In this document: piece after piece, positions 1 to 48,982 of the stretch | Numbering within the stretch: position 1 is the stretch's first letter | How the letters are laid out: each line of letters begins with the position of its first letter | IMG/VR virus record: IMGVR_UViG_3300041964_000212 | Location: 1-48,982 of that record | DNA from: a virus | Reading direction: 5' to 3' (one strand) | Length of the DNA stretch: 48,982 nucleotides | Translations under genes and position numbers: made by a program | Notes under the pieces: model-generated | Seen by the model: the letters and a program-made list of their open reading frames with translations, nothing else | The model's database searches: none | What the model was told of the DNA's origin: nothing

Positions 1-189
1 ATGAATCCCATTCTACCAGCCTCGGACGGATTTGGTCAACCTTCGGTAAGTTTAGATAACTTTAGCCAAGATTTGACAAGTTTAAGTAAGTTTACACTAA
101 AACCACAAGCCCCTCTAAATACGCCGCAAGATAACCGGGAATTTTTTGGGACCGCATTTGGAGCGATCGGGGGTGCGGCTAATGAATAG
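1..189 (+). CDS. Hypothetical protein, possibly cut by the window edge
   Basis: A reading frame open from the first base, with an ATG at position 1, encodes 62 residues rich in Ser, Leu, Asn and Gly and with no recognisable domain. It may be the C-terminal part of a longer protein because nothing upstream is visible. Its stop overlaps the start of the next gene (ATG at 182 inside ATGAATAG), which suggests translational coupling with the primase-like reading frame and so supports it being a real gene. I cannot assign a function. Confidence 0.45.
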   Translation: MNPILPASDGFGQPSVSLDNFSQDLTSLSKFTLKPQAPLNTPQDNREFFGTAFGAIGGAANE

Positions 190-349
190 CACACTATCCA
201 CATTCGACATCCGCGAGCACATTGATCGCTTGACCCCATCCAAAAAGGGCAAGAACTACTACGAATGCCCGGTGTGTCAAGGTAGCAGCCTGTCGATCGA
301 TCCGAAATCGGGCAAATACAAGTGCTGGTCGGGGGATTGCGATCGGAAC
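182..349 (+). pseudogene. Truncated primase-like zinc-finger N-terminus
   Basis: The first ~55 residues resemble the N-terminal zinc-binding region of cyanobacterial plasmid and phage primase-like proteins: 'YYECPVCQGSSL' followed by 'KYKCWSGDCDRN', with Cys29, Cys32, Cys48 and Cys53 as probable ligands. Such proteins normally continue for many hundreds of residues with a TOPRIM or helicase part. Here family-like sequence stops near 349; the frame stays open to 550 but reads unrelated residues, because the DNA there encodes a Bro-N domain on the other strand. The gene is therefore a 5' remnant created by a rearrangement. It could be an assembly chimera rather than a biological junction. The start at 182 is supported by overlap with the preceding stop. 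Confidence 0.6.
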
Positions 350-606
350 CGCTGCGCTGCGGGTTTGTCCGATCGGAAAATCAATTCGTACAGTCCTGGC
401 TCGGTCACGGTCAGCATGTGCTGTTGGCCGCCAAGGGTGTCGGTCAGACCGATACCCTTCCAACGTTCAGGCATTTTGCTCACACGCTCCGACAGCGTAT
501 TTTGGCTAATCCCTAAAACAGCCCCTACATCAGCAGCGACCCAGCGGTGAACGTGGACCGCAATAGGGAAACGCCGCGTTAGGGAGACTCTTTTTTGAGT
601 TTTATG
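347..606 (-). pseudogene. Bro-N antirepressor domain fragment
   Basis: Reading the minus strand from about 606 gives a Bro-N (BRO/antirepressor N-terminal) sequence: 'FPIAVHVHRWVAADVGAVLGI', then 'LTDTLGGQQHMLTVTEPGLY' and 'LIFRSDKPAAQRFR'. The WVAADV, EPGLY and FRS-KP-A--F signatures are characteristic. There is no credible start codon (a stop lies at 609-607 in frame) and the domain ends abruptly near 347 where the primase-like remnant begins on the opposite strand. Bro-N proteins usually act as phage antirepressors or regulators with a second C-terminal domain, which is missing here. I treat it as a fragment, not a functional gene. Confidence 0.65.
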
Positions 607-626
607 CTAATCGCCCCTCCCTTCTA

Positions 627-663
627 TGCTCTTGCTTCCAATGGTGATCACGAAGCAAGAGCA
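627..663 (-). terminator. Stem-loop downstream of the minus-strand operon
   Basis: TGCTCTTGCTTC (627-638) and GAAGCAAGAGCA (652-663) form a perfect 12-bp stem with a 13-nt loop. It lies 12 nt beyond the stop of the minus-strand gene ending at 675. There is no clear uridine tract, so termination is plausible but not proven. Confidence 0.5.
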
Positions 664-674
664 AATTGAAGTTC

Positions 675-989
675 TTAAACTTGGTAATTTTCGGGCCAGA
701 CAATATCTACCCACGCTGACTCGTCAGAACCTATGCTTATATCAGTTGCGTAATCGTTTGCAATTTCCTTAGAGTCGAATGAACTCAAAAAGGTTATTTT
801 TATTGGTAATTTGTCTTGCTTGCTACAGTGAATCACAACGGTTAACCCCATTTGCAAACAAGCACTTATTTTGTCCCAATCTGCACTTTTTTGTACATCT
901 TCCACATTGAAGTCACGAGAGTCGTAAAAAAAAATGGTGGTAGTTTGGGAAACATTTGATTCGTTTAGCTGATTGGATTGGTTGTTCAT
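675..989 (-). CDS. Hypothetical protein, 104 aa
   Basis: A 104-residue acidic protein follows the GIY-YIG gene with only 5 nt between, so the two are probably co-transcribed. The N-terminus is Asn/Ser/Gln-rich, then comes a plausible alternating alpha/beta core ('TTTIFFYDSRDF', 'LTVVIHC', 'LPIKITFLSS', 'AWVDIVWP'). No catalytic motif is recognisable. A 12-bp stem-loop lies just beyond its stop. Position at the end of a regulator-nuclease operon suggests an accessory role, but no function can be assigned. Confidence 0.6.
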   Translation of the reverse strand: MNNQSNQLNESNVSQTTTIFFYDSRDFNVEDVQKSADWDKISACLQMGLTVVIHCSKQDKLPIKITFLSSFDSKEIANDYATDISIGSDESAWVDIVWPENYQV

Positions 990-994
990 TTTTC

Positions 995-1540
995 TTATTG
1001 ATTAGTTAGGTTATGTTTGTCTTCTTTGCAGCTAAAAAGTACCGCTAAAGTGCCTACGTCGTAACGCTTAGCGGTATTTTCACAAAGTCCGCGAATAGCA
1101 GCACTGGTTAACCCGGTTTGCAAGCTCAGTGCGCTCCGAGTCATTTCTTTTTCATCAAGCAGCTCTTGCAGCCAACAACGAATTTTGACAGTGGAATGTT
1201 TTACTGCGGGTCTGTCAGACGACTTTACGAATTTGGGCGGACAACACCCAACGTTGAACGGAGGGTTAAAATATTCAATCAACGCTTGTTCGATTTGTGG
1301 AAGCAAGCTTGACTCGCTAATCTCAAACCAAGCAATCCGAACGCCCGTAATAATGTCCAAGGCAGATGACTGATGATGGCTTGACCATCGTTGGCGCAAA
1401 TTGACTGATCGCCCGATGTACTGCACCGTTTCAGCAGCGTCGATTGCCAGATAGATGCCTGCTGTTTGTGGCAAGTGTTTGCGATTACCTAATGAAACGG
1501 ACGGCAACGCAGACAAGTTAATTAATTTGGGATCAATCAT
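995..1540 (-). CDS. GIY-YIG nuclease fused to a helix-turn-helix
   Basis: This 181-aa protein has a GIY-YIG endonuclease core: 'AGIYLAI' (GIY at 28-30), 'QYIGRS' (YIG at 41-43), 'LRQRW' with the expected Arg near 49-51, and 'IEQALIEYFNPPFN' with Glu84 and Asn92 in the usual catalytic positions. Residues ~121-175 look like a small Xre-type helix-turn-helix ('LLDEKEMTRSALSLQTGL', 'AIRGLCENTAKRYDVGTL'). I chose ATG at 1540 because it overlaps the stop of the upstream regulator (ATGATTGA), a typical coupled start. Nuclease plus DNA-binding domain resembles homing-type or phage-competition nucleases; cleavage target is unknown. A longer upstream reading frame exists but lies within the regulator gene. 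Confidence 0.8.
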   Translation of the reverse strand: MIDPKLINLSALPSVSLGNRKHLPQTAGIYLAIDAAETVQYIGRSVNLRQRWSSHHQSSALDIITGVRIAWFEISESSLLPQIEQALIEYFNPPFNVGCCPPKFVKSSDRPAVKHSTVKIRCWLQELLDEKEMTRSALSLQTGLTSAAIRGLCENTAKRYDVGTLAVLFSCKEDKHNLTNQ

Positions 1541-1757
1541 TATCAGAACTCCGTTTATCAGATTTGCGATCACCTCCGTGTTGAATAGTTGGTTGAATTT
1601 GCAACCCTTGCTGTTCTTCCAGATATTCTGCAACAAGCCAGTTAAGCAAAGAGCCAATAGACCTGCGCTCTCGCTTCGCCTGTATTTTTAGCGATTCATA
1701 TAAATCAGGCTCAATAGTAAATGTGAATCTTTGCCCTTTCATTTCTGTTGCAATCAT
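1533..1757 (-). CDS. Ribbon-helix-helix (CopG/Arc-type) regulator
   Basis: A 74-aa protein with the pattern of a ribbon-helix-helix DNA-binding domain: beta strand 'GQRFTFTIEPDLYESL', helix 'KIQAKRERRS', turn, helix 'IGSLLNWLVAEYLEEQQ'. The tail is polar and Lys/Asp-rich. Such dimers bind short inverted or tandem operators and often repress their own operon. The upstream region carries a cluster of ATCACTTG half-sites (1827-1912), the obvious candidate operator. The 3' end overlaps the GIY-YIG gene by 8 nt. It could resemble the antitoxin of a toxin-antitoxin pair, but the partner is a nuclease of GIY-YIG type rather than a known toxin. Confidence 0.75.
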   Translation of the reverse strand: MIATEMKGQRFTFTIEPDLYESLKIQAKRERRSIGSLLNWLVAEYLEEQQGLQIQPTIQHGGDRKSDKRSSDND

Positions 1758-1826
1758 TTTGGCGTACCTCAGTATTATGTGACTTTGATGTCATTATACT
1801 AACAAGCGTCATCAGAAAGTATCACA

Positions 1827-1912
1827 GTGTCATCACTTGTTCTTATCTGTTTTAGCTGCTATCATAAAATCAAGTGATGACACAGCTATTGCAATCAGCC
1901 ATCACTTGATTT
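1827..1912. promoter_or_regulatory. Operator-like repeat cluster between divergent genes
   Basis: GTGTCATCACTTG at 1827-1839 is an exact inverted copy of CAAGTGATGACAC at 1871-1883; AAATCAAGTGATG at 1867-1879 is an exact inverted copy of CATCACTTGATTT at 1900-1912. Three ATCACTTG cores therefore lie in alternating orientation between the minus-strand regulator operon and the plus-strand early genes. A TATAAA box at 1915-1920 follows the last copy. This is most simply a binding array for the adjacent ribbon-helix-helix protein controlling both directions; a replication iteron role is a weaker alternative. Confidence 0.6.
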
Positions 1913-1983
1913 AGTATAAAGATATAGCAAAGGCGGCCTACACCCCTGTCTGGAAAACAAAGTGCAGACCGCCCGCGTACCGC

Positions 1984-2000
1984 TCCCCTTAAAAAGGGGC
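1984..2000 (+). promoter_or_regulatory. Small leader stem-loop
   Basis: CCCCTT (1985-1990) and AAGGGG (1994-1999) form a 6-bp hairpin with an AAA loop about 40 nt before the ATG of the first early gene. It may influence leader stability or translation; evidence is weak. Confidence 0.25.
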
Positions 2001-2039
2001 ATCCCAAAAGAGCCAAAACTCAAAAGAGACAACCTTATT

Positions 2040-4208
2040 ATGACATTCACAGCCCTCAAACCCCAAACCCCCGCCCAAGTAATCTGGCAAGATGCCACAC
2101 CTAAATGCCAAGTGGGAGATGTAATCCGCAAACCGTTCGCTCCGATCGCCTGCGTGGTCGGCAAGGAAATTTTGGCAGATGGCCACACCTGCCTGGTTGT
2201 CACATTCCCTAACTGCCGCGACCGCCACACAGAAGAATGGGTGGTTGGAGAACTTGCAGCACCAACAGTTAAAGAGTTGGTCGAAGTCGAAGCGCCAGCA
2301 GCCAGCGCACCGGCACACACCGCTGAAACGCTCAAAACCTTAACTTGGAACCAAATCCAAAAACTGCACACCAGCCTCGGTTTGAAAGCAACAGCATTAT
2401 CCCGCACGCGCTGGGACTACGAAAACCGCATCATTGCTGCACAACCGCAGCCCGTAGTTGAAACGGAACAAATCGCAACCCCGCTCACTTGCGCCACCTG
2501 CCCCTTGGCTCGTCACATTGACGGCGATCGCTACTGCTGCGGACTGACCGACGCCGTGACTTGCGGCCACTGGGAAGCTGAGACCGATTGTTACCAAGAA
2601 ATAGCTGATCTTGAAACCGAGATGACTGAATTGATTGCTTCTGCTGAAATTCCAGTTTCTGCTACCGTGACCCCTAGTAAAATTCAGGTTGAAGCGCCGA
2701 TTGCCCCAGCCAAACGCGCAATGCCTTTTTTCTTCAATTTGCCTCTGCCTAAATATGTCGCTTTCTCCGAAAAGCAGTCAGTACCGTGCTGTATTGCTAG
2801 CACTACCCGCGATCGCGCCAACGAATATAAAGAGCAATTTTGGCTGGCGCAGCAAGGTTACAAAGTTTATGGTGGCGAGCAACTTCCAACTATTGAATGC
2901 TGGCAATTTGACGCTTACCTGCAACTTATCAACCCATCGGCAATTTACGCCGAAGTTATTAAAAACGCTAGCAAATTGGACGCAACAGAATGCTTGGAGT
3001 TCATTATCGCCGCAGAGTGTCCGTTTATTTTCCACGAGTTGGAGAATGGTAAAGACTACTGGAATTACGCTCCACGAGCAAAATATGTCTGGGCTACCGA
3101 GGGTTGCCAAGCCGATATTGGGACTAACGTAACAATGCACGACAGCATTCATGCGATTGCCGAACGCATACGATCTGTCCTTGATGAAGCTAAAAATTTC
3201 GCTAAAAATCCCCAACCGAGTTGGTGGTACTTTGAAATGATGACAGAGATCGGGGAGTACCAAAAATCTCTACCTGATTTATTACCCATTACCCAACCGA
3301 AAAAAACAAATACTACAACCAACGACGACGCACCCCCAAATCGTGGCGACAACGGTCGCGGTCGGATCTCTGCAACCTCCACTCTGACGGCTTCCACTCC
3401 TGTTTCCACCGCGCCAATACGGCAAGCAAAACAGGATGACAATTTTATAAGTGCAATGGTCAAAGAAAGTGCGCTTGACAAGCAATTTTACGACTTAGCA
3501 TATTTGTCCGAATGCCAACTCAAGGCTCAGCTAGCAGTTGAGCGAACAGCAATGGGAAGCGAAGATGAAGTGATCACGTTGCTGCACCTTGAAAAAATCG
3601 ACAAAGCTATTGAGTATTACCATCGCCCCAAGTCTGAACCTCAACTTTTCCCCGCAGTTCAATTAGAGAAAATGACAGAACTGAAAGCCGACACGCTCAA
3701 GCTGTTCAAAATCACAGCTTTTGATCCATCTATTCTGCCCACTCATGACGAAAATTTGGACGAGCAGCCAGTCACCGAAATCGAGCCAGAAGGGACTATT
3801 CACTGGCAGACGCCGATCAAAGGGACGATCGTAGGCAAGAAGGGTGCAATCCGCCAATTCTACATCCGCAACGATGAAATTTTCATTGTTATCAATGCCG
3901 GATTCACAGCGTCAGAAACTAAGCACCCCAACGTGCGGCATCAACAAATCAGAGCAGCTATTGAAGCCGGACGCACTTTCAATCCCAGAATGTACCAACA
4001 GTATGCCTGTTTTGCGCGAGAAACAGAAAATTACAACGGAATTGGTCGTATCAAACAAGGCCAAGATGGGCGCTGGTGGGCATGGTCTATTTGGAGTCAG
4101 ACTGGCACTGGTCATCCATTTTTCTCAAAAGAAATTGCGATCGGCTACCTAGATAAAATGGCTCAGCAACACCAGCTTGCAAGACAAAGTGTAACTTGCC
4201 CGAAGTAA
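2040..4208 (+). CDS. Large early protein with Cys-rich motif, 722 aa
   Basis: Start chosen at ATG 2040 rather than an in-frame ATG at 1962, which would read through the leader hairpin. Visible parts: an N-terminal small domain to ~90; a SAP-like helix segment 'LTWNQIQKLHTSLGLK' near 110-140; a Cys-rich motif 'CATCPLARHIDGDRYCC...CGHWEAETDC' near 155-190, of a kind I have seen in cyanobacterial plasmid-type proteins; a central alpha/beta region; a low-complexity Thr/Asn/Asp/Pro linker near 420-470; and a C-terminal region with 'RWWAWSIWSQTGTGHPFFSK'. No enzymatic motif is recognised. It heads the early block and ends with a motif resembling the end of the 845-aa protein. Role in replication or host takeover is inference from position only. 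Confidence 0.7.
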   Translation: MTFTALKPQTPAQVIWQDATPKCQVGDVIRKPFAPIACVVGKEILADGHTCLVVTFPNCRDRHTEEWVVGELAAPTVKELVEVEAPAASAPAHTAETLKTLTWNQIQKLHTSLGLKATALSRTRWDYENRIIAAQPQPVVETEQIATPLTCATCPLARHIDGDRYCCGLTDAVTCGHWEAETDCYQEIADLETEMTELIASAEIPVSATVTPSKIQVEAPIAPAKRAMPFFFNLPLPKYVAFSEKQSVPCCIASTTRDRANEYKEQFWLAQQGYKVYGGEQLPTIECWQFDAYLQLINPSAIYAEVIKNASKLDATECLEFIIAAECPFIFHELENGKDYWNYAPRAKYVWATEGCQADIGTNVTMHDSIHAIAERIRSVLDEAKNFAKNPQPSWWYFEMMTEIGEYQKSLPDLLPITQPKKTNTTTNDDAPPNRGDNGRGRISATSTLTASTPVSTAPIRQAKQDDNFISAMVKESALDKQFYDLAYLSECQLKAQLAVERTAMGSEDEVITLLHLEKIDKAIEYYHRPKSEPQLFPAVQLEKMTELKADTLKLFKITAFDPSILPTHDENLDEQPVTEIEPEGTIHWQTPIKGTIVGKKGAIRQFYIRNDEIFIVINAGFTASETKHPNVRHQQIRAAIEAGRTFNPRMYQQYACFARETENYNGIGRIKQGQDGRWWAWSIWSQTGTGHPFFSKEIAIGYLDKMAQQHQLARQSVTCPK

Positions 4209-4296
4209 TAAGTCGGCTCAGTGCCAGCGGGAGCCTTATAAGGGCAGGCAAAACCCAAAACCAAACTAAATCAATCAAACTCAACTTAATACCATC

Positions 4297-4962
4297 ATGA
4301 CTAAGCAAACAGAAAACCAACAACGCCCCGCCACGTTTTCAGTATTTGGCTCAAAAGCTGCTGATGCCCTGTTAGTTCCCGAAATTCCGATAGCAGTTCG
4401 CAACAATTGCCAGTCCGGGCAGTGGGCGATCGGTGACACAGACTACGGCTCCAAGTGTTCAATGACCATCCTTAAATTTTCCAAATATTTCGGTTCTCTC
4501 GGTAAAACCGATCAGACATTGTGGGGTCAGATTTGGTTTGTTGCCGAGTCTGGCGACTTGCCCAAAGGCGTTGTGATGGTCACGCATATCAAGACTCAAT
4601 CCTTGCGAGATTTTAATCGTTTGGTGACAGAAGTACAATCTCGTGGCGTTGAACCCGCTACAGGCATTTTCACTCCAACCTTTAAAAAGTTCACAAACGA
4701 TAAGGGCAATTACTATGCACTTATTTGGACTTGGGAAGAAAGAAAAGATTTTTCAATTCTGGAGCAAGCGGCTGCGGTCATCTCTAGTCCGACGAATCAA
4801 GCTCGAATGATTGATTTTGAAAGCACAAAAGGGATGCAGTGTCTGGACAACCTCACACAAGAGGAGACTGCTTACATTATGAGTGGCAACGCTTATTCTC
4901 AGCAAGCATTTGCCGCTACTAATGATGTGTTAAACGTTCCGGCCCTACCGTCCGCTAGCTAG
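4297..4962 (+). CDS. Hypothetical early protein, 221 aa
   Basis: A soluble, single-domain-looking protein of 221 residues. It contains 'WAIGDTDYGSKCSMTILKFS', a strand-rich middle ('QIWFVAESGDLPKGVVMVTH'), and a helical C-terminal tail with Gln/Ala-rich end. The pattern 'SGDLPKGVVMVTHIKTQSL...F' looks like a beta-barrel core, and its size and place ahead of a helicase would fit a single-strand-binding or recombination-mediator role, but I see no diagnostic motif and this is inference. It follows the 722-aa gene by 88 nt without an evident terminator and precedes the 845-aa gene, so a shared early transcript is likely. Confidence 0.65.
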   Translation: MTKQTENQQRPATFSVFGSKAADALLVPEIPIAVRNNCQSGQWAIGDTDYGSKCSMTILKFSKYFGSLGKTDQTLWGQIWFVAESGDLPKGVVMVTHIKTQSLRDFNRLVTEVQSRGVEPATGIFTPTFKKFTNDKGNYYALIWTWEERKDFSILEQAAAVISSPTNQARMIDFESTKGMQCLDNLTQEETAYIMSGNAYSQQAFAATNDVLNVPALPSAS

Positions 4963-4974
4963 TAGTTAGTCCAC

Positions 4975-5001
4975 GGCTAGACGGTTAATTACTGCCTAGC
5001 C
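4975..5001 (+). promoter_or_regulatory. Intergenic inverted repeat
   Basis: GGCTAG (4975-4980) and CTAGCC (4996-5001) can pair across a 15-nt loop between the 221-aa and 845-aa genes. No T-tract follows, so this may be a processing or attenuation site rather than a terminator. Confidence 0.3.
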
Positions 5002-5038
5002 GATCGTTGCAAATTCAAACAATTACCCAAAAAGCAAT

Positions 5039-7576
5039 ATGTGCCTTACAAACAAAATCCAACAAACCCTTGCAGAAATTGCAGAAAGACAAGAACGTTT
5101 GGCCAAACTTCAATCTTTGGAGCAAAAAACTAATCCCACAATGCAAGCGCTGTATGACTTGCTGGAAATGTATCGGGAGGTTTCGCCGTCAGATATGCCC
5201 GATTTAATAGCTGAAATTACCACAGCTTGCAGCAACTATCAAAAGTTGATCGAGCCTCAGTGCCAACAACAGCTTGAGATCGTCCCTGAGTTGGAAAAAT
5301 TGAGTCAGGAAGCTCAAAAGGAAGTTTTGACAGGGGAGGTATACAATCGGGTGGCTGAAGAAAAGTTTGCGCTTGATGACGAACCAAAAATTGAAAATGA
5401 ATCAGCGGTCAAGCCAACAATTGCTAAAGAAGTCAAGGCAATGTTTGACCACGCTTACGAAAGTTTTGGGGTGAGTCCCAAAAACGTGGTTGCAGAAAAT
5501 AAACCTGCAATTAAACACGATTGGCGAAAAGACGGTACTTGCACTGGTTGTGGTTTTGTACACGAACCGGGCCAAAATACTTTGTGCGATTATTACATCG
5601 CCCCCAATCTAGAATCCCAATACGAGCCAGACGAAGCTTACGACACAGTTGACAGCATTCTCAAATCTACAGGATTTCAGCACCCTAAACAATTTTTTAC
5701 TTTTTGGGATGCGAGCGACAAGTACGACAATTATCGAGGTTGGGATGTTTATTTTTCAGTTCCTAACGGCGGCATTGTAGCGATCGGGTTACACTATGCG
5801 ACACAGCCCGAATCTCAGGCCTGGGACGCTGCTACCGAGTTTATTCAAAAACTAGATTTGACTTTCCCCGAATCTCTAGCTGATTTTGATGAGATTGTTG
5901 CCTGGACGCGACAACTGATTGATCAGGTGGAAAATCTTGAAGCTCCTGGACAGCAAGTTTTGCCGCTGGAATTTTCTGAAGTAGTGACAGAAACTGAAAG
6001 CGATGTTTTGACAGGGGAAGCATACGATCGGGCAGTTGAGGAAGAGTTGGCGCTGGATGATGAGGCAGAGCGAATACTGCGGGAAAGAAGTTCTACCACT
6101 GTTCCAGGGGTTGAACTAACAGCACTGCAAAAACTACTGGCTGACAATAGTAATTTCACTTTTGAGGAATTGGGTGTTAGTGTCGCCCTCGAATCAATAA
6201 TTGCTCCAGCAGATGACATAGTAGATTTTGAATCAGAAGAAGTTCGCGTCACTGTAACAGATGCGACTGGAACTACTAGAGAGTATTCTGACTCTGCTCG
6301 AACTTTTGTCTATCAAAGACATCCGGATAGTGTTGAGCAAGCAGCGCTAGACTATGCCAACTATTTTTTAAAGGATTTAAAGGAAGAGGCAAAAACTAAA
6401 GAAAAAATTGCCCGCTGGAACGCTGATGAAACACTGCAATCGAGTCAGCAGTCAAGCCAAAGTGTAGAACTAGAATCAGTAAAATCTGAAACCGATACTA
6501 AGTTTGAGGTGATGGGTTTTGCTGTTCAAGTTTATCCCCAGTATGGCGAAAGTAACCTTGTAGGCGCAACTTTCAGGTTTATGAGTTTGGAGGAAAAAGA
6601 CACTCAGGGAAAACCTAAATTAGTATTTTCAACTTCTCGACTCGCTGCTGAAATTGGCGACGTAACGTATAAAATTTTTGCTGAAAAATTGATTGTAGAT
6701 TACCAAGCCAAAGAAGCGGAGCGATTAGAAAAACTAGCCAATCCTCACGCCAAGGAAGAGGATAAGTTTGTGGAATTGGTGAAAATCACCAGCTGTGTTG
6801 GCTACCTCAAGCAGCGTGGCGACAACGGTGAAGTTCTTGCAGGTTATGCTGCTTTTAGTAACAAAGATGAAGCGGGGCAGCAGACCCCAACTAAAGCAAA
6901 AAATCGAGCTCAGAAATGGACTGATTTTTTGCGGGGAAATTACAAAGCCAGTGAAGCTGGCGAGAACCTTGACTGGGATGCTATCAACGCGATGATTAGC
7001 GAACCGAGAAAAAGTAAGCGATTGACTTCAGACAATCCTAAATTAGAGTTTGTCTACGAGATTGAGTTCACGGACGTGCCTTTAGATTATTTGGAGCGCT
7101 TAGCTCAGCAAGATTTATCCCTGTTGCCGGGACAAATTGCATCAACTTCAGTAAAAGATGCCGAGGCGATCAAAGAAACGATCAAGACCGACAAGGAATC
7201 TTTAACCGAACACGAATTGACAATTGTAAAACTAATTCAGGACGCGCTTTTAAAATTTGATGCAGAACTCATCAAATCAACAAACGTGACAGCTTGGAAA
7301 ATTGCTGACAGAACCCAAGTTTGGAACGCGCTTACTGAAGAAGAGCAAAAAATCTACGAGTTGTTGCTGAAACTGGAGTTTACACAGGCACTAGACTTTT
7401 CAGCACAAACGCCAGAATTTATTACGAGGGTTGACGGCAAACAAGGCAAAAGCGTTTTCTTGACTTTGCGCGTGATTGATGGGGAAACACGCACGGTGTG
7501 GCGCTACCAAAGACAAACCGGAGATGGGGGGTATCCTTCTAAGCAAGCTGCCGCCGTAGCAGCTTGGTTGCAATGA
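5039..7576 (+). CDS. Giant early protein with internal repeat, 845 aa
   Basis: N-terminal ~60 residues are a helical, Gln/Glu-rich coiled coil. A zinc-ribbon-like stretch 'DGTCTGCGFVHEPGQNTLCD' sits near residues 166-185. A ~20-residue block occurs twice, as 'VLTGEVYNRVAEEKFALDD' near 96 and 'VLTGEAYDRAVEEELALDD' near 323, encoded by related DNA at 5324-5380 and 6005-6061. Residues ~460-640 and ~700-845 look like further globular domains; the protein ends '...TVWRYQRQTGDGGYPSKQ' and then an Ala-rich helix, resembling the end of the 722-aa early protein. No catalytic motif recognised. It is strongly acidic. Its stop overlaps the next start (ATGA at 7573). Function unknown; early expression is inferred from position. 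Confidence 0.7.
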   Translation: MCLTNKIQQTLAEIAERQERLAKLQSLEQKTNPTMQALYDLLEMYREVSPSDMPDLIAEITTACSNYQKLIEPQCQQQLEIVPELEKLSQEAQKEVLTGEVYNRVAEEKFALDDEPKIENESAVKPTIAKEVKAMFDHAYESFGVSPKNVVAENKPAIKHDWRKDGTCTGCGFVHEPGQNTLCDYYIAPNLESQYEPDEAYDTVDSILKSTGFQHPKQFFTFWDASDKYDNYRGWDVYFSVPNGGIVAIGLHYATQPESQAWDAATEFIQKLDLTFPESLADFDEIVAWTRQLIDQVENLEAPGQQVLPLEFSEVVTETESDVLTGEAYDRAVEEELALDDEAERILRERSSTTVPGVELTALQKLLADNSNFTFEELGVSVALESIIAPADDIVDFESEEVRVTVTDATGTTREYSDSARTFVYQRHPDSVEQAALDYANYFLKDLKEEAKTKEKIARWNADETLQSSQQSSQSVELESVKSETDTKFEVMGFAVQVYPQYGESNLVGATFRFMSLEEKDTQGKPKLVFSTSRLAAEIGDVTYKIFAEKLIVDYQAKEAERLEKLANPHAKEEDKFVELVKITSCVGYLKQRGDNGEVLAGYAAFSNKDEAGQQTPTKAKNRAQKWTDFLRGNYKASEAGENLDWDAINAMISEPRKSKRLTSDNPKLEFVYEIEFTDVPLDYLERLAQQDLSLLPGQIASTSVKDAEAIKETIKTDKESLTEHELTIVKLIQDALLKFDAELIKSTNVTAWKIADRTQVWNALTEEEQKIYELLLKLEFTQALDFSAQTPEFITRVDGKQGKSVFLTLRVIDGETRTVWRYQRQTGDGGYPSKQAAAVAAWLQ

Positions 7577-7770
7577 TTTTCTATCCCGGATGGGGTCCGG
7601 CGGCGATCGCTGACATTCAAGGCGATCGCGTCTTTCTCAAATTTGAAGGGTTTGCTTTTTGGGTCGATCGGCAAGAATTGCCCGGTCGCCTTCCCCGGCA
7701 AACCCCAAAAACCAAAGCAGAAACTGAAATGTTTCGGCGAATGGGCTATTTAGTTATTGATAATACGTAA
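7573..7770 (+). CDS. Small hypothetical protein, 65 aa
   Basis: Starts at ATG 7573 overlapping the TGA of the 845-aa gene (ATGA), so translation is probably coupled. The first half is beta-rich ('GWGPAAIADIQGDRVFLKFE', 'FAFWVDRQELP'), suggesting a small SH3-like or KOW-like barrel; the second half is basic and helical. No function can be assigned. It is followed after 39 nt by the helicase gene, whose likely ribosome-binding GGGG lies at 7801-7804. Confidence 0.6.
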   Translation: MIFYPGWGPAAIADIQGDRVFLKFEGFAFWVDRQELPGRLPRQTPKTKAETEMFRRMGYLVIDNT

Positions 7771-7809
7771 TTTCAAGCAATTTGCAAAAATTCAAGCAGT
7801 GGGGTAAAA

Positions 7810-9771
7810 ATGGAATTATCAAAATTTCAAGAATTAATTTTGCAAGGTGTAAATATTCGTTTAGCGGATATGTTGCGTTCCTCGTTTTGCGACTCAGAAT
7901 TGAAATTGAAAGGAATGTTGATTGAAGCTTTAGCCGGCACTGGCAAATCATTTATTTTAGTGCAAATTTGCCAGCAGTTAGCTCACATGGGTGTCGATCC
8001 AGATGAAGTGCGTTTGGTGGTATTTGGGCGAAAAAATAAAGCTGACCTGCAATCAAAGTTGGGGATGCAGTGCGGTGGTAAATGGGTAAGCTCAGTCTGC
8101 ACTCTCAACTCGCTGGGATTTCAAATTCTCAAAGACGCCACAGGTGTAGATAATCCCTTGTGGAAAGTCGAAAACCTGAAGTACACCAAAATAGCTAGAG
8201 AATTTGGGTACATCTCTCGTTATGAATTTCGGCGGGGAGAACGGGTAAAAATTGATGGCAGTTTGTTCGGTGCTTTGGAAAAATCCGCAGATTTTTTAGA
8301 TCGCGAGTTTTCAAATTTGCTGGAAAAATTCCGCATTTATTGCCTGCCAGTTACTTCAGAAAATTTGGCAGTGCTGATTTCTGATAATTTAGAATTAGTG
8401 CCAATCATTGTAAAAGGTTCATTACTGGAAAAAAATATACTTGCAGCTTTAAATCAGTGCTTGCAAGAAGGTTATCAAAAAGCTTGTGGGCAGTATTGGA
8501 TCGATTTCACCGATCAAGCTTGGGTATTGGTTGCAGGAATGAGAAATTTTTATTCCTACGAACAAATGGAAAACAATTTTGCTTCTACTTTTCAAAAATG
8601 GAGCCAGCGTCTAAAATTTGTAGCGGTAGATGAGGCGCAGGACACCGATCCGCTGCAAATTGAGTTGCTGTCGAGATTGATAGATCCATCCCGCAATTTT
8701 TTGTGTGCGGTGGGTGATCGCAGGCAAGCCGTCTACTCATTTCGAGGTTGCGTCTCTGACGGACTTGATCGCTTTCAGCGGGATTTTAACTGTCAAAGTT
8801 TCTTATTGCCAATCAACTACCGTTGCGGAAAATCTCACCTCCGCTTGGTGAGGGAAATTTTTCCCGACATTTTGATCGAACCAGCGCCAAACGCGATCGA
8901 GGGCGGAGTCAAAGTGCTTAAGTGGGCTGAGTTTCCCGGTTTGTTTGCTGATCGTACCTTATCTTACATCGGCATTTGTCGCCGGAACGCACCCTTGATC
9001 ACCACAGCTTTACAGTTGCTGGGAATGGGGCTGCCTGTAAAAATTAAGGATTCCTCATTGGCAAAAAAAATAGTTGCAGAAATTGATAAAATCTGCAAAA
9101 AACTTAAGTGCGATTATGCGGAAAGCTACAAAATTTTCCCTTCATTAATTGCTCAATACGAGCAAGCTGAACGGGAAAGATTGTTTGCATATGAGGACGG
9201 CGAGCAGCGGCTCGAAACGCTCGGCGATATGTTGGCTGCTATTTTGGCACTCTACGAAGCTTACGAGCCCCAAACACTTGCCGAGTGGGAATCGTCAATT
9301 GATCGGATTTTTGATGAGTCTGAAGACAAAGCAATCAATCTGTATTCCATCCACTCCGGGAAGGGTGGCGAAGCAGACGTGGCTTTTGTCATTAATGCGG
9401 AGAATATGCCGCTAATTCACAAAAAACAGACCGCAACCGAGCGCGAACAGGAAAACAACTTGCTCTATGTCGCGCTAACTCGCGGGCAAAAAACTTTAGC
9501 ACTGATATCGGATGAGCCAACTAAGATTAGCTGGTTGCCACAGAAATATTTGAAAAAAGAGGAAAAACAAATGACGATCAAATCAGACCTGCCATCTTCG
9601 CCAGAACCTGCCGAAGTTTTGGAAGATTTGACGCACAGCGAAATTTCAGAAGAAGATTTGTTCGTTCTAATAGCCCAGATCGAAGTTTTACCTCGATCGC
9701 AGCAGCGGACGATCGTCCGGGAATTGATCGATCGTCTGGGTCGGGAATCGATCGCCTCACTCTTGGACTAG
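7810..9771 (+). CDS. UvrD/Rep-type superfamily 1 DNA helicase
   Basis: A 653-aa SF1 helicase. Motif I 'ALAGTGKS' at 40-47 binds ATP; motif II 'VAVDEAQDTDP' lies near 272; motif III 'AVGDRRQAVYSFRG' near 300; 'INYRC' near 336 is motif IV; 'IHSGKGGEADVAFVIN' is the motif V region; 'NLLYVALTRGQKTL' near 550 is motif VI. It is shorter than UvrD (~720 aa), mainly in the 1B/2B insertions. A C-terminal acidic tail after residue ~590 ends with a small helical region. Predicted 3'-5' helicase in phage DNA replication or repair. It sits in the early block ahead of the ASCH and methyltransferase genes. Confidence 0.88.
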   Translation: MELSKFQELILQGVNIRLADMLRSSFCDSELKLKGMLIEALAGTGKSFILVQICQQLAHMGVDPDEVRLVVFGRKNKADLQSKLGMQCGGKWVSSVCTLNSLGFQILKDATGVDNPLWKVENLKYTKIAREFGYISRYEFRRGERVKIDGSLFGALEKSADFLDREFSNLLEKFRIYCLPVTSENLAVLISDNLELVPIIVKGSLLEKNILAALNQCLQEGYQKACGQYWIDFTDQAWVLVAGMRNFYSYEQMENNFASTFQKWSQRLKFVAVDEAQDTDPLQIELLSRLIDPSRNFLCAVGDRRQAVYSFRGCVSDGLDRFQRDFNCQSFLLPINYRCGKSHLRLVREIFPDILIEPAPNAIEGGVKVLKWAEFPGLFADRTLSYIGICRRNAPLITTALQLLGMGLPVKIKDSSLAKKIVAEIDKICKKLKCDYAESYKIFPSLIAQYEQAERERLFAYEDGEQRLETLGDMLAAILALYEAYEPQTLAEWESSIDRIFDESEDKAINLYSIHSGKGGEADVAFVINAENMPLIHKKQTATEREQENNLLYVALTRGQKTLALISDEPTKISWLPQKYLKKEEKQMTIKSDLPSSPEPAEVLEDLTHSEISEEDLFVLIAQIEVLPRSQQRTIVRELIDRLGRESIASLLD

Positions 9772-9776
9772 CTACC

Positions 9777-9807
9777 GCCCAGCCACATTGCGGGTTTGTG
9801 GCTGGGC
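9777..9807 (+). promoter_or_regulatory. Hairpin enclosing the ASCH start codon
   Basis: GCCCAGCCACA (9777-9787) pairs perfectly with TGTGGCTGGGC (9797-9807), 11 bp with a 9-nt loop. The only conventional upstream start for the ASCH protein, GTG at 9798, lies inside the 3' arm. The hairpin begins 6 nt after the helicase stop. It could limit translation of the next gene or, less likely, act as a terminator (the bases after it are A, not T). Confidence 0.5.
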
Positions 9808-10202
9808 AAAAAATCAAAGCTATCAGCTTGCACCAACCGTGGGCAAGTTTGATAGCTCGCGGGTACAAACAATATGAAACACGTTCCTGGGATACCCGCT
9901 ACAGAGGCAAGCTTGCAATTCACGCAGCCAAGAATTTTATACACATCCCGCAGTTGCTGCAATTATTAAGCAAAAAAGACAAATCAGAATTTCCGTTAGG
10001 TGCAATTGTGGCGATCGCCGACTTAACTGACTGCATCCAGATGGATCGGGAATTTATAAACTCGCAATCAGATACCGAGAAACGGTGCGGGGATTGGAAG
10101 ATTGGGAGATACGCTTGGAAACTGGAAAACGTGCAGGCTATCGATCCAATTCCCCAGCGCGGGTATCAAGGTTTGTGGAATTGGGAGGTACCGAGTGAGT
10201 AA
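9798..10202 (+). CDS. ASCH-domain protein
   Basis: 134 aa with the ASCH signature: 'IKAISLHQPWASLIARGYKQ', 'ETRSWDTRYRGKLAIHAAK', 'GAIVAIADLTDC' and 'WKLENVQAIDPIPQRGYQGLW'. ASCH domains form a PUA-like beta-barrel; some bind RNA and some, as in YqfB, hydrolyse modified nucleosides. Relatives usually begin 'MKAIS'; here that Met position is ATC (9813-9815), and the nearest usual start is GTG 9798 inside a hairpin. The gene lies between helicase and methyltransferase and overlaps the methyltransferase start by 8 nt, suggesting a nucleic-acid-modification cassette. Exact role unknown. Confidence 0.8.
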   Translation: MAGQKIKAISLHQPWASLIARGYKQYETRSWDTRYRGKLAIHAAKNFIHIPQLLQLLSKKDKSEFPLGAIVAIADLTDCIQMDREFINSQSDTEKRCGDWKIGRYAWKLENVQAIDPIPQRGYQGLWNWEVPSE

Positions 10203-11280
10203 GTTATCAGTTTTGGAATTGTTTGCCGGGATAGGAGGTATCAGGCTTGGATTCAAGTTTGCCGGAGGATTTCAATTTAGAAGGGCAATCGAAATCAGCC
10301 CGACCGCCCAACTGGTTTATGCCACGCGGTTCCCAGACACCCCAATCTGGGATGATGTTTGCACCTTCAACCCAAAATTTGAAGAATTCGACTGCATCGT
10401 CGGTGGCAGTCCCTGCCAGGATTTGTCCGCTTGCGGCAACAAAGCCGGACTCGACGGAGAGCGATCAGGATTGTGGTGGCAGCAGTTGCGAATCATCAAT
10501 GAATGCAGACCGAAATTTATCGGCTGGGAAAATGTTGAGGGAGCGCTTGATCGCGGAGCTAGAGAAGTGGCTGCCAGCCTCCGAATGGTCGGATACCAAG
10601 TTGAGGGTCCGATTGTCGTATCGGCAGCGGAACTCGGAGCGCCACACCAGCGAAAGCGAATCTTTATCGTTGCCCACCGCAACGACCTATCCCTCCGGAA
10701 ACGGAAAGGTTTCACCGGCTGGGAGGAACAAATTGGAGAACACATTGCGATCGCGCGCAACTATACCTACCCCCAGAGCCAACGACGGTATGCAGGGATA
10801 CAACACCGGGGCAACTGGGGGGATGAACTTAACAGGTTACTTGAAGCTGCCAAAACCGCAGAATGCCAACAGCGCGACATTGCAAAACTTTTTGAAGGGC
10901 GATCGGTTGGCAACTCCCGCAGCACGAGACTTCAAAGGAGCCTCGCCGACGAAAAAGACGGGGGCGAGTGCGACATTGGCGGACAATTTACTGCCATCGA
11001 TCCTGCCCGGACAGTCAGCAAACCCTCAAGTATGGGGATGGATGATGGGATTCCCGCTAAATTGGGCGGAGTCGGTGCTGATGCCTCAGCTTGGCTCGCT
11101 GGGATTGGACGATCGGGATGGTGGGAGCGAAATCAACCTCCCGATTGCGCCGGAATAGACGGCAAGCGGATAAAAGGTCGGCGGGAGTGCATCAATCACT
11201 ATGGTGCAGCCTGTACCCCGATGCAAGCTGTGCCGATGGCGCTAAGGATTCAATATTTAGCAAAAATTTTGCGGGATTGA
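10195..11280 (+). CDS. DNA cytosine-C5 methyltransferase, disturbed C-terminal half
   Basis: Start is GTG 10195 with a good ribosome-binding site GGGAGG (10183-10188), overlapping the ASCH gene. Motif I 'LELFAGIGGIRLG', motif IV 'GGSPCQDLS' with catalytic Cys74, motif VI 'GWENVEGALDRG' near 110, and motif VIII 'HQRKRIFIVAH' at ~150-160 are all present. After residue ~160 the frame stays open to a motif X-like end ('YGAACTPMQAVPMALRIQYL', ~336-355), giving 361 aa. However, between 10667 and 11158 the +1 frame carries family-like sequence instead. The enzyme would methylate cytosine in phage DNA, protecting it from host restriction or acting as an orphan modifier; no restriction enzyme is adjacent. 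Activity is doubtful because target recognition lies in the disturbed part. Confidence 0.75.
   Translation: MSKLSVLELFAGIGGIRLGFKFAGGFQFRRAIEISPTAQLVYATRFPDTPIWDDVCTFNPKFEEFDCIVGGSPCQDLSACGNKAGLDGERSGLWWQQLRIINECRPKFIGWENVEGALDRGAREVAASLRMVGYQVEGPIVVSAAELGAPHQRKRIFIVAHRNDLSLRKRKGFTGWEEQIGEHIAIARNYTYPQSQRRYAGIQHRGNWGDELNRLLEAAKTAECQQRDIAKLFEGRSVGNSRSTRLQRSLADEKDGGECDIGGQFTAIDPARTVSKPSSMGMDDGIPAKLGGVGADASAWLAGIGRSGWWERNQPPDCAGIDGKRIKGRRECINHYGAACTPMQAVPMALRIQYLAKILRD
10667..11158 (+). other. Second (+1) coding-like frame inside the methyltransferase gene
   Basis: In the +1 frame this stretch reads 'SLPTATTYPSGNGK', 'IPTPRANDGMQGYNTGA', 'LATPAARDFKGAS', 'WGWMMGFPLNWAESV'. These match the 'LPTPTA / LPTP-A-D-KG / WMMGFP-GW' segment typical of many phage C5 methyltransferases between the target-recognition region and motif X. 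The frame opens as early as 10247 and stops at 11158. The segment begins at the same nucleotides that encode motif VIII in the main frame. I infer a deletion or indel that put the ancestral segment out of frame, while the main frame remained free of stops. Confidence 0.6.
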
Positions 11281-11307
11281 TGACTATCAGCACAGCGGTA
11301 GTCCTTG

Positions 11308-11329
11308 CCTGAACCATGTTTGGTTCAGG
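11308..11329. terminator. Stem-loop after the early block
   Basis: CCTGAACC (11308-11315) pairs with GGTTCAGG (11322-11329) across a 6-nt loop, 28 nt after the methyltransferase stop. No T-tract follows. It may be a terminator-like or processing hairpin. It also contains the ATG of a small downstream reading frame. Confidence 0.4.
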
Positions 11330-11456
11330 GTTGTTGGAGGTTGAGGGCAATCGACTACTGATCACTCGCACCATTTCCGGCAGTGGCAAAGTAACTGGCT
11401 GTTACTCGGGCAAAAACTTTTTGTGGTATGACAGATTTGTGTTTACCAGCAATTGA
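11316..11456 (+). CDS. Small ORF, 46 aa
   Basis: A 46-codon frame, ATG 11316 to TGA 11456, with a plausible beta-rich composition ('VEGNRLLITRTISGSGKVTG', then 'YSGKNFLWYDRFVF'). It overlaps the next small frame by 29 nt. No domain is recognised and the start lies in a hairpin loop. Coding status is uncertain. Confidence 0.35.
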   Translation: MFGSGLLEVEGNRLLITRTISGSGKVTGCYSGKNFLWYDRFVFTSN

Positions 11457-11571
11457 CCCTGCTTATATGGGCTATCTAAGGGTAGAATTGGAAAAAGCAA
11501 GACAAGCGCGATCGCTGGTGACGTATTTTTTCCGTTTCCAGTTTTGGTCATTGGCTATCCTGTATTTTTAG
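11428..11571 (+). CDS. Small ORF, 47 aa
   Basis: ATG 11428 to TAG 11571 encodes 47 residues: 'MTDLCLPAIDPAYMGYLRVE' followed by a basic helix and a hydrophobic C-terminus ('FQFWSLAILYF') that could be membrane-associated. It ends 7 nt before a strong inverted repeat. No similarity is recognised. Coding status is plausible but unproven. Confidence 0.4.
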   Translation: MTDLCLPAIDPAYMGYLRVELEKARQARSLVTYFFRFQFWSLAILYF

Positions 11572-11577
11572 TTTACT

Positions 11578-11617
11578 TGGAGCATAAGTTTAGCCTTGTA
11601 ACTTTCCTTATGCTCCA
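11578..11617. terminator. Strong intergenic stem-loop
   Basis: TGGAGCATAAG (11578-11588) and CTTATGCTCCA (11607-11617) form a perfect 11-bp stem with an 18-nt loop, followed by GTTTGAT. It lies just after the last small ORF of the early region and before the lysis-like genes, so it probably separates transcription units. Confidence 0.5.
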
Positions 11618-11695
11618 GTTTGATAACAAATGTGTTTAGTATTGCCCTCGTTTGTGCAGAATTTAGAGTTTTAAAATTTGCGAGTGGTTATTCAA

Positions 11696-12100
11696 ATGTT
11701 TGAAAATTATGAAGACTTTATTTTAATCTTGCTAATTTTAGCTCAAGCAAGAAATCTAATTTTAGAATTTACAAATCGTTCCAAGAATAAGACAAACCAA
11801 CAAATAATAAATAGTTGTGCATACTTAAACCCCAAAATTAAAGATTTTTTTAGTTCTTTTCCGCGATTTATCAGACTTGTTGAACGAAACAGTGAATTAA
11901 TAGATCAGCGAGGAAAACAAGTAGATCAAATTAACGACTATTTAGCTAAAGTATTGTATATTAGCAATTTAATAGATTGCGAAAAAAGTGGACTAGATAC
12001 TGATGCTATAATAACAGAATTACGAGAAAGAATAAAATGGGCTGAAGAAACAAGAAAACATCAAGCTGAAAATACTGAATATTATAACGGAATAAATTAA
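11696..12100 (+). CDS. Membrane-anchored coiled-coil protein, 134 aa
   Basis: ATG 11696 is the first standard ATG; TTG 11678 and GTG 11684 are alternative in-frame starts. The N-terminus 'FILILLILAQARNLILEF' looks like one membrane segment; the rest is polar and helical, with Lys/Glu/Asn-rich coiled coil in the second half. It sits 23 nt upstream of the holin-like gene, so a lysis accessory role is possible by position only. AT-rich codons contrast with the early genes just upstream. Confidence 0.6.
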   Translation: MFENYEDFILILLILAQARNLILEFTNRSKNKTNQQIINSCAYLNPKIKDFFSSFPRFIRLVERNSELIDQRGKQVDQINDYLAKVLYISNLIDCEKSGLDTDAIITELRERIKWAEETRKHQAENTEYYNGIN

Positions 12101-12123
12101 TAACTATTGCAAAAGGGATTAAT

Positions 12124-12537
12124 ATGAAAAAATTATTTTTACAAATACTTTTGTTGCAAGAATTTGTTATTATTACAACAACCTTTTCGGGAGTTTTTTT
12201 GCTAGTTAGTTATGTTGGACTAACCTGGACGCCTAAAACAATCCCTTCGGAAATGTTGACGCTAGCTATTGCGTTAATATCAGGAGCAGCAGGAGCGGCA
12301 CTTAAAAAGAGGAAATTAAGTAACCCAGAAATAGCTATATCAAAACAATCATTAAGAGATTACGCTTTTATGGGGGCTGCAACTACTGAATTAGTTTTGG
12401 CGACTAATTACGTATTTTTAATTTGGCTTGAAAAATCAGTGCCTAACGAACTTTCTCCGGCTATCGGTTCACTGGCTACTATAGTTTTAGGCTTTACGGA
12501 CTTTGGAAGCGATCGACCGCCCGTTCAATCAAAATAG
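12124..12537 (+). CDS. Holin-like multi-pass membrane protein
   Basis: 137 aa with about four hydrophobic segments near 12-34, 43-60, 84-103 and 110-124, and short charged loops ('LKKRKLSNPE', 'DRPPVQSK'). A likely ribosome-binding site AAGGG precedes the ATG. Its 3' end overlaps the converging lysozyme gene by 9 nt. Small size, several membrane spans and adjacency to an endolysin suggest a holin that permeabilises the cytoplasmic membrane at lysis. Holins cannot be recognised by a conserved motif, so this is inference from topology and context. Confidence 0.55.
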   Translation: MKKLFLQILLLQEFVIITTTFSGVFLLVSYVGLTWTPKTIPSEMLTLAIALISGAAGAALKKRKLSNPEIAISKQSLRDYAFMGAATTELVLATNYVFLIWLEKSVPNELSPAIGSLATIVLGFTDFGSDRPPVQSK

Positions 12538-12981
12538 ATAAATTTTCCAATCTTGCCCTAAAAACAACGCCCGCTCAGCATGACGGCGGCGTGTCAATCC
12601 CGGCAACTCCCGTCCATCGGCCTTGTTCCACCGCATGAATTGAGCTGCCACTATTTCAATGCTAGCGTAGGCGTTGAGCATTGCTAGCAAAGTAGATTGT
12701 TCAAAGGCACCCACACCGATGTTAAAAACAAAACTAACCAGTGCTGAAAATTGATTGTCGTTGATCGGTACAGTTACCAGCCGCTCAACTGTTGTTTCGG
12801 CTTTTTTTAAATCATCCCTAAGCATTGCCTCAGCTTCGGATTCTGTCATAACAGCCCCTAGTTCTGCGGTTCTGGTGTGACCGTACCCGATTGTCGGTAC
12901 GCCAGCAGGGCACAGGTAAGCTTCTAGCTTGCAGCCTTCAAACTTTTTAATGAGGTCTAAGCCTTCTTGGTTGATTTGCAT
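12529..12981 (-). CDS. T4-type lysozyme (GH24 endolysin)
   Basis: A 150-aa glycoside hydrolase family 24 protein: 'LIKKFEGCKLEAYLCPAGVP' and 'TIGYGHT' give the Glu15 - Cys24 - Thr30 spacing of the T4 lysozyme E-D-T triad with Cys in place of Asp, a common variant in this family. The helical core follows ('NDNQFSALVSFVFNIG', 'RWNKADGRELPGLTRRRHAE'). It hydrolyses the N-acetylmuramic acid to N-acetylglucosamine bond of peptidoglycan for lysis. No signal peptide is visible, so release would depend on a holin, matching the converging holin-like gene with which it overlaps tail to tail. Confidence 0.9.
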   Translation of the reverse strand: MQINQEGLDLIKKFEGCKLEAYLCPAGVPTIGYGHTRTAELGAVMTESEAEAMLRDDLKKAETTVERLVTVPINDNQFSALVSFVFNIGVGAFEQSTLLAMLNAYASIEIVAAQFMRWNKADGRELPGLTRRRHAERALFLGQDWKIYLF

Positions 12982-13065
12982 GAGAGTAGGGGTGTAGTGA
13001 GTGTCTAAATTTTATCATGCAAATAAAATGACAGTTTGCGAACTGGTATAGTGCAAACAGCTTTT

Positions 13066-13413
13066 CTAACCTTTAGTTAAATTTGCAATTCTAACTCTTT
13101 CTTCGATTATAGCCATAATTTTTGCGTTAATAGCATTATTAATTTCAATTATCTTCCATAAATCTTTTTCTGTTTTATCATTGTTTATAAAAGAGACTTC
13201 TTCAAATCTTGTAATAATTTTTTTATTAAAAAGATCCGCAACCTTTATTATTTCCCAAGTATCTTTGATATCTTCGGAAAACCCCACCTTAATAAGAGTT
13301 TTTATTTCTAAATAACGTTTTTCAAGCTGACACAAAGTTGTAAGAAGTTTTGGGTAATCTACTGGATTTTCTTCCAATAACTGCAACTCTTGAGAGAGAT
13401 TTATTCGACTCAT
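13066..13413 (-). CDS. Hypothetical helical protein, 115 aa
   Basis: A 115-residue protein rich in Ile, Lys, Glu and Asn, predicted almost entirely helical ('LSQELQLLEENPVDYPKLL', 'LWKIIEINNAINAKIMAIIE'). No domain or membrane segment is recognised. It is on the same strand as the lysozyme, 84 nt upstream of it, so the two may share a transcript. The AT-rich sequence resembles that of the membrane-anchored gene at 11696. Function unknown. Confidence 0.55.
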   Translation of the reverse strand: MSRINLSQELQLLEENPVDYPKLLTTLCQLEKRYLEIKTLIKVGFSEDIKDTWEIIKVADLFNKKIITRFEEVSFINNDKTEKDLWKIIEINNAINAKIMAIIEERVRIANLTKG

Positions 13414-13542
13414 ACGTTTAAAAGTCAGTCACTAGCCTTCCGCCTTCCGTAGGTTGGCAATTTCCTTATATTCTAACCGATCACAAGCAATCCACTATTT
13501 TGGCATATCTATTCCTTCATTATTTGGTCGTAGCGTGGAAAC

Positions 13543-14358
13543 CTAACATCCATCGCACTTGTATCCAAACCTTTGTCTTAGCTGAAACGTATTTTTCAAA
13601 ACATATTCAATTTCTTTTTCGCTAAAAAAATCTTTGTATTTTGGAATTCCCGCAGGCTTGATCGGGCGTTCAATACCTTTATGCCAAGGCAATTGAAGTC
13701 CTAGCCTAATAGCTTCTGCTCTGTAATTTTCAACCATTGAAAAATCACAGGAAATACCAATAAAGTGGCAACACCGCGCCAATACCTTAGTTTTATCCGT
13801 TAACAAATCTTCATACTTGACGATCAGGTGTTGGGGATTTCTTAAATACCCACAACTAACCAAAACTGAACTGTTCCACCGACTAATGCAAAAATCCAAA
13901 CTCCACTCCCCGCCCCAGAGAGCATTCATCGGATCTTGCGTAGCTTTCCGCATGGATGCCACTACGTCAAGTGGATGCCGAATGATGTGGATAAACTTTG
14001 CCTCGGGCAAGTAATGCAGAATGTCCGCAATGAAGTAAACGTGTTCGGGTGTTTTCTCCAGCCAGATATCGTTACCTTGCTCAACGGTTAGCTTGTCCAA
14101 CAGTCGAATAAACCAACTGATCTGGTCTGTAGTAGATTGCCGATAAATTTCTACCTCATCGTACAGGTCGGGACGGTGAATTTCCTCGTGAAAAAATTTG
14201 TACAGGCGATCGGGCAACTTGCGAGAAAGTCGATCTTCCCACAAGTAGTGGAAAAATTTGGTTTCCGGAAATGACGTGATTTCTGGGTGCGCTGCCAGCA
14301 AGCTTTGAAATATAGTCGTACCACTGCGGGGCGCGCCAACTAAAAATATGCGTTTCAC
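13543..14358 (-). CDS. PAPS-dependent sulfotransferase family protein
   Basis: The 5'-phosphosulfate-binding loop 'IFLVGAPRSGTTIFQSLL' is close to the N-terminus, and the 3'-phosphate motif 'FIHIIRHPLDVVASM' lies near 150. Also typical are 'SFPETKFFHYLWED', 'WLEKTPEHV' and 'LIVKYEDLL'. Such enzymes transfer sulfate from PAPS to a hydroxyl or amine. I favour GTG 14358 ('VKRIFLVGAPRSG'), the usual family start (271 aa). A TATAAT on this strand at 14419-14414 fits it; TTG 14430 would give 295 aa. It lies among phage genes on a divergent unit opposite a glycosyltransferase, so it is probably cargo that modifies a cell-surface or virion glycan. Substrate unknown. Confidence 0.82.
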   Translation of the reverse strand: MKRIFLVGAPRSGTTIFQSLLAAHPEITSFPETKFFHYLWEDRLSRKLPDRLYKFFHEEIHRPDLYDEVEIYRQSTTDQISWFIRLLDKLTVEQGNDIWLEKTPEHVYFIADILHYLPEAKFIHIIRHPLDVVASMRKATQDPMNALWGGEWSLDFCISRWNSSVLVSCGYLRNPQHLIVKYEDLLTDKTKVLARCCHFIGISCDFSMVENYRAEAIRLGLQLPWHKGIERPIKPAGIPKYKDFFSEKEIEYVLKNTFQLRQRFGYKCDGC

Positions 14359-14489
14359 ACGGGTAGATGACAGCGAGCGCTTGACGCGACTGTTGGGCAA
14401 AATACACTTACAATTATAATAGACCAGCAAGAGATAAAAAGACCCTAGACAGTTAAACGCTCTGTTGGCTCTTGGCTAAGTCCTTAAAT

Positions 14490-14495
14490 TATAAT
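14490..14495 (+). promoter_or_regulatory. Possible -10 box (TATAAT)
   Basis: A consensus TATAAT lies 19 nt before the ATG of the 49-aa gene at 14515. The best upstream -35 candidate, TTGGCT at 14465-14470, has a 19-nt spacing. Weak but well placed. Confidence 0.35.
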
Positions 14496-14514
14496 TCTAT
14501 TAAAGGGTGCTCGA

Positions 14515-14664
14515 ATGTCTAACCATGAAACTGAAAAAAATCAATCAACGTCATCAGACGATTCTTTGCCAAGCGGACAAACCAAACAAACAAAAACTCA
14601 ATCTGAGGCCGAGGAAATAGTTTTAAGCCCGGAAGAATTGGCAGAGTTAGAAAAGAAAAAATAG
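14515..14664 (+). CDS. Small acidic polar protein, 49 aa
   Basis: ATG 14515 to TAG 14664 encodes a 49-residue polar peptide, Ser/Gln/Thr-rich at first, then acidic and helical ('EAEEIVLSPEELAELEKKK'). It resembles the small proline-poor acidic ORFs at 47258 and 47810 in style. The last codons form the left arm and spacer of a 20-bp inverted repeat. No function is recognised. Confidence 0.45.
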   Translation: MSNHETEKNQSTSSDDSLPSGQTKQTKTQSEAEEIVLSPEELAELEKKK

Positions 14665-14684
14665 CTATTTCCTCGGCCTCAGAT
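14601..14684. repeat. Perfect 20-bp inverted repeat
   Basis: The 20 bases at 14601-14620 (ATCTGAGGCCGAGGAAATAG) are exactly inverted at 14665-14684, with a 44-nt spacer holding the end of the 49-aa gene. A second inverted repeat starts at the very next base. It may be a terminator-like structure, a processed RNA, or a remnant of a mobile element. Confidence 0.7.
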
Positions 14685-14758
14685 CTAAAGAAACGGGGCG
14701 GGTTGTACGTTCACCCTGATATTGCCATTCAATTTACCTAATAGTCCCGTTTCTTTAG
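14685..14758. repeat. Perfect 13-bp inverted repeat, abutting the first
   Basis: CTAAAGAAACGGG (14685-14697) is exactly inverted at 14746-14758, with a 48-nt spacer that has no reading frame of note. It directly abuts the 20-bp inverted repeat, giving two consecutive stem-loops just upstream of the glycosyltransferase gene. Confidence 0.65.
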
Positions 14759-14818
14759 TCCAGCTTTTGCCTTGTGAATCAGCCGTCAAAGTGTCTAAAA
14801 AATATTACAAATTAAAAT

Positions 14819-15634
14819 ATGGAAATTTCAGCCGAATTAACCGTCCCCAGAGTTTCGATTATCATTCCAGTTTACAACCGCGAGCGTTACTTGGGCTTTG
14901 CCGTTCGCAGCGTTTTAGACCAAAGTTTTACCGACTTTGAACTGATTATTGTGGACGATAGCTCGACTGACGGGACACTGGCGATCGCTGAGCAGTTTGC
15001 GGTGGAAGACGATCGGGTGCGACTGCTTATTTTAAAGGTGGATAGAACAGACGAAACCGAAAGAGGTGCAGCCCACGCGCTCAAGGCGGGATATGAATTA
15101 GCGCGGGGTGAATACATTGGGCAAGTTGACTCCGACGACTGGCTTGATATGCAAGCGATCGAGCGCATGGTAGCAGTTCTAGACGATGATGCGGGCTGCG
15201 GGATGGTTTATAGCAATTACATCGACGTAGACGAGAACGGAAAGCAGTTAAGACCGGGCTGGCGCTGTAGTTACGATTATTCAGCCGAAAAACTGCTCTG
15301 TGTCTTTATGACATTTCACTTTAGGCTAATGCGTCGGTCTGTTTACAAACAGGCTGGTGGAATTGATTTGTCGTTCGATCTGATGGAGGATTACGATCTG
15401 TGCCTTCGTATCTCTAAAATTACTCGCATTAGCCATATTCCTGATTTTTTGTATTTTTACAGAAATCATTCTGATATGACACATCAAAAAAATCCATTAC
15501 AGATTGTGTTGTTGGCTAATGCTGCTATTGAAGCAGCGTTGAGGCGACAGGGTAGGGACAAGACACACAGGCTTAAAGTAAGGTTTAATCCTGAACGCTC
15601 AATTGAAGAAATCAGCCCTACTGCGCTAACTTAA
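14819..15634 (+). CDS. GT2 family glycosyltransferase
   Basis: 271 aa with a GT-A fold: 'VSIIIPVYNRERYLGFAVRS' at 12-31, nucleotide-binding 'ELIIVDDSSTDGT' near 41-53, the DXD-type metal-binding 'QVDSDDW' with Asp104 and Asp106, and the catalytic-base region 'LMEDYDLCLRI' near 188. It transfers a sugar from a nucleotide-sugar donor to an unknown acceptor. No membrane segment is visible. It forms a probable surface-modification cargo pair with the divergent sulfotransferase. Its stop is only 2 nt from the stop of the converging late operon, with no terminator between. Confidence 0.85.
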   Translation: MEISAELTVPRVSIIIPVYNRERYLGFAVRSVLDQSFTDFELIIVDDSSTDGTLAIAEQFAVEDDRVRLLILKVDRTDETERGAAHALKAGYELARGEYIGQVDSDDWLDMQAIERMVAVLDDDAGCGMVYSNYIDVDENGKQLRPGWRCSYDYSAEKLLCVFMTFHFRLMRRSVYKQAGGIDLSFDLMEDYDLCLRISKITRISHIPDFLYFYRNHSDMTHQKNPLQIVLLANAAIEAALRRQGRDKTHRLKVRFNPERSIEEISPTALT

Positions 15635-15636
15635 TC

Positions 15637-16296
15637 TTAATAACCACTGTTGTTTTGATATGGCGTATAGCCAGGATATTGAGGTATTTGTTGATAGTCT
15701 TGCTCGTTTAAAGATTTTTTCTTTTTCTTGCTTTTACTGCCGTCGTATTGTTTTGCAAGTTCTGGGTCTACCCAAAATGCCATCGACATTAAACGTCCAA
15801 ACGGGCCTGTAAATCCCGAGTTTCCCGGTTCCCCTAAAACACCTAATCCTAAAGTATTTTTAACAACAGATGTTGAAATAAATGGACGTTGTAGATCTGA
15901 CAAAATAGTTTGGCCAAATCCTGATCTAAAATAACTGTTGTAGGTTCCTACTTGATTAAAGCTATTATCAATCAATCCTTCTTTCCATTGAAAAGTTTGG
16001 TTTTTAGGATAAGGTATATTTAGTCCTCTCACTTTTGCTGGATATACTTTTTTGTTCTGAAATACCGGATATCCAGTGTCCCTACTTATGTCCCAGCTTT
16101 CTATGAACAAAGTAAAAACATGACTAGAGGTTATAAGAGCTGCACATTGACTTGGGATATTTCCAAAAGAAGAAGATGACAAATAACTATCCGATACATA
16201 ACCAGCGCCATAATTATTTGACACAAAAGATACTTGTGCTACAGTTGAAAAATTTCCCATAGCACGATATATATCACTTTCAGCATTGTATAACAT
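15637..16296 (-). CDS. Putative tail-associated protein, 219 aa
   Basis: The last gene of the late operon; its start overlaps the stop of the 923-aa protein by 1 nt. Composition is Ser/Tyr/Asn/Gly-rich with predicted beta strands ('TVAQVSFVSNNYGAGYVSDS', 'VFTLFIESWDISRDTGYP') and a disordered, Lys/Gln/Tyr-rich C-terminus. This resembles receptor-binding or tail-tip proteins. No motif is diagnostic. Placement after the large tail proteins suggests a virion surface component. Confidence 0.6.
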   Translation of the reverse strand: MLYNAESDIYRAMGNFSTVAQVSFVSNNYGAGYVSDSYLSSSSFGNIPSQCAALITSSHVFTLFIESWDISRDTGYPVFQNKKVYPAKVRGLNIPYPKNQTFQWKEGLIDNSFNQVGTYNSYFRSGFGQTILSDLQRPFISTSVVKNTLGLGVLGEPGNSGFTGPFGRLMSMAFWVDPELAKQYDGSKSKKKKKSLNEQDYQQIPQYPGYTPYQNNSGY

Positions 16297-19067
16297 TAAA
16301 AACCATTCCTACTTAATTGTCCAAAAATTGGAAAGCTAGAAGTAGAAATTCTATTCCACTTTGTAACTAATCCTTGGTCATTTTTTACACCGCTACCAAT
16401 TAATTGTTCTTTGAAACTAGTATATAACAAATAACCCCCGCCAGTTGCAGAAAAAGTAAAATAAGTAGGTGCTGCTTTATTTTGGTATCCAAAAGTAGAA
16501 GCTCTATCTATGGGTGCAGCTCTGCTTCCTCTTCCAAATTTACCATCTAATTTAAATCGTACATGATGGTAAAAGCCACTGGTATTTGGAGCAACAAATT
16601 CTCCTACTGGTAAGACTGTATTAAAGGGGTAAAAAGTTTCGGGAGCTTCTAACAATTCAAAATGAATCCTGTCCATATCAGTCCAAGTTGATTGAGGTTT
16701 ATAAAACTTCTCTATCGCATTAAAGTAAGCTAGAGAAGGAATAGAATATCCCGGAAACTTAATTTGAAGCAGCGCTGGTAATCCACCAAAACTTGCATAT
16801 TCTGGATTAGGAGTTTGCCAGCTTGCAAAATCTGTAGTTACTCCAGCGCCAGGAGGCAACCTTAAATCTTCTAATTTATTTGTCCGAAAATCATAAATCA
16901 AAAACTTATTGTTAAATTCATTGTCAGGAGATGCTGCTGTTAGCTCTATTATTTCACCTCTTCTATATCTTTGACTTCCAACTATTGTTAAAACTCTGTC
17001 TGTTGATGATGTTGGTAAAGCTATTTTATAACTTTGACAGTATGCAAAATGATCCGCTTTGTACCTAGGAGCGATTTCAACTATACTTGGTGGCTTGTAT
17101 TGTCCAATAATATAAGTGTTGCCATTTTCTTTATTGCCCGGTTGTCTGTACCAAGTAATTCCAGTAAAATCACCAGTACCTAAATTAGACAATTTACAAG
17201 GAATAGGCTTGCTTAATGGTTCCTCCCAAACTCTTTCTGCACCATACAAAATGTTAACATATATGAATTTACCATCGACTGACATTGTTGCATGAGGACA
17301 CTCAAGAGAAAGAGCATATCCTATCCCAAAATTAGCAGCAAAAGTCAGGAAAACATTTTGCTGATTATTTGGAAATGTATTGATACTTGGACTTCCTTGA
17401 ATAACAAATTTTTCGATAAGAGCTGCGAACTCAAACGGTAATTTTAGCTCAATAGGTGGGTAATCTTTTTCGCAAACTTTAAGCCATATTTCGGCTTTTC
17501 TTCCTAATTGCGTAACAAGAAATCTGCGTAGCCCCGGTGGTGGCGGTGGATAACCACCACCGCCACCACTGGGGTCGTCACCAGTACCGCATCCAAAAGG
17601 ATTTACAGAACCAAGAACTGTAACAGTTCCAGGTATTCCCCAATATTCCCTAAAAGCTTGAAAAAAAGACATTGCCATACCTGCGTGGTCTTTATGTCCT
17701 CTCCAACAAACAAACATTCCTGAAGAGTTAATATAACCACTTGAATTGTCTTTATCTATACGACCATAATTCGGAGTTGCGTCTCCCCCCCAGTACCATT
17801 TATCATTAGGTATTGACCCTCCGCAATCTAGCCCTGTGAACGCACTGCTTTCAGCGTTAATCCATGATGTTGAAGCGCAACCAATATATTGAGGGTCTGG
17901 CCATCCAAATTGAAACCAATTTGATCCGGTAGCCAACCAAGGATTTGTACTACCTTGGACATATCCCGACGGGAAACTAACAGGAGTTTGCGGAGATTCA
18001 TTTGCAAGAGGAGTCTCACGAAAGTAATACACGCCACTAGAACTTGCATAATCTTGTTGTCCTCTCCATCGCTCAATCAAACCAGCGTAGCCAATTTGTC
18101 CTCCTAGGTCAGGAAAAGATTCTTTAAGCTTTTTTGTCAAAGGGCCTTTCCCCATGTCTTCATGGGGAAAAATAGCAGAAGCAATAAAACTCCCATAAAC
18201 TTGCATTACAAACCCTGGCCCTGAAGTTGGGTCATTTCCTGAGCTTGGATGAGTTGAAGGACCCGACACTTTAAATATTTTTCCATTTGGCAGTATATTT
18301 GCAGGGTCGCCAATGCAGTACCAGATAATTCTTGCGTCAGGAGATTTCGCGCCCCAAGCTGCGTCATCAGACGCACCGCCAGAACCTGCGCCAGTATTTC
18401 CAGGCTTTAACTTTCTATCTTCTTTAAGGTTATTGCTTAGTGCATCATTCGCTGTCTCATAATCTCCCATAGTGTCAGAACGTTGAGTAAATAAAATCAC
18501 CCGCTCATTTGTTCCTGTGACATTTACAGCTTGCCAAGCATCGTAAGAAGTCAAGTCAGTTGCTATATTATCCGTAAAATCTTCTTGTGCTTCTTTAAGT
18601 TTGGAATACAAAAAACAGCTTGTAACGGGCCAGATATCTGGTTCTTTTACAGAAACTTTTGGCTCAGGTTTAGGAATTATAATATGCCGTCCCTTTGGTT
18701 TAACGTCGATAACAACTTGCCCATTAGGGGTGAAAAACGATCGCACCTTTTGCCCATCTCTCACATTTCCGTTACTTAAGCTTTGACCTAGCAATTTCTT
18801 GCCATCATTATTTTCAACGTTAAACGCACCCGCTTCAGCGTTAAACGTTCCGACCTTGTAGCTAGGGTCGGATTTTAGCGACTCAAGGGGGTTTACTGGT
18901 TTGCGCTCCCGACGCTGTGCCGCCGCGCACTTCAACCGCTCGATCGCAGCCTTGCGCGGATCGGCTTGTCCCCGTACCTCAATTGCCCACTCATTTGCCG
19001 CTTGAATTGACAGAGGTTCGTCTGTCTCGATCGCCGGGTTGCCGTTAACGTCGTTAATGTCTGGCAT
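16296..19067 (-). CDS. Large tail or host-attachment protein, 923 aa
   Basis: 923 aa with an N-terminal charged helix, then a ~60-residue module ('VGTFNAEAGAFNVEN...SLSNGNVRDGQKVRSF') similar to the adjacent 98-aa protein, then large beta-rich regions high in Gly, Ser, Tyr and Trp. A Gly5-Tyr-Pro5 linker near 500-512 divides two halves; its DNA forms a strong hairpin (17532-17574). No enzymatic motif or Cys pattern is recognised. Position between the 880-aa tail protein and the last gene of the operon, and the composition, point to a baseplate, spike or adhesion component. Confidence 0.65.
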   Translation of the reverse strand: MPDINDVNGNPAIETDEPLSIQAANEWAIEVRGQADPRKAAIERLKCAAAQRRERKPVNPLESLKSDPSYKVGTFNAEAGAFNVENNDGKKLLGQSLSNGNVRDGQKVRSFFTPNGQVVIDVKPKGRHIIIPKPEPKVSVKEPDIWPVTSCFLYSKLKEAQEDFTDNIATDLTSYDAWQAVNVTGTNERVILFTQRSDTMGDYETANDALSNNLKEDRKLKPGNTGAGSGGASDDAAWGAKSPDARIIWYCIGDPANILPNGKIFKVSGPSTHPSSGNDPTSGPGFVMQVYGSFIASAIFPHEDMGKGPLTKKLKESFPDLGGQIGYAGLIERWRGQQDYASSSGVYYFRETPLANESPQTPVSFPSGYVQGSTNPWLATGSNWFQFGWPDPQYIGCASTSWINAESSAFTGLDCGGSIPNDKWYWGGDATPNYGRIDKDNSSGYINSSGMFVCWRGHKDHAGMAMSFFQAFREYWGIPGTVTVLGSVNPFGCGTGDDPSGGGGGYPPPPPGLRRFLVTQLGRKAEIWLKVCEKDYPPIELKLPFEFAALIEKFVIQGSPSINTFPNNQQNVFLTFAANFGIGYALSLECPHATMSVDGKFIYVNILYGAERVWEEPLSKPIPCKLSNLGTGDFTGITWYRQPGNKENGNTYIIGQYKPPSIVEIAPRYKADHFAYCQSYKIALPTSSTDRVLTIVGSQRYRRGEIIELTAASPDNEFNNKFLIYDFRTNKLEDLRLPPGAGVTTDFASWQTPNPEYASFGGLPALLQIKFPGYSIPSLAYFNAIEKFYKPQSTWTDMDRIHFELLEAPETFYPFNTVLPVGEFVAPNTSGFYHHVRFKLDGKFGRGSRAAPIDRASTFGYQNKAAPTYFTFSATGGGYLLYTSFKEQLIGSGVKNDQGLVTKWNRISTSSFPIFGQLSRNGF
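17532..17574. repeat. GC-rich hairpin in the Gly/Pro linker
   Basis: Bases 17532-17549 and 17557-17574 form an 18-bp stem with one mismatch and a 7-nt loop, within the AT-rich late operon. It encodes the Gly5-Tyr-Pro5 linker of the 923-aa tail protein: complementary glycine and proline codons produce the palindrome. Confidence 0.6.
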
Positions 19068-19070
19068 AGC

Positions 19071-19367
19071 TTACGCGGGTATAAAATCAGCTGTTCCTTG
19101 AGCCAAGAGGACTTTTTGCCCTACGCCAAGCCGACCGTTTGAGAGAATCTGAGAAGGCGCTACTTGTACGGATTGGGTGCTGCTGGCAAACACGTAGCGT
19201 CCCGCTTCGGCGTTGAATTGTTGGAATTTGCCAACCTCGGCAGCGGGTGTCAGCCGATCGGCTGATAAAGTCCCGGTTTGCACCAAAGTATTTTGAATTT
19301 GACTGGGCGATTGCGATTGTCCGTAGCGTCGCATAGCGGCGCGAACTTTTAGGCGGTGGGGAGTCAT
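19071..19367 (-). CDS. Small tail protein sharing a module with the 923-aa protein
   Basis: 98 aa: a basic helix ('RLKVRAAMRRYGQSQSP') then 'VGKFQQFNAEAGRYVF', 'SQILSNGRLGVGQKVLLAQG', 'TADFIPA'. The second half closely parallels residues ~66-125 of the 923-aa protein encoded 3 nt downstream. It starts 8 nt after the 880-aa gene ends, so all three are co-transcribed. Probably a small tail-tip component. No known family is recognised. Confidence 0.6.
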   Translation of the reverse strand: MTPHRLKVRAAMRRYGQSQSPSQIQNTLVQTGTLSADRLTPAAEVGKFQQFNAEAGRYVFASSTQSVQVAPSQILSNGRLGVGQKVLLAQGTADFIPA

Positions 19368-19374
19368 AAATATT

Positions 19375-22017
19375 TTAATTAACTTCTAGCAATAACCAAT
19401 CATTTAAGTTTGTTTGCAACCAGTCTGTAGGCGTAATTTCTAGCCATTTTTTGAGTTGAGCGAATGCCAAAATTGGCTCTTTAGCCACTACTGTTGTAAT
19501 TCTAGGTTGCCCAACAATTGTGCCTGTAACAGCAACGGCGGCACCGTTTTGAGTTGCAGATAATTGAATTTGCTGGACACCTTCAACAGTCTGTACCGCT
19601 GTAATCCAGTAGCGATTTGGCGCAATGCCGGGGATAGTTCCACCGATCGCACCTACTTCAACTCGATCGCCAACCTGAAAAATTACCTCTTCATCAACAA
19701 TCCTAACACCAGTTTCCAGCCAGTTCCCCAGCGTACTGCTAATCAGAGAACTTGCTGTGCCGCCTATCCACCATAAATCTCCAAGAATCAAATTAGCGTC
19801 CGGTTCGCAGGAAAAATTGAGACCCGTTAACAAATAGGTTAGGGCGTTGTTGTCGGGTTCCACAATTTGCACCGTGATCGCGGGCCGGTACAGCCCAGAC
19901 ATCCACCAATCACCAATCTCGATCGTTAACTCATAAGCCTTACTCTTTCCCTGCCTGTAAAAATAAAGAATGTCTGCAATTTGGGACAAGATTTGCTGGC
20001 TTGGAACTTTGCCAATATCAGCAAATTCTTTGGGCGGGATTTGCCCAGAACAACTAAAATCAAAATTCCAATATTTTTTGACTTTTATCTGCTCGTCTTC
20101 CCAATCATCAGTTGCTTCCCCGTCAGTTCCTGCTGCCGAGTAACTTGGAAGATACTCTGTAGCAGGTGCGTTAGCCAGTCCGGCGCGCGACAATTCAACT
20201 TTATCCCCATCTTTTTCTGTTACCAAAGACATTCTGATGTCATGCTTAACCTGAAAAGTATTTATATTCCGCGCAGAATATGTGATTGTACTTGATCCTT
20301 CAACATCACCCGTTCGAGTGTAAATTGGAATACTTGTAACCTCACTTACTCCTGCATTTGCTTTACTTTGCCACAAATTTTCATCAAGTTCTTCTAAACC
20401 CGAAGCATAACGTTCTTCATAAGTAGTTTTAGCGGTTATTTGATGCCTTTCATTTGCACCCGATCGGTTCCAGGTTTCAGTAGTTTTTTTGCTTGGCGCC
20501 AATGTTCCAACAAAGGGCCAATAAGTTGTCAAAATTTTTGAAACGTATTCTTGAATTACGGAAGTTTTTGCAATTTGAACTCCTTTCGTATTATAAGTGT
20601 AGCTTGTTTGGGTCTTACTACTTAAAATTAGAGTGGTTTGTAGCAACCAACTATCAGCAGGTCGTGTTTGTCCACCTACGGCATCAAACCCCAGTGGCAT
20701 AGAAAAATTTACGTCTGAATAAGTTCCAAAAAATCCAGCTAAAACTTTACATACTGGCTCTTTTATTTCTTCTTCTTCATAGTCTAGCCTGCCATTATTT
20801 GCTGGTGTTTGGCTAAAATATTGCGTAAAAGTGCTGCGAAAACTTTCAACAAAACTACTGCGATTTGTCTTGGAATTTGGTACAACCAACCCACGCCGTT
20901 CTACTCGAACTGTTGTTACAATTTTTTGATTTGCTTGAATTCGCTCAGTCGTAGTGGTAGTTGAAAGTAGTATTTCGGTACTGGCATTACCATTAAAATT
21001 GATTATTGTCTCAGGACCAAAATCTTGGGTGACTGATACTGTTTCCTTACTGCCGTCAGCATTAACTGTTTCTGTTGAACCTTCGGGTTTTTCAGTATTT
21101 TTTTTGTCAATATTCCCGGTAACGACCAACTCTTTAATAGCATCTAGCCCGCTATCAAGAGGTGCATATTCCACCTCGTCTTTGCCGATAACTACAACCA
21201 GCGCTGTGGGGTTGTTGGTGACGTTAATTGGCGTAATCCGGATGGTATCCTTATCAGCCCAGATGTAGCTTGGCGGGGAAGCTTTGAAACACAACTCACC
21301 TGCCTGCTGTATTAACGAACCATTGAAACTGATCGGACCCCGAATTTTTCCGCCAACACTGCCGCGAATTGTGGTTACTCCGGCGCGTCCGAGCAAAAAA
21401 GTGACGATTGACTGAATGTTATAGAATTTTGACTTTTGAAATTCCCGAAAAATTGGGGGCAGAGTCAAGTCACCAGTCGGCGCTGGTGTTGGCGTGGGGG
21501 ATGGCGACGGCGACGGCGACGAACTACTGCTTGATGATGAGAACGCGACACCGGGGGACGAGTAGGAAATTACAATCAGCGCTGTCTCTTCTGTGTACCC
21601 GTCCTGCGGTTCTTGAACGGTAGACGCTGTTTCCTTGGGGATTTTGTTGTCTTCACGGAAGTCGTCGATCGAACGGTTCTTGAGCAGCGACAGTAAGCAG
21701 CCAACCTGCAACGTCAGTCGCCCCTCAAGGCTGTAGAACGATCGAATGAGGTACATCACGCCGCGAGGGTGTAGCCGATAAACGCCGTCACTGCCCAAGA
21801 TGTGAACTTCTATCCGTTTGCCCCAACACCACCAGCGGTTAATCCGATCGTTGAGCGATTGCGGGTTGGAATGATGATTGTCAATCTCGATCGTACCTGT
21901 TGCCAAAATGCAACCGCTAGTGTCAAGCTCGTTCTCGTCACAGGCATAGCGAATAAAACCCGGAAACTCTAACCCCGCAACAATCAACTTATTCGGTCTG
22001 GCTGCATTTACGGTCAT
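19375..22017 (-). CDS. Tail hub/baseplate-like protein, 880 aa
   Basis: 880 aa. The N-terminal ~130 residues ('KLIVAGLEFPGFIRYACDEN', then 'HILGSDGVYRLHPRGVMYLI') look like a beta-rich domain of tail-hub type. A low-complexity Ser then Ser-Pro/Thr-Pro linker near 165-185 separates it from a second region ('SKFYNIQSIVTFLLGRAGV', 'DTIRITPINV') reminiscent of hub proteins, followed by beta-rich and acidic parts and a long C-terminal beta region ending in 'TPTDWLQTNLNDWLLLEVN'. Location after the tape measure, at the distal tail gene position, supports a tail-tip or baseplate hub. No lysozyme or protease motif is recognised. Confidence 0.65.
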   Translation of the reverse strand: MTVNAARPNKLIVAGLEFPGFIRYACDENELDTSGCILATGTIEIDNHHSNPQSLNDRINRWWCWGKRIEVHILGSDGVYRLHPRGVMYLIRSFYSLEGRLTLQVGCLLSLLKNRSIDDFREDNKIPKETASTVQEPQDGYTEETALIVISYSSPGVAFSSSSSSSSPSPSPSPTPTPAPTGDLTLPPIFREFQKSKFYNIQSIVTFLLGRAGVTTIRGSVGGKIRGPISFNGSLIQQAGELCFKASPPSYIWADKDTIRITPINVTNNPTALVVVIGKDEVEYAPLDSGLDAIKELVVTGNIDKKNTEKPEGSTETVNADGSKETVSVTQDFGPETIINFNGNASTEILLSTTTTTERIQANQKIVTTVRVERRGLVVPNSKTNRSSFVESFRSTFTQYFSQTPANNGRLDYEEEEIKEPVCKVLAGFFGTYSDVNFSMPLGFDAVGGQTRPADSWLLQTTLILSSKTQTSYTYNTKGVQIAKTSVIQEYVSKILTTYWPFVGTLAPSKKTTETWNRSGANERHQITAKTTYEERYASGLEELDENLWQSKANAGVSEVTSIPIYTRTGDVEGSSTITYSARNINTFQVKHDIRMSLVTEKDGDKVELSRAGLANAPATEYLPSYSAAGTDGEATDDWEDEQIKVKKYWNFDFSCSGQIPPKEFADIGKVPSQQILSQIADILYFYRQGKSKAYELTIEIGDWWMSGLYRPAITVQIVEPDNNALTYLLTGLNFSCEPDANLILGDLWWIGGTASSLISSTLGNWLETGVRIVDEEVIFQVGDRVEVGAIGGTIPGIAPNRYWITAVQTVEGVQQIQLSATQNGAAVAVTGTIVGQPRITTVVAKEPILAFAQLKKWLEITPTDWLQTNLNDWLLLEVN

Positions 22018-22034
22018 GAGTCGTTTTGTTTTTT

Positions 22035-22058
22035 TTATTATTTGTATATAAATAATAA
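22035..22058. promoter_or_regulatory. AT-rich palindrome upstream of the 880-aa gene
   Basis: TTATTATTT (22035-22043) and AAATAATAA (22050-22058) pair around GTATAT, 18 nt before the start of the 880-aa gene and opposite the plus-strand 89-aa gene. It could hold divergent promoter elements or an operator. Confidence 0.35.
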
Positions 22059-22173
22059 CAAGTATACGTAAAAAATGGTAAAATAAAAAATATTAAACCG
22101 ACAGCGTTCTATTAACACTATTTTTTCAGGTAAATTAAGTGCGTTCGGTACACAATTTTTTGCAACATTTCTA

Positions 22174-22443
22174 ATGATTACAGCCAGTCAGCTAATGAAA
22201 CTGCTTGAAAAATGCAACCCCGACGCTGCTGTTTGGGTTTTTGTAGTGAACGGTTTGTCTGATGAATTGCAACTGGTTGAATACTTGCCCACAAGTGGAC
22301 GCGTGTATTTGCATTATGAAAAACCTGATTTAACTAATACGGATTACATTCCCTATACAAAAATACGTGAAATAGAAATTGTTAAACAAGAAAATTGTTT
22401 TGCCGAAACTAAATACCACACTACGCGGGGAGACGTTTTTTAG
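22174..22443 (+). CDS. Hypothetical protein on the opposite strand, 89 aa
   Basis: A solitary plus-strand gene inside the minus-strand late operon. It encodes 89 aa: helix 'MITASQLMKLLEKCNPDAAV', beta strands 'WVFVVNGLSDELQLVEYL' and 'GRVYLHYEKP', then 'TKIREIEIVKQ'. The organisation suggests a small alpha/beta fold, as in small phage proteins that are acquired independently. Its downstream side runs into duplicated 3' fragments of the 165-aa gene. No function can be assigned. Confidence 0.6.
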   Translation: MITASQLMKLLEKCNPDAAVWVFVVNGLSDELQLVEYLPTSGRVYLHYEKPDLTNTDYIPYTKIREIEIVKQENCFAETKYHTTRGDVF

Positions 22444-22480
22444 TGAAGTTCGCGCAATTTGCAAAAAAATAAATTTACAC

Positions 22481-22682
22481 GGTAAGTTTTTTCACTTCAT
22501 TCATTGTAAAGTTTAACTGAATTATGCTGTAAGTTTTTCTAAGCTGTCGCGCATTTAAATTGCATATTTGAGGCGGGCGGGACGCCCACCCCACAAGAGT
22601 TTTATTGTTTTTTGAGATACAATTTAAATGCTGAACAGCTTAACTCATTCATTATAAAACTCAACTGCACCCAATTGATTCA
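22481..22682 (-). repeat. Two decayed 3'-end copies of the 165-aa gene, interrupted by a MITE
   Basis: On the minus strand the sequence reads 'WVQLSFIMNELEKLTA*' (split by the MITE at 22542-22640) followed by a more diverged 'IQLNFTMNEVKKLTV*' (22481-22522). Both match the C-terminus 'WVQLSFIMNELEKLTT*' of the intact gene at 22899. The gene end was therefore tandemly duplicated at least twice and the copies are relics. Confidence 0.7.
22542..22640. mobile_element. 99-bp MITE with TA target-site duplication
   Basis: Terminal inverted repeats of 21 bp (22542-22562 and 22620-22640, 18 of 21 matching) begin AGCTGT and end ACAGCT. TA flanks both sides (22540-22541 and 22641-22642). Removing the element rejoins TTTTTCTA and ACTCATTC, matching the intact sequence at 22911-22926 (TTTTTCCAACTCATTC). 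The centre holds GGCGGGCGGGACGCCCACCC, of the kind dispersed in filamentous cyanobacteria. TA duplication suggests IS630/Tc1-type mobilisation. Confidence 0.8.
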
Positions 22683-22888
22683 ATTTCTTGTTGTCGGTGC
22701 AAAATTTCTTTTTCTAGCTCTCTTTTTTGTTCAATAAAACCGTTTTCAAGGTTTAACAAATTTTGTTGAGATGTAAAATTTTGGCGTGCGTTTTCTAAAG
22801 TAGCTTGTTTCGTAAGTTCAAAAACTTTTCTGCTTAACTCCGCTCGCTCTGTTTCTTGTTTTATTAGCTCTTCAAAATCTGAACGCAT
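22661..22888 (-). CDS. Coiled-coil protein, 75 aa
   Basis: I chose ATG 22888 because a GAGG motif lies 8 nt upstream and the upstream gene stops at 22899; an ATG at 22924 would add 12 residues and overlap it. The protein is entirely helical and charged ('DFEELIKQETERAELSRKVF', 'LLNLENGFIEQKRELEKEIL'), a typical coiled coil. Its last residues are encoded in a duplicated relic of the neighbouring gene end, so its own C-terminus may have been altered by that event. Likely a minor tail or chaperone-like protein by location; function unknown. Confidence 0.55.
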   Translation of the reverse strand: MRSDFEELIKQETERAELSRKVFELTKQATLENARQNFTSQQNLLNLENGFIEQKRELEKEILHRQQEIESIGCS

Positions 22889-22898
22889 TTTAATGACC

Positions 22899-23393
22899 TC
22901 ACGTGGTAAGTTTTTCCAACTCATTCATTATAAAGCTTAATTGCACCCAGTCGCCAAGTGGTTGTTCTTCGATCGAACTCAAATCAATCGCCACCAAGAA
23001 CTTGGCAAAATATTCAATATCTCCAATCATCCCCACCGACTGAAAAACATCAGCTTTAGGGCGAGATATCGTTGGTTCAATTATACTCAAAAATATATCG
23101 CTAAGAGTTAATTTATAACTATTAAACGGTGGAGCAAATATTTTAGTGTCAGCCAATTTAGTTATTAACGAAAACTGATTGCGAGTTGCCCAATCTACCA
23201 GTGCTGTCACCGTCCACAAATGTTTAGGCTCGTGCGGGGTACGTTTGACGATGGCGTTCCCGCTAAAAGCATAATCTATTTTTGCGCCGTGCAATACTTT
23301 TCTAGAGTAGCTGGTAAATTGATTTAATTTGACTGATTTACCGTCAATATCTAGCTGTAAGTATGGGTAGTCTTCAATCGTTGGGTAAGGCAT
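22899..23393 (-). CDS. Hypothetical tail-region protein, 164-165 aa
   Basis: Start ATG 23393 has a clear ribosome-binding site AAGGAGG. The protein contains 'YPYLQLDIDGKSVKLNQFTS', 'KHLWTVTALVDWATRNQFSL' and ends 'GDWVQLSFIMNELEKLTT'. It looks like an alpha/beta phage structural or assembly protein and lies just after the tape measure gene and two small genes. Degenerate tandem copies of its 3' end lie downstream at 22481-22682. It overlaps the upstream 52-aa gene by 20 nt. No family is recognised. Confidence 0.65.
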   Translation of the reverse strand: MPYPTIEDYPYLQLDIDGKSVKLNQFTSYSRKVLHGAKIDYAFSGNAIVKRTPHEPKHLWTVTALVDWATRNQFSLITKLADTKIFAPPFNSYKLTLSDIFLSIIEPTISRPKADVFQSVGMIGDIEYFAKFLVAIDLSSIEEQPLGDWVQLSFIMNELEKLTT

Positions 23394-23532
23394 TACCGCC
23401 TCCTTTTTTAGCTTTCTGCTTTTTGTTAGGAAAAGTATCGCCAGTTGCAAAAATCCCATCTATCCACTTTTGCTGTTCTTCGTATTCGCACTTCTTAAAT
23501 TCATCATGTTTTTGCGTGAATTTCGTTACCAT
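23374..23532 (-). CDS. Small basic protein, 52 aa
   Basis: ATG 23532 to TGA 23374, preceded by AAGGA at a 5-nt spacing. It encodes a 52-residue, Lys-rich helical protein ('KHDEFKKCEYEEQQKWIDGI', then 'FPNKKQKAKKGGG'). The ribosome-binding site of the next gene lies within its coding sequence, and the frames overlap by 20 nt, which indicates a tightly packed late operon. Function unknown. Confidence 0.5.
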   Translation of the reverse strand: MVTKFTQKHDEFKKCEYEEQQKWIDGIFATGDTFPNKKQKAKKGGGNALPND

Positions 23533-23589
23533 AAACTTCCTTGCAAATATTGTATCACAGTCACACTATAATTAACAAGAAAATTAAGC

Positions 23590-24186
23590 CTAAGCGCTTC
23601 GCGGAAGCTTACCTTTGTTCCTATTGTAATGAACACTACCTGAAACCTCTAAAAACGTAGAGTTCAGGCGTCTTATTCCTTCTATTAAATGAATTTTTGT
23701 CAGTTCCGCCGAATCTTGCATAAACCAATCTGCAAGCACATTTTCAGGGATTAAAGGAATGTTTTTTCTAGCTTTGATTATTTTGATATAAGTCGGCATC
23801 TCCTGCCTATACTCTGGTATATCTCCTAGTTGAATCTTTCCAGTATTTAAACACTCTCTAACCCTGTTTGATATAAACGTTTTTGACAAATTTAACTGTT
23901 CTCCTACGTGTCTACTATATCCGCACACTGTCCAAAACATTTCACGATTTTCATTGATGAAAAACTCAGGTTTGAACCGACAGTGAGGTTTATTTTCGTA
24001 ACGCGGCTCTTTGATGTAACAATTGTCATCACCCCAGGTTAGTTTTTCTAAGCCAATAGCTAAATCAAAAGCTGCGTCGTCAAAATCTATTGTAACAAGG
24101 TAATCACCTTCTACTGTTGCGTGACGCAAGTGCTGAGCAACTTTTTGAGCAAGTTCTGGTGTTTCAAACTTTGTTTTATGTAACAT
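23590..24186 (-). CDS. Hypothetical protein downstream of tape measure, 198 aa
   Basis: 198 aa, starting 14 nt after the tape measure stop. It includes 'DYLVTIDFDDAAFDLAIGLE', a Cys/Trp/Tyr-containing central part ('FFINENREMFWTVCGYSRHV') and a helical region 'LNLSKTFISNRVRECLNTGK' that could be helix-turn-helix-like. Position suggests a distal-tail or tail-assembly protein. I do not recognise a family. Confidence 0.6.
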   Translation of the reverse strand: MLHKTKFETPELAQKVAQHLRHATVEGDYLVTIDFDDAAFDLAIGLEKLTWGDDNCYIKEPRYENKPHCRFKPEFFINENREMFWTVCGYSRHVGEQLNLSKTFISNRVRECLNTGKIQLGDIPEYRQEMPTYIKIIKARKNIPLIPENVLADWFMQDSAELTKIHLIEGIRRLNSTFLEVSGSVHYNRNKGKLPRSA

Positions 24187-24200
24187 GATTTAAGTCTGTT

Positions 24201-27200
24201 CTATTTTCTTCTAGTAAGAGCGCTCAATATTTCTCCACACTCAGCCACTGGGTTTTGAGAAACTACAGTCAGGTTTCCTGTGGGCAAGTTCTTCAATATA
24301 GTTTTTATCTCTTCTATTGAATTATAGATTGATTCCACGCCAACAGGGTCTTTAACTTCTTTCAGTGCCGCCTCTGCATTAGCCAAGTTTGACGCCAACT
24401 CTGACAATGTGGGGGGCAGGTTCAGAGCAACAGTCTGGCCCGTAACTTGGTTTTTGAGCGCGCCGGATTTTAGGTCTGCTCGAATCTGAGCCGCAAAATC
24501 CCTAGCCGAGGCCGCAGCCTGCAATCCTTGCTTTGCTGCTTCGGCTGGATCGATAGTTAAATTTCGAGCCTCGGCATTTTGACGGGCGATCGCAGCCGAC
24601 AGCGCGGATTGTGCTTGCTCGACTTTAGCTTTGGCAGCTTCTCGTTGAGCCGTTACATCCATCGGTTGAACTTGGGCAACCGGAGTGCTGATGTTGGCAA
24701 GTGTCTGGGATAACCAATCAGCAGGTTTTTGGACTTCTGCAACAGTTCCAGTCAAGTATACGTTCTGAGCCGTTACTTGCATATTAGCCAACTGCTGCGC
24801 GGTGTCTGGTGTTTTACTTGTTAGCAGCGGGTCGGTTTTAAGTGCGTCCGGTGCGATCGGTGCTAAATCAGGCGGGATTGAAGCAGCAAAATACTTTTCG
24901 GCAGTTTCTTGGAATGGGTTTTTGGCATTTTCAAACCACGGGCCCTGGGCTTTGTCCATCCAAGTGATACCGCCACTTGTATCAATAGGTTCTGACTTTT
25001 CTAACTCTTTTTTCTTTTCAAGGGCTTTATTATTTGCATCATAAGCTTGCTTCATTTTCTCAAGCTGGTTTGTCTGGCGCAGTTTCTCCCGCGCCGACAA
25101 TTGCTCGGTGTTCAACTTTTGTCGCTCAAGGTTTGCAATTTGTCCTTCGGCTGTTCGCATTTGACTAAGCTGACCTAAAGCTTCTTGCCTGAGTTTATAG
25201 ACTGATTCCAACGCTGAAATCTGCTGAGCGGAACTGTTGTCGGCTTTGGCTTTGGCAATGTTAGCCTCGGCTTCAAAAGTGGCAATCTTGGCTTGAATTT
25301 CTTGCCTGTCTAGCTCAATCTGTTTCTGTTTCTGGCTAATCTCGAACGATTGTTGCTGCGCTTGCTGCGATCGGTCGAGCGCTGCTAACTGCTGTTGATA
25401 TAACTGGGTTTTGAGCTGTTCCTTCTGAGCCGTATTGCCCGTAATCTCGGCCTGAGACATCAAGAATTCTAAACGCTGCTGCTCTAGCCCGTTGGTTGCT
25501 TCAGCTAATCCCGATCGAGCCGACAACTGCCGCGACTCCAAATCTAGCAACTGATTCGACAGTTCCAGTTTGCCTTGGCGGTTTTCTAATCCCGATTTTT
25601 GAGCCTGCAACCTTTCCTCAATTGCCTGCTTCTGTTTCTCGATCGCTTCTTTTTGGCGCTCTAGTTCGCGGGTTTGCACCAAGTTCTCCATTGTCGTCTG
25701 GCGTTCGATCACCAGCTTCTGATCTTCGATTGACTGAACTTGCTTGCTGACCGCTGCCTGTGCGGTAATTTGACCGAGCGCTTGTTGTCTGTACCCGACT
25801 GTCGCCCGCAACGCTTCCATCTCCGCGGCCGATGTAGTTTTGGTGATCTGCGCTTTGGCTACATTGGCTTGCGCTTCGGTAAGCGCGATCTGTGCTGAGA
25901 GTTTCTGGCGTTCAAGTTCGATCACCGCTTGCTGACGGGACAATCCAATTCCGACAACCTGGGCTTGCTGCTGAGCAACTAGGGCGGCTTTCTGCTGCTG
26001 GTAAATTTGCTCCTTGATCTGTTCCTTGGCTGATTCATTTCCGGTAAGCTCAGCGCGTTGTAGGGCAAAATCTAGCTGTTGTTTTTGTAGCGCTGACTGG
26101 GACTGTTGGAGGTCTGTGACACCTTTTTGTTTATCAATTTCCCCGCCGACGCCTTGACCTTTGAATTCAAGTTTTTGAGATTGCCCCTCCATTGCTGTAC
26201 GCGATCGAATAAGCCCATTCTCAATCGCCTTGGTTCGTTTCTCGATTGCCAACTTCTGCATTTCTAGTTGGCGCTGCTGCTCCATCCCTTCTCTGGCGAT
26301 TTGCTGTTCTAGCCTGAGGTGCTGGCTGGTTAGCTGGTTAATCTTGGACTGGTTTGATTCTTCAGTTGAGATATAGTCAACAGACTTTTGACGCAGGGCG
26401 ATGACCGCTTGCAAGCTGCTGATTTCGGTGGCTGATGCGTTTTTAGCTTGTGCAGACTCTAGATTTGCCTGAGCTTCTAGCAGTGCAATTTCCCCTTGGA
26501 TGCGCTTGCGTTCTAGCTCAATTGCAGCTTGCTGGTTAGAAAGTTGCAAGCTAGTTTTTTGGGCTCGGTGTTGGGCAATTAAGGAAGCTTGCTGCTGCTG
26601 ATAAATTTGTTGCTTAAGTTGTTCTTTAGTTGATTCCTGCCCGGTTAGTTCTGCGGTTTGTAAACTGAATTCTAGGCGTTGTTTTTGCAGGTTGAACTGA
26701 GACTGGGAAATATCTGCTAGCAACTTTTGCTTGCTAATTTCAGCACCGATATCTTGACCTTTGAATTCCAGTTTTTGCGATTGGGCTTCCGACAAAGCCC
26801 GCGCCCGGTTCAACCCTTCCTCAATTGCCTTAGTCCGTTTTTCGATCGCCTCTCGCTGCAAATCAATCTGGCGCTGCTGCACTAACCCTTCTTTAGCCGT
26901 CTGTTGTTGAATGGCTAGCTGCTCGCTTGACAGACTGTTTATTTTGCCCTGATTAGCTTGTTCCGTGGCAACCTGCGCGACAATTTGCTGTTTGAGCGCG
27001 ATCGACTGTTGCAGCGCTGCAACTTCGGTAGCGGATGCACCTTGAGCTTGGGCAACTTGCAGGGCGGACTGTCCTTCAAGTACGGCAATTTCAGACTGAA
27101 TGCGTTTGCGCTCAAGCTCAATCGCCTGCTGCTGCTGACTCAGTGCTAATTCCTGCCGCTTAGATTCTTGCTGTTGAGTCAGCGATACTAACTGTTGTTG

Positions 27201-30200
27201 ATAGATTTGTCCCTTAATTTGTTCTTGCTGTGACTGATTGTTGTTGAGTTCAGCCAACTGCAAGGCAAACCCTAAGCGCTGCTTGTCTAGTTCCGATCGG
27301 GCGTCGCCTACTCCTGATTGAGCCCCCACCAGTTTACTCTGCTGGTCGCTGGCAAACGATCGAGTGTCTAGTTTTGCTAATTCTTGCTCTGGTTTTAATT
27401 TGGCAAGTTTTGCCTGTTCTTCAATTGCTTTAGCTCTTGCGGTTGCCTGCTCCTGCGTTTTCTTTAGCTCGGATTCGGCAATTTGCCCTTGGATTTTGGC
27501 AACTTCGCCAACAGACTCCCGCATTCCTTTCCGGGCTTCTTCTTCTGAAATTACTCCCCACTGCCGAAGTTGATTGAGCTTTTGCTGTTTTTCGGTTTCG
27601 CGGGCAATCGATGCTTGCAAGTCCGTAGTTTCAATCATGGCAATTTTAGCTGCTGCTTCTTCTGCAGAGTAAGTGCGGGCAGCTTGAGCTTTTTTGATTG
27701 CGGTTATCTGGTTTTGGCTAGACAATTGCTGCTTGGCTGTTACTGCATCTTCAAGTTCTTTGCTACTTGCCAAAAGTTCTTCGTTGAGGCTTTTTTTTTC
27801 TTGCTGCTCATGCTTTGCAGTATCAATTCTAGCTTTAAGTTGATCTACTTCAATTCGTTTAACTTCTTCGGCGATCTTAGTCGCATCTTCTGGCTTTGCC
27901 CCAATGCTTGCAGCTTTTAAATCTTTTAATTTATTGTCATTGGATTGAACACGTTCATTAATTTCTGTTTTACCCAATACGCTTAATCGTTTAGTTTTTT
28001 CTTCTTGACTGATACCTCCGCGATCTTTTCCTTTTGCAGCCGCTTCTTCAATTGATGCAGTTGCTTGTAAATTTGCTAACTCAGATGCGTGTGCTAAGTC
28101 TTTATATTTTTGGGTTAACTCTTCTAACGTTAAAATATGAACTTTAGTCGTCGCGGTTTCTGATTCCAGTGCTACAATTTTACCCCGCAAAATCCTAACT
28201 TGTTGCTCGGTTAATTTTATATTGGTTTGAATAAATGCTTTTTGCTCATCATTGACAGGCTGTTGAGCTTTTAACGCTTCTAGCGTTTTATTTAAGGTAT
28301 CTACTTGGCGAGTAGCTTCCGCCTTAAAATTAGCTATGCCTTGCGCTCCTAATCGCTGTTTGTCAGCAACATCTAAAGTCTCTACACCGTATTTTTGCAT
28401 AACCCCAACACCTAGCTCTAACTGGGTGTTAACAGCTTTAGAAACTTGTTCTGTCGCAAACATTGCCCGTTGAGCTGCTAACTGAGAACTGGTAATAACA
28501 CTTCCTTTACCCTGAAGTAATCCCCAACCTCTTTCACCTTTGCCGTAAGCATCATCTGGCATTCCACCAGTTACCTTAGACAATCCTTGTTGAACAGCTT
28601 CAATCGGCCCCTTCTTTTGTACAGTTTCCCAGAATTGTTGAAAAGCATTCCCAGAGTCATTAGCTTTTATTTGTAATCCAGTTAATTCAGTCGTTAGTTT
28701 ATTGATGTTGTCAGCAGTTTCTTTGATGCCATTAGCTTCCTTGACTCCTGCCGAAAATGAATTCCAGGCTTGTGATACAGCCCAAGCAGCGGCAGCAAGA
28801 AGTGCAAACCTAACCGCCAGTGTTGCCATCGTACCAATAAATCCTAAAGTTGCCGCTGATGCGCGTCCTACGGCAATCGCATAAATATTTTTAGCTTGAG
28901 CAGCTATTAATGAAATAGTTGTACTAAGCGATTGCTGCGTGTTTGCCGTAGCCTGTTGCCTAGTAAACAATCCCAAAACAAAAGTTTTTGCTGCAATAGA
29001 TCCACTAACTATTTTGTTTATTCCAACCTGAGTTAATGTAACAGCATTTTGCGCTAAGTCTACATAGGTTTGCGCTTTAGTAAGAGCAATTGCTGTATTT
29101 GTAATTGTATTCTTAATCCCAGTAGCTGCTGCACTGGCTAACTGAGAAACTGAAAACAATCTAATGTTAGTTGTACCAATTAATAAATGCTTTGCGTAAT
29201 CGCCTAATATTGCAATAGAAGCTCTGGTAGTATTAAAAAATTCTGCTGCGTTGGCAACACCAAAAGCTTGACTTGCGTTTAAAATAGTTTGTTTAGCCTC
29301 TGCGGCACTTATTTGACCTGTTAGTACACCTAACGCAAAAGAATAACCTTGTGTAACCTTAGTGGTAATTTCTGTCCATTGCGCGGCAATAGCTTGTTTT
29401 ATTTGCAAAGCTGTAAGCTTGCCTGTAAAAATATCAGCAGCAACACCAGCAGCAACTTGAGCTGCTGCCCATAATTTAGTCCAAGTTACCAAAAGTTTTG
29501 TGCCTTGAAATACCACTAACGCTAACGGCCCGACAACGCTGAGAGACAACGCCGTCAGTTGCAACGCGGGAGGTAGCTTTAAGAACCCTTCTGTCAACGC
29601 CGCGATTGGCTGCAAAAATCCGCTTAAAATCGGACTCAAGAATTGACCAACAGTAATTGAAACAGCACGAGCGCCATCAGTTAGTCGATCCAAAGTTCCA
29701 GCCAAAGAAGTCATCTGACTGTCACTAACTTTCTGACTGACACCACCAGCATTATTAATTGATTGTTTTAACTCGTTAATTGCAGATGAAGATTGATTAA
29801 ACAAAGCTAACATTTCATTAGCGCTTTGCGATCCAAATACTTGAGATATTAAAGGTGCAACTTGACTTTGTTTGCCTGCATTATTAAACTCTGCAATTCG
29901 AGACTGAAAACTTTGAATAATAGCTTCAATACTATTTACGTTACCGCTAGCGTCAACTATATCTGCTTTAGACAATCCTAAAGCGCTGAGTGCTGAAACG
30001 CCGTTTGATTTAGTGTTTTTATTGTAGTCTCCAGCTATTTGCTGTAAAGATATAATTGCTGCCTCAAGTGTTGCGCTGGCATTAGATCCGCTAATTCCAG
30101 CAGCGCCCATTGATCCAATTAACAAAGCAGTTTCTTTAAAATTTAAACCAGCAGACTTAGCAATGCCACTAGCACCAACAATGCTAGTGGCTAATTGATT

Positions 30201-31457
30201 AGTTGCTATTCCAGTTTTTACACTAACCGCAGTTAACACGTCTGCACCTTCTGAAATAGTTAATCCTGTAAAAACATTGGTTAATTCTAAAGTTGTTTTA
30301 CTGAGTGCCATCATGTCTTCATTGGTGGCACTAGCAGCAAAACCCAAACTTTTTATGGCATCTGGAATTTCAGTAATTTCAACTCCGGCACGTTTTAAAG
30401 AAGAAGCACTATTTGCGACTTGATCTATGTTTTGTTTTGTTCCAGTTCCTACGTTAAATATAGCCCGATTTACATTATCAATTTGACCAGAAGTTGCGCC
30501 ACTTACTTCTCCTAATGCTCTTAAATTATCAGTAAGAATTTGATATTGTACAGCTTCTTCTACTCCTTGTTGATTTTGAAACATATCAACAACAGTGGGT
30601 CCAGGAGACAATTGTCCAGGTAATAAGAAACTACCGCCACCAATTAAACTTGCAGCACTTGCCGCGAGTCCCGTTGTTAGCATATTTACCTGAGTGGTAA
30701 GCATAGTAACTTCGGTTCCCAGTAAATTCAAATAAGCAATAAATCCTTGAGCCGCTCTACCAAATTTAATGGGAGTTATCATTGTATTTAATGTTTCACC
30801 TAAGAGCGATGCTCTAGGTACCAATTCTTTAAGAATTCCTCCCAAAACAACAAAGTCAGTATATCTAACAGGATTAGCTAATGCGGTTGCAAAAAGACTT
30901 TGATAAGTAGTCATTAACGCATTAACTGTAATTATGTTTGGGATTAACCCGGTAACAAATACTTGATTAACTAACGCCGCTTGATTAAGAAAAAACGCCA
31001 TTACTTGAGGCGCAGCAGCCAATCCACCAGTTAATATTGTAGAAAAAGCTAGTTTCCCTGAAAATCCAAGATTAGTAAAACTTGTGATAGCGGATGAGAT
31101 GACAGATTGAATTGCTCCAGCTTGTCGCATGAATACGACGGTTTGAAGTATACCTTGGTTGATAGGATTAAGAAAAGGTAACGGAAAATAGTTTGCCGCA
31201 AAAAAGTTGGCAACAGCAGCAACTTTCGTTGAAAGCTGCGTCATGCCCAACACAGATTGCGCTATTTGACTGGCAAAAATAGAAGCCGGAACTGCTAAAT
31301 TGACAAATTGTTTTGCAGCGATCGCAACTTGGGCAACTCTTTGACTTGCGGTACCGCCTGCTAGTCCTACACCTTGAAGCGCTCGCGTCGCTACTCCAAC
31401 TTGCTGCTGAAATCCGCCTAAACCCAAACTGACTGGAATACTGACGCCACCGTACAT
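24201..31457 (-). CDS. Tape measure protein, TP901 type, 2418 aa
   Basis: The longest gene of the window, and the hallmark of a long non-contractile or contractile tail. Residues ~315-605 match the TP901-type tape measure core ('DQVANSASSLKRAGVEITEI', 'SIVGASGIAKSAGLNFKETA', 'VFGSQSANEMLALF', 'LAGTLDRLTDGARAVSITVG'). Hydrophobic stretches follow near 620-920. Residues ~1370-2140 are a Gln/Glu/Lys/Ala coiled coil of four repeats of 200-201 residues. Tape measure length sets tail length; about 1.5 angstrom per helical residue would give a tail of roughly 350 nm, which is inference. It follows an HK97 gp10-like gene by 2 nt. Confidence 0.92.
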   Translation of the reverse strand: MYGGVSIPVSLGLGGFQQQVGVATRALQGVGLAGGTASQRVAQVAIAAKQFVNLAVPASIFASQIAQSVLGMTQLSTKVAAVANFFAANYFPLPFLNPINQGILQTVVFMRQAGAIQSVISSAITSFTNLGFSGKLAFSTILTGGLAAAPQVMAFFLNQAALVNQVFVTGLIPNIITVNALMTTYQSLFATALANPVRYTDFVVLGGILKELVPRASLLGETLNTMITPIKFGRAAQGFIAYLNLLGTEVTMLTTQVNMLTTGLAASAASLIGGGSFLLPGQLSPGPTVVDMFQNQQGVEEAVQYQILTDNLRALGEVSGATSGQIDNVNRAIFNVGTGTKQNIDQVANSASSLKRAGVEITEIPDAIKSLGFAASATNEDMMALSKTTLELTNVFTGLTISEGADVLTAVSVKTGIATNQLATSIVGASGIAKSAGLNFKETALLIGSMGAAGISGSNASATLEAAIISLQQIAGDYNKNTKSNGVSALSALGLSKADIVDASGNVNSIEAIIQSFQSRIAEFNNAGKQSQVAPLISQVFGSQSANEMLALFNQSSSAINELKQSINNAGGVSQKVSDSQMTSLAGTLDRLTDGARAVSITVGQFLSPILSGFLQPIAALTEGFLKLPPALQLTALSLSVVGPLALVVFQGTKLLVTWTKLWAAAQVAAGVAADIFTGKLTALQIKQAIAAQWTEITTKVTQGYSFALGVLTGQISAAEAKQTILNASQAFGVANAAEFFNTTRASIAILGDYAKHLLIGTTNIRLFSVSQLASAAATGIKNTITNTAIALTKAQTYVDLAQNAVTLTQVGINKIVSGSIAAKTFVLGLFTRQQATANTQQSLSTTISLIAAQAKNIYAIAVGRASAATLGFIGTMATLAVRFALLAAAAWAVSQAWNSFSAGVKEANGIKETADNINKLTTELTGLQIKANDSGNAFQQFWETVQKKGPIEAVQQGLSKVTGGMPDDAYGKGERGWGLLQGKGSVITSSQLAAQRAMFATEQVSKAVNTQLELGVGVMQKYGVETLDVADKQRLGAQGIANFKAEATRQVDTLNKTLEALKAQQPVNDEQKAFIQTNIKLTEQQVRILRGKIVALESETATTKVHILTLEELTQKYKDLAHASELANLQATASIEEAAAKGKDRGGISQEEKTKRLSVLGKTEINERVQSNDNKLKDLKAASIGAKPEDATKIAEEVKRIEVDQLKARIDTAKHEQQEKKSLNEELLASSKELEDAVTAKQQLSSQNQITAIKKAQAARTYSAEEAAAKIAMIETTDLQASIARETEKQQKLNQLRQWGVISEEEARKGMRESVGEVAKIQGQIAESELKKTQEQATARAKAIEEQAKLAKLKPEQELAKLDTRSFASDQQSKLVGAQSGVGDARSELDKQRLGFALQLAELNNNQSQQEQIKGQIYQQQLVSLTQQQESKRQELALSQQQQAIELERKRIQSEIAVLEGQSALQVAQAQGASATEVAALQQSIALKQQIVAQVATEQANQGKINSLSSEQLAIQQQTAKEGLVQQRQIDLQREAIEKRTKAIEEGLNRARALSEAQSQKLEFKGQDIGAEISKQKLLADISQSQFNLQKQRLEFSLQTAELTGQESTKEQLKQQIYQQQQASLIAQHRAQKTSLQLSNQQAAIELERKRIQGEIALLEAQANLESAQAKNASATEISSLQAVIALRQKSVDYISTEESNQSKINQLTSQHLRLEQQIAREGMEQQRQLEMQKLAIEKRTKAIENGLIRSRTAMEGQSQKLEFKGQGVGGEIDKQKGVTDLQQSQSALQKQQLDFALQRAELTGNESAKEQIKEQIYQQQKAALVAQQQAQVVGIGLSRQQAVIELERQKLSAQIALTEAQANVAKAQITKTTSAAEMEALRATVGYRQQALGQITAQAAVSKQVQSIEDQKLVIERQTTMENLVQTRELERQKEAIEKQKQAIEERLQAQKSGLENRQGKLELSNQLLDLESRQLSARSGLAEATNGLEQQRLEFLMSQAEITGNTAQKEQLKTQLYQQQLAALDRSQQAQQQSFEISQKQKQIELDRQEIQAKIATFEAEANIAKAKADNSSAQQISALESVYKLRQEALGQLSQMRTAEGQIANLERQKLNTEQLSAREKLRQTNQLEKMKQAYDANNKALEKKKELEKSEPIDTSGGITWMDKAQGPWFENAKNPFQETAEKYFAASIPPDLAPIAPDALKTDPLLTSKTPDTAQQLANMQVTAQNVYLTGTVAEVQKPADWLSQTLANISTPVAQVQPMDVTAQREAAKAKVEQAQSALSAAIARQNAEARNLTIDPAEAAKQGLQAAASARDFAAQIRADLKSGALKNQVTGQTVALNLPPTLSELASNLANAEAALKEVKDPVGVESIYNSIEEIKTILKNLPTGNLTVVSQNPVAECGEILSALTRRK
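25010..27350 (-). repeat. Four tandem 200-codon repeats in the tape measure gene
   Basis: The codons for the motif Q-(I/L)-Y-Q-Q-Q occur at 27192-27209, 26592-26609, 25992-26009 and 25389-25406, giving periods of 600, 600 and 603 bp. Each unit also carries 'IELERKRIQ'-like and 'AIEKRTKAIE'-like stretches and a Ser-Ala-(T/A)-E segment. The copies are diverged, so these are ancient in-frame duplications. Confidence 0.85.
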
Positions 31458-31459
31458 AA

Positions 31460-31915
31460 TTAAACCTGCCAGTTAGATAATCGGGTTGTAAGTCGGCGTC
31501 GAGCAACTAATCCAGCTCGACGCATGGCGATCGGCACAAAAGCTAGTTCAGCATTTAAGTTCGCTGTGTATTGCATAACCGGATCGAATTTTTGCAAACC
31601 CAATGATGTCCAAGGTCTGCCGGGTTGTTGCGCGCCATTTCGCAATGTATAGCCATCGTGAACATAAGGCGCGTATTCTACAGGCCACTCAAAAACAACA
31701 GAACCAGGAGACGGGAAAGCGACAGTTTGTGATTCTTTCAACGCACCCGTATCAATGATGTCACTTTGTGGAAAATCAGAAAAAGCCCCAACTTCTGAAA
31801 TCACTTCTTGAAAAGTATTACCTAAATCTTTCATTGTGCGCTCAAAAGCACGTAAAGCTGCTCCTTGTAAAGCAGTACCATTAAAATTAACAGAAACTTT
31901 ACCGCGTATTGGCAT
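31460..31915 (-). CDS. HK97 gp10-like tail completion protein
   Basis: 151 aa with the family-like pattern 'DTGALKESQTVAFPS', 'VFEWPVEYAPYVHDGYTLRN' and 'GRPWTSLG', followed by a basic C-terminal helix. HK97 gp10-like proteins are minor head-tail or tail completion components, with 'DTG.L..S' and 'Y...VE.G' signatures. It is unusual here because it sits directly ahead of the tape measure rather than among head-tail joining genes. The start ATG at 31915 is 31 nt after the preceding gene. Confidence 0.7.
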   Translation of the reverse strand: MPIRGKVSVNFNGTALQGAALRAFERTMKDLGNTFQEVISEVGAFSDFPQSDIIDTGALKESQTVAFPSPGSVVFEWPVEYAPYVHDGYTLRNGAQQPGRPWTSLGLQKFDPVMQYTANLNAELAFVPIAMRRAGLVARRRLTTRLSNWQV

Positions 31916-31946
31916 TTTTTATCTCCTCAATTATTTTGATAGTTTT

Positions 31947-32291
31947 TTAGCTGTTTTCAATTGAAGGCATTATTTCTGAATTTTTTACAAGTTCAGAGAT
32001 TTCTGGTGGCGTGGTAATTTGTTTGTAGCGAGCCTCGCCAATTTTTTGCTGAATCACTCGCATCGCGTTCGCCAATTCTGGGTCATGCTCACAAGATAAC
32101 TCTAAAATTCGTTGACTGTCCCAATATGGTTGACCTACTGTCTTTCCATTGGGTAATCTAGTTTCAACATTGAACCATATTCGCATTCTCATATTTTCTA
32201 CAATCTCTTTAGCGGAAAGTAGATTTATTTCCAATCTCTCAGAAGTATGAATTTCTGTGATTCCGTCTAAATTGACAACAGAAACAGGCAT
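31947..32291 (-). CDS. Hypothetical tail-region protein, 114 aa
   Basis: 114 aa, alpha/beta: 'SVVNLDGITEIHTSERLEIN', helix 'SAKEIVENMRMRIWFNVETR', then 'GKTVGQPYWDSQRILELSCE' and a helical tail. No family is recognised. It is 10 nt downstream of the tail-fibre gene and 31 nt upstream of the gp10-like gene, so it is part of the late operon. Confidence 0.6.
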   Translation of the reverse strand: MPVSVVNLDGITEIHTSERLEINLLSAKEIVENMRMRIWFNVETRLPNGKTVGQPYWDSQRILELSCEHDPELANAMRVIQQKIGEARYKQITTPPEISELVKNSEIMPSIENS

Positions 32292-32301
32292 AATTTTTAC
32301 C

Positions 32302-33816
32302 TCAATTTATTAAGCCGTGTGTTCTTAGCATTTGTTCTACAGCAAGTAGCCGCTGAGCAGTTTGTATCAGTGTAGCAGTATCAGCGGAAAAAGCGCCTTT
32401 GTTTGGTGTGCCTGTTGGGGTAGTCCAGTCTGTCTCCCTCGGTCCTAAAATTTTTATGTTATTAATGTTTATCTGACTTGTAAAATTTTGCGTTGCCGTG
32501 AAGGTTTGCGCCTTATTTAAAAATGCCATTTCATACCAAATCCCCCATATCGCGTTCGATTCCATTCGCTTGAACCAACGGTTAGAAGCAATAAACTCTT
32601 GAACTCTATATTTATTTTCTACTGCTGCAATACCAAACAGAGGGTCAAACTGTAAAAGCATTCCTGCATTTACAGGAGCGTTAGTATTAATCACGGAACC
32701 GTCAAACCAACGAGTTCCGGCAAACTGCGGATATGCCTGCGCGTTTAAATCTTGGGCTACACCTCCGCTTCGAGGTTCAAGTAGCCAAGCGTTTGGAGTT
32801 TTTATACCACCTACAATTCCTACTCCACCTAAAAATACAGTTCCAGCAGCAGTAGTTGAAGTTGCAGCAGTCGTATCCAAAAACGTTGTAATCCCCGCAA
32901 TAGTTTTATTTCCTGTTATAGGGACAAAGTTCGTACCATTGGCTAGAGGTAAAATTCCTGTTATATCGGCAGTAGCTAAATCAACTTGACCAAAAACAAC
33001 GTTTGTACCATTACCTTTTAAAAATCGGTTTGCCGTAACAGCTCCAGCTAAGTTATTTAATGCTGTTTGGCGATTGTTTAAATCTGACAAGTTAGAAGTT
33101 ATCGAAAGCTTTGTTCCTATAAGGTTGGTAATAGTAGTCGAAAAGTTGGCGTCATTTCCTAATGCTGTTGCTAACTCACTCAATGTATCTAAAACAACGG
33201 GCGAACTATTTACCAGGTTAGTAATTGCTGTGGTAACAAATGCTGTATTAGCGGCTTGCTGAGTATTAGTTCCGGCTGCTGCGGTCGGGACTGTCGGAAT
33301 TCCTGTAAAACCAGGCGAAGCCAAATTTGCTTTTAGATTTAAAGCTGTTTGTTGCGCTGTTGAAACAGGCTTATTAGTATCGCTGGTATTGGTGACATTG
33401 CCTAAATTTAAAGTTGTCCTTGCGGCGCTATCAGATGCGCTACCAAGAAAAGTTCTAGCAAAAGCACCTAAGCCGACAATGGCGGCGCTACCATCAGTGG
33501 CTCGCTCAATTAGACCAGCAGTATTCAAAAGTGCAATTGCAGCCAAAATTCCACCTAAACTATTGGCATCAACTAAACTTTTCACGCACCGACCCGGACT
33601 GCCTGGTGCAATAGAATCTGGTCGCACGACTGAAGTTTCATTAGTAGCAGCCGTTGATGTTGGTTCCCATAGCCAAATATCAGAGTTTCCGGTTAAATTT
33701 TTAACAAGAAACCAAACTCCGCTCGGATCGGACGCGCCAAAATTTATAGCTTTTAAAGCAGCCAAATTAGAAAGAAAATTAGCAGTGGTAAAAGCGCGTC
33801 CGTAAGCGTTGGGCAT
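32302..33816 (-). CDS. Tail fibre protein, 504 aa
   Basis: Ala/Thr/Asn-rich, beta-repetitive. It contains 'SDSAARTTLNLGNVTNTSDT', 'PVSTAQQTALNLKAN', 'ASPGFTGIPTVPTAAAGTNT', 'QAANTAFVTTAI', 'LDTLSELATALGNDANFST' and 'ITNLIGTKLSI', repeats found in many phage tail-fibre and collagen-like trimeric proteins. A C-terminal helix 'LIQTAQRLLAVEQMLRTHG' could be a trimerisation or chaperone-like end. It probably forms trimeric fibres that contact the host surface. Its place before, rather than after, the tape measure is unusual. Confidence 0.82.
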   Translation of the reverse strand: MPNAYGRAFTTANFLSNLAALKAINFGASDPSGVWFLVKNLTGNSDIWLWEPTSTAATNETSVVRPDSIAPGSPGRCVKSLVDANSLGGILAAIALLNTAGLIERATDGSAAIVGLGAFARTFLGSASDSAARTTLNLGNVTNTSDTNKPVSTAQQTALNLKANLASPGFTGIPTVPTAAAGTNTQQAANTAFVTTAITNLVNSSPVVLDTLSELATALGNDANFSTTITNLIGTKLSITSNLSDLNNRQTALNNLAGAVTANRFLKGNGTNVVFGQVDLATADITGILPLANGTNFVPITGNKTIAGITTFLDTTAATSTTAAGTVFLGGVGIVGGIKTPNAWLLEPRSGGVAQDLNAQAYPQFAGTRWFDGSVINTNAPVNAGMLLQFDPLFGIAAVENKYRVQEFIASNRWFKRMESNAIWGIWYEMAFLNKAQTFTATQNFTSQININNIKILGPRETDWTTPTGTPNKGAFSADTATLIQTAQRLLAVEQMLRTHGLIN

Positions 33817-33854
33817 ATTTTAATTATTAAGTTAAATCTAATTTAGGTTACAAA

Positions 33855-34676
33855 TTATCTATATTTACCCTCAATCAGAATTTTTGCAGTTTTAAAGTTG
33901 ATCGCCCTTGCGTCAATCTGAAAGCTAAAAGCCAAATTCTCAAATGCTTTCTGAGTTACCGGGCCCCAACTACCATCCGGCGTTCCTGGTTGAAACTGTG
34001 GGAACCGAGTAAGGCAAATCTGGACTTGCTTGGTCAACCCTATATCTTTCTTTACATCCGCCAACGATAGCGACAGCTTGCGCTCGTAGATATCCTGAAG
34101 CCGCAGCCCTCCAAGTTCTCCCGGCTTCCAAACGCGCTTATCTTCACTTTTGCCATTAACAAAATGAATCCAAAGTTGATTTTCCGCGTCGGGTCCGCAC
34201 AATCGTGACATCATCTGAAAAGAATATTCCAACGCTTCACCCGAAACGCTAGTGTCATATCCGCCTGGATACCATTCGCCCCACGGATCGTGTACAATCC
34301 AACACTGTTTTTCTTCGTCGTAGCCACAAATCACTAAGATGTGACCAAACGCAGTGAACCACCCGTGAACTATACAAACCCTCCCTTGACGCAGCCAAGC
34401 TTTTACGTCATCCCAAGTAGCGTGAGCGCTAAATTGGAACCTGTATCCGTGCTTCTGCGCCAAAATCTCCAAATCTCCGGGAGAGTGTCGAGATAAGCGA
34501 TTGTCCAAACAGTATTGAGTTAGGTAATCCTCTAACTGTGTGCCGTCAGGACGAATCAACAGTTCCCCGTGATTGCCCATACCCATTGCAATAGAAGTGG
34601 TGTTGCACGTTCCTGAGCGATACAACTGATTATCTCGTTGAGATAGATATTGGGTTGGGACAAATACTCTTGCCAT
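33855..34676 (-). CDS. C39-type cysteine peptidase with a C-terminal wall-binding-like region
   Basis: 273 aa. The N-terminal papain-like C39 domain has 'YRSGTCNTTSIAMGMG' with likely catalytic Cys24, 'FTAFGHILVICGYD' with His near 112, and 'IVHDPWGEWYPGGYD' with Asp near 128. The C-terminal part 'FPQFQPGTPDGSWGPVTQKAF' looks like a peptidoglycan-binding or spacer repeat ('DG.WGP.T..A'). It probably cleaves peptide bonds in peptidoglycan and may be a tail-associated lysin for entry, since a separate GH24 endolysin exists. Located between the tail fibre and the assembly chaperones. Confidence 0.75.
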   Translation of the reverse strand: MARVFVPTQYLSQRDNQLYRSGTCNTTSIAMGMGNHGELLIRPDGTQLEDYLTQYCLDNRLSRHSPGDLEILAQKHGYRFQFSAHATWDDVKAWLRQGRVCIVHGWFTAFGHILVICGYDEEKQCWIVHDPWGEWYPGGYDTSVSGEALEYSFQMMSRLCGPDAENQLWIHFVNGKSEDKRVWKPGELGGLRLQDIYERKLSLSLADVKKDIGLTKQVQICLTRFPQFQPGTPDGSWGPVTQKAFENLAFSFQIDARAINFKTAKILIEGKYR

Positions 34677-34701
34677 AAGTTTGAAAGTTCCTTGATTAGT
34701 T

Positions 34702-35178
34702 TTATTTCAAATAAGGCGCAGCATCTTCCATTTGCATAACAGGTCTTTGCCCTTCAACAGCAGTTTTTTGCGCGTCTAAAACTCTTTCTAACTGGAGTTC
34801 TTTCATAAAAAACTCGTACAGTTTTTTGACAAGCGATATAGGTACGGGTTCGCCATCCTTACCTAGCAAAACATTGTCATCCGGAACAGCTTTTGCAAGT
34901 TTGTAACGGTGACGTAGGCAAAGTGTTACTATAGCAACCTCCATTCCTAAAGCTTGTGTGGGGTCTTTTTCCATGCGGTACATCAATTGCATGACTTTGT
35001 TGTACTCAAAGCAGTCGGCAGCACCTTTGCTCGGAATACTCACCACATTACCCAACCCGTCGTCAATTTCAACCTGTTTTTTTTCAGCAGTAGAAACAAA
35101 GTTTAATACTGTAACGTTTTCAGTTTTTGCTACTTGAAGTTCTGTTGTTTCGCCCATAATTTTTAAATTTCTTGTCAT
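34702..35178 (-). CDS. Paralogue of the tail assembly chaperone, 158 aa
   Basis: 158 aa. The segment 'IDDGLGNVVSIPSKG' followed by '...MEVAIVTLCLRHRYKL' and 'ISLVKKLYEFFMKEL' parallels 'IEDGFGNAIELPKKG ... LQEITIVLKSRF ... VPMVERLYEFVEGE' of the 189-aa upstream protein. This suggests a duplicated G-like chaperone. ATG 35178 has AAGGT 6 nt upstream. Tail assembly chaperones guide tube protein onto the tape measure and do not normally stay in the virion. No frameshift partner is apparent for this copy. Confidence 0.65.
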   Translation of the reverse strand: MTRNLKIMGETTELQVAKTENVTVLNFVSTAEKKQVEIDDGLGNVVSIPSKGAADCFEYNKVMQLMYRMEKDPTQALGMEVAIVTLCLRHRYKLAKAVPDDNVLLGKDGEPVPISLVKKLYEFFMKELQLERVLDAQKTAVEGQRPVMQMEDAAPYLK

Positions 35179-35182
35179 ATTG

Positions 35183-35593
35183 TTACCTTGCTAAGTTTAT
35201 CATTTCGATATCGATCGCGCTAGCTACCCAGTTTGGTATTTTACCCTCTTTCAGCAATTCTGCAAAAGTATCAGCAAACTCTTTGGTAAATAACTTTTTA
35301 GCTTGCTTGCTCTCAATTGCTTTAGCAAACGGATCTATTGAATAATGCTCTTTCTCTGGATGTTTGACGCCTTTGCTAGACAAAATGTAAAGCATAGACC
35401 GCGCGATTGGTGTCGCAATTAAACTACCCAATTCTATATCTCTTGTTGCTATTGCCTCCAGTGCTTGTTCTATTAAAATCAAGGGTTGGTTTGCAAAATT
35501 GAGTTCGTCAAATCTGGAATCTCCGGGGTAATTTAACCGTAATTTCCAGTAAATTTCAGCCCAATCTAGTGTTTGTGGTTTAACGGAATTAGC
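35183..35593 (-). CDS. Frameshift extension of the tail assembly chaperone (GT-type)
   Basis: This -1 frame segment extends the 189-aa chaperone after slippage at GGGAAAG (35599-35593). The extension is about 136 residues ('TLDWAEIYWKLRLNYPGDSR', 'LILIEQALEAIATRDIE', 'GSLIATPIARSMLYILSSKG'), helical as expected of the T region. The frame is open back to 35653 but a GTG there gives residues with no sense, so synthesis by frameshift is the best explanation. The predicted fusion is about 308-317 aa. Analogous to lambda gpG-T, whose T part contacts the tube protein. Confidence 0.72.
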   Translation of the reverse strand, partial: ANSVKPQTLDWAEIYWKLRLNYPGDSRFDELNFANQPLILIEQALEAIATRDIELGSLIATPIARSMLYILSSKGVKHPEKEHYSIDPFAKAIESKQAKKLFTKEFADTFAELLKEGKIPNWVASAIDIEMINLAR

Positions 35594-36108
35594 TTTCCCA
35601 AAGATGTTAATTCCCCAACAAAATCTTTGACAATTTCTAAATTGTCGAGCCACGCACCTTTAGACTTGAAAACCAAATAACGTTTTCCTGCCAACAAGTC
35701 AGGTCGCGTAGCTACAACTCCGCTAATTCTCTGCGCGGTTTCAATGGCAATTTCTTTTGCCATTTCACCTGTTAAAATTAAAACGCATTCTTTAGGTATC
35801 CAGCGGGTCTTTTCACCTTCAACAAATTCGTAAAGGCGCTCAACCATTGGTACGGTTACAGCTTGTTCTGCGACTTGCTGTGGTGTAAGTTCGGGTTCGT
35901 TAAACCGACTTTTCAGAACAATTGTTATTTCTTGCAAGTTTGCTTGCATTTGAGTAACACCACCTTCAAGATCGGTGTAGTAGCGTTCGATCGCATCTTG
36001 TTCGCCAACTGTCAAACAACCTTTTTTAGGAAGTTCGATCGCGTTTCCGAAACCATCTTCAATCAAAACTATTTCTGGTTTAATTTGTTTACTTTGAAAT
36101 GGTAACAA
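35566..36108 (-). CDS. Tail assembly chaperone (G-type)
   Basis: Protein of ~180 aa from TTG 36108 (AGGAGG 7 nt upstream), or 189 aa from ATG 36135. The core is 'PEIVLIEDGFGNAIELPKKG', 'LQEITIVLKSRFNEPELTPQ', 'VPMVERLYEFVEGEKTRW'. In front of its stop lies the GGGAAAG slippery heptamer; a -1 shift gives the longer GT-type product. It overlaps the 72-aa upstream gene. A paralogous copy without frameshift follows at 34702. Function in tail assembly is inferred from order (tube, chaperones, tape measure) and the slippery site rather than from residue-level identity to a known family. Confidence 0.75.
   Translation of the reverse strand: MLPFQSKQIKPEIVLIEDGFGNAIELPKKGCLTVGEQDAIERYYTDLEGGVTQMQANLQEITIVLKSRFNEPELTPQQVAEQAVTVPMVERLYEFVEGEKTRWIPKECVLILTGEMAKEIAIETAQRISGVVATRPDLLAGKRYLVFKSKGAWLDNLEIVKDFVGELTSLGKLIPLNHKH
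35593..35599 (-). promoter_or_regulatory. -1 programmed frameshift site GGGAAAG
   Basis: On the minus strand the codons TTG GGA AAG contain the heptamer G-GGA-AAG, identical to the lambda G-GT slippery sequence. It lies 8 codons before the end of the 189-aa frame and inside the overlap with the downstream -1 frame. The position between tube protein and tape measure is exactly where such sites occur. Confidence 0.8.
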
Positions 36109-36307
36109 CTTCCAACCTCCTGTTCCAAAAAACATTTACACCGGGCATTAAATTAACTGTGTAGCGGTTTCCGCTGTCTGGATCTAACAAACTAGATATT
36201 TCGTCTTGTTTGCCGTTGGTGGCTACCAATTCGCACTCGATTGCGCCGTTTGCAGTTTGGCAGCAGCAGCAAAAAACGCCTTTAGTTTGCAAAGACCTGA
36301 TTGTCAT
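36089..36307 (-). CDS. Small cysteine-rich protein, 72 aa
   Basis: 72 aa, starting 3 nt from the stop of the tube protein gene. It contains four consecutive cysteines ('VFCCCCQTANGAIECE'), then 'LLDPDSGNRYTVNLMPGVNVFWN'. The Cys cluster could bind a metal or an iron-sulfur cluster or form disulfides, but there is no known family. Overlaps the start of the tail assembly chaperone. It may be a tail or head minor component. Confidence 0.55.
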   Translation of the reverse strand: MTIRSLQTKGVFCCCCQTANGAIECELVATNGKQDEISSLLDPDSGNRYTVNLMPGVNVFWNRRLEVVTISK

Positions 36308-36309
36308 TA

Positions 36310-37014
36310 TTAAACCGCGCCAACAATTGCAAAATCGCTCAACGGTTTTCCGGAAAAATCTACCGAAATATCTCCTTGCCTGAAGCCGTCGGCGGCCGCA
36401 GATGTGGTGTTGTCGGTGACGTAACCCTTGCCAATAAACGGCGTTTCAACTACGTCTGCTACATCTTGATCGGGGGGAGAATGCATCACGGCAAACCACA
36501 GCGGGGCTTTATCCTCAGCAGCTTTAAATGCCGTCCAGTACCCGCCGTTCTTTGCCAGGTACGGCCCTGGAAAACTGCCGGATTTGCTGCTGGTAGTTGT
36601 AGTTATCAGCTTGTTACCTCCGGTGTTAAAGGTTGGGGTGTCGGTAGTGTCAAGCGTTCGGCTGATTTCAGCATCCGTGCGATCGAGCAGTTCCGGTGGC
36701 CAGTTGGCTTTAGCCCCCGAAGGAATGGGTTCGGCCAAGGCTTTTACCGTCAGCGTCCCGCTGGTGCTGTTGGTCGTCACTTCGGCCAAATAAGTCATCT
36801 CGTCTGCATCAACAAATAACAGCACGTTTCCCGCGTCGATTCCACCTGCGGGCATTCCTGTCACCGTAATCGAAGTTGCTGCTTTAGCTACTGCGGAACT
36901 TGCAACAATTTCGGTCACTACAAAAGGCAGGGCAGGCTTGCGGTTTTGCCGCCAGCAATACACCGAACTTTTCCAACCTTTTTGAAGTTCTCTATTCTCG
37001 TAAGTTGTTCCCAT
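36310..37014 (-). CDS. Probable major tail tube protein, 234 aa
   Basis: 234 aa, beta-rich, Thr/Ser/Ala-rich. Contains 'PFVVTEIVASSAVAKAATSI', 'GMPAGGIDAGNVLLFVDADE', 'SKSGSFPGPYLAKNGGYW' and ends 'QGDISVDFSGKPLSDFAIVG'. Such beta-sandwich composition and the place between tail terminator-like and assembly chaperone genes are typical of a tail tube protein. No sheath-like protein is seen, favouring a siphovirus tail. Starts with a TTA-rich upstream region one nt overlapped with the preceding gene. Confidence 0.65.
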   Translation of the reverse strand: MGTTYENRELQKGWKSSVYCWRQNRKPALPFVVTEIVASSAVAKAATSITVTGMPAGGIDAGNVLLFVDADEMTYLAEVTTNSTSGTLTVKALAEPIPSGAKANWPPELLDRTDAEISRTLDTTDTPTFNTGGNKLITTTTSSKSGSFPGPYLAKNGGYWTAFKAAEDKAPLWFAVMHSPPDQDVADVVETPFIGKGYVTDNTTSAAADGFRQGDISVDFSGKPLSDFAIVGAV

Positions 37015-37427
37015 TAATTTGTTCTCCTTTTAGCTAAAGTTTTTGAGATTGTTAGTTTTCGGGTTTCGATATTTTGCAATTTGGGATTGGGTAAAATTCG
37101 CAACCCTACTTTTACTGAATAATCGCTTTCAAGCAACTGCACAAGTGGCAGAATGAAACTGAGGGTTGTATCGCGATCGTTCCATTGTTTGAGAATAATT
37201 TCGTGAGAAATTTTCCAAAAACAACCTCGATTTAACGCAGGGGAAACGTCCATTTCTATGCCGGGAACGATTGCAATTTCTAAGCCTTGCGTTATTGTCC
37301 CTGCTGGCGGGTAATCGGGGGTAGCTACAGAAACAGCTTTGACGGTTTGACCGTTAAGAAATTTGTAACTGCCAATCCCGACAAGCGTTTCTATTTTTTC
37401 TTTAAGTCTCACAATTTCTTGTTGCAT
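37014..37427 (-). CDS. Probable tail terminator / neck protein, 137 aa
   Basis: 137 aa: coiled start 'QEIVRLKEKIETLVGIGSYK', then 'PPAGTITQGLEIAIVPGIEM' and 'WKISHEIILKQWNDRDTTLS', plus a basic C-terminus. The pattern 'G.E..I....' and length fit tail terminator (lambda gpU-like) or completion proteins, but no residue signature is decisive. Its position immediately upstream of the tube gene supports this role. Confidence 0.5.
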   Translation of the reverse strand: MQQEIVRLKEKIETLVGIGSYKFLNGQTVKAVSVATPDYPPAGTITQGLEIAIVPGIEMDVSPALNRGCFWKISHEIILKQWNDRDTTLSFILPLVQLLESDYSVKVGLRILPNPKLQNIETRKLTISKTLAKRRTN

Positions 37428-37428
37428 C

Positions 37429-37815
37429 TCAAAACTGAAAAGTAGCTACTCCTTCAACAACATCACCCGTCAATTGCTCAGTGTCAAACGCCCTGGCTAA
37501 CTGCGAATAAACTTGCAATTTACCCCGCTTTCCCAAATATTCAACCTCGCAAGTTTGAGGTCTTATTCCTTCGGGCCAGCGCATAGGTTTTACTAAATAA
37601 CCTTTTAAATACGTGCTAAATATATTTGCTCCCTGCTGTTGCCCAATGCTACTTGCAGATCGTGCTTGCGAATTAGTTTGCACTTTTAAATAAGCATCAA
37701 TTTCTATATTTTCTTCCACAGGGCGCGTGTTTCCCCAAGCATCTTTTTTTGTATCGCTACTTACAACAGATACAATTATTTTTGAATTAGCATACTCGGA
37801 AAATTCGGATTTCAT
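37429..37815 (-). CDS. Probable head-tail connector protein, ~128 aa
   Basis: ATG 37815 lies 4 nt after the upstream stop; an in-frame TTG at 37845 would give 138 aa. The protein contains 'EYANSKIIVSVVSSDTKKDA', 'NIEIDAYLKVQTNSQARSAS', 'TYLKGYLVKPMRWPEGIRPQ', 'VEYLGKRGKLQVYSQL'. Length and beta content fit head-completion/stopper proteins of HK97-type heads, and position between head and tail genes agrees. The assignment is inferred. Confidence 0.5.
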   Translation of the reverse strand: MKSEFSEYANSKIIVSVVSSDTKKDAWGNTRPVEENIEIDAYLKVQTNSQARSASSIGQQQGANIFSTYLKGYLVKPMRWPEGIRPQTCEVEYLGKRGKLQVYSQLARAFDTEQLTGDVVEGVATFQF

Positions 37816-37819
37816 ATTT

Positions 37820-38260
37820 TTAAATAACTGTATAATCCTCTTCAATGCTGAACCCGCCTTTTAATGTGCGCCTCATTGGAGTTGCTGTACCGACTGTAGT
37901 ACCCACAGTGAAATCTTGGGCATAAGTAAACTCAACGTCAGCTACGTATTTTTGACCGGGGTCATCAGCGGCATTTTCTCCTGGCTGTATCAAAACTATA
38001 GCTGCTTTTTTTTCGCTGGAATTCAACGTGCTGAGAGTAATACCACTGCCAACAGTCCGAGAATAAATAGGCGGACTAATCGAACCATCTGGCAACACTT
38101 TACAAACAGAAGCTTTGACGGTTAACCCGGTCAAATTAGCACCAGCAATCGGTCCCACAACTACCACGCTATCCGATCGAACAAAAACAGGCTGCTCGGC
38201 TCCATCAAATTTCATATTGTTACTTTCGTAACGCATATCTATGTAAAGCGAGTTTGCCAT
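37820..38260 (-). CDS. Hypothetical head-tail region protein, 146 aa
   Basis: 146 aa, beta-rich with an immunoglobulin-like feel: 'MKFDGAEQPVFVRSDSVVVV', 'LTGLTVKASVCKVLPDGSIS', 'AIVLIQPGENAADDPGQKYV', 'DFTVGTTVGTATPMRRTLKG'. In phage heads such proteins may be decoration or minor tail components. Downstream gene begins just after its stop. No family is recognised. Confidence 0.55.
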   Translation of the reverse strand: MANSLYIDMRYESNNMKFDGAEQPVFVRSDSVVVVGPIAGANLTGLTVKASVCKVLPDGSISPPIYSRTVGSGITLSTLNSSEKKAAIVLIQPGENAADDPGQKYVADVEFTYAQDFTVGTTVGTATPMRRTLKGGFSIEEDYTVI

Positions 38261-38265
38261 AGTTG

Positions 38266-38922
38266 TTATCCGTTAAAAATTAAAATACCACGATCAATCG
38301 GGTAATTGATTCTAGAATTACCGATTTCAAATTCGTACTCTGCCTCAAATTCGCGGGCAAATTCTGCAAAAAGAGTTTCAGTTCGATCTATAAAGATGTA
38401 ACCGATGTAAGTTGTCAAACCTCCGGGCTGTACAGTTTCTGAATCAACCTCTAAACCGCCGGGGGCAATGTTTTCGAGCTTGTCTATCAATTCCAGCCTT
38501 TGCAAATTAAACAACTTAAATCTTGCTTTAAGATTTGACAGTTTGCGTCCTAGCAACTCAAACCTAATTTGCAATGATTGACCTTTTTGTAATGGCTGAT
38601 TTTGCAAAGGTTTTCCGTTAAGCCAAAGTTGACCTTCAGGAGCAATAACCGCAGGCATTGAGGCAACTCTGTCGCAAACAGTTTGAGTTGATTGCAGTCC
38701 GATCGCATTGACAACTCTTTCTCTGGTTGCAATAGCCGAGCTAGTTACAGCAGTTTTTGCGCTCATGTCAAGCATATTTCTATCTCGACCTAATGCCAAT
38801 GTAATCGCGTTAGTTACTACAAATCCACTAGCGACTGCATGACGATTTCGGACTATCAGTACCTCGTCTGCTTCTGTAAATGTTGTGGCTGTTGCCGTCG
38901 CTGTTGCAAATTGAGTAGGCAT
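38266..38922 (-). CDS. Hypothetical head-tail region protein, 218 aa
   Basis: 218 aa. An Ala/Thr-rich N-terminus is followed by 'EADEVLIVRNRHAVASGFVV', 'GQLWLNGKPLQNQPLQKGQS', 'QIRFELLGRKLSNLKARFKL' and 'NYPIDRGILIFNG'. A mixed alpha/beta protein, translationally coupled to the upstream 268-aa gene (1-nt overlap). Unknown function; position suggests a head completion or connector role. Confidence 0.55.
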   Translation of the reverse strand: MPTQFATATATATTFTEADEVLIVRNRHAVASGFVVTNAITLALGRDRNMLDMSAKTAVTSSAIATRERVVNAIGLQSTQTVCDRVASMPAVIAPEGQLWLNGKPLQNQPLQKGQSLQIRFELLGRKLSNLKARFKLFNLQRLELIDKLENIAPGGLEVDSETVQPGGLTTYIGYIFIDRTETLFAEFAREFEAEYEFEIGNSRINYPIDRGILIFNG

Positions 38923-39728
38923 TACGCAGCATCCAGTCCGATCGTAATTTTAGTCAGCGTAAACGGATCGCCAGCGTCTACAGTTTTTAGCGGAGTATCA
39001 AAAACACCACCTACTTGAAAGTTTCCAGCAGTAGGTGCGTCATGTAAGCCCCAATGAGTTCGCAGACCTTGGGCAACAGTGGCAGGAGCAAACGAGAAAG
39101 GTATAACAGTTGAAATTTTGCCGCTTGTCGCCGCGCCAAAAGCTGTCCCATTAATAGCTACAGGTTGGCGACTATATACACTGTCTGTCGGCTCTGTACC
39201 TCCGATCGTTGGCGAAACATTTGGGGTAGGTGCGCTGCTATAGTGAGCAACCGACAAAGTAGGAAACAGCGGCAACGGGATACTGCGGTACAAGTCGTTG
39301 AGGATTGCATTTTGCAGGTTCAGTGACATAAACCCAGAATCAAATCTATGCAGCAAGCCACCTGCCAGCACAATTAAGGAATCGTTGACCTCAATCAATT
39401 CCCCATCATCCGGGATGAAATAAGCGAGGCAACTACCACCGCTAGCACTGTCAAAAACTCCAAAAGCAACAATGTTACCGTTCCAACCGGTAGACCTTGG
39501 GAATACCAAATTTTTAATAGTTGTTGTCGAACCACCTACAGGCGCTTGCCAATCTTGAGCAGTCATCATAATTCTGGTTGCACCGGTTGGCTCTGAACCA
39601 GGGCCTTGCTTGGAGGGCATTGTCAGAAACGGTGCAAGGTAAGGAGTGCCAGTATTTTTTTGCTGACCCCGAAAAAGGTGGTTGAGGTAGATATTGCTAC
39701 CTGTATTTGTTAAATGTCCAACTGCCAT
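38922..39728 (-). CDS. Virion protein with two fused tail/decoration-like domains, 268 aa
   Basis: Residues ~5-125 ('TGSNIYLNHLFRGQQKNTGT', 'NLVFPRSTGWNGNIVAFGVF', 'SGGSCLAYFIPDDGEL') and ~140-268 ('NLQNAILNDLYRSIPLPLFP', 'VYSRQPVAINGTAFGAATSG', 'THWGLHDAPTAGNFQVGGVF', 'KTVDAGDPFTLTKITI') each follow the plan of a family of small phage virion proteins: N-terminal helix, a 'R..V.F...' strand, a 'I.HFGIFD...GG.LL..G' strand pair and a final 'v.aGD....' strand. This single protein looks like an in-frame fusion of two such units. Probably a head-surface or minor capsid protein downstream of the major capsid gene. Confidence 0.65.
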   Translation of the reverse strand: MAVGHLTNTGSNIYLNHLFRGQQKNTGTPYLAPFLTMPSKQGPGSEPTGATRIMMTAQDWQAPVGGSTTTIKNLVFPRSTGWNGNIVAFGVFDSASGGSCLAYFIPDDGELIEVNDSLIVLAGGLLHRFDSGFMSLNLQNAILNDLYRSIPLPLFPTLSVAHYSSAPTPNVSPTIGGTEPTDSVYSRQPVAINGTAFGAATSGKISTVIPFSFAPATVAQGLRTHWGLHDAPTAGNFQVGGVFDTPLKTVDAGDPFTLTKITIGLDAA

Positions 39729-40030
39729 TATTTTTTAGACTCCTCAACCATTGGGCAACTAGACTTGCCAACTCCACAAATCACATTGTTGTAGCCGTCT
39801 GTCTGTTTCTTGCCGCCGCATTTCGGGCAAACTGTCAAACCCAAAACTTTGAAATAATCCGACGCAAAATCAGCTTCTACTGACAGTGGTGGAGTTACTT
39901 TTGAGTTATCACTTGGCTTTTTAACACCAGCTTCAACTTTTGGTTTTAAAGGGGCTGGATCTGGCGTTTCCAGTGTTTGCGGAGATAGCGAATTTTCGAG
40001 ACTAGGAGGAGGCGTAGGGCTTGCGGGCAT
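39728..40030 (-). CDS. Small Pro-rich protein with zinc-ribbon-like end, 100 aa
   Basis: The ATG at 40030 lies 4 nt beyond the stop of the capsid gene and gives 100 aa. A Pro/Ser/Thr/Lys-rich disordered first half ('PASPTPPPSLENSLSPQTLE') precedes a Cys pair motif 'GLTVCPKCGGKKQTDG' and 'NVICGVGKSSCPMVEE', a probable zinc ribbon. The Cys pattern CPKCGGK...C...C suggests metal binding or DNA/protein contact; a head decoration or assembly accessory role is inferred from location. A longer frame to 40162 would lie inside the capsid gene and is unlikely. Confidence 0.6.
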   Translation of the reverse strand: MPASPTPPPSLENSLSPQTLETPDPAPLKPKVEAGVKKPSDNSKVTPPLSVEADFASDYFKVLGLTVCPKCGGKKQTDGYNNVICGVGKSSCPMVEESKK

Positions 40031-40034
40031 ATTA

Positions 40035-40886
40035 TTAGACCTTTGTTGTTGAACTGCGAACTTCATAAACCCTAAGCTGTTCTTCACTACCGACAGCGCG
40101 AGCCACCTCGTTAGGCAATAGAGTACGATTTGGGTCAACATCCAAACCAGTTGCATTTGCATGGATTTTCCAAATCAATGCTCGCATCCGACCGAAATCG
40201 GTATCATCAGACTCCCGAATTTCCATCGGCATAGATTCAGCCATACCCAACGCATCGGCACCGAAAGCAAAACTCGATCGAGTAATAACAGGAGTGCCAC
40301 CCAAAGTCTCTGTCTGAACACCGGGAGAACCGGGTAAACCAGAACTGATATTAGTAGATTCAAAACAGTGGAACCCACGAACCCGACCTTTGTAACCGTT
40401 GACTTTGCCCATGTATTCTTGGCGAGTCTTCAGTTGGAGCATATTAGTCAAGCCTTCGACTTGGGAGTTATCCGCATATTGGGATTTCTCAGTCATGTCG
40501 TTTTCTAAAGATGTAAAATGGTCAGCAGTGCCGACAAACAGGAAACAACCATCGTCGAGAGGTGGTACTTTGTCGTTAACCATTCGAGCTCGCAGCGACC
40601 CAAAAAAGTTCATTGTCAATTGACCGCCACCGCCCGCCGGAACTCCAGCAGCAGTATTAACAACGGTTCCGTTGTTGTTGTAAGCTACAACCGTTGAAGA
40701 AAGCAGTATTTCAAACAGCAGCAAATCTTCCCACATCCCGTAGTTGTAACCAATTCGTTCCTGCACCAGTCGCTCGATATCAATGATGGTCACAGCGTTC
40801 ACCAACTCATGGATACCTAACGGTTCCACAACAGCATCTTTACCCATACCCCATTCCAAAATCGGGACAGGAAACGCCGTTGCCGT
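40035..40886 (-). CDS. Major capsid protein, C-terminal portion (in -1 frame)
   Basis: This frame continues the capsid gene after an apparent indel near 40887-40874. It reads 'AFPVPILEWGMGKDAVVEPLG', 'IHELVNAVTIIDIERLVQER', 'DGCFLFVGTADHFTSLENDM', 'VRGFHCFESTNISSG', 'ALIWKIHANATGLDVDPNR' and ends 'EEQLRVYEVRSSTTKV'. Several features recall N4-gp56-like major capsid proteins. There is no separate start or ribosome-binding site before it; a TAA at 40889-40887 closes the frame upstream. One inserted base in the mismatched stretch would make one protein of ~640 aa with the upstream part. Confidence 0.65.
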   Translation of the reverse strand, partial: TATAFPVPILEWGMGKDAVVEPLGIHELVNAVTIIDIERLVQERIGYNYGMWEDLLLFEILLSSTVVAYNNNGTVVNTAAGVPAGGGGQLTMNFFGSLRARMVNDKVPPLDDGCFLFVGTADHFTSLENDMTEKSQYADNSQVEGLTNMLQLKTRQEYMGKVNGYKGRVRGFHCFESTNISSGLPGSPGVQTETLGGTPVITRSSFAFGADALGMAESMPMEIRESDDTDFGRMRALIWKIHANATGLDVDPNRTLLPNEVARAVGSEEQLRVYEVRSSTTKV

Positions 40887-41938
40887 TTAAGTTTTGGCGA
40901 GTAGGACGATCGGATGCCCGGAGTCAAACGCCAATCAGAAGAAGTTACGCCAACATTAAGATGTCGAACGCGAGGAACCAAAACCGTTTGATTGATCGGG
41001 ATACCCGTATAAATCTCTTTATTACAGAATTGCCACAGAACAAAACGGGCGCTGTGTTCAATCCGCACAACTTGGCTGAGGTATTCGCGAAGCGCGATCG
41101 GGAAATTAGCAAAAGTTGTTGGTGCGTCCTTTCCGTTCCAGGCTTGGTTCCGACCTTGCAGCAATCCGTGTTGACGGGCGATCGCATCAATACCTTCGCG
41201 CAACACCTTGCGATTTTCAACGAAAAATTGATCGGTGTACCGCGAATTTCGCTGTACATAACTGCCTGTAGGCGTGGTAACCAGTCGAGCTTCAGTTGTG
41301 TTTTTGTCTTTACATCGGCGCTCAAATTCTTGCACCGCATCTTTCGGCGACATTCCCCCACGAGTTGACAGAGGCGCGATAAATGCGGTTTGGCTTGGCG
41401 CGCGATCGCTTTCCGGTGCAGCGTACCCAAATTGCGAAAATACGCGAGCGTAAGTATCGCGTTGTTTGCGCTCAGTTTCAACTTGCGCTTGTAACTTTTC
41501 TTGTTCTTTCTGAGCAGCGTCTTCGATCGCGTCTTGTTGTTTCTTTGCTTCGGCAAGGCTATCTTGAGCTTGTTGCAGTTGCTGCTGGAATTGGGCGGTT
41601 TCTTGCCTGATTCCCCCATCAATCAGCATTTTGAGCTGGGTTTCCGTGATAGTCAGAGTCCCGTCATCGTGAAAAGTCATGGGCGCGGGCGGAAGATGCG
41701 TCCCCTGAGAATCGCTTGCCTGTTGTGGTGGCGCGCTTGTAGATTCATCGCTGCCGACTATCCTACCAATTGGTGGCGGGGGAAGCTGCTCAGGCGGAAT
41801 GTCTTCGTTGTTAGAAAGGCTGTCAGAGCCTTGAATTCTTCCGCGCTGCTGCTGTTTGAAACTGTTAATTCGCGCTATACCATCAATTTCTGTATTAATT
41901 TTCCTTACATTTGCTGTTTTTGCAAAACCTTTACTCAT
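40817..41938 (-). CDS. Major capsid protein, N-terminal portion with scaffold-like region
   Basis: 373 aa. Residues ~1-95 are disordered and Pro/Gln/Ser-rich; ~95-170 are a Gln/Glu/Lys coiled coil like HK97-type delta/scaffolding regions; the rest is capsid-like: 'FFVENRKVLREGIDAIARQH', 'ALREYLSQVVRIEHSARFVL', 'TGIPINQTVLVPRVRHLNVG'. After 'SDWRLTPGIRSSYSPKLKRQ' the frame shifts to meaningless residues, while the -1 frame gives sensible capsid sequence. The scaffold domain would drive procapsid assembly and be removed by a protease, possibly the upstream 327-aa protein. The frameshift may be a sequencing error or a real lesion. Confidence 0.68.
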   Translation of the reverse strand: MSKGFAKTANVRKINTEIDGIARINSFKQQQRGRIQGSDSLSNNEDIPPEQLPPPPIGRIVGSDESTSAPPQQASDSQGTHLPPAPMTFHDDGTLTITETQLKMLIDGGIRQETAQFQQQLQQAQDSLAEAKKQQDAIEDAAQKEQEKLQAQVETERKQRDTYARVFSQFGYAAPESDRAPSQTAFIAPLSTRGGMSPKDAVQEFERRCKDKNTTEARLVTTPTGSYVQRNSRYTDQFFVENRKVLREGIDAIARQHGLLQGRNQAWNGKDAPTTFANFPIALREYLSQVVRIEHSARFVLWQFCNKEIYTGIPINQTVLVPRVRHLNVGVTSSDWRLTPGIRSSYSPKLKRQRRFLSRFWNGVWVKMLLWNR

Positions 41939-42011
41939 ATCAAAAAACTGAAATAGTTAATTTCAATGTACTTGCAAAACTTGAGCGTGACACAACAATA
42001 TGACGTTTTGC

Positions 42012-42017
42012 TATAAT
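42012..42017 (+). promoter_or_regulatory. -10 box (TATAAT) of the XRE regulator
   Basis: Consensus TATAAT with a possible -35 GTGACA (41987-41992, 19-nt spacing) 29 nt before the ATG of the plus-strand regulator. It is intergenic between two minus-strand late genes, supporting independent transcription of the regulator. Confidence 0.5.
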
Positions 42018-42045
42018 TTTGACAAATTAGTATTTATTACGCATC

Positions 42046-42306
42046 ATGAAACCTATAACCGTTACTCTCGGTGAACAAATCAAAATTTTTCGGCGCAGGG
42101 CAAACTTAACCCAGAAAGAATTTGCTGAACAACTGAATATCTGCCACACAACTCTTTCGCGAGTAGAAACTGGACAGCGCGTACTTGATCATTCAGAGAT
42201 TCTTGCTTACGCTGCAACACTGAGCATAGACCCGCTAATACTTTTAAATACCGTTCCCAACAACGGCTGTCGCACCTGGAAGGTTCGCAATAAGCACCGA
42301 GGATAG
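42046..42306 (+). CDS. XRE-family helix-turn-helix regulator
   Basis: 86 aa. A Cro/C1-type helix-turn-helix at residues ~9-64: 'LGEQIKIFRRRANLTQKEFA', 'QLNICHTTLSRVETGQRVLD', 'HSEILAYAATLSIDPLILL'. The -10 box TATAAT lies 29 nt upstream. The gene runs opposite to the late genes, between the capsid gene and the protease-like gene, and its 3' end overlaps the latter by 63 nt in antisense. It could repress an unknown promoter, or the antisense overlap could regulate capsid-protease expression. Not adjacent to a lytic-lysogenic switch, so an unusual place for a repressor. Confidence 0.75.
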   Translation: MKPITVTLGEQIKIFRRRANLTQKEFAEQLNICHTTLSRVETGQRVLDHSEILAYAATLSIDPLILLNTVPNNGCRTWKVRNKHRG

Positions 42307-43227
42307 CTCGCCCAAATCGTACAGCCCATCGCGAATGTAATACGGCGCCACCAAATTCGGATCTTCGCCCCAAGCATCCCAACCTCCAGGGATGTAATGC
42401 GGGCAATTTTTGTACGTAAAGCTTGTTTCACAAATTGGGCACAGGTAATCTTCAAATGCAAACCCTCCTAGCGAAACCGCGCGCCCAATGCCCATGCTTA
42501 GGCGCTGCACGATCGGGCTGTTGATCGGGAACGCAACAGTAGCTAGTACCTGCACAAAACCCTCTTTTTTTAATATTTCTGAATTGATCTTTTTGTTACC
42601 TGCGGCTGAAATTAAGTTGTTTGGCGCGGTTTTTTCATTAAAAATCTTTCCTTCAATTACCAACCCTTGAGTTTTTGCAATGTCTTCCCAATCGTGGTCA
42701 AGAGTGTGGGGGACGCCCATTGTATCCAGCATTTTGGCTAAAATTACTAAATCTTTTTCCCTCCATTTCCCTCGCCCTCGATTTACCAAATTGTCGGCAA
42801 CTGTAAATTTCACAACTGTCAACTTTTCAGGGTTAACTGGAGGAAAACCCGCAGGTATAAATTGATTGACTTTTGCTATTTGCTGTTGGGTTAACGACGG
42901 AAAAACACCCGTTATTATAGATCCAGGAATTGTCTCTTCAGTTTCGACAATAGCAGGAATAGCAAATTTTAAATCAGAAGCCATTTTACCCACAATAACA
43001 CCTTTTCTGTTGGGTGTATCTAATTCAATTAAATACCCCAAATTTTGAGGGGAAGCTTGAATGTCTAAATGTATTCCGGGAATTAAACCTCTGTCAAATA
43101 TTTCAAAAATTCTTCCCGTTGTTTTTCCCACAACAGATTCCCAGCTAACTCGATCACCAATTTTAAAAGCTGTTTTTGAAACAAAACCTTGTTCAACAAC
43201 CTGAGAATTTATAATTTCAATACTCAT
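42244..43227 (-). CDS. Prohead-protease-like or minor head protein, 327 aa
   Basis: ATG 43227 gives 327 aa (43242 is an alternative TTG-type start). Residues ~25-75 form an SH3-like barrel ('FKIGDRVSWESVVGKTTGRI', 'KGVIVGKMASDLKFAI'). A middle region has 'GVPHTLDHDWEDIAKTQGLV' and 'VQVLATVAFPINSPIVQRLS', followed by a putative zinc finger 'YLCPICETSFTYKNCPHYIP'. That arrangement, just upstream of the capsid gene, resembles proteins annotated as prohead proteases or scaffold-associated in some siphoviruses. The catalytic residues are not clearly identifiable (His at 'LDHDW' is a candidate). Function inferred mainly from location. Confidence 0.5.
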   Translation of the reverse strand: MSIEIINSQVVEQGFVSKTAFKIGDRVSWESVVGKTTGRIFEIFDRGLIPGIHLDIQASPQNLGYLIELDTPNRKGVIVGKMASDLKFAIPAIVETEETIPGSIITGVFPSLTQQQIAKVNQFIPAGFPPVNPEKLTVVKFTVADNLVNRGRGKWREKDLVILAKMLDTMGVPHTLDHDWEDIAKTQGLVIEGKIFNEKTAPNNLISAAGNKKINSEILKKEGFVQVLATVAFPINSPIVQRLSMGIGRAVSLGGFAFEDYLCPICETSFTYKNCPHYIPGGWDAWGEDPNLVAPYYIRDGLYDLGELSSVLIANLPGATAVVGNGI

Positions 43228-43266
43228 ACTTAGTAACTCCAATATTTTACTTAATACGAAAAGCTT

Positions 43267-43584
43267 TCAAAAAGGATAAACTGGTTTTATTTTGTACCCA
43301 ATCGAGTTTGAAAGCTGTTTGACAAGTTCCTGTTTGTAACTCCGCAAATCGCAGCTTCGATTTTCTTTCCACTCTATCACGTCAAGTTTTGTCATTCCCG
43401 TAGACGCTTTGCGGATCTCTTCCGCATTTGCATCTAATTGCTGTATAAGTTCAATTGTTTGTTGCGCCATTTGCTCAGAAGTGCTTTCTACTAAATCGCA
43501 CAACAAATCAATCGTTATTTTAGACGTAATAGGTAATTCCAAATACCTAAGTATTTTTCCCCTGTCTGTTGTTGATATTGGCAT
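43267..43584 (-). CDS. Hypothetical helical protein, 105 aa
   Basis: 105 aa, mainly helical, between portal and protease-like genes. 'TDRGKILRYLELPITSKITI', 'QMAQQTIELIQQLDANAEEI' and a basic C-terminus 'YKQELVKQLSNSIGYKI'. Its start overlaps the portal stop by one base. It could be a head-tail or portal-associated protein; no family is recognised. Confidence 0.6.
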   Translation of the reverse strand: MPISTTDRGKILRYLELPITSKITIDLLCDLVESTSEQMAQQTIELIQQLDANAEEIRKASTGMTKLDVIEWKENRSCDLRSYKQELVKQLSNSIGYKIKPVYPF

Positions 43585-44942
43585 TACCCTACCTCTAACA
43601 ATTGCGATTTGCCGTTTTTAATGGCTTCCAATCCTTCTCGAACATTCCGATCGCTGGCAGTTGTCAACCAGTCTAACTCTTTCCTAAGTCGCGTTGAATC
43701 TAAATCTTCTATTCCTAAATTGTTAGATTCTTCAGCTTCCAAAGGGTTTAATTGAGTTTCAAACTGATTTACGTACAGTTTTGGCCACACAATTCTGTAC
43801 AACCATTTATTTTTTTCGATGCCGTGCAAAGCTAATTCTAAATTGCATAAATGTTTAATAACTGAATATGTAATTAAAGCGCGATCGCCGTTTAAGCTGC
43901 GCGCGTAATTGAGCATCGGTTGCGTAGCAATATCGTTAGCCCCTCCCCAACTGTAACCCATTAGATACAGCGGAATTTTTGATTTGCGGGCTATCGCTAA
44001 TTGAAATTCTTTCAAAACAGCTATCAATCCTGAAAAGTCTGGATTTGTAGTAGATAATTTTTTCAAGTCTGCGCCATTCATCAAATAATAATCAGTGATG
44101 TTACCGCCTCGCCGCATTCTTTCTCGGTGAGCTTCCTTGTAAGCCTGCATATCGTCTTTGCTGTATTCACAGGGCATCAAGTGCAAGTTTGGATTTGTAC
44201 CCGTAGCTCTGGCTGCATTTGGCAGATCAAATTTGATATTTTCTAATTTTTCCCAATCTTCGATCGACTCGTAAAAAAGCGATCTGCCGTACAAATGCGG
44301 GGGGCGCCACCGATACCGTGCGTGCGCGCAGGCGATTGGGTGAAAATTTAAGGCACTGGATTCGTTGGAAAGTTGTGCTCTCTGCTGGAATCCCAAAAGT
44401 TCTCCGTTCGGGTTTTCAATGCGGAACATTTCAAAAGTTGGCGGAAACAGCACCCGCTCGATCCTGTTAGTTTTTGTGTTCACGCCGATTGACAAAAACC
44501 AATCTCCCCATGCCATCAACAATTCCGGCCCTGCATCTAACATCAGTCCCCCAATTACTTCTTCCCGCAACCGCTGTAAAATTTTGTAAACTTCCGGGTC
44601 GATCAGGGTTTTGTTGTCGTTAAGCGTCGGTGCGATGTCCCAGCCACGATCGTCTCCAGTGGGATTGCTCCAAATTGCTTCACGCCTCAAATCAAGAGCC
44701 AAAGTGATTTCAGGAGAACTCTCAATCATCTCTACTAACTTGCGAGTACGCCCGTCGCTGCGGATAATGGGTTCCCTAATTTCCAAATCGTACTGCCGAC
44801 CGTAAAGCGAGTCGCTGTCGTACCCTGCCTGAGAAATCGGCTTTGATCGCCCGCCAACTACGGTGCGGGTGTAGTTAGTGATAAGCTGCCAAATATTCTC
44901 TAGCAGTTTGTTTCGGCCGGGAGTGGGTAAGGGCGATCGCAT
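43584..44942 (-). CDS. Portal protein, Mu gp29-like
   Basis: 452 aa. The order 'IREPIIRSDGRTRKLVEMIE', 'SPEITLALDLRREAIW', 'YGRSLFYESIEDWEKLENIK', and 'KIPLYLMGYSWGGANDIATQ' is typical of dodecameric portal proteins, and the overall plan resembles DUF935/Mu gp29. The portal forms the ring at the vertex through which DNA is packaged by the terminase. The gene follows the tRNA-like gene and TerL. The start at 44942 is 33 nt before the tRNA-like gene on the other strand. Confidence 0.82.
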   Translation of the reverse strand: MRSPLPTPGRNKLLENIWQLITNYTRTVVGGRSKPISQAGYDSDSLYGRQYDLEIREPIIRSDGRTRKLVEMIESSPEITLALDLRREAIWSNPTGDDRGWDIAPTLNDNKTLIDPEVYKILQRLREEVIGGLMLDAGPELLMAWGDWFLSIGVNTKTNRIERVLFPPTFEMFRIENPNGELLGFQQRAQLSNESSALNFHPIACAHARYRWRPPHLYGRSLFYESIEDWEKLENIKFDLPNAARATGTNPNLHLMPCEYSKDDMQAYKEAHRERMRRGGNITDYYLMNGADLKKLSTTNPDFSGLIAVLKEFQLAIARKSKIPLYLMGYSWGGANDIATQPMLNYARSLNGDRALITYSVIKHLCNLELALHGIEKNKWLYRIVWPKLYVNQFETQLNPLEAEESNNLGIEDLDSTRLRKELDWLTTASDRNVREGLEAIKNGKSQLLEVG

Positions 44943-44975
44943 TAAGTTTAAGTTAAAATTAAAATATGATTGATC

Positions 44976-45081
44976 GGGAGGGTGGCGGAAAGTATACGCA
45001 CCATGTTTAGAGCGTGGCGCCGAGCACCATGTTTAGAGCGTGGCGCTGAAAGGTTTGAGGGTTCAAGACCCTCCTCTCCCA
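44976..45081 (+). tRNA. tRNA-Leu(UAG)-like gene with duplicated anticodon arm
   Basis: Acceptor stem GGGAGGG (44976-44982) pairs with CTCTCCC (45074-45080), then discriminator A; D-stem GCG/CGC; anticodon stem CCATG/CGTGG (45001-45005, 45013-45017) with loop TTTAGAG and anticodon TAG at 45008-45010; T arm GAGGG/CCCTC (45057-45073) with loop TTCAAGA. A 26-bp segment from 44998 to 45023, holding the anticodon arm, is repeated at 45024-45049 with one mismatch. The D loop has one G where two are usual. Without one repeat the gene would be 80 nt, a normal class II Leu tRNA. The gene reads opposite to the surrounding late genes. Confidence 0.75.
44998..45049 (+). repeat. 26-bp tandem duplication inside the tRNA-like gene
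   Basis: Bases 44998-45023 and 45024-45049 match at 25 of 26 positions (C at 45021 versus T at 45047). Each copy carries the complete anticodon hairpin of the tRNA-like gene. Confidence 0.9.
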
Positions 45082-45113
45082 TTTATATATATTTTACACT
45101 TGATAATTTTAAA

Positions 45114-46373
45114 TCAATCAAAATCTGCGGCAAGAATTTCCTTACTTAGCGCGTGATACGCGCCGGAACTGGCATCTGTCAAGTCGCTAATTTTTGGTTT
45201 GCGGATTTCGTTGAAAGCATAAAGCGCGTCAATGTAAACACCGTTCCAATCTCCCCTCAACAACTTTACGTTACCGCGCATAAATTCAGACGCTAGCGGT
45301 TTTGCCCTGGTAATTTTATCTCCCAACGGTTTTACCGCAGCAGCGGAAAACTTTTCAAGCAGCCCTTTAAGGTGCGCCGCGTCTCTAATCCCCGCCGAGC
45401 CTCCCTCCAATTCCCAACAAACTTGCACGTTCCGACCATCTTGTTTAGCTGTTGCTTCAATCAAAGTATCAGCTTCGGCAGGAGAAACGTGTTCGGCGAT
45501 CGCATCCAGCACGTAATAAATACCATCAACTTTTTTCATTTTAACCCCAGCAGTGAAAAATGCGGATGATTTTGTACTTGCTGCTAAGTCCCAAAACCTT
45601 ACAATTCGACCGCCCGCAGGTACTCGATCGACAACCTCAAACCACTCACGCTTAAATACCGCACCCGCGCCTTTAGCCTCAAACGGAATGCAGTCTAACT
45701 CTTCTCGGGCATTAATGCCGTAGTCTTTCCGCAATTGTTCGATCCAAGCGTGTTCACGCTCGATCGACCATCGTTGATTTGAAACCAGACAGATGCGGTG
45801 GTACAATCCATCGGCGATGGCAGTATCTAAGTCGTAGCGATGGTAGGAGTAGTTGAGTTCCCCGGTTTTGCACTTCTCAATTAGTTGGTTGAAATAGTTG
45901 TCTTTTCCGTTGTGGGTGCTCCAAATCGCAACTTTGCCGCCCCACATATTGATAGCCAGCGCCGCCTTAATCAGTTCTTCCAAGTCGTCGTGGAATGCTG
46001 CCTCGTCAATCCGCAACCGTCCCTTCTTTGATCGCAAGTTCGCTGGACGCGACGACAACGCTGTGACTTTGAACCCAGAGTCAAACCGGATAGTGTAAGC
46101 AAGAATGTTTTTGTCCGGTTCCTCAATGACCGATTCGTTGATACCAGAACAAGCTAGATTGTACGCCCGCGCCCAGTACGCAACATCTTCTATATATTGG
46201 CGGCTCATGTCGAAGTTATAGCCAACATACCAAGAGTCGGAACCGTTGATTTCAGCCGCTACTAATGCCGAGTCAGCAGCATCTGCCCAACTAATCCCGA
46301 TCCGCCTCGACTTCTCGCAAATCTTAATCGGACTCCTGTCCCGGCTCCACATCTGCTGATATTTCAAGAGCAT
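45114..46373 (-). CDS. terL: Large terminase subunit, Mu gp28-like
   Basis: Start chosen at ATG 46373 ('MLLKYQQMWSRDRSPIKICE'), matching the family beginning; an earlier in-frame start at 46514 would overlap the small subunit by 190 bp. ATPase: Walker A-like 'KICEKSRRIGISW' near 17-30, Walker B 'RLRIDEAAF' near 122. Nuclease: 'IVRFWDLAAST' near 260, 'VCWELEGGSAGIRDA' near 318. This fits a FluMu gp28-type terminase. It translocates DNA into the prohead through the portal and cuts concatemers. Overlaps the small subunit gene by 50 bp. Confidence 0.88.
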   Translation of the reverse strand: MLLKYQQMWSRDRSPIKICEKSRRIGISWADAADSALVAAEINGSDSWYVGYNFDMSRQYIEDVAYWARAYNLACSGINESVIEEPDKNILAYTIRFDSGFKVTALSSRPANLRSKKGRLRIDEAAFHDDLEELIKAALAINMWGGKVAIWSTHNGKDNYFNQLIEKCKTGELNYSYHRYDLDTAIADGLYHRICLVSNQRWSIEREHAWIEQLRKDYGINAREELDCIPFEAKGAGAVFKREWFEVVDRVPAGGRIVRFWDLAASTKSSAFFTAGVKMKKVDGIYYVLDAIAEHVSPAEADTLIEATAKQDGRNVQVCWELEGGSAGIRDAAHLKGLLEKFSAAAVKPLGDKITRAKPLASEFMRGNVKLLRGDWNGVYIDALYAFNEIRKPKISDLTDASSGAYHALSKEILAADFD

Positions 46374-46980
46374 CGGCGGGCTGGATGCCCAAAAGGTGCT
46401 GTCGAATAAGTGCTGCTGTTTCGGGGGTGAGTCCAGTAATTGCAGCTTCCGTACTGTCGGGGAAAATTCCCGCAACCGCCTGTCTAATAACGAGCTTAAT
46501 GTTGTTAATTTCACTTTGTGCTAAATTTAATAACGATCGAGGGAGCCACCCTGCATTTACGAAAGCGGTAAAAGCTTCAAGCTCGTCTGATGGTTTGCCA
46601 AGAACTCGATCAAGAATTTTGACCGGAGTAGGAGATCGAACTTCCCTAACCGTTTTTTTTACATAAGAGCCAAACTTGTCAGAAGTTCCTTCTTCAATTA
46701 TTGTAATTTTTGTGACAGTCCCATTCTGCAAATAACTTTCTAAAACTTTATCTGCTTGCAATTTTAGCGTTTCATGCCTCCGAAACAAACGCTCTTGCTT
46801 TGCTTCTTCTACGAGTCTAGCAAACTCAGGGCGATTACGCATCCATGTATAAAAAGCTTCTTGACTAATTCCGGCATTTTTGCAAGCGCGTTGGTTACAG
46901 CCATGTTCCACTAACTCTTTCTGGATAACGTCCAGCTTAGCTTGAGTGTATAAAGTGTTTCTTCCTCTTTTGGTTTTCAT
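46324..46980 (-). CDS. terS: Small terminase subunit-like protein
   Basis: 218 aa. An N-terminal helix-turn-helix, 'YTQAKLDVIQKELVEHGCNQ' and 'ACKNAGISQEAFYTWMRNRP', is followed by helical 'EFARLVEEAKQERLFRRHET', a middle region and an acidic C-terminus. TerS proteins bind packaging sites in the phage genome with such a domain and stimulate the large subunit, encoded just downstream. The array of TTTAATACA nonamers at 46987-47051 directly before its start is a candidate binding site. Confidence 0.8.
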   Translation of the reverse strand: MKTKRGRNTLYTQAKLDVIQKELVEHGCNQRACKNAGISQEAFYTWMRNRPEFARLVEEAKQERLFRRHETLKLQADKVLESYLQNGTVTKITIIEEGTSDKFGSYVKKTVREVRSPTPVKILDRVLGKPSDELEAFTAFVNAGWLPRSLLNLAQSEINNIKLVIRQAVAGIFPDSTEAAITGLTPETAALIRQHLLGIQPADALEISADVEPGQESD

Positions 46981-46986
46981 CTTGGA

Positions 46987-47051
46987 TTTAATACATTTAA
47001 TACAGTAAATTCTAGCTTAATTTATTTAAATTCTGTATTAAATGTATTAAA
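46987..47051. repeat. Inverted 2+2 array of TTTAATACA nonamers
   Basis: TTTAATACATTTAATACAG at 46987-47005 is exactly inverted at 47033-47051. Each arm holds two direct copies of TTTAATACA, so four nonamers in opposite pairs lie within 65 bp directly upstream of the small terminase gene. The spacer is AT-rich. Candidate packaging recognition site, operator of the late operon, or origin-like element. Confidence 0.8.
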
Positions 47052-47080
47052 CAATAAAATTGTTTGATGAATTAATTAAC

Positions 47081-47086
47081 TATAAT
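47081..47086 (+). promoter_or_regulatory. Possible -10 box of a short plus-strand transcript
   Basis: TATAAT at 47081-47086, with a weak -35 TTGTTT (47060-47065, 15-nt spacing), ahead of a terminator-like hairpin at 47150. A transcript of ~85 nt would contain an AAAGGAG motif but no ATG. Confidence 0.3.
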
Positions 47087-47149
47087 TGTGCCATTATAAA
47101 CTTGCTCTTAGAAGTAACCAAAAGGAGCCGGAATATATTAACAGACTTG

Positions 47150-47176
47150 AGCCTCCTCAACCACGGGAGGCTTTTG
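47150..47176 (+). terminator. Rho-independent terminator-like hairpin
   Basis: AGCCTCC (47150-47156) pairs with GGAGGCT (47166-47172), followed by TTTTGTGTTT. No plus-strand gene ends here, so it would terminate a short untranslated RNA starting near 47090, or protect the downstream unit from upstream transcription. Confidence 0.5.
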
Positions 47177-47204
47177 TGTTTACCTGATCGCCCGCCAATC
47201 AATC

Positions 47205-47234
47205 TTTACACCTGCCACAAATTCAAGGTATAAT
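47205..47234 (+). promoter_or_regulatory. Sigma-70-like promoter
   Basis: TTTACA (47205-47210) and TATAAT (47229-47234) with an 18-nt spacer, 24 nt before the ATG of the 157-aa gene. Confidence 0.55.
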
Positions 47235-47257
47235 CTACCTAAATTACCCCAGACATT

Positions 47258-47731
47258 ATGAACATAATTACTGAGACCGTATCTAAAATAATGCACTTAG
47301 GTAGCTCAGAGGAGCCTACCAAGGAAACTGAATCCGAAGAACAACCAGGGAAAGAACCTAAATCAAAAGAATTAAAACCGGAGGAAACCCCACAAGAACA
47401 ACCTGCGCCAGAACCTGCACCGGAACAAACCACACCTGAGCAACCAACTGAGTCGCAAATACAAAAACCTATGCCCCCAGAAGGGCAGCGGCTACCTCCG
47501 AACGAACGAGTCAACGCTGCTTACAAGCTGGTCTATGGCGAGAATGCTGAGATTCCGATCCAGCACGAGTCGATCGCCACCGACCAAGATGCTGATTGGC
47601 ACATCCGCAGCTATATGGGCGGTTTGTTTGCCACACCGAACGACCATCCACTGACTCAAAAGTTTAACGATTTGGAAGAGTTGCTGGAATGGTTTAACGA
47701 GACTTATCCAGCGGCAGCCAGGGTTGAATAA
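47258..47731 (+). CDS. Acidic Pro/Glu-rich protein, 157 aa
   Basis: 157 aa. Residues ~15-75 are a Pro/Glu/Gln/Lys-rich disordered stretch ('PAPEPAPEQTTPEQPTESQI'); the C-terminal ~70 residues look globular ('RVNAAYKLVYGENAEIPIQH', 'DADWHIRSYMGGLFATPNDH', 'KFNDLEELLEWFNETYP'). A good promoter precedes it. No function is recognised. The style resembles other accessory proteins in this window and it lies between terminase and the putative att boundary, where phages often carry cargo. Confidence 0.65.
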   Translation: MNIITETVSKIMHLGSSEEPTKETESEEQPGKEPKSKELKPEETPQEQPAPEPAPEQTTPEQPTESQIQKPMPPEGQRLPPNERVNAAYKLVYGENAEIPIQHESIATDQDADWHIRSYMGGLFATPNDHPLTQKFNDLEELLEWFNETYPAAARVE

Positions 47732-47809
47732 CAGTTGCTCGTCGGTCTCATAAACTGACTTTCTGGTAATTCGACTCCACCCCCGACTTTATTTGATAAT
47801 TATTAAAAA

Positions 47810-47989
47810 ATGACAAACTCTGAGCGACGACAAACTGGCGGAAGGGTTGGCGGTAGTGACTTTTCAAGCAGTCAAACTCCAAAACCTTGCGAAGAAGAAA
47901 CAGAAACAAAAGTAGAGCCCCCAGAAAAACCTAGTGTTTTTGGTAATACTATAAAATTTACAAAAATCGTTCATCTAAATAACCATTAA
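47810..47989 (+). CDS. Small polar protein, 59 aa
   Basis: ATG 47810 to TAA 47989. Ser/Thr/Gly/Glu/Lys-rich, disordered ('GGRVGGSDFSSSQTPKPCEE'), with a more hydrophobic end 'VFGNTIKFTKIVHLNNH'. It follows the 157-aa gene by 78 nt. No family is recognised. Coding status is plausible from composition and clean start and stop. Confidence 0.4.
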   Translation: MTNSERRQTGGRVGGSDFSSSQTPKPCEEETETKVEPPEKPSVFGNTIKFTKIVHLNNH

Positions 47990-48001
47990 GGGTTAACAAT
48001 A

Positions 48002-48214
48002 CTTGAATTATGAGGGATAACGGTGCGTACTTCGTCCGCCCGTTGTTCTTAACAATTGCATTGTTAATCCACTGCAACCCTTGCTATGCAAGGGAGACTG
48101 GCGAACTGCGTCCGCCACTGCTTTTGACAATTACATTGTCAAATCGCTCAAACCCCCACAGGGAGAGGGATAACCGTGCGGATTTCATCCGCCCGTTATC
48201 CCTCATAATTCAAG
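48002..48214. repeat. Complex palindromic element (213 bp)
   Basis: The outer 22 bp (48002-48023) are perfectly inverted at 48193-48214. Inside are three smaller perfect hairpins: 48049-48067 (TTAACAAT/ATTGTTAA), 48078-48094 (CCCTTGC/GCAAGGG) and 48123-48143 (TTTGACAAT/ATTGTCAAA), each with a 3-nt loop. The motif T-CGTCCGCC/CATCCGCC recurs about three times. A 113-codon frame spans the element and beyond but its first two thirds derive from the palindrome. Confidence 0.8.
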
Positions 48215-48351
48215 AAAGCCAGAGCAAATCTCAGTCGCAGACTTTCTTTCCCGAATCGTTTTTCTTGGACGACGGTCGCTACACCCCTGAAGCGATCACA
48301 ACTCTTAAGGCTGTTTTTAAAACCGGGAGCGATCAACTACACAAAAATTGA
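48215..48351 (+). other. Possible remnant of a small gene, 3' part
   Basis: Downstream of the palindromic element, the frame reads 'FFPESFFLDDGRYTPEAITT' and 'LKAVFKTGSDQLHKN', which looks like a genuine C-terminal region. The frame is continuous with the palindrome upstream, so the element may have inserted in or formed the start of the gene. No start of its own is clear. Confidence 0.3.
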
Positions 48352-48416
48352 AAAGACAAAATTGGGGAAGCCTTAATCGCAAAAGTCTGAAACTATTACC
48401 AGTTAAGCGCTTCACA

Positions 48417-48488
48417 GTCGAAAGCGGCAGATTGCTAATCTGTTAAGGGTGTTAACATCCTTCGAGGGTTCAAATCCCTCCCTCTCCG
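48417..48488 (+). tRNA. tRNA-Ser(GCU) 3' fragment, likely attachment site
   Basis: From GTCGAAAGCGGC in the D arm to the 3' end, the sequence matches a class II tRNA-Ser: anticodon stem GCAGA/TCTGT, loop TTGCTAA (anticodon GCT at 48434-48436), variable stem AGGGTG/CATCCT, T arm GAGGG/CCCTC (48464-48480), then acceptor CCTCTCC (48481-48487) and G. The 5' acceptor GGAGAGG and first D-arm half are absent upstream. Temperate phages often integrate into the 3' end of tRNA genes and keep such a fragment at one end. A decayed phage tRNA is the alternative. Confidence 0.75.
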
Positions 48489-48531
48489 TTCTAAGTTGTT
48501 AAGTAAGCCCACCTAAAAAAACAGAAGACCC

Positions 48532-48564
48532 AGAGCCCCGACTTCTCGAAGAAGTCGGGGCTCT
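48532..48564 (-). terminator. Strong GC-rich terminator-like hairpin
   Basis: AGAGCCCCGACTTCT (48532-48546) and AGAAGTCGGGGCTCT (48550-48564) form a perfect 15-bp stem with a CGA loop. It starts one base after the stop of the minus-strand 44-aa gene, so it probably terminates it. Similar hairpins are dispersed in filamentous cyanobacteria. Confidence 0.65.
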
Positions 48565-48697
48565 AAAAGCGATCGCGTTTTACCGAAAAACTGGGTTTAA
48601 AGCCTCGCCCATAAGCAGGCGACTTTTCTTCCTGCAACCTATTGATCGAGTCTTCAATCAATTGAGTCATGGTCTTGCGCTTTTGTTTGGCAACCAT
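48563..48697 (-). CDS. Small basic protein, 44 aa
   Basis: ATG 48697 to TAG 48563. A 44-residue basic protein: 'MVAKQKRKTMTQLIEDSINR', 'LQEEKSPAYGRGFKPSF'. The helical start could be a ribbon-helix-helix or DNA-binding-like region, but it is too short to decide. It ends exactly at a strong hairpin. It probably lies outside the prophage, beyond the tRNA-Ser fragment. An IS630-type element lies just upstream of its start. Confidence 0.5.
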   Translation of the reverse strand: MVAKQKRKTMTQLIEDSINRLQEEKSPAYGRGFKPSFSVKRDRF

Positions 48698-48712
48698 TCT
48701 GATACCAATTCA

Positions 48713-48982
48713 CTATGAAGTTGCACTTAATATAGCTTCAAGGATATAGTCCCAACCACAGAGAGATAAAACTTCTTCATTAGTGAAAGATTTGATAATT
48801 CTATTTACCTGTTCTCTGAGTTTATCTAAACTCGAATAATTTTCCGACTTGAGGTCTTTTTTTGTATGCTCCCACAATCTTTCAATCGGATTTAATTCAG
48901 GACTATAGGCTGGTAAATATATTGGCATTACATGGTCAGCCCAGTCTAATAATAGAGCTTTATGGAACCTACCATTATCCAT
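48713..48982 (-). mobile_element. IS630-family transposase, partial C-terminus
   Basis: The frame runs off the window and covers the C-terminal 89 residues of an IS630-type DDE transposase: 'DNGRFHKA', 'IYLPAYSPELNPIERLWEHT', 'KKDLKSENYSS', with the final catalytic Glu in 'NPIERLWE'. The family inserts at TA; a TA at 48703-48704 followed by CCAATTCAC is a candidate end, only a few bases from the transposase stop and from the start of the 44-aa gene. Confidence 0.8.

Follow-up and report, generated by a model that had tools for sequence, protein, structure and literature searches.

Here, we describe a tRNA-Leu(UAG)-like gene of 106 nt (44976-45081, + strand) in which the entire anticodon hairpin is present twice, in a tandem duplication of 26 bp. 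The gene lies in an IMG/VR virus record of 48,982 bases, a single metagenomic contig (hereafter, the window). On balance, the structure of the gene and its setting favor a tRNA gene that was inactivated recently, no longer decodes and is dispensable to the phage, a reading that we hold with moderate confidence.

The repeat unit at 44998-45023 (+; GCACCATGTTTAGAGCGTGGCGCCGA) contains an anticodon hairpin at 45001-45017 with TAG at 45008-45010, and recurs immediately downstream at 45024-45049 (+; GCACCATGTTTAGAGCGTGGCGCTGA), with the hairpin at 45027-45043 and TAG at 45034-45036. By direct sequence comparison, 25 of the 26 positions are identical, the sole difference being C45021 in copy 1 against T45047 in copy 2, as stated in the preliminary description of this DNA, which reported a duplication of the whole anticodon hairpin with a single mismatch. 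Nowhere else in the 48,982 bases does a tandem repeat of 16-60 bp reach an identity of 92%, and the likelihood that the array arose by chance is negligible; Tandem Repeats Finder did not list it, although the direct comparison reveals it. Given the near-identity of the copies, the duplication is a young event.

Apart from the repeat, the gene has the anatomy of a leucine tRNA. The 5' strand of the acceptor stem (GGGAGGG, 44976-44982) pairs with 45074-45080 and the discriminator is A45081, with no encoded CCA; the D arm (44985-44999) reads GCG-GAAAGTATA-CGC, the variable arm (45045-45054) GCT-GAAA-GGT and the T arm (45057-45073) GAGGG-TTCAAGA-CCCTC, all on the + strand. Every stem is paired (acceptor 7/7 with one G-U, D stem 3/3, T stem 5/5, and an anticodon stem of 5 bp in each of the two copies) and the conserved T loop, TTCAAGA, is present, so that the acceptor, D, T and anticodon elements are intact, as previously claimed. 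The type II variable arm and the discriminator A73 (A45081) are both those of a tRNA-Leu. The variable arm is retained 3' of copy 2, contrary to the initial view that the second hairpin had taken its place. Instead of a single anticodon arm with a free 7-nt loop, the gene has two arms in tandem that are predicted to pair mutually. Of the usual marks of a tRNA pseudogene, a disrupted functional element is found, the anticodon arm being broken by the duplication, as is absence of the gene from this site in relatives (see below), but stem mismatches are not, no position being unpaired in any stem outside the repeat.

The short D loop has one G and lacks the GG at positions 18-19. This oddity, correctly noted before, is nevertheless common to a sister gene in a related phage contig (see below), and is an older feature of the lineage, separate from the duplication. 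A similar D loop (AAAGTA) occurs in tRNA-Leu(GAG) genes located inside tRNA arrays of two other viral contigs (L070:576-664 and L071:2394-2482), and the one-G loop may be a recurrent feature of phage leucine tRNAs.

The gene is a case that standard tRNA finders miss. The Rfam family RF00005 covers 44976-45081 in a sensitive scan (model positions 1-71, 38.8 bits against a gathering threshold of 29), the fast whole-window Rfam scan did not pick the gene up, and ARAGORN called no tRNA on the whole window. The comparison with and without the repeat, suggested at the outset as a check, was clear-cut: ARAGORN misses the 106-nt gene, but removal of either copy makes it return a clean tRNA-Leu(tag) of 80 nt. 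With introns allowed, the sole output of the program was a tRNA-Ser(aga) carrying an intron of 13 nt, an implausible call, and an intron was rejected as an explanation. Upstream, a candidate -10 box (TATGAT, 44965-44970, +) is weak and is accompanied by no acceptable -35; the consensus promoter scan listed no + strand promoter for the gene.

The anticodon arm being an inverted repeat, each tandem copy is able to pair with the other. This is the configuration in the predicted minimum-energy fold (-48.2 kcal/mol), where a single long hairpin of both copies projects from a tRNA body that is otherwise normal; if the two anticodon arms are kept separate, the best fold, in which copy 2 tips an extended variable arm, reaches -44.6 kcal/mol. 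The long hairpin, 3.6 kcal/mol better, makes up 97% of the ensemble at 37 C and the local arm 1 about 1.5%; the two UAG anticodon loops that a functional RNA had been expected to carry are, accordingly, not predicted. Identical copies would widen the gap to 6.3 kcal/mol, and the observed T45047, which pairs with A45023 (A-U) in the two-arm fold, narrows it to the present value. This substitution could hint at selection for the two-arm fold, but a single substitution proves nothing. Since folding programs leave out modification and protein binding, decoding might still be possible.

The tRNA-Leu-like gene is located between, and antisense to, two minus-strand genes, those for the terminase large subunit (45114-46514; PHROG 979, E = 3.5e-37) and, downstream of it, a portal-like protein (43584-44942; a weak match to Phage_portal_3, below the Pfam cut-off, with a 93% identical counterpart in the relative G002). 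The nearest relatives of the phage are the IMG/VR contigs G002 (3300037464_000033; 46 kb, collinear with most of the window), G003, G004 (3300018984_000003) and G005. A segment of 77 bp (48417-48493, +) matches, with 100% identity, the 3' part of a host tRNA-Ser(GCU) gene that is complete in G104 and G208, two genomes of one cyanobacterial genus, perhaps Microcoleus or a near genus; another genome of that genus, G397, carries a prophage of this phage kind. A homologous tRNA-Ser fragment is also present in G002 and G397, and Rfam labels the segment, on the opposite strand, as Plastid-psbl-rps4 3'UTR. This fragment is the probable core of the attachment site, and the window holds a temperate phage of filamentous cyanobacteria, which very probably integrates at tRNA-Ser. 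No integrase gene was recognized among the subset of ORFs scanned. Beyond the putative core, a partial transposase-like ORF (48713-48982, -) is possibly host DNA or an insertion element. Two roles for the tRNA-Leu gene in integration were considered and set aside: that of attachment site, given that the probable core is the tRNA-Ser fragment, and that of a player in tRNA-dependent lysogeny (PMC10865867), which would be needless here because the 77 bp of host tRNA-Ser carried by the phage are enough to rebuild the 3' part of that gene.

A check of the locus in related phages, which had likewise been proposed, found no tRNA gene at the terminase-portal junction of G002, G003 and G005 (33, 8 or 9 nt) or of the G397 prophage. 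A sister gene, tRNA-Leu(CAA), is present at a different place in G004, at 77909-77992 of a 110-kb record (L034:9910-9993). Its acceptor stem is nearly identical to that of the window gene, it has the same short one-G D loop and the same T arm, and a promoter-like TTGGTA-17-TATAAT precedes it by 9 nt. The sister gene has a 4-nt tandem duplication of its own (TCAATCAA) in the anticodon arm, or between the D arm and the anticodon arm, which is independent of the 26-bp one. Among host genes, the nearest to the phage tRNA-Leu genes are tRNA-Leu(CAA). With the duplications set aside, 115 of 115 cells of the alignment are paired, and 11 pairs are changed on both sides compared with a shuffled mean of 4.5, in a small alignment of five sequences (two from phages and three from host tRNA-Leu genes, one row being a different isoacceptor); in the anticodon stem, 3/5 pairs differ between the two phage genes and pairing is preserved. 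This conservation of pairing suggests that the gene descends from a structured tRNA, which before the duplication presumably worked.

The duplicated gene itself was found in this record alone. Searches with blastn in phage and plasmid records returned no further copies, an exact 22-mer of the repeat had no close match elsewhere in IMG/VR, relaxed D-arm/T-arm patterns in IMG/VR retrieved nothing beyond the sister gene and some tRNA-Leu(GAG) genes that are unrelated, and neither 386 genomes of the phylum nor 30 genomes of the host genus contained anything close to the duplicated gene; in the phylum, only a single weak match to its 3' half was obtained.

These observations can be accommodated in the following scenario. 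A temperate cyanophage carries a tRNA gene for leucine that is akin to host tRNA-Leu(CAA), and the lineage stayed structurally sound while the D loop was shortened and, in the window phage, the anticodon became UAG. A tandem duplication of 26 bp, probably by replication slippage at the inverted repeat of the anticodon arm, would then have added the second arm. If transcribed, the RNA would keep the tRNA body (acceptor, D and T arms) and might be processed by RNase P and tRNase Z, but the two anticodon arms would pair into one long hairpin, leaving no presentable anticodon. A hairpin-forming anticodon arm is a plausible hot spot for slippage, given the different duplication in the sister gene and the spontaneous loss-of-function mutants of Salmonella proL, some of which have tandem duplications of 7 nt in this arm (PMC3617221). 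The fate of another tRNA gene in the window points in the same direction: a Met(CAT)-like gene at 47717-47789 (+) is degenerate, with at least two T-stem pairs broken and the 3' C run one C short, and its collinear counterparts in G002 (1609-1681) and G397 (8716-8790) are intact, so that tRNA genes appear to be dispensable in the window phage. The contrary point is that every stem of the tRNA-Leu-like gene outside the repeat remains perfectly paired, and loss of function would therefore be very recent, incomplete or absent. Of the three possibilities raised in the preliminary description, a phage pseudo-tRNA is thus the best supported, and neither a decoy nor a new tRNA form gained positive support or a close match.

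The alternative that survives best, although we consider it unlikely, is a working tRNA-Leu with an oversized variable arm, in which copy 1 serves as the anticodon arm and copy 2 forms a hairpin that tips an extended variable arm through an outer stem (GCC/GGT) and an inner one (AGC/GCT). Charging and decoding may survive such an extension because a long variable arm is already normal for leucine tRNAs. No canonical element is damaged, the two-arm fold exists at the energy given above and is improved by T45047 relative to identical copies, and arm 1 forms first when growing 5' fragments are folded. Against these points stand the small share of this fold in the predicted ensemble, the lack of any relative with such a gene and the decay of the Met tRNA gene in the same genome. 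Still less probable, in our estimate, is a stable five-arm tRNA-like RNA with the second UAG hairpin on the variable arm, kept for its benefit to the phage, which it would serve by decoding or by drawing tRNA nucleases to a useless target; if it were real, the sister tRNA-Leu with its own duplication would join a class of genes with reworked anticodon arms.

An assembly or sequencing artefact, the true gene having one copy, is about as improbable as the five-arm RNA. The record is a single metagenomic contig, and no second assembly of this phage was found. Moreover, the same contig is frameshifted in a gene of about 640 aa (40038-41956, -), which is open in G002 and G397 and is split in the window by small indels near 40.87-40.92 kb. 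Its position in the head gene block suggests that this gene is capsid-related, and the split could stem from misassembly, from a defect in the phage or from recoding; either the contig or the phage itself is, then, not flawless. However, a clear break of frame is seen in only one of the genes compared with G002, which argues for a low rate of indel error, and the 52-bp array is below normal read length and its copies differ, so that k-mer assembly would resolve it. The earlier argument that the mismatch speaks against an artefact is in this respect sound.

We regard as doubtful, and more so than an artefact, a decoy or cleavage-resistant RNA that absorbs a host anticodon nuclease with two UAG loops or escapes it with no accessible loop. 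Phage tRNAs have been proposed or shown to counter tRNA nucleases by altered anticodon loops or tRNA supply (PMC10264068, PMC11555353), and both related phage tRNA-Leu genes have changed anticodon arms. Yet the cited cases are one-arm tRNAs with point changes or a plain supply of intact tRNA, there is neither a known nuclease nor a known pairing partner in the present case, the duplication was seen in one record only and the change in the G004 sister gene is unlike it. Finally, one unit of any tandem duplication can formally be counted as an insertion, and the long hairpin consists of double-stranded RNA, but intron-like excision of 26 nt and rejoining by host enzymes (e.g. RNase III acting on the long duplex) is very improbable, as 26 nt is far below the size of a self-splicing intron, Rfam gives no intron match and no tRNA splicing endonuclease of the archaeal or eukaryotic type is known from bacteria.

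Phage tRNAs and tRNA pseudogenes are already known, and what appears to be new is a natural tRNA gene whose anticodon arm is present twice in full, for which no example was found in the literature searched (most subscription papers lie outside it). The closest parallel is provided by the Salmonella proL tRNA-Pro mutants (PMC3617221, Table 6), which likewise have short tandem duplications in the anticodon stem/loop of a bacterial tRNA gene; those are laboratory-selected, with 7-nt units and a defective tRNA-Pro, whereas here a natural 26-nt unit spans the entire arm of a phage gene. The tRNAs of C1 mycobacteriophages and T5 (PMC10264068, PMC11555353) are similarly host-derived, phage-carried and altered in the anticodon-loop region, but have one anticodon arm and appear, or were shown, to work. 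The tRNA-Other of Bacillus cereus (PMC3399842) is another tRNA-like gene unlikely to serve translation; it borders a genomic island and is part of larger RNAs that have a regulatory role, signs not seen for the window gene. Engineered 'tRNA scaffold' RNAs (PMC3753655) also combine a tRNA body with an anticodon arm in the form of a longer hairpin; not used for decoding, they are recognized by cell factors and accumulate in E. coli. If the RNA were made and used, the gene would demonstrate how far the tRNA body tolerates an extra anticodon arm and reveal a new means by which phages alter tRNAs attacked by host nucleases; under the likelier recent loss of function, it would clearly capture in nature the death of a phage tRNA gene by a duplication of the Salmonella type.

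As a separate observation, the host genus has dense tRNA arrays, with 24 genes (L079, in G104) and 12 genes (L076, in G397) within 3 kb; these arrays contain odd extra leucine tRNAs devoid of the long variable arm and resemble known cyanobacterial tRNA operons.
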